From the NCBI GenBank assembly GCA_003250235.1, contig QKGY01000449.1, forward strand, positions 1 to 37,090: a stretch of 37,090 nucleotides of DNA, in the 5' to 3' direction. Positions 1 through 37,090 of the stretch are shown here, piece by piece; the first letter of the stretch is position 1, and each line of letters begins with the position of its first letter. A program made the translations under genes and the position numbers. The notes below the pieces were generated by a model that was not told the DNA's origin, did no database searches, and saw only the letters and a program-made list of their open reading frames with translations. Origin of the DNA: Desulfuromonadaceae bacterium (GTDB taxonomy: Bacteria > Desulfobacterota > Desulfuromonadia > Desulfuromonadales > SZUA-540).

Positions 1-1
1 G

Positions 2-271
2 GCCTTCCTGGCCATGGTGGCGGAGTTTTTTGGGGCCTTGGCGGTTATTGTCGGGCTGCTCACCCGCCTTGCCAGCCTGAATCTGGCGATTGTGATGATT
101 GTAGCGATCATCAAGGTCCATTGGGGCAACGGTTTTTTTCTCAACATGACCTGTCAGCCCGGGATAGGACACGGGTTCGAATTCAATCTTACCCTGCTCA
201 CCATGTCAACGGCTTTGGTATTGTCCGGTGGTGGCCGTCTCTCTATCGACAGGTGGATCAGCGGACTCTAG
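2..271 (+). CDS. DoxX family membrane protein, C-terminal part (5' end outside window)
   Basis: The reading frame is open from base 2 (AFLAMVAEFFG...), so the ATG at 14 used by the ORF track is probably internal and the true start lies upstream of the window. The visible 89 residues have the DoxX pattern: an EFFGALAVIVGLLTR helix with a small-residue/Arg motif, a second hydrophobic segment, then a soluble loop and a last helix (LTLLTMSTALVLSGGG). DoxX-like proteins are small four-helix inner-membrane proteins, some linked to respiratory or redox functions; nothing here says which. It converges on the aldo/keto reductase gene with only 12 bases between the stop codons. Family assignment is fairly safe; function is unknown. 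Confidence 0.75.
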   Translation, partial: AFLAMVAEFFGALAVIVGLLTRLASLNLAIVMIVAIIKVHWGNGFFLNMTCQPGIGHGFEFNLTLLTMSTALVLSGGGRLSIDRWISGL

Positions 272-283
272 GTTCCGGGAGCC

Positions 284-1234
284 TCAAATCACCCGGATGA
301 TAAATTCCGGGCAAGCCGCAGCACAGTAGCCACACAGAATGCAACGCTCTTCGTCCAAACGGACTTTCCCCTCGTGAATAGAAAGCCCCTGGCTGGCACA
401 GGCAGGAACACAGGCTCCGCATCCCTTGCAAAACTGTTCCATGATTCTCACGCGACGCTGGCGCTGTTCGAGTTTTTGCCAAACAGCAACATCTTCGTAT
501 TCTCCGTTGAGAAGTTGCAGGTTGGCATCCACCTCTTCAGGGGAGAGCATCCCGACAGCGAGGGCGTCTACGCCATCGAGGCCGAGGACATAACGAAGAC
601 TTTCACGAGCCTGGGATATCAGATTGCCACCAGCCAGGGCCTTCATCGCATAGATCCCTTTGCCTGCCTTTGAAGCTTCCTTGATTGCCGTAGCCATTTC
701 TTGTGCCGAGCCATCCAGAATACCCATCCCGGCCTTGTTGATCAGCGGATGGATCACCTCGATCTGAGGTTGCTCAATCGCTTTGTAGACGGCTGCGATA
801 TAGTGGGTGGACAGGCCGAGATGGCTGATCTTCCCCTCTTCCTTCATCCGGATCAATTCGGCAAACACGTCCGCTCTCTCCACAAAAGGATCCGCCAGAC
901 GCGCACCATGCAGATGCACCACGTCCAATCTCTCCACGCCCATTTCACGCAATGCCTCTTCGACATGGATTCGCGCCTGTCGTGCGTCCGGAGCGTGGGT
1001 TTTGCTGATCAGATACACCTTTCCGGAAAACGCCTGCAAGGCATTGCGTATATGGGCGTAGGTTCCGTAGAGAGCCGCGGTATCCAGACAATTTATCCCG
1101 TGATCGAGGGCATAGCGAATCAGGTTACCTCCCTCGGATGGAGACAGGCCTGCTTGAAGCGGACCTAGCGGCAATGTCCCGAAAACAATGGGACAAATCC
1201 GCATTCCAGTACTTCCCAAGTTCACATGTTTCAT
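284..1234 (-). CDS. Aldo/keto reductase fused to a C-terminal 2[4Fe-4S] ferredoxin domain
   Basis: This is a 316-residue protein. Residues 1-~255 form an aldo/keto reductase TIM barrel with the expected Asp/Tyr (DTAALYG), Lys (SKTH) and His (HLHG) active-site motifs. The last ~50 residues carry two cluster motifs, CKGCGACVPAC and CILCGYCAAAC, so the reductase probably exchanges electrons through Fe-S clusters as well as, or instead of, NAD(P)H. The ORF track starts ten codons upstream at 1264, but GGAGG at 1240-1244 sits 5 bases before the ATG at 1234, and the protein then begins MKHVNLG as family members do. The gene is divergent from the methyltransferase at 1351. The substrate cannot be told from sequence. 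Confidence 0.88.
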   Translation of the reverse strand: MKHVNLGSTGMRICPIVFGTLPLGPLQAGLSPSEGGNLIRYALDHGINCLDTAALYGTYAHIRNALQAFSGKVYLISKTHAPDARQARIHVEEALREMGVERLDVVHLHGARLADPFVERADVFAELIRMKEEGKISHLGLSTHYIAAVYKAIEQPQIEVIHPLINKAGMGILDGSAQEMATAIKEASKAGKGIYAMKALAGGNLISQARESLRYVLGLDGVDALAVGMLSPEEVDANLQLLNGEYEDVAVWQKLEQRQRRVRIMEQFCKGCGACVPACASQGLSIHEGKVRLDEERCILCGYCAAACPEFIIRVI

Positions 1235-1350
1235 GCTATCCTCCGCCGGTGTTAGCTGCTGCATACCAAATCACCACTCTCGACGCAAGAGATTTTTATT
1301 GAAGGTGATACAGTATAAAGAACCGAAGGTATTCAGGTTCAGGAGTTTCC

Positions 1351-2139
1351 ATGAAAAACGATTTCAAGAACAAGGTCAGAGAACAATTCGGGCGAACTGC
1401 TGACGGCTATGTAAGGGATCGCGGCTTCGCTAAAGGAGATGACCTTGCCGAGGCCGCGCGATTGCTTAACCCCACCCAGGACGACATTCTGCTGGATGTC
1501 GCGTGCGGGGGGGGACATACGGCCCTCTTTTTCGCCCCGAAGGTTCGCAGCGTCGTTGCCTCGGACCTGACCATGCAGATGTTGAAAAAAGCGCAGGAAT
1601 ACATCAGCGAAGAAGGCGGCGTGGAGAATGTCACCTTTCGCGAAGCGGACGCAGAAGATCTACCCTTCCCGGCAGGAGCATTCACCCTTCTTACCTGCCG
1701 TATCGCCCCACACCATTTTCCTGACGTGCCTAGGGCCTTAAAGGAATTTTTCCGCGTCCTGAGGCGTGGAGGGCGTATGGTTATTATCGATACGCTGCTT
1801 CCTGACGAGTCAGAAATCGCCGAATTCTACCAGGCTATGGAAAAGATGCGCGATCCCACGCACGTCCAAGCGTATACCCGGACCCAATGGATCGCGATGC
1901 TTGAGGAGACAGGGTTCATCGTCCATGAGACCCTGACCCTCCCCAAGACCCATGATTTCCCTGTGTGGGCCAAAAGGGCGGGTCTCAACCGAACCGGCGT
2001 TCAACAGCTCAACAAATTTTTCATTGATGCCCCGACGATCGTACATGACTATTTTCAGATTGAGACCTTTGCTGGGGAAGTTGAGAGTTATACCGATCAG
2101 AAGATCCTGCTCTACGCAAGTCGACCCGATAAAAAATAA
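1351..2139 (+). CDS. Class I SAM-dependent methyltransferase (UbiE/Methyltransf_11 type)
   Basis: A 262-residue protein with the Rossmann methyltransferase signature: motif I LLDVACGGGHTALFFA near residues 48-63, the acidic end of strand beta-2 (VVASDLT), AEDLPFP (motif II region) and the post-motif FFRVLRRGGRMVIID. It transfers a methyl group from SAM to an unidentified acceptor. It resembles generic small-molecule methyltransferases more than ubiquinone UbiE, and no quinone genes lie nearby. AGGAG lies about 7 bases upstream of the ATG, and a TATAAA at 1314-1319 could be the -10, though I see no good -35. The gene ends just before a strong bidirectional hairpin. Confidence 0.85.
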   Translation: MKNDFKNKVREQFGRTADGYVRDRGFAKGDDLAEAARLLNPTQDDILLDVACGGGHTALFFAPKVRSVVASDLTMQMLKKAQEYISEEGGVENVTFREADAEDLPFPAGAFTLLTCRIAPHHFPDVPRALKEFFRVLRRGGRMVIIDTLLPDESEIAEFYQAMEKMRDPTHVQAYTRTQWIAMLEETGFIVHETLTLPKTHDFPVWAKRAGLNRTGVQQLNKFFIDAPTIVHDYFQIETFAGEVESYTDQKILLYASRPDKK

Positions 2140-2163
2140 TTTTTGCAAAAAATCTGATTCCAT

Positions 2164-2194
2164 AAAAAAAGGACCGAAATTCGGTCCTTTTTTT
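2164..2194. terminator. Bidirectional intrinsic terminator between the methyltransferase gene and gltA
   Basis: An A7 run, the GGACCGAA/TTCGGTCC inverted repeat, then a T7 run. The hairpin followed by U7 works on both strands. It lies 24 bases after the methyltransferase stop. Confidence 0.9.
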
Positions 2195-2206
2195 ATGGAC
2201 AAAAGA

Positions 2207-2227
2207 GGGGGTGCCATTGGCACCCCC
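2207..2227 (-). terminator. Terminator hairpin downstream of gltA
   Basis: A 9-bp stem GGGGGTGCC/GGCACCCCC with a 3-base loop. Read on the minus strand it is followed by TCTTTTG. It lies 37 bases after the gltA stop, just before the second hairpin at 2164-2194, giving tandem terminators for gltA. Confidence 0.75.
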
Positions 2228-2264
2228 ATAAGATAAAACCATATCTAAAATTTTTGCGTGGACC

Positions 2265-3578
2265 TTACTTGGCGCCAGCAGCAGCTTCAAGCATGGCCGT
2301 GGTAACAGACTTAGGACGCTCGATGCCGTAACCGAGAGCGCGGTCCCAAGTGATGTTGGCGAGGCAACCCAGGGCGCGGCCGATACCGAAGAGAACGGTG
2401 TAGAACTCATACTCGGTAACGCCATAGTACCACTGGATGACGCCGGACTGGGCATCAACGTTAGGCCAGGGGTTCTTGGCTTTGCCGTGCTCGGTCAGTA
2501 CGCCAGGAGCAACTTCGAAGATCATCTTGACCAGCTGGAAGAGCGGGTACTCAGCAAGACCCGGGGTCTTCAGGCAGAACTCACGCTGAGAAGTGTAGCG
2601 GGGGTCGGTCTTACGCAGAACGGCGTGGCCGTAACCGGGGATAACCTGTCCGCTGTTGAGGGTAGCCCAGAGAGCTTCCTTGAGTTTTTCTTCGGTCGGA
2701 ACTTCGCCGCCGAGCTGCTGCATGAAGTTCTGGGTCCAGCGAAGAACTTCTTCGTTGGCCAGACCGTGCAGAGGACCAGCCAGACCATTGATACCAGCGC
2801 TGTACGCATAGTAAGCGTCAGAGAGGGCCGAAGCAACCAGGTGAGTCGTATGAGCAGAAACGTTGCCGGACTCGTGGTCGGAATGAAGGATGAAATACAT
2901 ACGGGCAACGTCTTTGTACTCGTCGCTCTGTCCGATCATGTGAGCGAACTGGCCGCCCATATCAAGGTTCGGATCGGGAGCGATGTGGGTATCGCCTTTG
3001 TACTTCATACGATAGATGTAGGCACCGATGGGAGCAATACGAGCCATCAGGGTGTTGGAATCTTCGTACATGTCTTCCCAGCAGGTCATCTTATTGAACT
3101 TGCCGGCAGCATAGTTTTTGGCGAAAACCGACTCACGCTGCATGGCGACGATGGCGGCAGACAGCATGGACATCGGATGGGAGTCGCGGGGCATAGCGCG
3201 CAGCACGTCGATAACGTACTGGGGAACCTGAGCGCGTGCCTTCCAGTCAGCGACCACTTCCAGGGTCTGAGCCATGGTCGGCACATCACCGGTCAGCAGC
3301 AACCACCAGAAACCCTCAACGTAGGGATAATCACTGCCCGGAACCTTCGGCAGTGCGGCAAAAGTCTCAGGAATGGTCATGCCGCGGAAGCGGATACCTT
3401 CCATGGGATCCAGATAAGAGATGTCGGTTACCAGACACTTGATACCACGAGCACCACCAATAGCCTGAGAAATGGTAACATCACCCAGCTTAACCTCGCC
3501 GAATTCCTTCACCAGACGGGTGGTGCGGGGACGGTGCTCGTCGATTTTCTTGCGCAGAGTCTCCTTCAGTGTGGACAT
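2265..3578 (-). CDS. gltA: Citrate synthase, eukaryotic (mitochondrial)-like type
   Basis: A 437-residue enzyme that condenses acetyl-CoA with oxaloacetate to start the TCA cycle. The sequence follows mitochondrial citrate synthase, not the usual bacterial hexameric or dimeric types. Visible motifs are LHSDHESGNVSAHTTH (231-246), LAGPLHGLANEEVL (266-279, catalytic His271), GYGHAVLRKTDPRY (315-328, His318) and WPNVDAQSGV (371-380, Asp375). All catalytic residues of the pig enzyme have counterparts. The start is set by AAGGAGAG about 8 bases upstream. Geobacteraceae are known to use this eukaryote-like form as a central enzyme of acetate oxidation. The gene appears monocistronic, with its own promoter, a ~190-base leader and tandem terminators. 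Confidence 0.97.
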   Translation of the reverse strand: MSTLKETLRKKIDEHRPRTTRLVKEFGEVKLGDVTISQAIGGARGIKCLVTDISYLDPMEGIRFRGMTIPETFAALPKVPGSDYPYVEGFWWLLLTGDVPTMAQTLEVVADWKARAQVPQYVIDVLRAMPRDSHPMSMLSAAIVAMQRESVFAKNYAAGKFNKMTCWEDMYEDSNTLMARIAPIGAYIYRMKYKGDTHIAPDPNLDMGGQFAHMIGQSDEYKDVARMYFILHSDHESGNVSAHTTHLVASALSDAYYAYSAGINGLAGPLHGLANEEVLRWTQNFMQQLGGEVPTEEKLKEALWATLNSGQVIPGYGHAVLRKTDPRYTSQREFCLKTPGLAEYPLFQLVKMIFEVAPGVLTEHGKAKNPWPNVDAQSGVIQWYYGVTEYEFYTVLFGIGRALGCLANITWDRALGYGIERPKSVTTAMLEAAAGAK

Positions 3579-3610
3579 GTTCTCTCTCCTTTAGTGAAAT
3601 GAAATGCGAT

Positions 3611-3683
3611 GAACCGGATGGTTCACCAACCCATAAGGCCCCAGACTTATTTCAACAAGACAGCTGGAAAACAACATTCCAGC
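3611..3683 (-). other. Structured part of the long gltA 5' leader
   Basis: Between the predicted gltA start of transcription (near 3772) and the ATG lie about 190 untranslated bases. They contain GCTGGAA/TTCCAGC (3663-3683, 7-bp stem) and GAACC/GGTTC (3611-3624, 5-bp stem). No riboswitch class is recognised. The track ORF 3591-3854 on this strand is low-complexity in protein terms and probably not coding. Confidence 0.3.
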
Positions 3684-3778
3684 CGGCATGATGACTGGTC
3701 GGATGACATTGTAAATAAAAGAAAACCTACCGCAACGCTGAGCCGTCAGCAGATGCTCTGCCAACATTTTCAAAAAAA

Positions 3779-3808
3779 GTTCTAGCAAACTCAAGCCGAG
3801 GCTGTCAA
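3779..3808 (-). promoter_or_regulatory. Predicted sigma-70-type promoter of gltA
   Basis: Minus strand: TTGACA (3803-3808, perfect -35), an 18-base spacer, then TAGAAC (3779-3784, -10). Transcription would begin near 3772. Confidence 0.6.
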
Positions 3809-3815
3809 GGCAATT

Positions 3816-3825
3816 CTGTATACAG
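3816..3825. promoter_or_regulatory. Perfect palindrome CTGTATACAG next to the gltA -35 box
   Basis: A 10-bp perfect palindrome lying 7 bases upstream of the gltA -35 hexamer and about 65 bases upstream of the dusB -35. The position suits an operator for either divergent gene. The cognate regulator is unknown. Confidence 0.35.
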
Positions 3826-3890
3826 TATGCTATCAGGGATAAACAGTACCCCACCCCCCTGTATTGTCAAGACGGGACCTGCTTTTTTGC

Positions 3891-3918
3891 TTGCTTTCAG
3901 GTGTGGCCATGCTAGAAT
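3891..3918 (+). promoter_or_regulatory. Predicted extended -10 promoter of dusB-ntrB-ntrC
   Basis: TTGCTT (3891-3896), a 16-base spacer, then TAGAAT (3913-3918) preceded by TGC (extended -10). Transcription would begin near 3925, which rules out the upstream in-frame ATGs at 3864 and 3909 as starts from this promoter and supports the dusB start at 3942. Confidence 0.55.
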
Positions 3919-3941
3919 GCCTAAAATTTACGCAGGCCAAC

Positions 3942-4937
3942 ATGAAGATCTCCACCCTCCATATCCCCAACAACCTGATTCTGGCACCCATGGCAGGAAT
4001 CACCGACCTGCCCTACCGGCTTATTATGAAGGAGTTCGGTGCAGGTCTCGTCTTCACAGAGATGGTCAGCGCCAATGGATTGATCCGTGACGGCAAGCGC
4101 ACCCGCGAACTGTTGATTTCGCATCCGAAAGAACGTCCTTTGGGTATTCAGCTCTTTGCCGATGATCCGGACGTTCTTGCTCGTGCTGCAGCCATGGTCA
4201 GTGATGACGGAGAACTCATCGACATCAACATGGGGTGCCCGGTGAAAAAGGTCGTGCGATCAGGGGCTGGCAGCGCTCTCCTCCGCGATCCCAGCCGCAT
4301 TGGCCGCATTATAGCGGCAGTCCGCAAGGCAACATCGCTGCCCCTGACCGTTAAGTTTCGCTCAGGATGGGACCAGCCATCGGTCAATTACCTGCAGGTG
4401 GCTCGCATTGCCGAGGAGGAAGGGGCCGACGCCCTCATTCTTCACCCACGAACCCGGAGTCAGGGCTTCAGCGGCCACTCGGACTGGTCGCACATCAGAG
4501 ATCTCAAAGCGCAGGCGCGCATTCCCGTTATCGGCAGCGGGGATATTTTCTGTGCCGACGACGCCGTGAAGATGCTGGCTCAAACCGCCTGCGACGGAGT
4601 CATGATTGGGCGGGGTGGCTATGGCAACCCCTGGCTTTTTCGAGAAATTCCTGAAGCTCTTGAGGGAAAAACCTGTTCGAGCCCTTCGGCTGAGGAACGT
4701 TACGCGGTTGCCCGAAGACACCTGAACCTCTTTATCGAAATTTTTGGGCCCGTCAAAGCGGTCATGGACATGCGCAAGCATCTTTGCTGGTACTGCCGCG
4801 GGCTCTCCGGGGCCGCTGCATTTCGGCAAGCTCTCAATCATGCCACATCGATTGAGGCGATGAATGAGATCATGGAGAGGTTTTTTTCCGCTTCCCCGGA
4901 ACCGTTTAATCAAGAGGCACACCATGAACAGCCCTAA
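3942..4937 (+). CDS. dusB: tRNA-dihydrouridine synthase (DusB/NifR3 family)
   Basis: An FMN enzyme that reduces specific uridines in tRNA to dihydrouridine. From the chosen ATG it is 331 residues, beginning MKISTLHIPNN before the family motif LAPMAGITDLPYR. Other visible motifs are INMGCPVKKV (catalytic Cys), the phosphate-binding RSGW and the conserved HPRTRSQGFSG segment, then IPVIGSGDI and the C-terminal helical domain (MRKHLCWYCRG). The track start at 3864 adds 26 residues that homologues lack and that precede the predicted promoter. Its 3' end overlaps ntrB by 14 bases. The historical name nifR3 comes from exactly this nifR3-ntrB-ntrC arrangement in Rhodobacter and Azospirillum. Confidence 0.93.
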   Translation: MKISTLHIPNNLILAPMAGITDLPYRLIMKEFGAGLVFTEMVSANGLIRDGKRTRELLISHPKERPLGIQLFADDPDVLARAAAMVSDDGELIDINMGCPVKKVVRSGAGSALLRDPSRIGRIIAAVRKATSLPLTVKFRSGWDQPSVNYLQVARIAEEEGADALILHPRTRSQGFSGHSDWSHIRDLKAQARIPVIGSGDIFCADDAVKMLAQTACDGVMIGRGGYGNPWLFREIPEALEGKTCSSPSAEERYAVARRHLNLFIEIFGPVKAVMDMRKHLCWYCRGLSGAAAFRQALNHATSIEAMNEIMERFFSASPEPFNQEAHHEQP

Positions 4938-6036
4938 GGATACCTCCAGGGACATCCAACTCTATGTCAGAGTTCTCGAAAGTATTGACAGGGGTGTTAT
5001 CGCCATCGATCAAAACGAACTCATTTCGCTGATCAATCCGGCGGCACAGGCGTACACCGGCCTTTCGGAACGTCAAGCCCTGGGTCGTCACTACGAGAAG
5101 CTTTTTGAGGGGCAAAGCGCTCTGATCCGGATGATGCAAACAGCTTCACGGGAGGGGCGTTCTATCTCTGATCATGAGAATATCCAGCTGCGACGGGCCG
5201 GTGCTCAACCGCTGCCGGTCAGCGTGTCCTGCTCGCCTATTTTCACTTCCTCCGGGGGACAGGAAGGTGCCGTTATGATTCTACGGGACCTCTCCCGGGT
5301 GAGGGAACTGGAAGATGCCGTTCGTCAAGCCGACCGCCTCGTCATGCTGGCGACCCTGGCTGCCGGACTGGCTCATGAAATCAAGAACCCGCTCGGAGGC
5401 ATTAAGGGGGCCTCCCAGTTGCTGTCGATGGAACTACCCAAGGACAGCCCTTTGCAGGAATATACCGGCATCATGAGCCGGGAGGCGGAGAGGATCAACC
5501 GCATCATCGAGGAACTCATGGATCTGACCCGGCCCCGCCTGCCAGCCCTCGACGAGGTGGACCTGGCCCATGTCATCGGCGATATCGTCATCTTTCAGAA
5601 AGAAGCCCAGAGAGACAAGGACATCGAGTTCACCCTGAAACTCGACCCGAGTATTCCCCCCATCCTGGGGGATCAGGATCTTCTGACCCAACTCTTCCTC
5701 AACCTCATCAAGAACGCCGCCGAGGCCATTGAGGAAAAAGGCCGGGTTGAAATCAGTACCAAGGTTGCACCCGATTTTCACCTGACACAGGCCGGAAGCC
5801 GCCCCGTGCCCCTGATTGTGGTCGAGGTTTCTGACAACGGCCGTGGAATAGCCTCCGAGCAACTCGACCAGATTTTTACCCCCTTTTTCACTACAAAGAC
5901 CAAGGGGACAGGTCTAGGGCTGGCGACATGCCAGAAAATCGTCAGTCAACATCAGGGTTTTCTCAAGGTCAACAGCATCGAGGGGGAAGGAACCACGGTT
6001 GCCGTCTCCCTCCCATTTATCCGTCGCCACGAGTAA
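4924..6036 (+). CDS. ntrB: NtrB-type PAS sensor histidine kinase
   Basis: A 370-residue soluble sensor kinase. Residues ~12-125 form a PAS domain ([18 protein letters not shown]). The dimerisation/phosphoacceptor motif [11 protein letters not shown] has His151. The ATPase domain has the N-box LIKNAAEAI (Asn264), G1 box DNGRG (304-308), F-box FTPFFTTK (318-325) and G2 box GTGLGLA (328-334). There is no membrane segment, as in NtrB. The ATG at 4924 follows AAGAGG and overlaps the end of dusB, so the track start at 4864 is too early. The partner is the NtrC-type regulator downstream. In Geobacter a related NtrB/NtrC-type pair has been tied to control of nitrogen fixation genes; whether this is that orthologue is inference from gene order. 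Confidence 0.88.
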
Positions 6037-6124
6037 AAACATACGACAACACGATTTGCAGGCTATGCGCATGCATTTCATGATTCAATGATTCATTGTC
6101 AACTGACCAGACAGGGGGACGATT

Positions 6125-7558
6125 ATGTCTATCCGACGAATTTTAGTCGCCGATGACGAAGAAAGCATTCGCTGGGTGCTTTCCAAGGCGCTGACCAAAA
6201 AGGGAATGACCGTCGACCTGGCCACCAACGGCCGGGAAGCCTTGGATTTTTTCCGTAAAAACCGCTACGACCTGGCGATTCTCGACATCAAAATGCCGGA
6301 GATCACCGGCCTGGAATTGCTTACACGCTTCCACGAAGAGCATCCCGAGACGCTCGTCATCATCATGACGGCAGAGACTTCGATGAAAAACGCCGTCGAA
6401 GCCATGAAACGCGGGGCGTACGACTATATCACCAAGCCGTTCGATCTCGATGCTCTCGATGCCACCATCCTCAAAGCGGAAAAAGCCTCCACCGTGACCG
6501 ACGAAGTCCGCCGCCTTCGCGACGAGCTCAAAGACCACTACCAGGTAGAGAGAACCATCATCGGCAAGAGTCGGCCGATGCAGGAGGTCTATAAAGTTCT
6601 CGGTAAAATCGCCCCGTCGGATGTCACCGTCCTCATCACCGGAGAAAGCGGTACCGGCAAGGAGCTGATCGCCAGAGCCATCCACTTCAACAGCCCACGT
6701 CTCGGCAAACCCTTTATCGCCATCAACTGCGCCGCGATCCCTCGGGAACTCCTGGAAAGCGAGTTGTTCGGTTTTGAAAAAGGCGCATTTACAGGTGCCA
6801 TCGATCGCAAAGCCGGTAAATTCGAGCAGGCCAATGGAGGAACGATCTTCCTCGATGAAATCGGCGACATGCCGCTTGAGCTGCAGGCAAAACTGCTGCG
6901 CGTGCTTCAGGAAAAAGAAGTCACCCGTACCGGAGGAACTTCGCCAATTCCCGTAGACGTACGCATCGTCGCCGCTACCAATCAGGATCTGAAGGCGAGG
7001 GTTTCGGCCAAGGAATTTCGCGAAGATCTTTTCTATCGTCTCAACGTCGTACCGATTGAGCTCCCCCCCCTTCGAGACCGACGGGACGACATCCCGCTGC
7101 TGACCGAATTTTTTATCAGCCAGGGACGGGAGGAACTCGGAGCCTCCACTCAAGGGTGCACTGCCGAGTGTCTCGGTCTACTGCAACACTATCATTGGCC
7201 CGGCAATGTGCGGGAGCTCGAGAACAGCTTAAAGCGGGCGATGCTTCTGTCTCCCGACCCGCTGCTGACCCCTTCCGATTTTCCATCGTTGACACAAGAA
7301 ACAGCCTGTGAAGACAACGGCGGATCGCTTGAGGCCCTGATTTCCAACAAGCTTAGAACGGCCCTTTCCCAGGTGGATCTTCAGGAGCTGAACAATCTTT
7401 ATGAGATGGTGCTCCACCAGATGGAGCGCCCACTGATCAAGATCGTCCTTGAAAAGTGTCGCGGAAATCAGGTGCGCGCCGCAGATATTCTTGGAATCAA
7501 TCGCAATACATTACGAAAAAAAATCCAGATCCTAGAGATCGACGTCAAAAAGGACTGA
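6125..7558 (+). CDS. ntrC: NtrC-family sigma-54-dependent response regulator
   Basis: A 477-residue enhancer-binding protein with three domains. The receiver (1-120) has the acidic pair Asp10/Asp11, phosphoacceptor Asp54 (LAILDIKMPEITG), Thr82 and Lys104. The AAA+ domain (~145-385) has Walker A GESGTGKE (173-180), the sigma-54 contact loop GAFTGA (220-225) and Walker B IFLDEIGD (241-248). The C-terminal Fis-type helix-turn-helix ends GINRNTLRKKI. It activates sigma-54 RNA polymerase when phosphorylated, presumably by the upstream kinase. A gap of 88 bases separates it from ntrB; the gap contains a tandem ATGATTCA repeat. GGGGGA before the ATG is the ribosome site. The sigma-54 promoters elsewhere in this window are possible but unproven targets. 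Confidence 0.9.
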   Translation: MSIRRILVADDEESIRWVLSKALTKKGMTVDLATNGREALDFFRKNRYDLAILDIKMPEITGLELLTRFHEEHPETLVIIMTAETSMKNAVEAMKRGAYDYITKPFDLDALDATILKAEKASTVTDEVRRLRDELKDHYQVERTIIGKSRPMQEVYKVLGKIAPSDVTVLITGESGTGKELIARAIHFNSPRLGKPFIAINCAAIPRELLESELFGFEKGAFTGAIDRKAGKFEQANGGTIFLDEIGDMPLELQAKLLRVLQEKEVTRTGGTSPIPVDVRIVAATNQDLKARVSAKEFREDLFYRLNVVPIELPPLRDRRDDIPLLTEFFISQGREELGASTQGCTAECLGLLQHYHWPGNVRELENSLKRAMLLSPDPLLTPSDFPSLTQETACEDNGGSLEALISNKLRTALSQVDLQELNNLYEMVLHQMERPLIKIVLEKCRGNQVRAADILGINRNTLRKKIQILEIDVKKD

Positions 7559-7574
7559 GCATACCGACTTTTCC

Positions 7575-7616
7575 CAAAAGAAAAGCCCCCGGATTCTTCC
7601 GGGGGCTTTTCTTTTG
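7575..7616. terminator. Strong bidirectional terminator between ntrC and dnaB
   Basis: A 19-bp perfect stem, CAAAAGAAAAGCCCCCGGA and its complement, around a 4-base loop. The A/T-rich outer part supplies a U-rich tail in both directions for the converging ntrC and dnaB operons. Confidence 0.93.
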
Positions 7617-7635
7617 AACGTTGGTGATCTCTACC

Positions 7636-9006
7636 CTATCCCATATCTTCGCGACGCGACTGGTTTTCAAAGCGCGTATATTCCCCGCGAAAGGTGAGAT
7701 GAACGGTGCCGATAGGGCCGTTACGCTGTTTGCCGATGATGATCTCGGCATCCTTGTCATGCCCCTTCTCGCAAGAATTATCCCTTTTTTTACAGGCATC
7801 ACAATACACCGCTTCGCGGTAGACGAACATGATCACGTCGGCATCCTGTTCGATCGCACCGGATTCACGCAGGTCCGCCATGATCGGCCGTTTATCCGTC
7901 CTGTTTTCAAGGGATCGGTTCAACTGGGACAGCGCCAGAACAGGCACATCGAGTTCCTTGGCCAATGCCTTGAGGGATCGGGATATCTCGGAAATCTCCT
8001 GCTGCCGGCTCTCGGAATTATGCCCCTGCATGAGCTGCAGATAGTCGACCACCACCATGCCGAGGCCTTTGTCGGCCTTCAAACGTCTCGCTTTGGCCCT
8101 GAGTTCAAGGATCGAAATGGCAGGCGTATCATCGATATAAATCGGCGCTTCACTCAGCAGACCGGCCCCATTGGTGAGTTTGGGCCAGTCCGACTCGCCG
8201 AGATGACCGGTTCGCAGCCGGCTGGCATCGACCCTGGACACGGAGCACAGCATACGCTGCACCAACTGCTCTTTACTCATCTCCAGCGAGAAGATGATAG
8301 TCGGCGTTTTCCGCTCTGAATGAACGGCGGCATTCTCGACGAGGTTCACGACAAAAGCCGTCTTACCCATCGAAGGACGTCCGGCAATAATCACCAGATC
8401 TCCCCCCTGCAGGCCGGCCGTCATCTGATCCAGGTCCAGAAACCCGGTAGGCACACCAGTGACCAGCTCTTTGCGATCATAGAGCTTCTCGATGGCTTTG
8501 AAGGTGTCTTTGAGAATGTCCTTGGTAGAAAAATAGGAGGGTCGGGACTTCATCCCGGCAATTTCAAATATCGATTTTTCGGCCCAGTCGAGGGTGGATT
8601 CCATATCCCCACCCTCGTACCCCCGGGTGGCGATCTCCGTAGCCACGCCGATGAGACGCCGGGCAAGAGCCTTCTCCTTGACCATCCGGCAATAATAGGC
8701 AATGTTGGCCGCCGTGGGCACATAATCGACCAGCGTAGCCAGATAGCTCGCACCACCGACGGCCTCAAGGTCGCCGTTCTGCTGCAACGCCGAGCTCAAG
8801 GTAACAAGATCGGCCGGTTCACCACGATCGGAAAGGTCGATCAGGGTCTTAAAAATTTTGCGGTGGCTTTCGCGGTAGAAATCGTCGGGGACCAGAATTT
8901 CAAGGGCCTTGTTCAAGGCCTGATTTTCCAGCAGAATTCCGCCGAGGACGGACATTTCCCCTTCAAGTTGCTGGGGTGGGAGCCGATGAGACGGTATATT
9001 TTCCAT
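7636..9006 (-). CDS. dnaB: Replicative DNA helicase DnaB
   Basis: A 456-residue hexameric helicase of the replication fork. The N-terminal domain (PPQQLEGEMSVLGG onward, ~10-115), linker helix and RecA-like motor domain are all present. Walker A is GRPSMGKTAF (209-218); later come IFSLEMSKEQL, VVDYLQLM and GKQRNGPIG. An unusual feature lies just before the IIIGKQRNG motif: residues 402-416 contain CX2CX6CX3H where many DnaB proteins have a short acidic loop. I see no good Shine-Dalgarno site at the ATG; a hairpin separates it from rplI, so translation may depend on coupling. It is the last gene of the rpsF operon. Confidence 0.96.
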   Translation of the reverse strand: MENIPSHRLPPQQLEGEMSVLGGILLENQALNKALEILVPDDFYRESHRKIFKTLIDLSDRGEPADLVTLSSALQQNGDLEAVGGASYLATLVDYVPTAANIAYYCRMVKEKALARRLIGVATEIATRGYEGGDMESTLDWAEKSIFEIAGMKSRPSYFSTKDILKDTFKAIEKLYDRKELVTGVPTGFLDLDQMTAGLQGGDLVIIAGRPSMGKTAFVVNLVENAAVHSERKTPTIIFSLEMSKEQLVQRMLCSVSRVDASRLRTGHLGESDWPKLTNGAGLLSEAPIYIDDTPAISILELRAKARRLKADKGLGMVVVDYLQLMQGHNSESRQQEISEISRSLKALAKELDVPVLALSQLNRSLENRTDKRPIMADLRESGAIEQDADVIMFVYREAVYCDACKKRDNSCEKGHDKDAEIIIGKQRNGPIGTVHLTFRGEYTRFENQSRREDMG

Positions 9007-9036
9007 TCGGCAACGCAGCGCTAGAGGTGGGTGGTC

Positions 9037-9066
9037 GGGCAGGGAGAGAATGGCCTCTCCCCGCCC
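9037..9066 (-). other. Intercistronic hairpin between rplI and dnaB
   Basis: A 12-bp stem of the GGGCGGGGAGAG/CTCTCCCTGCCC type with one G-U pair in the minus-strand RNA and a 6-base loop. It has no U-tract, so it is more likely an mRNA-stability or partial-attenuation element than a full terminator. It would let ribosomal protein genes be expressed above dnaB. Confidence 0.45.
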
Positions 9067-9075
9067 GGATAAGCC

Positions 9076-9522
9076 TTACTCGGCAGCGACGACATTCACC
9101 TTGACGGTGGCAACGACGCCCGCCTGCAACTTGACAGGGACTTCATGCATCCCCAGGGTCTTGATCGGCTCGTCAAGAACGATCTTCTTGCGATCAATCT
9201 CAATCCCGGCTTCCTGGAGTTTGGTTTCGATCTCCATCGTGGTGACGGCGCCGTACAGTTTGCCCTCTTCACCGGCACGATGGCTGATGACACAGGTTGC
9301 CGCCTCGATCTTGCCTTTGAGAAGATTGGCCGCATCAGAAATTTTTTGCATCTTGTGCGCCAGCTGACGCTTCTGATGATCAAGCTCCTTCACATTGCGC
9401 TCGTTGGCCTCCATGGCCAGTCCACGCGGGACAAGGTAATTACGCGCGTAACCGGGCTTGACCTTGACCAGGTCACCGATATTGCCCAGGTTCTCCACAT
9501 TTTCGGTCAGAATGATTTTCAT
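9076..9522 (-). CDS. rplI: 50S ribosomal protein L9
   Basis: 148 residues, the usual full length. The N-terminal rRNA-binding domain carries the family signature (MKIILTENVENLGNIGDLVKV, then KPGYARNYLVPRGLA). A long connecting helix (KELDHQKRQLAHKMQ) leads to the C-terminal domain. A strong GGAGGAG ribosome site precedes the ATG. It is the fourth gene of the operon, 21 bases after the DUF2232 gene. Confidence 0.97.
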   Translation of the reverse strand: MKIILTENVENLGNIGDLVKVKPGYARNYLVPRGLAMEANERNVKELDHQKRQLAHKMQKISDAANLLKGKIEAATCVISHRAGEEGKLYGAVTTMEIETKLQEAGIEIDRKKIVLDEPIKTLGMHEVPVKLQAGVVATVKVNVVAAE

Positions 9523-9543
9523 CGATCTCCTCCTGAAAAGGAT

Positions 9544-10470
9544 CTACGTTTCTTTGATCTTTGGTTTTCTGAAATCGGCCCACAAATCAAACACGCCGAA
9601 GCCGGTTACAATCAAAGGCAGAGGATTCAGCACCATGATCAGCACATACCCCAAAACCTTAAAAACGGGCGGCAGGTTCTTTTTGCGGAAGAAAAAACTG
9701 ACAATCGCCAGCCCATGCAGAAAATAAATGGGCAGAACAATAGTCAAAATATTAAGAGCGATCACCCCCAAAGGCCCGTTCAAAAGAACGAATCCAAAGC
9801 CGCCGCTGATCAACCCCCACACCAACCAAGGCGGGGCATGCCAGAGAGCGAAAGGGGGGCCTGAAACCACGTACCAGCCGGCAGAAAGCCGGGAGAGCAA
9901 ATAAACCGTTAACAACAGCATGGACCAGGTGACCGTCAAAGCCAGTCCGGGATAGGCCTGCACGAAAAAATCGGCCAGGCGTTTCCCAAGCTGCTGAAAT
10001 TCTTCTTTCTGTTCCGGCGTAGCAGATCCCTGCTGATACAACGACAGGGTCTGTTCTATTTCTTTCTTCGCATAGTCCTGCACCATGTGTCGGGCAGGTA
10101 CGCCCTGACTGAGGCTGTATGCGCCAAGCGCCAAGCCTCCAAGTGCCACGGAACCCAATGTTGCCAGCGCCACGGCACGGTCCCAGGACCAGAATCGCCG
10201 AAGAAAATAAGGGAGCAGAAAAGACGCCACACCAAATTGCAGCAGATAGGCAAGCGCTCCCTCGAGTTCACCGGCGGCAGCAAGTACACCGGAACTGGCC
10301 ACAACCACCAGCCCGCCGACAACGGAACCGGCTCGCATATGCGCATATGCCGCCGGCAGAGGGATCAGAAAGTTGAGGAAGGCGCCGACTGATCCCAATG
10401 CCCCCGCACTTATCTGCAGCATCAGAGTCAGAACGGTTCCTCCGAAAAGAAAGAGACCGCGTTGACCCAT
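9544..10470 (-). CDS. DUF2232 (YybS-like) multi-pass membrane protein
   Basis: A 308-residue protein with about eight hydrophobic segments, for example LFLFGGTVLTLMLQISAG at the N-terminus, SMLLLTVYLLSRL and PFALWHAPPWLVWGLISGGFGFVLL in the DUF2232 core. The loop between residues ~145 and 175 is charged and helical. The protein has no established biochemical role. The track start at 10491 is seven codons too early: AGGGAG lies 7 bases before the ATG at 10470. In this lineage the gene is typically inserted between rpsR and rplI, and that position is kept here, so it is co-expressed with ribosomal proteins and the replicative helicase. Confidence 0.8.
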   Translation of the reverse strand: MGQRGLFLFGGTVLTLMLQISAGALGSVGAFLNFLIPLPAAYAHMRAGSVVGGLVVVASSGVLAAAGELEGALAYLLQFGVASFLLPYFLRRFWSWDRAVALATLGSVALGGLALGAYSLSQGVPARHMVQDYAKKEIEQTLSLYQQGSATPEQKEEFQQLGKRLADFFVQAYPGLALTVTWSMLLLTVYLLSRLSAGWYVVSGPPFALWHAPPWLVWGLISGGFGFVLLNGPLGVIALNILTIVLPIYFLHGLAIVSFFFRKKNLPPVFKVLGYVLIMVLNPLPLIVTGFGVFDLWADFRKPKIKET

Positions 10471-10505
10471 ATCAACTCCCTTCAAAGTCACCCTAATCCA
10501 GGAGC

Positions 10506-10790
10506 TTAGTCGATCGCGTGCCCGGTAGTAAAGGGCAGCAGGGCAATGTTACGAGCCCGCTTGATCGCTTCGCAGACTTTGCGCTGATGATCGGCACAGT
10601 TACCGGAAATTCTGCGGGGAACGATTTTCCCACGCTCAGAGACAAAGTAGCGCAGCGTACGCACTTCCTTGTAATCGATCTTCATCGTCTTGTCGGCGCA
10701 AAAGCGGCATCCCTTGCGACGGACAAAACGCCGGCGGGGAGCTGAAGAAGAAGATGTCGGTTTTTTTCCTGCGGATTTATCGAAAGCCAT
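10506..10790 (-). CDS. rpsR: 30S ribosomal protein S18
   Basis: 94 residues. The core matches S18: [25 protein letters not shown] and [13 protein letters not shown]. It pairs with S6 on the 30S platform. This is the cysteine-containing (zinc-type) form, with Cys28-X2-Cys31 in GCRFC and a later Cys65-X2-His68. A basic Ser-rich N-terminal extension ([18 protein letters not shown]) precedes it. GGAGG lies upstream of the ATG. The gene follows rpsF by 46 bases. Confidence 0.96.
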
Positions 10791-10836
10791 GTATATCCTC
10801 CGTAAAGTGATTCAAAAATCTGTTCAGGCGAAGTCG

Positions 10837-11193
10837 TTATTCAGCCTCGGTCGTTTCTTCAGCGGCTGCGGGTTCTTCGGTCTCAGCGGGTGCCGTGGCT
10901 TCAAAGCCTTTGGGCAGAAACACCGTCTGAAACTTCATGATCTTCTCATCGATCCGCATGCGGCGCTCAAACTCTTTGATGACTTCGGGCTGGGCCTCGA
11001 ACACGGTCAGGACATAGCTTCCGCGGGTCTGCTTCTGGATGGGATAGGCCATTTTGCGCACGCCCCACTCATCCACCTTGATGATGTTGGCGCCCTGCTC
11101 GGTCAGGACATCCTTGAACTTGTTGACGACAGCGGCATAATCATCACCGGTCGCCTCGGGGTTGACGATGTAGATTGTTTCGTAGGTTCGCAT
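10837..11193 (-). CDS. rpsF: 30S ribosomal protein S6
   Basis: 118 residues. Residues 1-~97 are the S6 ferredoxin-like fold (MRTYETIYIVNPE, WGVRKMAYPIQKQTRGSYVL, ERRMRIDEKIMKFQTV). The C-terminus is a short acidic, Ala/Glu/Thr-rich tail, comparable to the tail that is glutamylated in E. coli S6, although the composition here is different. First gene of the rpsF-rpsR-DUF2232-rplI-dnaB operon, with a strong AGGAGGT ribosome site. There is no ssb gene between rpsF and rpsR. Confidence 0.97.
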   Translation of the reverse strand: MRTYETIYIVNPEATGDDYAAVVNKFKDVLTEQGANIIKVDEWGVRKMAYPIQKQTRGSYVLTVFEAQPEVIKEFERRMRIDEKIMKFQTVFLPKGFEATAPAETEEPAAAEETTEAE

Positions 11194-11220
11194 TCGTGTT
11201 ACCTCCTCGTGGGTTGGTTA

Positions 11221-11272
11221 GCCCCGGGGCTCTGATCGCCCGGAGCAAGGAGCGGGCACCACCCGGCACCCG
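11221..11272 (-). promoter_or_regulatory. rpsF leader with two hairpins; possible S6:S18 autoregulatory element
   Basis: The ~90-base leader between the predicted promoter and rpsF folds into CGGGTGCC/GGTGCCCG (11253-11272, 4-base loop) and GCTCCGGG/CCCGGGGC (11221-11246). S6:S18 complexes are known to repress rpsF through a leader stem with an unpaired CCG. The first hairpin contains CCG, but I could not match the published motif base by base. Confidence 0.4.
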
Positions 11273-11289
11273 ATCTAGACAAAATTGAC

Positions 11290-11318
11290 TTTTTAGCATA
11301 TATCAACGGCTAATTCAA
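11290..11318 (-). promoter_or_regulatory. Predicted promoter of the rpsF operon
   Basis: Minus strand: TTGAAT (11313-11318), a 17-base spacer, then TAAAAA (11290-11295) preceded by TGC (extended -10). Transcription would begin near 11283, giving a ~90-base leader. Confidence 0.5.
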
Positions 11319-11328
11319 CGATTAATCC

Positions 11329-12423
11329 TCAAACGTTGAAACGGAAGTGCATAACGTCGCCATCCTTGACGACATATTCCTTGCCTTCGAGCCGCATCAG
11401 CCCCTTTTCTTTGGCCCCCGACTCCCCACCGGCCCGGATGAAATCGTCAAAACCGGTCACCTCGGCACGGATGAATCCCTTTTCGAAATCGGTATGGATC
11501 ACTCCCGCAGCTCCCGGAGCTTTGGTTCCTGCCGATATGGTCCAGGCTCGCACCTCTTTGACGCCGGCGGTAAAATAGGTGATAAGCCCAAGCAGATGAT
11601 ACCCCGCATGAATCATGCGATCGAGGCCGGATTCGGGCAACCCCATCTCTTTGAGAAACTCGGATTTTTCCTCGCCGTCGAGTTCAGCGATCTCCGCTTC
11701 AATCTTCCCGCAGATCACCACGAACTCTGCGTTCTGCTCAGCGGAAAACTTCCTGAGCCGTTCGACGTAAGGATGCTCACCCTGCAAATCATCCTCGGCA
11801 ACGTTGGCGACGTAAAGAACCGGTTTGGACGTGATCAGGTGCAGATCCCTGAGAATACGGCGTTCTTCCTGAGAGAGCTCCGCAGAACGGGCCGGAAGAC
11901 CTTCGTTGAGAGCTCCCCGAACCGCCTGAAGGACCGCCAGCTCTTCCTGCATCTTCTTGTCACCGCTCTTCGCCTGCTTTTCCGTGCGGTTTATCCGCTT
12001 TTCCACCGAATCGAGATCAGCCAGATTGAGTTCCGTCTGAATAACTTCCACATCCCGCAACGGGTCGACCGATCCATCCACATGCACGACATTCTCGTCC
12101 TCGAAACAGCGGACGATATGAGCGATGGCATCCACCTGCCGGATATGGCCGAGAAACTGATTGCCCAGTCCCTCCCCCTTGCTCGCACCCTTCACAAGCC
12201 CGGCAATGTCGACGAATTCCATGGTTGTTGGCACAACACGCTCTGGATGAACGACGGCTGCCAGTTGATCAAGACGCGGATCGGGCACGCTGACAACGCC
12301 GACATTCGGCTCGATCGTACAGAAGGGGTAGTTTGCCGATTCGGCGCCTGCCGAAGTGATGGCGTTGAAAATGGTGGACTTACCGACATTAGGCAATCCG
12401 ACAATACCGCATTTGAAACCCAT
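11329..12423 (-). CDS. ychF: Redox-regulated / ribosome-binding ATPase YchF (Obg-like)
   Basis: 364 residues, the normal YchF length. G1 GLPNVGKST (9-17), G3 region [15 protein letters not shown], and the altered G4 NVAED in place of NKxD, which is why YchF prefers ATP to GTP. A coiled-coil region follows ([19 protein letters not shown]), and the C-terminal TGS-like domain ends [17 protein letters not shown]. It binds ribosomes and is linked to translation and oxidative stress control. It is separated from hppA by a terminator hairpin that ends about 24 bases before the ATG, so its promoter must be close to or inside that hairpin, or it depends on read-through. Confidence 0.95.
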
Positions 12424-12446
12424 TTTTCACATTCCTACACAAAAGA

Positions 12447-12475
12447 AGATAGCCGGGAGCTCGTCCCGGCTATCT
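12447..12475 (-). terminator. Terminator downstream of hppA
   Basis: A 12-bp perfect stem AGATAGCCGGGA/TCCCGGCTATCT with a 5-base loop. In the minus-strand direction it runs directly into TCTTTTG. It lies about 30 bases after the hppA stop. Confidence 0.8.
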
Positions 12476-12505
12476 GGGTTGTATCAGTTTGATGCTCGTT
12501 TCAGC

Positions 12506-14524
12506 TTAGCCGTTGATAAGCAACGGAGCGATAACCAGCGAAACAACGCTCATCAGCTTGATGAGGATGTTCATGGCCGGCCCGGAAGTGTCTTTGAACG
12601 GGTCGCCGACGGTATCACCGACAACGGCAGCTTTGTGAGCCTCGCCGCCTTTTTTCTCACCGTCGAGTTCACCTTTTTCAATGAACTTTTTGGCGTTGTC
12701 CCAGGCGCCTCCACCATTGGACATCATCAGAGCCAAGAGCACACCGGCCAGAGTAGCACCGGCCAGCATACCGCCGAGCGCTTCCTTCTTCAATAGAAGG
12801 CCGACCAACACCGGAGCGATAACGGCCACGACGCCAGGCAGAATCATTTCGTGAAGAGCCGCGCGAGCCGAGATGTCAACGCACTTCTCCGGCTCCGGCT
12901 TAGCACCGGGCTTACCCTCGAGCAGGCCGGGAATTTCACGGAACTGACGACGGATTTCGTCCACCATTTTGCCGGCGGCACGACCAACGCTGGTCATCGT
13001 CATGGCGCCGATGAAGAACGGCAGAGCCCCGCCGATCAACAGACCGATAACGACCATGGGATTAAGCAGGTTGATGGTTTCAAGCTTAACAGCCGTGGCG
13101 TACGCCGAGAAAAGGGCCAAGGCGGTCAGAGCCGCCGAGCCGATGGCGAAGCCTTTGCCGACTGCAGCGGTGGTATTGCCAATCGCATCGAGACCGTCCG
13201 TGATCTTGCGAACCTCAGGTCCAAGTTCCGCCATCTCGGAGATACCGCCGGCGTTGTCAGCGATAGGACCATAAGCGTCAACCGTCATGGTAACGCCAAC
13301 GGTAGCCAGCATACCAACAGCGGCAATGCCGATGCCGTAGAGGCCGGCAACATAGTTGGCAACGAAGATGCCGACGCAGATGATCAGGATCGGCAGCGCG
13401 CAACTCTCAAGGCCGACAGCAAGGCCGTGAATGATGTTGGTGGCGGGGCCGGTCTTGCTGGCTTCAGCAATACGGGCCACGGGAGCCGAAGCGGTATAAT
13501 ATTCGGTGACCAGACCGATGGTGATCCCGGCAAGAGTACCGGCCAGAACGGCCCAGAAAACCCCGTTGTTGATATGCATGGCACGAGTGATAAAGAAGGT
13601 GGCAACCAGGAAGCCGCCGGCAGCGACGAACGTGGTATAGCGAAGGGCGGCTGCGGGGTCGATGTTCTTGAGGAACTTCATGGAACCAACACCCAGCAGC
13701 GAGAAGCACAGCCCGGCCATGGCCAGAACCAGGGGAAGCAGCATGGCGTTGCCGCGCACAGCCTCACCCCCAAGGATATCCATCTGGCTGGCACCAGCGG
13801 CAGCAGCGATCGCGATGGTAGCAATGATCGAACCGACATAGGATTCGAAGATATCTGCTCCCATGCCCGCGGTGTCGCCAACGCAGTCGCCGACGTTGTC
13901 AGCGATAACGCCGGGGTTACGGGGATCGTCTTCAGGAATACCGGCCTCGACCTTACCGACCAGGTCAGCGCCGACATCGGCCGCCTTGGTGTAGATACCG
14001 CCGCCGACACGGGCAAACAGAGCGATCGAGGAAGCGCCCATGGCAAAGCCGTTGATATACCGGGCCGTTTCGGGGTCGCCGCCGAAAAGGATATAGACGA
14101 TACCGACGCCGATCAGGCCAACCGAAGCCACGGAAAGCCCCATGACGGCGCCGCCGTTGAAGGAAACCATCAGAGCGGCTCCCTGTCCGGTCGTTCTCGC
14201 CGCTTCAGCCGTACGGACGTTGGCGCGGGTAGCCGCCTTCATGCCGATAAATCCGCAGAGCATGGAGCACAGGGCCCCACCCAGGAAAGCAAACGCGGTC
14301 TGGAAGCCCATCCCCAGAACGATCAGGAAAAAGACCAGTATGATGAAGACCGAAAGAACCGTGTACTCACGCTTCAAAAACGCCATGGCGCCTGCGTGAA
14401 TCGCCTCGGAAATTTCCTTCATCTTCTCGTTACCGACCGGTTGGGCCTTGATCACATTGTAGATCACGATGGCGAGTGCGAACCCGACCACCCCCAGAAT
14501 GGGGGCATACATTGGCAAATTCAT
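12506..14524 (-). CDS. hppA: Membrane-bound ion-pumping pyrophosphatase, K+-dependent type
   Basis: A 672-residue integral membrane protein with about 16 helices that couples PPi hydrolysis to H+ or Na+ export. The catalytic loop [32 protein letters not shown] is intact, as are [13 protein letters not shown] and [15 protein letters not shown]. The segment [21 protein letters not shown] carries Ala rather than Lys at the residue that separates the K+-dependent from the K+-independent subfamily, so K+ dependence is predicted. The pumped ion cannot be settled from what I can see. It would recycle PPi from biosynthesis into membrane potential, which suits an energy-limited anaerobe. It follows pth by 31 bases and ends at a terminator. 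Confidence 0.95.
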
Positions 14525-14555
14525 GTTTGTCCCTTACCCTCTCTTTCCTGTGGAA

Positions 14556-15131
14556 TTAATTTCGAGCGTCCCGATTATTGAATTCGTTCATGGCCCAGGC
14601 AACCCCCTTTTCCAGGATGGTTTCGACCGCCATGGCCGCATTCTCCAAAACAGTTCCGAGTGCTTTTTTTTCCTCAGCGGAAAACGGACCCAAGACGTAT
14701 CCCGCGACATCCCCCCCACCAGAAGGGCGACCGACCCCGACCTTGACCCGGACAAATTCCCCGCTACCGAGAATCTCGCGGATACTGCGGATCCCATTAT
14801 GCCCGCCATGTCCTCCTCCGGTTTTGATCTTCAGGGTACCGAAGGGCAGATCGATATCGTCGTGAATCACAATCAAATCCCCCGGTCCAAGGCCGAGGGA
14901 TTTGCAGGCCGAGCCAACACTGGCCCCGCTCAGATTCATGAATGTCTGCGGCAGAAGGAGGGTGGCTTGCTGTCCGGCAACGTTTCCGGCTCCGTAAACC
15001 CCCTGATAGCCTTTTTTCTTCAGACTGACGGAAGCACGCTCCGCCAGTTCCTGTACCACCAAGAAACCAATATTGTGCCGGGTGCCGGCATATTTGTCCC
15101 CGGGGTTCCCCAGGCCAGCAACCAGCTTCAA
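14556..15131 (-). CDS. pth: Peptidyl-tRNA hydrolase
   Basis: 191 residues. It releases peptides from stalled peptidyl-tRNA. Active-site residues of the E. coli enzyme have counterparts: Asn9 in GLGNPG, His19 in GTRHNIGF, Asn66 in FMNLSG, Asp91 in IHDDIDLP and Asn112 in GGHNGIRS. The start codon is TTG (minus strand of CAA at 15129-15131) with AGAGG 8 bases upstream. Only two bases separate it from rplY, so the two are co-translated. The rplY-pth pairing is common in bacteria. Confidence 0.96.
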   Translation of the reverse strand: MKLVAGLGNPGDKYAGTRHNIGFLVVQELAERASVSLKKKGYQGVYGAGNVAGQQATLLLPQTFMNLSGASVGSACKSLGLGPGDLIVIHDDIDLPFGTLKIKTGGGHGGHNGIRSIREILGSGEFVRVKVGVGRPSGGGDVAGYVLGPFSAEEKKALGTVLENAAMAVETILEKGVAWAMNEFNNRDARN

Positions 15132-15133
15132 AA

Positions 15134-15739
15134 TCAGGCCTCTTCAGCAGCGCCTTCCGTCGCGCCTTCTTCTTCTTCCGCCTTACGCCCGGTCACGGTG
15201 ATGACCGTAAAGTTGACGTCGTGAGGAACTTCAATCCCTTCGGGCAGAACCAGGTCCTCGACGTGAAGAACGCCGCCAATTTTCAAATCGGAAACATTCA
15301 CCTCGATGGCCGAGGGAATGTTGGAGGGCAGACAAACCACCTCGAGTTCATGACGGATGACCTGGAGGTTACCGCCTTCCTTCTCTCCCTTGGATTTGCC
15401 CACGGGATGGACCGGCACCAGAACATGGGTCTTCTTGCCCATCTCGATGGCCTGAAAATCCGCATGCCACATATCGCGACGAATAGGATCGACCTGGAGG
15501 TCCTTGAGGATAACGACCTTTCCGTCAACGGCCGGCACGCCGGAGAGTTTGATCAAGGTGTTCCAACCAGCCTCAGTAGCAATCGCCTCTTCCAGAGCCT
15601 TGGGCTCAACGGAAACGGAACAGGGAGCCATTCCCTTGCCGTAAACAACCGCAGGGACGAGACCCTGACGACGGAGACTGCGGGATCCCCCTTTACCGAT
15701 TCTCTCGCGTGCGGAAACCTTCAGTTCTGTATTTGCCAT
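15134..15739 (-). CDS. rplY: 50S ribosomal protein L25/general stress protein Ctc
   Basis: 201 residues, so the long Ctc/TL5 form with an N-terminal 5S rRNA-binding L25 domain (VSARERIGKGGSRSLRRQG) and a C-terminal beta domain (~100-185; VSDLKIGGVLHVEDLVLPEG). The last ~15 residues are an acidic Glu/Ala tail. GGAGGA lies about 8 bases before the ATG. It sits in the order prs-rplY-pth, a frequent arrangement. Confidence 0.95.
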   Translation of the reverse strand: MANTELKVSARERIGKGGSRSLRRQGLVPAVVYGKGMAPCSVSVEPKALEEAIATEAGWNTLIKLSGVPAVDGKVVILKDLQVDPIRRDMWHADFQAIEMGKKTHVLVPVHPVGKSKGEKEGGNLQVIRHELEVVCLPSNIPSAIEVNVSDLKIGGVLHVEDLVLPEGIEVPHDVNFTVITVTGRKAEEEEGATEGAAEEA

Positions 15740-15801
15740 TTTCGTGTTCCTCCATTGATCTGATAACTGACTGACAGTTAATTATTTACAGGTATCGGTT
15801 G

Positions 15802-16743
15802 TTAAATAAAAAGGGAGCTGACGGACTCGTCGCCGTGAATGCGGCGAATCGATTCGGCCAGCAGTTCTGCCACGGAAAGCACCCGAAGCTTGGAACAGGA
15901 GGAAAGCTTCTCCTGCACCGGAACCGTATTGGTGACGACCACTTCCTCCAGACAGCTGTCGTTGATCCGCTGCAGAGCCGGGCCGGAAAGGATCGCGTGG
16001 GTCGCACAGGCATAAACAGCCTTGGCTCCTTTTTCCTTCAACGCCTGCGCGGCCTGACAAAGGGTCCCGGCCGTATCGATCATATCATCGACAATGATAC
16101 AGGTTTCACCTTTGACATCCCCGATGATGTGCATGACCTCCGAAACGTTCGGACCGCTGCGCCTCTTGTCGATTATGGCCAGCCCGGCATCCAGGCGTTT
16201 GGCAAAAGCCCGGGCGCGCTCTGTTCCGCCGGCGTCCGGCGAGACGATAACCAGGCGCTCGGAAAAGCGGGCACTGACATCGGCCAACACAACAGGAGCC
16301 GCATAGAGATGGTCGACGGGGATATTGAAGAACCCCTGGATCTGTCCGGCATGGAGATCCATGGTCAGGACACGGTCCGCGCCGGAGGTGCTGATCAGGT
16401 CAGCAACCAGCTTGCTGGTGATCGGCGTACGAGGCGCCACCTTACGATCCTGACGGGCGTACCCGAAATAAGGGACTACCGCGGTAATCCGTGCGGCGGA
16501 AGCCCTTTTCAGGGCGTCCATCATGATCAACAACTCCATGAGGTTGTTATTGGAAGGCGCGCAGGTGGATTGAACCACGTAGACGTCACGTCCACGAACG
16601 TTTTCCCCAATCTCAACCATGATCTCGCCATCGGAAAAGGTCTTGACCTTGGCATTGCCCAGAGGCACGGAGAGTTGGCCGCAAATCTCCCTGGCAAGGG
16701 GAATATTGGCGTTGCCGCAGAATATCTTAAGCTCGTCGACCAC
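15802..16743 (-). CDS. prs: Ribose-phosphate pyrophosphokinase
   Basis: 313 residues, normal for class I PRPP synthetase. It transfers pyrophosphate from ATP to ribose-5-phosphate, feeding purine, pyrimidine, His, Trp and NAD synthesis. Visible motifs are [15 protein letters not shown], the ATP loop region [17 protein letters not shown], the metal/ATP motif [12 protein letters not shown] and the PRPP-binding [13 protein letters not shown]. The start codon is GTG at 16743, preceded closely by GAGGA (3-base spacing, which is short). A leader hairpin lies about 33 bases upstream, and tRNA-Gln lies further up on the same strand. Confidence 0.96.
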
Positions 16744-16776
16744 GGGTCCTCACATGAATGCTTGGAAAAAGTTGTA

Positions 16777-16796
16777 GGCCATGGATGCCCATGACC
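16777..16796 (-). other. Leader hairpin between tRNA-Gln and prs
   Basis: An 8-bp stem GGTCATGG/CCATGGCC with a GCAT tetraloop (one G-U pair). Six bases later the minus strand reads TTTTT. It could be a weak terminator for the tRNA transcript or an attenuator for prs. Confidence 0.35.
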
Positions 16797-16867
16797 TAAC
16801 CGGTAGAAGAGAAGGTATTTAAATCCCGGCGTGATATTCACCCATCATTGCGCCGGAGTGACTTTTG

Positions 16868-16942
16868 TGGCTGGGGCGCCAGGATTCGAACCTGGGAATG
16901 CCGGAATCAAAATCCGGTGCCTTACCGCTTGGCGACGCCCCA
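16868..16942 (-). tRNA. tRNA-Gln (anticodon TTG)
   Basis: Minus strand: acceptor arm TGGGGCG pairs with CGCCCCA. The D arm is CGCCAAGCGGTAAGGC, the anticodon stem-loop CCGGATTTTGATTCCGG has anticodon TTG, and the T arm is CCAGGTTCGAATCCTGG. Discriminator G and an encoded CCA give 75 bases. It closely follows E. coli tRNA-Gln in the D and anticodon arms. It lies between ispE and prs. Confidence 0.96.
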
Positions 16943-16978
16943 TCGTAAACAAATCAAACTCCCACTTCACAATTTAGG

Positions 16979-17821
16979 CTAAACAGGCTCCACGGCAACA
17001 GCCATCCAGCCCTTTTCGCGCCCCATCTTTTCACTGGCGGCCCTTGCGGAAACCTCATCTGCAAAAACGCCAAAAACAGTGGGACCGCTGCCCGACATCA
17101 GTGCCGCCCGTGCGCCACATGCCAGCAGACTCTCCTTGATCTCTGCAACTACCGGATATCCGGGAATAGTTACCTTTTCAAGGTCGTTGTGAAGAAACCG
17201 GCTAAACCCTTCAACCGAGTTGGGAAACCCCGGTAATCTATACTCATCGTTACGGCTTGTCAACCCCAAATTTTGGTACACCCAGGCCGTAGACACGGCT
17301 ATACCGGGGTTCACCAGAACGTACCAAACCGGTGGCAGCTTACAGGGAAGCGGGGACAGAATATCCCCTATCCCCTCCGCCACTGCGGGCTCATGGAAGA
17401 TAAAAAACGGCACATCGGCCCCAAGCGTGCTGCCGACAGACATCAACTCAGATAGCGGCAGGCCCAGATTCAACATTTCATTGAGGGCGAGAAGCACCGT
17501 GGCCGCATCGGAAGACCCCCCGCCCAGACCGGCAGCCACAGGGATATGCTTTTCAACCCGCACACGAACCCCCAAGTCAGAACCGGCTTTTTTCAGCAGG
17601 GCCGTTGCCGCCCGCGCCGCAATATTCTCTCCTCCAGGCGAAATTTCGACCCCAGGGCACTCGACCACCACCCCCCCTCCCTCAGACAGAGAGATTTCGA
17701 TGCAATCATACAGAGACACACACTGCATAACCATCGACAGGTCGTGATATCCATCAGGTCTCTTCCCCAGCACATCCAGGCGCAAATTAATCTTGGCCGG
17801 AGCCAGAAACGTCTTCGCCAT
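16979..17821 (-). CDS. ispE: 4-diphosphocytidyl-2-C-methyl-D-erythritol kinase
   Basis: A 280-residue GHMP kinase of the non-mevalonate (MEP) isoprenoid pathway. Substrate-site motif LAPAKINLRLDVLGKRPDGYH has catalytic Lys10, the GHMP phosphate loop is PVAAGLGGGSSDAA (94-107), and catalytic Asp136 lies in LGADVPFF. The C-terminal GHMP motif ALMSGSGPTVFGVF is present. GAGGA precedes the ATG. It heads the ispE-tRNA-Gln-prs-rplY-pth-hppA run. Confidence 0.96.
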   Translation of the reverse strand: MAKTFLAPAKINLRLDVLGKRPDGYHDLSMVMQCVSLYDCIEISLSEGGGVVVECPGVEISPGGENIAARAATALLKKAGSDLGVRVRVEKHIPVAAGLGGGSSDAATVLLALNEMLNLGLPLSELMSVGSTLGADVPFFIFHEPAVAEGIGDILSPLPCKLPPVWYVLVNPGIAVSTAWVYQNLGLTSRNDEYRLPGFPNSVEGFSRFLHNDLEKVTIPGYPVVAEIKESLLACGARAALMSGSGPTVFGVFADEVSARAASEKMGREKGWMAVAVEPV

Positions 17822-17892
17822 ACCCTATCCTCTCAAAAAACAGCCTACACTCTGTAAAAACACCCCTGCATCCAACGGCAGACAGGGTCCGT

Positions 17893-17921
17893 ATCATCGG
17901 AAAAGCCACCGGGAATGTCAA
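17893..17921 (-). promoter_or_regulatory. Predicted sigma-70-type promoter of ispE
   Basis: Minus strand: TTGACA (17916-17921), a 17-base spacer, then GATGAT (17893-17898, four of six). Transcription would begin near 17886, about 65 bases before the ispE ATG. Confidence 0.5.
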
Positions 17922-18065
17922 GGAATCTGAGCTCGACAAGACCCCACTTTTCCACAGACCAAAATCGACACACACAACCCAAAGTGGTTAAAATTAGCCA
18001 CATACGGCGCTTTACGACCAACCATCAACCCCTGCGCCACCAAGCTAACCCCTGAAGTACAGGGC

Positions 18066-18078
18066 CGATGTCGCATCG
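18066..18078. promoter_or_regulatory. Palindrome upstream of the TRAP-operon sigma-54 promoter; candidate activator site
   Basis: CGATG-TCG-CATCG is a perfect inverted repeat, extended imperfectly to GGCC...GGCC. Its centre lies about 71 bases upstream of the predicted sigma-54 start, a typical distance for an enhancer-binding protein. Confidence 0.35.
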
Positions 18079-18117
18079 TGGCCGAAGAACGCTCACAAAC
18101 AAAACATTTTTTTAAAA

Positions 18118-18132
18118 TGGCACCATAATTGC
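18118..18132 (+). promoter_or_regulatory. Sigma-54 (RpoN) promoter of the TRAP operon
   Basis: TGGCACCATAATTGC: GG and GC are exactly 10 bases apart and the TGGCAC and TTGC boxes are both perfect. It lies in the 487-base gene-free region 17822-18308, pointing toward dctQ, with transcription predicted near 18143-18145. The rest of this gap holds the ispE promoter, the palindrome, a 5' hairpin and a weak sigma-70 match. Confidence 0.75.
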
Positions 18133-18143
18133 CTAACTGGAAA

Positions 18144-18164
18144 GACACCCTTTTCATCGGTGTC
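18144..18164 (+). other. Hairpin at the predicted 5' end of the TRAP mRNA
   Basis: GACACC/GGTGTC, a 6-bp stem with a 9-base loop, starting at the predicted sigma-54 transcription start. A terminal 5' hairpin could stabilise the mRNA. Confidence 0.3.
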
Positions 18165-18214
18165 ATATTCACAGCATCCTGACGCACCCCCTCGGGGCCG
18201 CCCCGCAACAGGAA

Positions 18215-18243
18215 TTATTTACAACAATTCAAAATGTTATAAT
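18215..18243 (+). promoter_or_regulatory. Possible second, sigma-70-type promoter upstream of dctQ
   Basis: A perfect TATAAT -10 (18238-18243) with a poor -35 (TTATTT, 17-base spacing) in an A/T-rich stretch. It may give basal expression. Confidence 0.3.
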
Positions 18244-18308
18244 ATTGAGCTTAATATGTAAGTTTCACCTGGACCTCACACATCAAAGGAGAGGATTGGG
18301 ATACAAAA

Positions 18309-18821
18309 ATGTTTGAAAAAATAGACCGGTACCTCGAAATCTTCAGTACAGTCATCATGACGGTGACCATGTCAGCCGCCACTCTCGTTGCTTTTGTCAA
18401 CGTCGTGCTTCGCTATGTCTTCAACATGTCTCTGACCTGGGCAGGTGAAGCGACCTCGTATCTTTTCATCTGGTCGGCATTGTTCGGTGCGGCTTACGGG
18501 TTCAAGATCGGCATGCATCTCGGCGTGACGATCCTGATTCAGTCCCTGCGCCCCCGCGTGGCCAAATGGGTCCTTTCCTGCAGCCTGACCATTATCCTCG
18601 GCTACCTGATCTGCCTGATCTTCTGGGGTTATGACTTCGTTGTTTTCAACCACATGATGGGCATGGTGTCGGTCGACCTCGAAATCTCCTACTGGATCAT
18701 TTATCTCTGCGTACCGATTGCGATGTCCATCGCCTCTTACCAGGTCCTGTTGAAGCTCATCAAGACGCTTCGGGTTCCGGGCGATCAATTCAGTTATGAC
18801 ATGGTCATGAAGGAGCATTGA
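18309..18821 (+). CDS. dctQ: TRAP transporter small permease subunit (DctQ)
   Basis: A 170-residue membrane protein with four hydrophobic segments, including VIMTVTMSAATLVAFVNVVLRYVF and the conserved SLTWAGEATSYLFIWSALFGAAYG motif typical of DctQ. It partners DctM in the membrane to import an organic acid with Na+ or H+. The ATG at 18309 lies about 14 bases after AAGGAGAGG, longer than usual; I see no better in-frame start. It is the first gene of the operon, with a 4-base gap to dctM. Confidence 0.92.
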   Translation: MFEKIDRYLEIFSTVIMTVTMSAATLVAFVNVVLRYVFNMSLTWAGEATSYLFIWSALFGAAYGFKIGMHLGVTILIQSLRPRVAKWVLSCSLTIILGYLICLIFWGYDFVVFNHMMGMVSVDLEISYWIIYLCVPIAMSIASYQVLLKLIKTLRVPGDQFSYDMVMKEH

Positions 18822-18825
18822 TTTC

Positions 18826-20109
18826 ATGGAAACTCTTCTCTTATTCGTCTTCCTGTTCGGTCTGCTCCTGATCGGGGTTCCCATTGCCGTCGCCCTGGGT
18901 CTGTCGACCACGGCGATCATCCTGCTCTTTACCGACCAACCGACCCTGGTCATCGCCCAGCAGATGTTCACATCGCTGGACAAGTTCGCCTTGATGGCCA
19001 TCCCGCTCTTCGTTCTGGCGGGCAATTTTCTCTCCCAGGGCGGAGCCGCCAAACGGATCATCCGCTTTGCACGTTCTATCGTCGGGCATCTCCCCGGCGG
19101 TCTGCCCATGTCAGCCATCTTCGCCTGCATCATCTTTGCCGCGGTCAGCGGCTCGTCGCCGGCAACCGTTGCCGCCATCGGCTCCATCATGATGGGCGCG
19201 ATCAAGGATGATGGCTACAGCAGCCCCTTCTCCATCGGCTCCATCGTCTGCTCCGGGTCCCTGGGAATTCTGATCCCGCCCTCCATCGTCCTCATCGTCT
19301 ACGGAGTCACGGTCGATCAGTCCATCGGCAGACTCTTCATGGCCGGGGTGATTCCGGGAATTTTTCTCGGTGGCGGACTGATGCTCGTCACCTACATTGC
19401 CGCCGTTCGCAGCGGGTTCAAAAAGAAAGAGCGGGCTTCCGCCAAGGAGATCTGGGTCTCCTTCAAGGATGCCTCCTGGGGCCTTCTCGTTGTGGTCATT
19501 ATCATCGGCGGGATCTATGGCGGCCTGTTCACCCCGACTGAAGCCGCCGCCGTGTCGGCGGTCTACGGCTTCATCGTGGTCAAGTTCATCTACAAGGACC
19601 TCTCCTGGAAACAGATTCCTGATGTCATCAAAGCCTCGGCCTCTACCGCGGCCATGATCATGTTCATTATCGCCAACGCCATGGTCTTCGCGTATCTGTT
19701 GACCATCCTGCAGATCCCGCAAGACTTGGCGGCATGGATCATCAGCATGAATCTCAATAAATATATGTTCCTGGTTTTCGTCAACCTGCTGCTCCTTCTG
19801 GCGGGCAACTTCATGGAGCCCTCGAGCCTCATCATGATTATCGCCCCGCTGATCTTCCCCGTCGCCATGCAGCTGGGAATCGACCCGATTCACCTGGGCG
19901 TCATCGTTACCGTCAACATGGAGATCGGCATGCTGACCCCACCAGTCGGGCTGAACCTGTTTGTGGCCAGCGGCATTTCGGGACAGAGTCTGGGTGACGT
20001 GGTGAAAGCCTCGATGCCCTGGTTCTTCGTTCTGCTGGCAGGCCTGCTCATACTGACGTACGTGCCCGCCATCTCGTTGTGGCTCCCCAACCTGATGTAC
20101 GGCAGCTAG
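18826..20109 (+). CDS. dctM: TRAP transporter large permease subunit (DctM)
   Basis: 427 residues and about 12 membrane segments, the normal DctM size. Typical sequences are the N-terminal LLIGVPIAVALGLST, FFILAGNF-like MAIPLFVLAGNFLSQGG, FAAVSGSSPATVAAIGSIM, the ligand-path GSLGILIPPSIVLIVYG and the C-terminal FMEPSSLIMIIAPLIFP with MEIGMLTPPVGLNLFVASG. It forms the ion-coupled translocation pathway. Tightly spaced behind dctQ and followed by 96 bases before dctP. Confidence 0.95.
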   Translation: METLLLFVFLFGLLLIGVPIAVALGLSTTAIILLFTDQPTLVIAQQMFTSLDKFALMAIPLFVLAGNFLSQGGAAKRIIRFARSIVGHLPGGLPMSAIFACIIFAAVSGSSPATVAAIGSIMMGAIKDDGYSSPFSIGSIVCSGSLGILIPPSIVLIVYGVTVDQSIGRLFMAGVIPGIFLGGGLMLVTYIAAVRSGFKKKERASAKEIWVSFKDASWGLLVVVIIIGGIYGGLFTPTEAAAVSAVYGFIVVKFIYKDLSWKQIPDVIKASASTAAMIMFIIANAMVFAYLLTILQIPQDLAAWIISMNLNKYMFLVFVNLLLLLAGNFMEPSSLIMIIAPLIFPVAMQLGIDPIHLGVIVTVNMEIGMLTPPVGLNLFVASGISGQSLGDVVKASMPWFFVLLAGLLILTYVPAISLWLPNLMYGS

Positions 20110-20205
20110 CGGCACCCTTAAAGACATCCATTACACGGGACACCCTACAGCCTCCTCGAATCTTCGAGAGGGCGGGAAGTCCCCCAAACCCTCAGGAGGT
20201 AAGAT

Positions 20206-21189
20206 ATGCGCAAGTTTGGTTTCTTTGCCGGTCTGCTGGTTGTCCTGCTGACAGCAACCCAGGTTTTCGCCGGTCCCATCGTCATTAAATTCAGCCATGT
20301 CGTCGCGGTCGACACCCCGAAGGGACAGGCTGCCGAGTACTTCAAAAAACTCGTTGAAGAACGCTCCAACGGCAGCATCAAGGTCGAGGTTTATCCCAAC
20401 TCCTCCCTGTTCGACGATAAAGACGTCATGACCCCGCTGATGACCAACGCGGTTCAGATGGCGGCACCGAGCTTTTCCAAATTCACCTCGTTCGCGCCGA
20501 GCCTGCAACTGGTCGATCTGCCCTTCCTCTTCAATGACGCCAACCATCTCCACGCCGTACTTGGGGGCTCCGTCGGGCAGAAAATTCTCGACACCGTCGG
20601 CAAAAAAGGTCTGGTTGGCCTCGCATTCTGGGACAGCGGCTTCAAACAACTCTCGGCCAACAAGCCCCTGATATGGCCCCAAGATGCTGAAGGACTGAAA
20701 TTCCGCATCATGTCTTCCAAGGTTCTTGAAGCCCAGTTCAAGGCAGTCGGGGCCAATCCCCAGGTATTGCCCTTCTCCGAAGTGTACAGCGCCCTTCAGC
20801 AGGGTGTGGTCGATGCCGCCGAGAATCCCCTTTCCAACTTCTACACCAAGAAATTCTATGAGGTTCAGTCCGACCTGACCCTGTCCAACCACGGCTACCT
20901 CGGATACCTCGTGGTCACCAACAAGATTTTCTGGTCCAAACTCAACGACGAACAAAAAGCGTTGATCAACCAGGCGATGAAAGAGGCCACCGAATACGGC
21001 AACAAACTGGCCGTTAAAATGGATGAGGATTATCTGGTCAAAATCAAGGAGTCCGGGAAAACCACGGTTCATGAACTCACCCCGGAACAGCGCCAGGCCT
21101 GGAAATCCAAGATGATGGTCATCTACCCCGAATTTTATGATGTTATCGGCAAGGACCTCATTGAAGAAGCCATAGCCCTCGGGAAGTAA
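20206..21189 (+). CDS. dctP: TRAP transporter periplasmic solute-binding protein (DctP), probably C4-dicarboxylate type
   Basis: 327 residues. A signal peptide (MRKFGFFAGLLVVLLTATQVFA) is followed by the mature DctP fold. The carboxylate-binding Arg of the family corresponds to Arg167 in LKFRIMSS. The segment LEAQFKAVGANPQVLPFSEVYSALQQGVVDAAENPLSNFYTKKF is closest to the C4-dicarboxylate (malate/fumarate/succinate) DctP group as I know it; substrate is inference. AGGAGG lies 6 bases before the ATG. The order Q-M-P is less common than P-Q-M. The 96-base gap upstream holds a hairpin around CTCGAATCTTCGAG, and a 13-bp hairpin follows, so DctP may be expressed above the permease. Confidence 0.93.
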   Translation: MRKFGFFAGLLVVLLTATQVFAGPIVIKFSHVVAVDTPKGQAAEYFKKLVEERSNGSIKVEVYPNSSLFDDKDVMTPLMTNAVQMAAPSFSKFTSFAPSLQLVDLPFLFNDANHLHAVLGGSVGQKILDTVGKKGLVGLAFWDSGFKQLSANKPLIWPQDAEGLKFRIMSSKVLEAQFKAVGANPQVLPFSEVYSALQQGVVDAAENPLSNFYTKKFYEVQSDLTLSNHGYLGYLVVTNKIFWSKLNDEQKALINQAMKEATEYGNKLAVKMDEDYLVKIKESGKTTVHELTPEQRQAWKSKMMVIYPEFYDVIGKDLIEEAIALGK

Positions 21190-21200
21190 ACGGTGAACTT

Positions 21201-21230
21201 GTCCGGGGAGAAGGGAGCTTCTCCCCGGAC
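21201..21230 (+). other. Strong hairpin between dctP and the UspA gene
   Basis: A 13-bp perfect stem GTCCGGGGAGAAG/CTTCTCCCCGGAC with a 4-base loop, 11 bases after the dctP stop. It has no U-tract, so mRNA 3' protection of dctP or partial termination before the UspA gene is likelier than full termination. Confidence 0.6.
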
Positions 21231-21282
21231 AGAAATCGCCGCAACATCGAAGCGTCCTCGCGACAGACTAAAGGAGCATCCT

Positions 21283-21771
21283 ATGCTTCCCGATTACAGC
21301 AACATTCTTGTGGCTACCGACCTGACTCCCAACGCGGTCCATGCTTTCAAGCATGCCGTCATGATGGCCAGAAGAAACAAAGCCCGCCTTCATCTGCTGC
21401 ATGTGATTCCGGATGTCGACGCCTCGGTCCGCAGTTATGTCTCCACCGTCATGGGGAAAGGCAGCCTCGACCATTTTGAAAAAACCCACGAGGACGAAGC
21501 CCGTTCCGTAATCACCCAGCGCCTGAAAAAGTTTGCCCAGGACGAACTGGCAGACCACCCTGAAGACCTGCAAAGGATTGACAGAATTCTTGTTCTTCAC
21601 GGCAACCCGGTCGCACAAATTCTCAAGGCGGCCGATGATTTAAATGCGGATGTCATCATCATGGGATCTCACGGGAAAGGGCCCATGGAATATACCTTTC
21701 TCGGCAGTGTCGCCGAGAAAGTGCTGCGCAAAACGAAGCGACCCGTCTTCATTATCCCGTTTAACGACTGA
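21283..21771 (+). CDS. Universal stress protein (UspA family, ATP-binding type)
   Basis: A 162-residue single-domain Usp. It starts NILVATDLTPNAVHAFKHAV and ends in the nucleotide-binding pattern GSHGKGPMEYTFLGSVAEKVL (G-2X-G-9X-G-S), which marks the ATP-binding subfamily. AAGGAGC lies 5 bases before this ATG; the track start at 21193 would add residues translated from the intergenic hairpin. Its place behind a TRAP operon recalls TeaD, a Usp-type regulator encoded with the TeaABC ectoine TRAP transporter of Halomonas. A role in controlling this transporter is inference. Confidence 0.9.
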   Translation: MLPDYSNILVATDLTPNAVHAFKHAVMMARRNKARLHLLHVIPDVDASVRSYVSTVMGKGSLDHFEKTHEDEARSVITQRLKKFAQDELADHPEDLQRIDRILVLHGNPVAQILKAADDLNADVIIMGSHGKGPMEYTFLGSVAEKVLRKTKRPVFIIPFND

Positions 21772-21807
21772 TACCGTGGAATCCTTCCTGATATCAATGG
21801 CAAAGAA

Positions 21808-21832
21808 AAAAGGGGCCGGCCCGGCCCCTTTT
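21808..21832 (+). terminator. Terminator of the TRAP-UspA operon
   Basis: An 11-bp stem AAAAGGGGCCG/CGGCCCCTTTT with a 3-base loop and flanking A and T runs, 37 bases after the UspA stop. Confidence 0.85.
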
Positions 21833-21900
21833 GAATTCGTGCCCCCCCGCACCCTACCCGAATCTCGCCTGAACCTAAGTTCTTTCAGGGAGTTATCGAC

Positions 21901-21928
21901 TTGCAAAACATCTCTTCCGCGATACACT
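21901..21928 (+). promoter_or_regulatory. Predicted sigma-70-type promoter of the TAXI gene
   Basis: TTGCAA, a 16-base spacer, then TACACT. Transcription would begin near 21935, about 90 bases before the ATG. The gene therefore looks separately transcribed from the dct operon. Confidence 0.45.
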
Positions 21929-22025
21929 AGCCGATACTGAAAAGGGACCGGCGCAGGCTATCCCGCGATTCGCGTTCCGGGAGCCCCGCCCTTAATCCGT
22001 GCCGATTACCCATGAGGAGAATGGC

Positions 22026-23027
22026 ATGAAGACAACTTTACGATGGGTTGCCTACCTAGTGGTCCCCCTGTTTTTGGCAACGAGTACAGCCGCCATTGCT
22101 CAAAAAGCCTATGCGGAAAAAACCCGTCTGTCGTTTTCCGGGGGGCCGGACGGGGGAACTTTCCAGTACTTCTCCAACGGTATTGCGACACGCGTGTCTA
22201 AGGACCGTGAAAGTCTGGAGATTTCCAATATGGCTTCCGCCGGCTCCATCGAAAACATTCGCCGCGTCAATGCGGGCGAAAGCGATTTCGGAGTCGCCTA
22301 TTCGGGGGACACATTTCTGGCCCGTAGCGGCAAGCTCCCCAAAGACACACGAAAGTACGAAAACGTCCAGGCCGTGGCCTATCTTTACGGGGCTCCGGCG
22401 CACCTGATTGTTCTGGAAGGCAGCGGTATCGATACCGTAACCGACCTCGTCGGCAAGCGTATTGCTGTTGGCGGTGCCGGCTCCGGGGCGGCCGCTTCGG
22501 CGCAACGTTATTTCACGGCATTGGGGTTGTGGGACAAAATGGAGGTGGAATTCATTGGTTACAGTCGAGCGGCCTCCGCCCTTGGCGACAAACTCATCGA
22601 TGCCATGTGGGTCTTTTCAGGCTTTCCCAACTCTTCTGTCATTCAGGCCGCCGCCACCGGTAAAATCAAGATCCTCAGCACTTACGACAGCGGCAAAAAA
22701 ACCAGTTTATTTAAGAAATATCCCTTTTACACCCCGGTGACCATTCCGGCCGGAACCTACATTGGCGTCGATTATGACGTCAAGACGTTTCAGGATTCGG
22801 CACTCTGGATCGTTGGCAAGCATGTCGATCCCGACATCGTATACCCGTGCGTCAAAGACATATTCTCTGCCGAGGGGCTTTCCTACCTGGTCAAGGTAAA
22901 GAGCACTGCCCGAGCGATGTCCATCGAAGGGGCACTCACCGGTGTCGTCATTCCGGTCCACGAAGGTGCGGAAAGGTTCTGGAAGGAAAATGGGCTCGTA
23001 CTGACCCCTGAACAGCTGGATCGCTGA
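22026..23027 (+). CDS. TAXI-family TRAP transporter solute-binding protein
   Basis: 333 residues with a signal peptide (MKTTLRWVAYLVVPLFLATSTAAIA). The mature part starts TRLSFSGGPDGGTFQYFSNGIA, the TAXI signature region, followed by MASAGSIENIRRVNAGESDFGVAYSGD and DLVGKRIAVGGAGSGAA. TAXI proteins bind glutamate or other small acids for TRAP transporters that usually have a fused 4TM-12TM permease. None is present here: the gene stands alone between the UspA terminator and a converging gene. GAGGAGA precedes the ATG at 22026; the track start at 21999 is too early. It may serve a permease elsewhere or act as a sensor input. Confidence 0.9.
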   Translation: MKTTLRWVAYLVVPLFLATSTAAIAQKAYAEKTRLSFSGGPDGGTFQYFSNGIATRVSKDRESLEISNMASAGSIENIRRVNAGESDFGVAYSGDTFLARSGKLPKDTRKYENVQAVAYLYGAPAHLIVLEGSGIDTVTDLVGKRIAVGGAGSGAAASAQRYFTALGLWDKMEVEFIGYSRAASALGDKLIDAMWVFSGFPNSSVIQAAATGKIKILSTYDSGKKTSLFKKYPFYTPVTIPAGTYIGVDYDVKTFQDSALWIVGKHVDPDIVYPCVKDIFSAEGLSYLVKVKSTARAMSIEGALTGVVIPVHEGAERFWKENGLVLTPEQLDR

Positions 23028-23048
23028 TTGGGCGCAGACGGTCCTAAC

Positions 23049-23083
23049 GAGCAGGAGCGGGAGGGTTCTCTCGACGCCTGCTC
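23049..23083. terminator. Hairpin between the converging TAXI and holin-4-like genes
   Basis: Outer stem GAGCAGG/CCTGCTC with an inner stem CGGGAG/CTCTCG. It lies in the 60-base gap between the two stop codons. It lacks a clear U-tract, so termination is likely but not certain. Confidence 0.4.
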
Positions 23084-23087
23084 CGCG

Positions 23088-23480
23088 TTATTCCCAGCGG
23101 TCGTTTCGTCGATGCAGGGTAATCACCTCGACGCGCCCTTCGCCGTTCACGAAGGAGCTCAGCAGCCAGCTGACAAGACTGATCACCAGGGAACCCACCA
23201 AAGCCGATCCGAAGCCGGCAACCTGAAATCCGGAAATGACCCCGGAGACCATCATCAGCAGAAAAGCATTGATCACAAAGGTAAAGAGCCCGAGAGTCAG
23301 CACGTTGATCGGCAGGGTGACCAACAACAAAATCGGGCGAAACAGGGCGTTGAGAACCCCCAGAGTGGCGGCGGCAAAGAAGGCGGCACCAAAGCCGCTG
23401 ACAACAATCCCGTCAAGCAGATAGGACGCGGCGAGAATCGCCGCGGTAAGCACGAGCCAGCGCAACAAAAGTCCTTTCAT
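23088..23480 (-). CDS. Four-helix membrane protein of the phage holin family 4 superfamily (PF04020-like)
   Basis: A 130-residue, almost wholly hydrophobic protein with four helices. The characteristic sequence is LGVLNALFRPILLLVTLPINVLTLGLFTFVINAFLLMMVSG. Despite the family name, most chromosomal members are not phage lysis proteins and have no known function. The ATG at 23480 overlaps the TGA of the EAL-HDOD gene as ATGA, with GGGGAGG upstream, so translation is coupled to it. The track start at 23540 lies inside the EAL-HDOD gene. No phage genes are nearby. Confidence 0.85.
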   Translation of the reverse strand: MKGLLLRWLVLTAAILAASYLLDGIVVSGFGAAFFAAATLGVLNALFRPILLLVTLPINVLTLGLFTFVINAFLLMMVSGVISGFQVAGFGSALVGSLVISLVSWLLSSFVNGEGRVEVITLHRRNDRWE

Positions 23481-24727
23481 TTCAGGGCCTCCCCTTCGTC
23501 CTTGGTTGACAGAATCCACTGAAGAGCGGAATCCGCCCATTGGATCGCGTCCAGATAAGCCTGCGTCAATATCTGGGGTTCAAATTGGCTTTCGCCGATG
23601 GCATCCCAATCCCCTTTTTCATAAGCGATGACTGTCTGCAAAGTCCCGCCGGCTTCTCCCTTGTGGTGAAGCAGAGCATCGCAAATCTCCTGTGCCAGAG
23701 GCAGTTGATAAAGAATCTCCTCCAGGGGTCGATCAAACAGGGCGTCCAGAACGGAAAAAAGCCCGACAATAAAGAAAAGCCCCTGGCGCTCCGTATCTTT
23801 ATCCCCGACAAGACGCTCGCACATCCTGGCCCGGATCAGCGAGGTACCGAGCAGCGCCACAGGCTTCTCATCCAGGTTGGACATGGCCACGACGGTCGCC
23901 CAGTTTCGAATGTGCTGAAGTCCCAGCAGGACGATAGCATGGCGAATGGAAGACACCCTCTGCCGCAAACCGAAATAAACCGAGTTGACCGAGCGCAGCA
24001 GTTTAAAACTCAGCCCGATATCCCGGCGGATGGTTTCCTCCAGCTCGTCAATCTCGACATGGGGGGACTGCAACTGCCCGAGAAGCCTGAGAGTGCTCAG
24101 GCGGTGGGCCGCTAGGTTTCTCTCGCGGATGACGTTGGGACGGCTGAGGAAATACCCCTGGAAGAGATCGAAGCCGAGATCGCGGCAGATTTCGAATTCT
24201 TCCAGTGTTTCGACCTTCTCCGCCAGCAATTGCAACGGAAGGTGTTTCACCTGATCGACGATCCCTTTGAGTTCCTGCACGCTGTGCTGACGGATATCGA
24301 TTTTCACGATATCGGCCAGGTCAAGGAGGGAGCGGGCTGCCGCAGATGGGATAAAATCATCCAGGGCGATGCGGTGTCCGCGCCGGGACAGCTCGCGCAA
24401 AGCCTCCAGAATTTCCGGATCCGCGGGAACGTCTTCCAGAACTTCGATCACCAGTTGGCCGGGAGGCAGGGGATAATGGCGTTGTTCCAGAATAAACCGT
24501 CGGGTGAAGTTGAAAAAAGCCGGCAGATAGCCGACAATTTTATCCAGGCCGATTTCCAGCAGAGCGTTGACGATCACTTCGGTTGTGGCCAGGTCCCCAT
24601 CGACGACATTGGCACAATTGCGTTCATCGCAGCGATAGAGAAGTTCATAACCGTGGATGGTCAAGTCCCTGTTGTAGATCGGTTGCCGACCGATAAAGAC
24701 GAGGGGGGAAGAAGGATTTTTGCTCAC
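23477..24727 (-). CDS. EAL-HDOD (YuxH-type) signalling protein
   Basis: 416 residues from a GTG start at 24727 with AAAGGGG just upstream; the track start at 24892 would run into the divergent xpt gene. The first half (~10-205) is an EAL-like domain: the signature is ELL (28-30) rather than EAL. EVLE (95-98), DDF (123-125, followed by Ile not Gly), VKID (141-144), AEKVE (169-173) and FQGYFLSRP (189-197) are recognisable. The second half (~215-416) is an HDOD domain (RRDIGLSFKLLRSVNSVYFG, RHAIVLLGLQHIRNW). Such proteins regulate motility and biofilm in Vibrio and others. With ELL and DDFI, c-di-GMP hydrolysis is doubtful; a binding or regulatory role is more likely. It is co-translated with the membrane protein gene downstream. 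Confidence 0.9.
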   Translation of the reverse strand: MSKNPSSPLVFIGRQPIYNRDLTIHGYELLYRCDERNCANVVDGDLATTEVIVNALLEIGLDKIVGYLPAFFNFTRRFILEQRHYPLPPGQLVIEVLEDVPADPEILEALRELSRRGHRIALDDFIPSAAARSLLDLADIVKIDIRQHSVQELKGIVDQVKHLPLQLLAEKVETLEEFEICRDLGFDLFQGYFLSRPNVIRERNLAAHRLSTLRLLGQLQSPHVEIDELEETIRRDIGLSFKLLRSVNSVYFGLRQRVSSIRHAIVLLGLQHIRNWATVVAMSNLDEKPVALLGTSLIRARMCERLVGDKDTERQGLFFIVGLFSVLDALFDRPLEEILYQLPLAQEICDALLHHKGEAGGTLQTVIAYEKGDWDAIGESQFEPQILTQAYLDAIQWADSALQWILSTKDEGEALK

Positions 24728-24816
24728 AGGACCCCTTTCTGAATAACAAAAGCCCGTCGCCCCCGGCTCAATATTCGCATCAGAGCGAGAACGGGAAGCG
24801 GCAGGGGATATCACAG

Positions 24817-24834
24817 GATTCCCCAGCGGGAATC
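24817..24834. promoter_or_regulatory. Inverted repeat in the EAL-HDOD / xpt divergent region
   Basis: GATTCCC-CAGC-GGGAATC, a perfect 7-bp inverted repeat with a 4-base centre, ending 32 bases before the xpt ATG. It may be an operator shared by the two divergent genes or a hairpin in the xpt leader. No convincing promoter hexamers were found beside it. Confidence 0.35.
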
Positions 24835-24866
24835 GGCAACGACATGACTCCTCGGGGAGGCTCACT

Positions 24867-25433
24867 ATGCAACGCCTTATTGATCGACTCAAGCACGAGG
24901 CCCGCTACCTGGGCGAGGACCTGGTCAAGGTCGACGGATTCCTCAACCACCAGGTTGATACCGACCTGCTGACCGACGCAGGGCGCCATCTCGCAAAACG
25001 CTTCAGCCGATCGGGCGTCAGCAAAATCGTGACCGCCGAGGCCAGCGGCATTGTTCCAGCCTTCGCCACCGCCCAGGCGTTAAAGGTCCCTTTCATTTTC
25101 GCCCGCAAGAAACGTCCGCTCACCATGGCGCAGGACGCTCTGCAGGCCCGGGTTCCAAGTCGCACCCGAGGCGGAATGAGCGAGCTGTTTCTCTCGCGCG
25201 AATACCTCGGCCACGCTGACCGCATCCTGGTGGTGGACGATTTCCTCGGCTCCGGCACAACGGCCCTGGCTTTAGCCGACATGGTCCGTGCGAGCGGAGC
25301 CGTTCTGGTCGGCTTTGGCTTCGTCATCGAAAAACGCAACGAAGAGGGACGCCAACACCTGGCCCCCTTCGGAGTCCCGGTGGAATGCCTTGCCGAAATC
25401 GCCCTGGATGGAGGAAAAATCCAGGTTTTCTGA
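24867..25433 (+). CDS. xpt: Xanthine phosphoribosyltransferase (Xpt type)
   Basis: 188 residues, close to the 194 of B. subtilis Xpt and unlike the E. coli Gpt type. The sequence has EASGIVPAFATAQALKVPFIFARKKRPLTM and the PRPP-binding motif ILVVDDFLGSGTTALAL, ending with the Xpt FGFVIEKRNEEGRQHL stretch. It salvages xanthine to XMP with PRPP. A strong GGGGAGG precedes the ATG. I find no purine riboswitch in the leader. The alpha/beta hydrolase gene starts 29 bases downstream, probably in the same transcript. Confidence 0.92.
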   Translation: MQRLIDRLKHEARYLGEDLVKVDGFLNHQVDTDLLTDAGRHLAKRFSRSGVSKIVTAEASGIVPAFATAQALKVPFIFARKKRPLTMAQDALQARVPSRTRGGMSELFLSREYLGHADRILVVDDFLGSGTTALALADMVRASGAVLVGFGFVIEKRNEEGRQHLAPFGVPVECLAEIALDGGKIQVF

Positions 25434-25462
25434 TCCCTCGTACTGAAAGGAATACATCCTTC

Positions 25463-26320
25463 GTGCAAAACGCTCAACAGATACGCCTGCGGGATAGCCG
25501 TCTTCTGGGGTTCAGCGAGTTCGGCCTGAGAGAAGGCCGTCCGGTCTTCTACTTCCACGGGTTCCCGGGCACCCGCCTTGAAGCAGGGACTGTTCACCGG
25601 CAAGCCGAACAGCTCGGAGTCCGGCTCATCGCCGTTGACCGACCCGGCTATGGGGCTTCGGATTTTCAGCCCAAGCGCCGCGTGAGCCAATGGCCCGACG
25701 ATATTGCCCAATTGGCCGATGCCCTGGAGCTGGCTCGGTTTAGCGTCCTCGGCGTGTCCGGGGGAGTTCCCTACGCCGCAGCGTGTGCTTGGAAACTTCC
25801 CCATCGGGTAGAAAGAGCAGGTCTCGTCTGTGGTCTGGCCCCACTGGATGCTCCGGAGGCCCTGTCCGGGCTTCCCCGGCGCTACCGGGTTCTCAAAGCG
25901 CTTCCGGAAATCTGCCTGCGCCCGTTTCTGGTTCTTGCCGGCCCCCTCGCCGTACACGCACCCCGATGGTGTCTTGCCCAGATCGCCCGTTCCCTGCCCG
26001 AGAAGGACAGGGAGACACTCGCGATCCCACAAGTCCGTGAACCCCTGAGTCTCTCACTGGCGGAAGCCTTTCGCCAGGGGAGCGCTGGGCCGTTCCGGGA
26101 TCTGTGTCTTCTCGGCCAGCCGTGGGGGTTTGCCCTGGAGGACATCGCCGCAGATGTCACCCTCTGGCACGGCGAAGACGATACGGTCGTGCCGGTGGCC
26201 ATGGGCCATTATCTGGCTGAAAAGATTCCCCGGTGCGCGGCCATCTTCCTGAAAGCGGAGGGGCACTTTTCCCTGCCGATAGGCCACGCCGGCCTCATCC
26301 TGAGCACCTTACTGGAGTGA
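25463..26320 (+). CDS. Alpha/beta hydrolase
   Basis: 285 residues from GTG at 25463 (AAGGA 11 bases upstream); the track's ATG at 25385 lies inside xpt. Fold motifs in order: oxyanion region YFHGFPGTRLE, then VDRPGYGASDF, the nucleophile elbow GVSGGVPYA (Ser in GxSxG), the acid in HGEDDTVVP and the catalytic His in AEGHFSL. The cap region (~120-200) is Arg/Pro/Leu-rich. The substrate is unknown. It converges on the histidine kinase gene, and its stop codon begins a hairpin. Confidence 0.87.
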   Translation: MQNAQQIRLRDSRLLGFSEFGLREGRPVFYFHGFPGTRLEAGTVHRQAEQLGVRLIAVDRPGYGASDFQPKRRVSQWPDDIAQLADALELARFSVLGVSGGVPYAAACAWKLPHRVERAGLVCGLAPLDAPEALSGLPRRYRVLKALPEICLRPFLVLAGPLAVHAPRWCLAQIARSLPEKDRETLAIPQVREPLSLSLAEAFRQGSAGPFRDLCLLGQPWGFALEDIAADVTLWHGEDDTVVPVAMGHYLAEKIPRCAAIFLKAEGHFSLPIGHAGLILSTLLE

Positions 26321-26338
26321 CGCAAAGCATTTTGCGTC
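26319..26338. terminator. Compact hairpin between two converging stop codons
   Basis: GACGCAAA-GCAT-TTTGCGTC, an 8-bp stem with a 4-base loop. It fills the entire gap between the hydrolase TGA and the histidine kinase TGA. There is no long U-tract, so it may work as a weak bidirectional terminator. Confidence 0.5.
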
Positions 26339-27496
26339 TCAGGGCACGTCTCCCTGCAGGTCACGCGAAAGGAACACCGAGAACACCGTCCCCCGCCCGG
26401 CTGTACTCACGAAACGGACATCTCCGCCAAGATAACTGCTGAGCAGTTTCATACTGTAACTGCCCAGTCCCCGCGCCAACCCTTTGGTGGAAAAAGAACG
26501 TTGAAAAACCTGCAGGCGGGTTTGCTCCGACATGACTCCGGGATTGTGAACCCAGAACTCGATCTGCCCGTCATCCGGCAGACGGCAGCCCAGAGTGACG
26601 GTCTCCCCGGCAGAGCTGGCCTCAAGGGCATTTTTGATCATGTTGCCCAAAATACGCCCCAGCAATGCCCGGTCACTGACAAAAGGCGTATCGATACTGG
26701 AGGGGTCCAGGCAGAGCGATTTTCCGCGGGCGGCATCATGACGGCCGTACAGCCCCGCAAGATTTTCCAGGACAAAGCGGCTTGAGAGAGATTCGAGACT
26801 GAGCGTCAACTCTCCCTGTTCGGCAGCCGTCAAGGCACGCTGCGCCTCTATTTCCTCAATGGTCTGTTCGGCGGCCCGATGAATCAGGTCAAATATCTCT
26901 TCCTTGTTGTCCGTCGGGCAGGAACGCAGCAGGTCCGCAAAGCCCTTAATGCTTCCCACCACGTTGAGGACATCGTGGTAAAAGATCCGCTCCAGGGAAA
27001 GGCGGCGTTTTTCGTGGCTGATATCGGTCAGGGCAAAAACGGAGAAATGTTCCCCCTGAAAGGTCAAAGGGGTGGCGCGCACCATGAATTCCAGAGATTC
27101 AGGATGCGCATCCAGGCAGCGGTTTATCCGGTACGGGCGTTCGTCCTCCCGCCCCGCCAATGCTTCCAGAACGGAATGTAAGGCTCCGCAGGTACGACAG
27201 ACGTCCCCGGTGCCGCACCCCTGAGCGAAGCATTCCGCATGGCTGCAGTTCAGGGCTTCTCCAGGCTTCAGCCCCCGCAGGGAGTCGACCTGCGTGAGGC
27301 CCAGCAGGTCGAGCAGAGCCTGGTTGGCGTAGACGATCTGCCGGTAATTGTTGAGAATGGCGACGACGTTGGGCAGGGCATCCATCAGATGCTTGGCCAG
27401 GAATTCTCCGGAGAAATACCCGGCCTGGCGCCGGATAACCTCGTCAGAGGCCCTAGCGGAAGGTATTTGGCTGACGGAACTCTTCTGTTTGGGCAA
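26339..27496 (-). CDS. Orphan PAS sensor histidine kinase with a cysteine cluster
   Basis: 385 residues from a TTG start (27494-27496) with GGGGGGA 8 bases upstream. Residues ~32-160 form a PAS domain (ALPNVVAILNNYRQIVYANQALLDLLG) that contains five closely spaced cysteines, Cys84, 89, 94, 100 and 103, in a CX4CX4CX5CX2C pattern. The phosphoacceptor region is FYHDVLNVVGSIKG (His174), a variant H-box. The ATPase domain has the N-box NMIKNALEAS; the usual DxGxG is HNPGV, then FQRSFSTKGLARGLGSYSMKLL, a pattern I recognise from a deltaproteobacterial kinase subfamily. There is no membrane segment and no adjacent response regulator. It lies 104 bases after the FHA gene on the same strand. The Cys cluster suggests a metal, Fe-S or redox sensor. 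Confidence 0.88.
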   Translation of the reverse strand: MPKQKSSVSQIPSARASDEVIRRQAGYFSGEFLAKHLMDALPNVVAILNNYRQIVYANQALLDLLGLTQVDSLRGLKPGEALNCSHAECFAQGCGTGDVCRTCGALHSVLEALAGREDERPYRINRCLDAHPESLEFMVRATPLTFQGEHFSVFALTDISHEKRRLSLERIFYHDVLNVVGSIKGFADLLRSCPTDNKEEIFDLIHRAAEQTIEEIEAQRALTAAEQGELTLSLESLSSRFVLENLAGLYGRHDAARGKSLCLDPSSIDTPFVSDRALLGRILGNMIKNALEASSAGETVTLGCRLPDDGQIEFWVHNPGVMSEQTRLQVFQRSFSTKGLARGLGSYSMKLLSSYLGGDVRFVSTAGRGTVFSVFLSRDLQGDVP

Positions 27497-27600
27497 GGTT
27501 TTATCCCCCCACGGGAACAGGTTCAGGGGTCATTTGAACATGAGCCTTCCCAAAAAGCAAGGGATCCGGAGAGGGCATTTCTTCCATAGACCTGAAAATT

Positions 27601-28299
27601 TCAGGACTTGAAGTGAAACCGCATCCGGACCTTGCCGACCTCGACCAGATCGCCTTCCTTGAGGTACGTGTCGTCCGTCACATCCTGACCGTTGAGCTTG
27701 AGTTTGCTGCGTCCGTCTGCAGGGGAAAGGGCATACCCGAGTTTATCCCGGGTCACAAACCCGGCCGCCTTGGGGGCCAGCCAGCCTTCCAGACGAATAC
27801 CCGCCGTGGGATCCTTGCCGATCAGGGTCAGGTTGCCGGTCAACTCGTATTCGGGCTGGTCGGTCCCACCCTCGAGCACGCTCAGGATGCCGATCCGGCT
27901 GCCGGAATACGTCATGTTGTCCAGCACCTCTTTGTGTTGCCGCGTTTCGAGCACCATGGTCTTATCCATCTCCAGCTCACGGATCCCCTGCGCGGAAGGC
28001 TGCCCCTCATCCTTCTCCATCAGAAAAACCAGGGTGTGCTTGCCGATGGTGACGGCATCGTTATGGCTCAGGCCCCAGCGGGTGATTTTCTTGTTGTTCA
28101 CAAACGACCCGTTGGTGCTGTTCAGGTCTTCGATGAAATAATGACCCAGCTGCTTTTCCACCCGGGCGTGAAAACTGGAGACGGCCAGATTGTCGATCTG
28201 CAGGTCGTTCTCCAGGTTGCGGCCGATGGTCAGCTGATCCTTGTCGGTGTCGATGACCTTGAGGATCTTGTCGTTAAATTTCAATAGGATTCTCAGCAT
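27601..28299 (-). CDS. Tandem FHA-domain protein, partner of the Ser/Thr kinase
   Basis: 232 residues from the ATG at 28299 (GGAGG 10 bases upstream; the track start at 28434 lies inside the phosphatase gene). The first FHA domain (~1-95) keeps the phosphopeptide-binding residues: IGR (Arg27), SSFH (Ser42/His44) and STNG (Asn63). A linker (~100-130) holds TMVLE at 114-118. The second half (~135-232) is an FHA-like fold (LTLIGKDPTAGIRLEG, LKLNGQDV) that lacks the SxxH and Asn signature, so it probably does not bind phosphothreonine. Clustered with the kinase and phosphatase genes, it is the likely reader of kinase output. Confidence 0.88.
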   Translation of the reverse strand: MLRILLKFNDKILKVIDTDKDQLTIGRNLENDLQIDNLAVSSFHARVEKQLGHYFIEDLNSTNGSFVNNKKITRWGLSHNDAVTIGKHTLVFLMEKDEGQPSAQGIRELEMDKTMVLETRQHKEVLDNMTYSGSRIGILSVLEGGTDQPEYELTGNLTLIGKDPTAGIRLEGWLAPKAAGFVTRDKLGYALSPADGRSKLKLNGQDVTDDTYLKEGDLVEVGKVRMRFHFKS

Positions 28300-28306
28300 G
28301 ACAGAT

Positions 28307-29104
28307 CTACCTCCTGAGTTTGGAAATAAGTTTGTTGACCGACCGGACCAGACCGTTCTCCTGCATGTGTAACAGGACAGCCGTGATGTTGTCCCGTCCG
28401 CCTTCCCGGTTGGCCGATTCGACGAGGCGGGCACAGGCTTCCGAGGGGTCGTCCAGCGCGCTCACCAGCGACAGCAGGGTCTCGTCGGCCAGCATGTCCG
28501 TCAACCCGTCGGTGCAGAGCAGGTAACGGTCTCCGGCCTCGGCCGTAAGGGTTTGGATATCGACAACGAGTTCCTGGGCGCTGCCGATGGCCCGAGTCAG
28601 TACATGACGGTGGGCGGAAACGGCGGCCTCTTCAGCACTGAGGAGCCCCTGTCTCAGCTGTTCGTTGATCAGGGTGTGGTCCTCGGTCAGCTGCTCGATG
28701 ACATGATGGCGAATCCGGTAAATCCGGCTGTCACCGACATGGGCGACGACCAAGCGCTCGGCCCGGATCCAGAGAGCGACCAGCGTGCTTCCCATGCCGC
28801 GCCAGGACGGGTTTTCGCCCGCCGCACGACAGACTTCGTCGTTGGCAGCCTGAACGGCCGTTCGCAAGATATCGACAGAGGGGATGAGCGGGTCCGGGCT
28901 ATCGGGCTTTGCGGCGAGGCAATAGCGTTCCACCCGCGACTGCACGGTTTCCACCGCCAGGGCGCTGGCAATCTCGCCGGCGGCATGCCCCCCCATGCCG
29001 TCGGCGACCAGATAAAGGCCGAGGTCGTCACGCAGGGCGAAGCTGTCCTCGTTGTTGTCGCGACACAGACCGGCATCGCTCAGGCCTCTTGAGAGTATCC
29101 GCAT
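28307..29104 (-). CDS. PP2C-family Ser/Thr protein phosphatase
   Basis: A 265-residue PP2C (PPM) enzyme. Metal-binding motifs are all present: SDAGLCRDNNEDSF (Asp20), LVADGMGGHAAGE (Asp35-Gly36), LLCTDGLTDML and the C-terminal GGRDNITAVLL. It should reverse phosphorylation by the kinase encoded immediately upstream; the two genes are 3 bases apart and probably translationally coupled. It precedes the FHA gene by 7 bases. It is soluble, with no regulatory domain. Confidence 0.93.
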   Translation of the reverse strand: MRILSRGLSDAGLCRDNNEDSFALRDDLGLYLVADGMGGHAAGEIASALAVETVQSRVERYCLAAKPDSPDPLIPSVDILRTAVQAANDEVCRAAGENPSWRGMGSTLVALWIRAERLVVAHVGDSRIYRIRHHVIEQLTEDHTLINEQLRQGLLSAEEAAVSAHRHVLTRAIGSAQELVVDIQTLTAEAGDRYLLCTDGLTDMLADETLLSLVSALDDPSEACARLVESANREGGRDNITAVLLHMQENGLVRSVNKLISKLRR

Positions 29105-29107
29105 GGA

Positions 29108-31648
29108 TCAGCCTATTTCCTGCAGGCACTGCTGCACCTGCTTCAGGACCAGAGAAGCACTGGCATAACGCCTGGAAAGAGCCTTTGCCAGCAATTTGTC
29201 GACGATTTCCACGCAACAGGACGGGGCTCCGGGCTGGATTTCCTCCAGCTTCTCATAGGAACCGTTGGCGATATTGTACATCAGGGCAGCGATGCTCTCG
29301 CCCTGAAAGGGTTTTTTCCCACTCAGCAGTTCGTAGAAGACGCAGCCAAGCGAAAAGAGATCGGAGCGTCCGTCCACTTTCTTACCGGCCACCTGCTCGG
29401 GCGACATGTAGCTCGGGGTGCCGAGAACGACCCCCGTCTGGGTCTGGGAGCTGGAGATCACCCGGGCAATCCCGAAGTCGGTCACCTTGATCTGCCCGTT
29501 TTCCATATACATGATGTTGGCCGGCTTGATGTCGCGATGGACCACATCGTGCTCATGAGCGTATTCCAGGGCGGCAGCCACCCCGGCTATGACCTGAAGG
29601 ACCTTGGACGGAGCCAGCAGGTGTCCCTTTCGGCAGTACTGGCTCAGGTCCTTGCCCTGCAGCAGTTCCATGGCCATGTACGCCATGTCGTGATCCTCGC
29701 CGACATCGTAAATGGTGACGATGTTCGGATGGTTGAGGCGACCCGCCGCCTCGGCCTCCCGGAAGAAACGCTCCTTGACCTCCGCAAGGCGCTCCGGCTC
29801 GATAGCCCCATAGCTCAGAGTCTTGATGGCCACCTCGCGATTGATGCGGGGGTCTCTCCCTAGATAGACCGTCCCCATGGCCCCCTGACCCAGCTCGCGC
29901 AGCACCTCGTAACGCCCCAGAGTCGGCTTGACCCCCACGTTTTCCAGGACCATGGTGGCGTCGTGGCGGTTGCTTCCTCCGAGCACCACGGGATTGGCAG
30001 TCTGCCGCATCTTGTCGAGCCGGGAGCGGACATCCTTGAACTTTCCCGCCTTGGCAAGATGTTCGTAAACCGCGGCGGCCTTGTGAAACAGCCGCTTGCG
30101 TTCGAAATCGAGGCCGAGATTGTAAAGCAGCTCCTTCACCGAGGGGTCCTCCACCGGGCACTTCATGAATTTCTCGAAAGCCAGGTCCAGCATCCCCTGC
30201 CCCTGGAAGGTCAGCCCCTGCATTTTGCTGGTGGTGATGTTCTCGTTGCGGCTTTTGATCGCGGCCACCCAGCGGGTCGCAACCAGCAGGGAAAACCCGA
30301 GCAGGGTGAAAAGGGCCGGAGGAAAGGCCGCCAGCCAGACCCCGAACTGCAGAAAGACCCCGGCCACCAGCGCGTACCAGGTCGTCAGGAAGACACCCAG
30401 GATCAGAGCCCCCACCTTCAGGCTCACGCGGGGGAGAACGAAAAGAAGAAAAAAACCGAAATAGAGCAGAGCGGCGGTTTCGGCGATCCACCCCCAGGGG
30501 GGGAGGATCACGTAGCTGCCGGAGAGGAGCCGGTCAAGAATGCGGGCAGCCACCACCACGGAAGATTCCTCGCCGATGCCGGGAGTGTTCATCCGGGTGG
30601 CATCGGAACCGGTCAGCCCCACCAGGACTGCCTTGTTCTTGAAGGCATCGGCAGGCACCTTGCCGTCCAGAAGTTCGGAGGCCGAATAGAGCGGAAGGCC
30701 TTCGGCGGCGGAGACCGGCCCGACCGGCAGACGCAATGCTCTGTCGGTCGGGATTTTCATCCAGCCGAGCTGAATCCCGTAAAAGTCGCTGCGGTTACGT
30801 ATGACCTTCAGGTCACCGAGGGAAAGACCGGAATAGGCGGCGGCCATCCTCAGGCCAAAGGAGGGGACGGCATAATGGTCGAAAGAGACAAGCAGGATAT
30901 CCCGGCGCATTTCGCCATCCGGATCGGGACGCAGCAGCGTATGCCCATAGCCTGCCGAGGCGGACGCTGTCAGTTTAGGCAACGTGAGGGAGGAAACCCG
31001 GCACCCGGGATCATACCAGGCATACAGGGGATTCTGCAGGGACTTCAGGAGCTCACCGGCGGTTTGCCGTGCATCCGAGGCCGCAGGGAAGAGACCGCGC
31101 GAAAGAGTCTGGGGAGGGTTTTCTGGCTTTCCGTCGGCGTCGGCGGCGGCAGCCCCAAGCCGGACCGGCAGCACGACCGTCCCTTTGGCCGCCGCCCTGG
31201 AGAGCGCTTTGTCACCATCGAGCGTCTGCAGAGAGGTCGCAAGGGAATCTTCCACATACGTTCTTCCCTGCGCGGAAAGCAGACCGGGGGTCTCCAGCAA
31301 TCCCTCGGCCAGAGAACGGAGGGCGTCGATCTGTGGTGTGGCCTGGCGATGGGAGAGTGGCAGGAAGAGGCCCGTGGCTTTGGCCTCCGAAGCTCTGATC
31401 CGTTCCACCAGGTCGGCCAGATAGGTGCGAGGCCAGGGCCAGTCCCCCAGTGCGGCAATGCTGACCGGATCGATCGCCACCACGGCGACCTTGCCGGACA
31501 GGTCGGCCTGCTTTTGCCGGCAGAGCCGGTCATAGAGCGGGTAATCCGCTACGCGCAGAAAAGGGAGATCCAACAAGGTGCCGGAGAGAATCAGCAGCAA
31601 AAGCAGGCCCTGAATGGCCCATGGTGAAAAAAGCTTTCGTATCTTCAT
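29108..31648 (-). CDS. CHASE2-TPR transmembrane Ser/Thr (Hanks-type) protein kinase
   Basis: 846 residues from the ATG at 31648; the track start 78 codons upstream lies in what is probably the promoter and leader. Order: an N-terminal membrane helix (FSPWAIQGLLLLLILSG), an extracytoplasmic CHASE2 sensor (~30-380; VAVVAIDPVSIAALGDWPWPR), three to four membrane helices (~390-480), a TPR-like helical linker (~490-550), TMVLE at 565-569, then the kinase domain (577-846). The kinase has the glycine loop GQGAMGTVYLG, Lys609 in AIKTL, HRDIKPANIM (Asp706), DFG (Asp724) and SPE, so it should be active. It is the first gene of the kinase-PP2C-FHA operon. CHASE2 ligands are unknown. Confidence 0.92.
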   Translation of the reverse strand: MKIRKLFSPWAIQGLLLLLILSGTLLDLPFLRVADYPLYDRLCRQKQADLSGKVAVVAIDPVSIAALGDWPWPRTYLADLVERIRASEAKATGLFLPLSHRQATPQIDALRSLAEGLLETPGLLSAQGRTYVEDSLATSLQTLDGDKALSRAAAKGTVVLPVRLGAAAADADGKPENPPQTLSRGLFPAASDARQTAGELLKSLQNPLYAWYDPGCRVSSLTLPKLTASASAGYGHTLLRPDPDGEMRRDILLVSFDHYAVPSFGLRMAAAYSGLSLGDLKVIRNRSDFYGIQLGWMKIPTDRALRLPVGPVSAAEGLPLYSASELLDGKVPADAFKNKAVLVGLTGSDATRMNTPGIGEESSVVVAARILDRLLSGSYVILPPWGWIAETAALLYFGFFLLFVLPRVSLKVGALILGVFLTTWYALVAGVFLQFGVWLAAFPPALFTLLGFSLLVATRWVAAIKSRNENITTSKMQGLTFQGQGMLDLAFEKFMKCPVEDPSVKELLYNLGLDFERKRLFHKAAAVYEHLAKAGKFKDVRSRLDKMRQTANPVVLGGSNRHDATMVLENVGVKPTLGRYEVLRELGQGAMGTVYLGRDPRINREVAIKTLSYGAIEPERLAEVKERFFREAEAAGRLNHPNIVTIYDVGEDHDMAYMAMELLQGKDLSQYCRKGHLLAPSKVLQVIAGVAAALEYAHEHDVVHRDIKPANIMYMENGQIKVTDFGIARVISSSQTQTGVVLGTPSYMSPEQVAGKKVDGRSDLFSLGCVFYELLSGKKPFQGESIAALMYNIANGSYEKLEEIQPGAPSCCVEIVDKLLAKALSRRYASASLVLKQVQQCLQEIG

Positions 31649-31928
31649 CAAAACATCCGGAGAAAAAACATCATGGCAGACGAACGAACACCGCCCCCCG
31701 AGCCGAAGGCACGTGCTGTGAATCGGTAGATTTAAGCAAATTTCATTCCAGGGGATACCGGGCGACGGAACAACAATCCGGGAGGGAGGGAGAACGGAAA
31801 ACAGCCTGTTACGGACGTTAGAGGAAAAGGACTCCAGAAGCCTCGGCCGATACGGAGGCCAATTCAACCCTGTCCGGAACAAAAATGGTCACCCCCGGTT
31901 CGTCCTGTTCGGCAACGAAACAGAAGCG
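31649..31928. other. Gap between the kinase and lon-like genes
   Basis: About 280 bases with no supported gene. It holds the sigma-54-like promoter (31734-31750) and a weak imperfect hairpin (GCCTC...GAGGC near 31845) that could end lon transcription. The upstream extension of the track ORF for the kinase lies here and looks non-coding. Confidence 0.5.
31734..31750 (-). promoter_or_regulatory. Sigma-54-like promoter upstream of the CHASE2 kinase
   Basis: Minus strand TGGAATGAAATTTGCTT: GG and GC are exactly 10 bases apart, the TTGC half is perfect and the TGG half is partial (TGGAAT for TGGCAC). Transcription would begin near 31724, about 75 bases before the ATG. Confidence 0.45.
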
Positions 31929-34346
31929 TTAACCGGATTGGTTTTTCTCCGATTCTTTGTTCTGGGCAAATTTGCGAAGGTTTTCAGCCATTTCCCGCAG
32001 CCGTCTATCCACCAGGAAATTGACCGTCCCTTCCGGCCAGGTACCGTCTTCACGAAGAGAACCGGCCGGAGTCCCCGTGAGGATTTCGATCCCTTCATCG
32101 ACGGACGAAACCGCCCAGACATGAAAGGTCCCCTCCCGGACGGCGGTGATGACCTCCTCCTTGAGCATCAGGTTCTTACGGTTCTGCACGGGGATCACCA
32201 CCCCCTGTTCCCCCGTCAGTCCCTTGGCCTTGCAGACCGCGTAGAACCCTTCGATCTTTTCGTTCACGCCGCCGATCGGCTGAATCTGCCCCCGCTGATT
32301 GACCGACCCGGTGACGGCCACTCCCTGGCGGATGGGAACCCCGGACAGGGAGGACAGCAGTCCGTAGAGCTCTGTGGATGAGGCGCTGTCCCCCTCTACC
32401 CCGGCATAGGACTGTTCAAAACAGAGGGAGGCCCCGAAGGAGAGGGGCTTATCCTGGGCAAAACGCCCGCCGAAGAAGCCGGAGAGAATGAGCACCCCCT
32501 TGTCGTGGATGGGACCGGAGAGTTTGGCTTCCCTTTCGATGTTCACCACCCCGCCCTTGCCCAGATAGGTGCGCACGGTGAGCCGTGACGGCTTGCCGAA
32601 AGAGTAATCCCCCATGAGATACACCGACAGGCCGTTCACCTGCCCGACCACGGCCCCTTCCGTGTCCACCAGCAGCGTATCCTCCTCGATGAACTCCTGG
32701 AGTCGCTCCTCCATTTTGTTGGAACGGTACACCTTGGCTTCCAGCGCCAGATCGACGTGGCCTTTCTCCACGCAGGTTCTCCCCTGGGTCGTCGCGTAAT
32801 AAGACGCCTCGCGAATGATGTCGGCCAGGTCGATAAAGCGCGAAGAAAAACGGTTCTGGTCTTCTATCAGGCGGGCGGAATACTCTACCATGCGCGCCAC
32901 GCCGGTCGGATCAAAGGGAAGCAGTTCCTCGTCGCGGCAGTGCGTCGCCACAAACTGGGCATACTGCTGGATGTTTTCCCAGGTATTTTTCATCATCCGG
33001 TCGAAATCGGCCTTGACCTTGAAAAGTTTCTGGAAATCGGGATCGAGCTGGTAGAGCAGATAGTAGAGAAGCGGCGTGCCGATCAGGATGATCTTGCAGT
33101 TCATGGGAATGGGCTGAGGCTTGAGCGATACCGTGGCGATCAGGCGGTACTGCTCCATCATGTCCTCGATTTTCACCTCTTTATTACGGATACAACGTTT
33201 AAGCGCTTCATAGGAGAAGAGGTTGATCAGAACCTCCCGGCAGTCAAGAATCAGGTAGCCGCCGTTGGCGCGGTGGATCGCCCCGGCTTTGATCATAGTG
33301 AAGTTGGTTGTGGCGTTTCCCATCTGGATGATGTGCTCGATGCGCCCGAAGAGATTGAAATAGGTGGGGTTGGCCTCATAGACGACAGGCGCCCCCTTCT
33401 GCTCGCTGTTGTCGACGAACAGGTTGACCTTGTAGCGTTCGAATACCGAATCCTGGTCGTTGGCGCGCATTCCCGGCAACGTGATCTGCGGTCCCTGGCT
33501 GGGCCGCAAGGCATCGATGTGCTCAAGAAGGTCCTTTTTGCAATTGGCAAAATGGGCCAGGACCTTCTCAACGTTATGGAACTTCTCCTCCAGATCGTCA
33601 AACAGATGGCCGATTGCCGCCATGAGCACATCTTTTTCCATCTGTTCGGTGGCGGCGCGCAGTTTTTTCTCGAGCTCCCGCGCCCGGCGCAGCACTTCAT
33701 TCAGCTGCTCCTGAAGGACAGCCCCCTTCTTCTCCAGATTGCCCCGTTCACTGTCCGAGAGTTCCTCGTAGTCCTGCTGGGAAATGGGATGTCCGTCCTT
33801 TGTGGGAACCAGCACCAGGCCGCTGACCGTGCGCTGAAGAATGAAGCCCTCTTCGTTGACCTTCTCCTCCAGGGCCTGAAACAACTTCTTGTGTCGCTCC
33901 TGGGACTCGGCGGCCAGACGGTTCTTGTGCTGTTCGTATTCCTTGCTTTCGAAGACCTTGGGGATCTCCTCGGAGAGACGGGCGATAAGAGCGTCGACAT
34001 CCTTCTGCAGCTCTCGGCCCTTGCCTGCCGGCAGACTCAGATGGGTCGGGTGCGCCCCGTCCGCAAAGTCGTACAGATAACACCAGTCGTCCGGTACCGT
34101 TTCACCGCTGGCCCGGGTATCGAGCATCTTCTTGATCGTGGAGGAACGTCCGGTCCCGGGCTCGCCGAGAACAAAAATGTTGTAACCGCTGTTGGGGATA
34201 CCGAGGCCGAATTCGATGGCCGTCAGGGCGCGAGCCTGCCCGATGGTTCCTTCCAGACAGGGGATCTCGGCCGTCGTCTTGAATTCGAACTGGGCCGGAT
34301 CGCAACGCCAGGTCAGTTCTTCCGGTGAGAGCCGATAGGTGTCCAC
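31929..34346 (-). CDS. Lon-family ATP-dependent protease (AAA_32 / LonB-like type)
   Basis: 805 residues from a GTG start with GGGAGG 6 bases upstream. The N-terminal AAA part contains the P-loop GEPGTGRSS (61-69), with Arg in place of the usual Lys, which is normal for this subfamily. A long coiled-coil stretch (~130-260; EQLNEVLRRARELEKKLRAA) separates it from the rest of the AAA module (GGYLILDCREVLINLFSYEALKR). The C-terminal Lon protease domain carries the Ser-Lys dyad, Ser654 in EGDSASS and Lys697 in GGVNEKIEGF, 43 residues apart as in E. coli Lon. It differs from classical Lon in lacking the N-terminal substrate domain. It follows the E2-like gene by 3 bases and so is co-expressed with it. 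Confidence 0.92.
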   Translation of the reverse strand: MDTYRLSPEELTWRCDPAQFEFKTTAEIPCLEGTIGQARALTAIEFGLGIPNSGYNIFVLGEPGTGRSSTIKKMLDTRASGETVPDDWCYLYDFADGAHPTHLSLPAGKGRELQKDVDALIARLSEEIPKVFESKEYEQHKNRLAAESQERHKKLFQALEEKVNEEGFILQRTVSGLVLVPTKDGHPISQQDYEELSDSERGNLEKKGAVLQEQLNEVLRRARELEKKLRAATEQMEKDVLMAAIGHLFDDLEEKFHNVEKVLAHFANCKKDLLEHIDALRPSQGPQITLPGMRANDQDSVFERYKVNLFVDNSEQKGAPVVYEANPTYFNLFGRIEHIIQMGNATTNFTMIKAGAIHRANGGYLILDCREVLINLFSYEALKRCIRNKEVKIEDMMEQYRLIATVSLKPQPIPMNCKIILIGTPLLYYLLYQLDPDFQKLFKVKADFDRMMKNTWENIQQYAQFVATHCRDEELLPFDPTGVARMVEYSARLIEDQNRFSSRFIDLADIIREASYYATTQGRTCVEKGHVDLALEAKVYRSNKMEERLQEFIEEDTLLVDTEGAVVGQVNGLSVYLMGDYSFGKPSRLTVRTYLGKGGVVNIEREAKLSGPIHDKGVLILSGFFGGRFAQDKPLSFGASLCFEQSYAGVEGDSASSTELYGLLSSLSGVPIRQGVAVTGSVNQRGQIQPIGGVNEKIEGFYAVCKAKGLTGEQGVVIPVQNRKNLMLKEEVITAVREGTFHVWAVSSVDEGIEILTGTPAGSLREDGTWPEGTVNFLVDRRLREMAENLRKFAQNKESEKNQSG

Positions 34347-34349
34347 AAG

Positions 34350-35318
34350 TTACCTCCCGCTTTTTCGGTAATCGCAGGTGACCAAAGTCACAGGAGCTTC
34401 CAGATAGGTTTTGAGGGTGGCGAGGAACTCGGCGGCGTCTGCCCCATCAAGCACCCGGTGGTCGGCCGACAAGGTCAGGCGCAGCATCGTGGCGATACCC
34501 GGTTCGCCCGACGCATCCACCACCACCTCCCCCTTGATGGTGCCGACGGCCAGAACCGCCGCCTGGGGCGGCGTGATGATGGCGCCGAAGGATTCCACCC
34601 CCAGCATCCCCATGTTCGAGACGGTGAATGTCCCTCCTTCCATCTCTTCCGGAGCAAGACTGCCATGCTGGGCCTTTTCCGCGAGGGAGCGGGCCCGACG
34701 GTGAATATCCTGGATACTGAGGTGCCCGCAGTCGCGCAGCACCGGATAAAAGAGTCCCCTGTCCGTGGCCACCGCCACGGACAGGTGAATATCCGGCTGT
34801 TCCACCGCCTCGCCGTCGACCCAGTGGCTGTTGATCCAGGGATGCTCTCTGAGCGAGCGGGCCACCGCCGCCAAAATGAAATCGTTGATCGTGACGTTGA
34901 GATCTTTGCGGAAGCGAATGACGTCGGTCATATCCACCGCGACGGTGACGAAAAAATGAGGGATCGTCTGCCAGCTTTCGGTCATTTTTCGTTCCATCAG
35001 ACGACGGATCTTCACGGACTTTTTCTTACCACCGGGCGGCAGAACACAGAACGATCCCTCTGGGCGCGCCGGGGAAGTCTCCTCGGGCTCCAGAACCGCC
35101 AGCACAACCCCGGCCGCCGCCGCGGCCCCTTCGTCAAGCGACAGCCGCACCACACGTCCCCGGGCTTCAGACTTGAGAGAAAAGACGGCGTCGGCCAGCC
35201 CCACTTCGGCAATGGTTTCCCCGCTCTCCACCAGATCTCCGGGCTGGACGAACCAGCGCAGAACGGATCCTTTCCCCATGTCGCTGCACAATCTGGGCAT
35301 GATGATTTCTAACGGCAT
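34350..35318 (-). CDS. E2-like 2-oxoacid dehydrogenase acyltransferase with a lipoyl-type domain lacking the lipoyl lysine
   Basis: 322 residues from the ATG at 35318; the track's GTG start three codons earlier abuts the GGAGGA site. Residues 1-78 align with a lipoyl domain (IIMPRLCSDMGKGSVLRWFVQPGDLVESGETIAEVG), but where functional domains have the ETDKA turn this one reads GLADA, so the lipoylated Lys is Asp43. There is only a ~25-residue linker and no peripheral-subunit-binding domain. The catalytic core (~105-310) is complete: VSNMGMLGVESFGAIITPPQAAVLAVG and the active-site DHRVLDG with His287 and Asp291. No E1 or E3 gene is in the window. It may act on CoA thioesters without swinging-arm transfer, or borrow lipoyl domains from another complex. 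It forms an operon with the Lon-like protease gene. Confidence 0.85.
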   Translation of the reverse strand: MPLEIIMPRLCSDMGKGSVLRWFVQPGDLVESGETIAEVGLADAVFSLKSEARGRVVRLSLDEGAAAAAGVVLAVLEPEETSPARPEGSFCVLPPGGKKKSVKIRRLMERKMTESWQTIPHFFVTVAVDMTDVIRFRKDLNVTINDFILAAVARSLREHPWINSHWVDGEAVEQPDIHLSVAVATDRGLFYPVLRDCGHLSIQDIHRRARSLAEKAQHGSLAPEEMEGGTFTVSNMGMLGVESFGAIITPPQAAVLAVGTIKGEVVVDASGEPGIATMLRLTLSADHRVLDGADAAEFLATLKTYLEAPVTLVTCDYRKSGR

Positions 35319-35433
35319 AGATCGCACTCCTCCAGCATCCGGTCATGAGAGCGCTCGAACGCATCCCATGGAGTTTCTCCCGTCCCGAAAGGAAAACAGC
35401 ACCGGCGTTCTCTCTGTATTTCCTTATGGTTCT

Positions 35434-35461
35434 AGTGTACCAACCGGCCAGAGGATCACAA
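35434..35461 (-). promoter_or_regulatory. Possible promoter of the E2-lon operon
   Basis: Minus strand: TTGTGA (35456-35461), a 16-base spacer, then TACACT (35434-35439). Four of six matches in each box. It would leave a leader of about 110 bases. Confidence 0.35.
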
Positions 35462-35514
35462 CCGGGCTGTCGCAAGGGATTTTTACCGACACCGGAAAAA
35501 GCGGAACGCCCGCA

Positions 35515-35542
35515 TTGCCCTGTTCCGCGTAACGGCTATTGT
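35515..35542 (+). promoter_or_regulatory. Possible promoter of the fadJ-like gene
   Basis: TTGCCC, a 16-base spacer, then TATTGT, with transcription near 35549 and about 25 bases before the ATG. Weak matches; the divergent E2 promoter lies 54 bases away. Confidence 0.3.
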
Positions 35543-35574
35543 TGAATAAAAACACAACGACGAGGAGTCATTGG

Positions 35575-37090
35575 ATGACAACGCATGTGCGCTACACGCT
35601 AAACAACGACATCGCTCGGGTCACCCTCGATGCCCCGGAAGAAGCGGTGAATATTCTCAACGAAGTCTTTTTGCGAGATCTCGAGACAACGGCTCGGGAG
35701 CTGGCGAACATCCCGGAGCTGCGAGGTGCGATCGTTTCGAGCGGAAAAGAAAGCGGATTTATCGCCGGTGCGGATATCAAAGCCTTTTCGACGGTGACCA
35801 CGGCCGAAGACGGCAGAGCCCTGTCGCAGCGCGGGCAGGAGATTTTCAGCCTCTGGGCCAACCTTCCCTTTCCGGTGGTGGCGGCCGTGCACGGCCACTG
35901 CATGGGAGGCGGAACGGAATTCATTCTCGCCTGCCACGGCCGCATTCTGGCCGATACCGCCCGCATATCCCTCCCAGAGGTCCGGCTCGGCATCCTGCCC
36001 GGCTTCGGAGGGACACAGCGGCTGCCACGGCTGGTGGGGGTGCAAAACGCTCTCGATCTGATCCTGAGCGGACGATCCCTGAGCGCGCAAAAAGCCGAAG
36101 AGGTGGGCCTGGCGGATCAGTGCGTCCCTCCGGACGCACTGCTACACGCTTCCGAAACACTGCTGCTTCGCCTCGAATCGCAACAGGCCCGGCAAACGGC
36201 CCCCTCTTCGCCTTCGAAACGTCTGACAACCTGGCTGCTGGAGAAGAACCCTCTCGGACGAAGTGTCCTCTACAACCTGACCCGGCAAAAGGTCCTGAAA
36301 GAGACCCGGGGACACTACCCGGCGCCGCTCAGAGCCCTTGAAGTCATCCGAGAGGGGCTCGCCGGCCCCCTTGCAAAAGGGCTGGAGCTGGAAGCGCAAG
36401 CTCTGGGCGAGCTGATCGTCACCCCGGAATGCCGCAACCTGGTCCATGTATTCTTCCTGAGTCAGCGTCCCAAGAAAGGCAGCGGCCTGCCGCAGGAACC
36501 CCGCAGGCTGGCGAGGGTGGCCGTTGTCGGAGCCGGCGTCATGGGAGCTGAAATCGCCCAACTCATGGCCGAGAAGGGATTCGAGGTCCGCATGAGCGAT
36601 ATCGATCCCAGCGCGGTGGAAAAGGGTCTTGCCCATGCCCGAGAGTTGTTCCGGGAAAAAAGCGGGCGCGGTGGCGGGAAAAAGGAGAACGACACAAGGC
36701 CCCGCCTCACGGCACAGAGCGGCTACCAGGGGCTGGAAACCTGCGATCTGGTCATCGAGGCCGTGGTCGAGAACATGGAGACCAAACAGGCGGTCCTGCA
36801 CGAGGTCGAAAGCCATACCGGCGCGAGGACCCTGTTCGCCACCAATACCTCGGCCCTCTCGGTCAGCCACCTGCAACAGAGCGCCGGAAGGCCGGAGCGG
36901 GTCGCCGGTATGCATTTTTTCAATCCCGTACACCGCATGCCTCTGGTCGAAATCATCCGCGGCCAGCACACGGACGACGAGACCCTTGTCACCCTCTTCG
37001 ACTTGGCCCTCCGCCTCGGGAAAACGCCGATCCTCGTCAAAGACTCGCCGGGCTTCCTGGTCAACCGGCTCCTGGGAGCCTATCTCAACG
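35575..37090 (+). CDS. Enoyl-CoA hydratase / 3-hydroxyacyl-CoA dehydrogenase (FadJ/FadB-like), 3' end outside window
   Basis: The frame stays open to the window end (505 codons visible), so the ORF track omits it. Family members have ~700 residues. GAGGAG lies 7 bases before the ATG. The hydratase part (1-~190) has FIAGADIKAF, HGHCMGGGTE (Glu115) and LPEVRLGILPGFGGTQRLPR (Glu135), so both catalytic Glu residues are present. A linker leads to the NAD-binding domain (~313 onward; VAVVGAGVMGAEIAQLMAEKG), FATNTSALSVS and HFFNPVHRMPLVEI with catalytic His447. It should carry out two successive steps of fatty-acid beta-oxidation. A thiolase (fadA/fadI) may follow beyond the window. It is divergent from the E2-lon operon. 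Confidence 0.93.
   Translation, partial: MTTHVRYTLNNDIARVTLDAPEEAVNILNEVFLRDLETTARELANIPELRGAIVSSGKESGFIAGADIKAFSTVTTAEDGRALSQRGQEIFSLWANLPFPVVAAVHGHCMGGGTEFILACHGRILADTARISLPEVRLGILPGFGGTQRLPRLVGVQNALDLILSGRSLSAQKAEEVGLADQCVPPDALLHASETLLLRLESQQARQTAPSSPSKRLTTWLLEKNPLGRSVLYNLTRQKVLKETRGHYPAPLRALEVIREGLAGPLAKGLELEAQALGELIVTPECRNLVHVFFLSQRPKKGSGLPQEPRRLARVAVVGAGVMGAEIAQLMAEKGFEVRMSDIDPSAVEKGLAHARELFREKSGRGGGKKENDTRPRLTAQSGYQGLETCDLVIEAVVENMETKQAVLHEVESHTGARTLFATNTSALSVSHLQQSAGRPERVAGMHFFNPVHRMPLVEIIRGQHTDDETLVTLFDLALRLGKTPILVKDSPGFLVNRLLGAYLN

Follow-up and report, generated by a model that had tools for sequence, protein, structure and literature searches.

A CHASE2 receptor kinase and the FHA protein of its operon carry the same class of threonine motif, suggesting a membrane-sensor phospho-switch

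A CHASE2 Ser/Thr kinase and an FHA protein encoded by one operon of a Desulfuromonadaceae bacterium carry the same class of threonine motif, T-hydrophobic-hydrophobic-[LIVM] (TxxPhi), and this class is conserved in both proteins among their orthologues. The operon lies in the window analysed here, which is the whole stretch of 37,090 nucleotides from contig QKGY01000449.1. We consider it probable that the operon encodes a membrane-sensor phospho-switch, in which the first FHA domain (FHA1) would dock on a phosphothreonine (pThr) of the kinase linker, Thr114 of the FHA protein would then be phosphorylated and compete for that domain, and the PP2C phosphatase would reset the system. The features discussed below, in window coordinates, are:

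29108..31648, minus strand: CHASE2-type membrane Ser/Thr kinase, 846 aa (Pfam CHASE2 1.1e-34, Pkinase 3e-59)
28307..29104, minus strand: PP2C-family phosphatase, 265 aa, flanked by the kinase and FHA genes (Pfam PP2C_2 1.7e-20)
27601..28299, minus strand: FHA protein, 232 aa (Pfam FHA 2.8e-20; Yop-YscD_cpl in 2 stretches)
29942..29956, minus strand: kinase TMVLE, residues 565-569, proposed phospho-docking site (slot 2), inside a segment of pLDDT <50
27946..27960, minus strand: FHA-protein TMVLE, residues 114-118 in the context EMDKTMVLET, proposed FHA1 self-ligand phosphosite, in a low-pLDDT block
29975..29995, minus strand: remnant of kinase motif slot 1, NPVVLGG, residues 552-558, with Pro for Thr (orthologue alignments)

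The three minus-strand genes are tightly spaced and follow one another in the order kinase, PP2C, FHA protein, forming one operon; the kinase starts with an ATG at 31648 and the FHA protein with an ATG at 28299. On the same strand, a gene for a LonB/LonC-like AAA protease lies upstream of the kinase (window 31929-34346) and a PAS histidine kinase gene lies downstream of the FHA gene (window 26339-27496). The order kinase-PP2C-FHA is also found in Desulfuromonadales, other Deltaproteobacteria, Elusimicrobiota and Beta- and Gammaproteobacteria, and in most orthologous loci the PP2C gene adjoins or separates the two partners. Several beta- and gammaproteobacterial loci have a gene for a CHASE2-class III nucleotide cyclase after the FHA gene (L113 8687-10921, L116 8700-10943), and the C-terminus of this cyclase is conserved (PPGENWDGV). 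The arrangement hints at an output that involves cyclic nucleotides. We also asked whether the cyclase carries the motif in addition to the two partners; its cytoplasmic linker contains no TxxPhi, and the idea was rejected.

The kinase is composed of an N-terminal transmembrane (TM) segment, a CHASE2 domain, TM-like segments that extend to about residue 457, helix pairs at approximately 482-550, a linker, and the kinase domain from about residue 577. Pfam and hydropathy analysis show the N-terminal TM segment, the CHASE2 domain, the further TM segments and the cytoplasmic Hanks kinase domain expected of a CHASE2 receptor Ser/Thr kinase. In the AlphaFold2 model, residues 552-571 have pLDDT <50 between confidently predicted flanking domains, and no strand is formed in the motif segment. 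The first-pass annotation had correctly placed the motif immediately before the kinase domain, in what is seen here as the 552-571 linker, but it had also described the position as juxtamembrane, which is wrong: by hydropathy the last TM-like segment ends near residue 457, about 108 residues ahead of the motif, and the helix pairs lie between. As a guess, these helix pairs may derive from TPR repeats (Pfam TPR_2 E=0.24).

The FHA protein consists of FHA1 (approximately residues 1-95), a linker that contains the motif, a short helix at 120-127, and a second FHA-like domain at approximately 136-232. The motif therefore stands behind the first FHA domain, where it had been annotated. AlphaFold2 assigns pLDDT >90 to most of both domains and <50 to residues 99-115. 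All of the canonical pThr-binding residues are present and invariant in FHA1 (G26, R27, S41, H44 and S61-T62-N63-G64). The second domain has GK in place of GR and lacks the SxxH, which points to FHA1 as the likely reader. The best solved Foldseek matches of FHA1 are GarA/OdhI, with TM-scores normalised by target mostly of 0.8-0.9; the PknB-GarA complex (6i2p) is among the matches, and the fold also resembles that of Bdellovibrio DgcB. In a Desulfuromonadales family (f8) the second domain is missing while the motif is retained close to the C-terminus (DKTMILDTxKQRELLDKNR), and the motif therefore belongs with FHA1.

TMVLE occurs once in each partner, as reported initially. The accompanying claim that one 9-base DNA word encodes the start of both copies holds for the first 8 bases, which are identical, and fails at the last (ACCATGGTC vs ACCATGGTG). 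The codons are ACC ATG GTC CTG GAA in the kinase and ACC ATG GTG CTC GAA in the FHA protein, and the 8-base match looks like codon usage rather than recent DNA duplication. In shuffled proteins of the same composition, any 5-mer common to the whole kinase and the whole FHA protein arises with P ~0.17, so the pentapeptide coincidence alone is weak; confined to the two linkers, shuffles give P ~0.0005. Given the whole-protein value and the differing ninth base, identity of the pentapeptide or of the DNA word was rejected as stand-alone evidence. Exact sharing of TMVLE was likewise rejected as the conserved property, since across orthologues the motif class alone is kept.

We aligned orthologues of both proteins, the comparison proposed with the first annotation, and the Thr and its flanks are retained in both while the linkers vary, the unit retained being the TxxPhi class. 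Among 47 non-redundant kinase-FHA pairs, with TxxPhi required at the expected place in each partner, the motif is present in both proteins in 41, in the kinase alone in 3, in the FHA protein alone in 3 and in neither in 0. The expectation that orthologous pairs would share the motif is borne out for the class, though not for the exact pentapeptide. Among 51 FHA proteins filtered to <75% mutual identity, Thr fills column 114 in 47/50 (94%), with an entropy of 0.42 bits there as against about 3 bits in the surrounding linker; D or E occupies position -2 in 45/50 and L, I, M or V occupies +3 in 46. The seven close FHA orthologues have invariant T114, M115, L117 and T119 in a linker that is variable in length and sequence around them.

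On the kinase side, column 565 is Thr in 44/53 (83%) of an alignment of 55 non-redundant kinases, making it the best-conserved residue of the linker motif; positions +1 to +3 are almost always hydrophobic and the linker is otherwise variable. The pattern T[VMLI][MVIL][LIMV] was found within 40 residues upstream of the kinase domain in 54/64 FHA-linked kinases, where shuffling gives an expectation of 1.5 and a maximum of 6 (300 shuffles). Many kinases contain a second TxxPhi slot (slot 1) about 12 residues upstream of the motif, and at its column 553 Thr is found in 25/55 and Gly in 20/55. Where Thr has been lost from one slot it is usually present in the other: Elusimicrobiota kinases lack the Thr of slot 1 (GAVFGG) and keep slot 2 (GTVMI), and a few kinases without slot 2 retain slot 1 (L047 TVLL, L048 TIAL, L111 TVML). 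These counts are not independent trials because the sequences share ancestry; what they indicate, at the level of sequence, is that the Thr persists where the surrounding linker does not. Among other Ser/Thr kinases taken as a control, 5/42 had at least 45 residues upstream of the domain and 0 gave strict matches, a set too small to add strength because most of these kinases begin directly at the kinase domain. An earlier, mixed control set gave matches in 2/10, one of them (L124) a truncated kinase of the family itself that had been placed among the controls by mistake.

Several genomes separate or vary the partners. In two Gammaproteobacteria (L101, L102) the PP2C-FHA pair has no adjacent kinase, and a CHASE2 kinase encoded elsewhere in the genome has both slots (DTIVLG/ATMVLD in L221, DTLVIG/ATLVLD in L222). 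In a third gammaproteobacterial genome with such a kinase-less PP2C-FHA pair (L097) no full-length CHASE2-kinase match was found, but a receiver-domain (REC) Ser/Thr kinase (L261, 824-2212) has PEMEKTMVLDADK in its pre-kinase linker and the FHA protein has a motif of the EFEKTMIIKP type; the REC kinase appears to display the same code on a different kinase type. Three betaproteobacterial FHA proteins (L092, L094, L095) lack the motif, and a full-length CHASE2-kinase match was not found in their genomes either. These kinase absences come from metagenome-assembled genomes, and as support for the pairing of kinase and motif they are suggestive only. Geobacter-type genomes keep the kinase, the PP2C and the Thr in both slots, the second slot having drifted to TIIA in several of them, and a search for the dual-FHA orthologue in these genomes found none. 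Since the kinase Thr is kept there without that orthologue, another reader may serve these kinases, perhaps the product of the different, convergent FHA gene that often adjoins the PP2C gene. This convergent gene (L192 9805-10812, minus strand, and similar loci) encodes DTE[KQ]TIAPG directly before its FHA domain. In some Desulfobacterales kinases (L217, L218) the Thr is replaced by Ala or Ser, although it is kept in their FHA proteins, and one genome encodes two CHASE2 kinases without good motifs (L219, L220) together with an FHA protein that has one (L050). A second, shorter kinase-FHA pair was also observed (L044 3995-5697; L042, C403, from the same genome as the window; L039; L040). At the C-terminus of its small FHA proteins stands ETLCLTPEDLER or RETVYILKDQE, and in the L044 kinase SEATIILP precedes the kinase domain.

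The switch proposed for the operon would begin with a CHASE2 signal that controls the kinase, which is predicted to autophosphorylate one or two TxxPhi Thr residues in its disordered pre-kinase linker. FHA1 of the partner would bind the linker pThr, with its hydrophobic residue at +3, and the FHA protein would be held on the kinase. In this docked state the kinase could phosphorylate Thr114, the corresponding residue of the linker that directly follows FHA1, and pThr114 would then compete for FHA1, within one molecule or from one molecule to another, so that the FHA protein is released or rearranged. Release or rearrangement may alter binding by the non-canonical second FHA-like domain or by FHA1 itself, and removal of both phosphates by PP2C would constitute the reset. 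Phosphorylation, FHA1 binding, the order of events and the reset are the steps that we infer. The +3 hydrophobicity, the disorder, the intact FHA1 pocket and the GarA/OdhI-like FHA1 fold are compatible with phospho-dependent docking, and the kinase motif shows the sequence features expected of PknG-type docking, taken as a mechanism and not as homology, namely a conserved Thr, an FHA-compatible +3 residue and a disordered segment beside the kinase domain. A PknG-GarA-like relay would be the most economical reading of the paired motifs.

Other explanations were weighed against this relay. The pentapeptide as a chance coincidence is extremely improbable: the whole-protein P ~0.17 would allow it, but both sites are conserved across several phyla, and the orthologue comparison refutes it. 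It is somewhat unlikely that both TxxPhi sites are a mere substrate consensus of the kinase, which would phosphorylate the FHA linker and, for autoregulation, its own, with FHA docking through an activation-loop pThr instead of the pre-kinase linker. Docking in PknB-GarA runs through the activation loop, and the activation loop of the operon kinase has conserved Thr residues (A3 invariant T256, T258 and G259). Catalytic preference alone, however, leaves the hydrophobic +3 and the twin redundant slots unexplained, and PknG-type docking ahead of the domain is an equally good precedent (PMC8546545).

The FHA-linker pThr could instead be the ligand of FHA1 in a second molecule of the protein, so that oligomers or a scaffold would form and no kinase docking would take place. 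For DgcB, binding of the tail between molecules is the favoured mode (PMC6733907), and the Thr is better conserved in the FHA protein than in the kinase; this reading would leave the matching kinase motif unexplained, and we regard it as unlikely. Still more doubtful is that the kinase TPhiPhiPhi is an element that acts on the N-lobe, by autoinhibition or by addition of a beta-strand, and has nothing to do with FHA binding, the likeness of the FHA linker arising by convergence. Such an element would account for the near-fixed distance of the motif from the kinase domain and for the hydrophobic residues that remain where Thr is lost (GALVLD in L218; GAVFGG in slot 1 of Elusimicrobiota), whereas the segment is modelled with low confidence and no strand, Thr is its most conserved residue, and the same motif class stands behind the partner's FHA1 with even higher Thr conservation.

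The docking relay may also extend, though we put this forward tentatively, to a widespread receptor-kinase circuit in which the CHASE2 kinase and its effector have an FHA ligand in common, present on the kinase in one or two redundant slots, and in which other kinase types (the gammaproteobacterial REC-Ser/Thr kinase and the second Desulfuromonadales kinase-FHA pair) appear to use the same code. Receptor and effector, carrying the same ligand, would therefore compete for one FHA pocket. Bacterial Ser/Thr kinases seldom bear a readable substrate address, and a conserved phospho-motif common to kinase and FHA partner would provide a sequence rule by which kinases could be matched with their cognate readers in bacteria other than Actinobacteria. 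A CHASE2-sensing Ser/Thr kinase pathway, without assigned function in the literature found, becomes testable by two point mutants (kinase T565A and FHA T114A).

Several known systems share parts of this arrangement. CHASE2-Ser/Thr kinases of cyanobacteria, with CHASE2 fused to a Hanks kinase, were listed in 2007, and the accessible part of that paper describes neither a PP2C/FHA operon nor a docking motif (PMC2176072). We found no paper pairing CHASE2 kinases with FHA proteins through this operon or motif. The PpkA/PppA/Fha module of the type VI secretion system (T6SS) resembles the operon in joining a membrane kinase, a PP2C phosphatase and an FHA protein, the last of which (Fha1) is phosphorylated at Thr362 (PMC3953482), but the sensor domain here is CHASE2. 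A T6SS link for the operon was rejected, VipB being absent from 4/7 tested operon-bearing genomes and remote from the operon in the other 3. In Rv1747 of M. tuberculosis a linker pThr lies between two FHA domains, and the protein here likewise combines FHA1 with an FHA-like domain; Rv1747, however, is an ABC transporter, and the residues that normally bind pThr are missing from the second domain here. The two domains of Rv1747 mediate its phosphorylation by the cognate PknF (Molle 2004, as cited in PMC5549992). The DgcB self-ligand, with a hydrophobic residue at -3, E at -2, T14 and hydrophobic residues at +2/+3, is recognised by the FHA domain of DgcB itself (PMC6733907), and MDKTMVL of the FHA protein fits this pattern. 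DgcB differs in its N-terminal tail, its tail-FHA-GGDEF order and its GGDEF output, whereas the operon here encodes a kinase with the same motif.

PknG of Actinobacteria is a soluble kinase with a C-terminal TPR domain, in contrast to the CHASE2 membrane receptor described here. To our knowledge, the operon's FHA protein has no link to 2-oxoglutarate dehydrogenase. The N-terminal segment of PknG is disordered and undergoes autophosphorylation on Thr, whereupon it docks the GarA/OdhI FHA domain and raises phosphorylation efficiency (PMC8546545); the phosphorylated tails of OdhI/GarA, like that of DgcB, occupy an FHA domain of their own protein (PMC6733907). The likeness to the operon lies in a Thr that sits in disordered sequence away from the kinase fold and in a Thr in a tail or linker of the FHA protein that serves its own FHA domain, the latter being predicted here. 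GarA/OdhI have ETTS before a single C-terminal FHA domain, whereas here there is no ETTS, FHA1 begins at residue 2, DKTMVLE follows it with a TM[VI]L and not an ETTS motif, and a second FHA-like domain comes after in most orthologues. The proposal of GarA/OdhI-type switching with a membrane CHASE2 sensor is accordingly retained for the FHA1 fold and the CHASE2 receptor architecture and set aside for GarA/OdhI membership, on motif position, the missing ETTS and the second domain. As read here, the operon works like PknG-GarA/OdhI, but its FHA protein is not a GarA/OdhI member.
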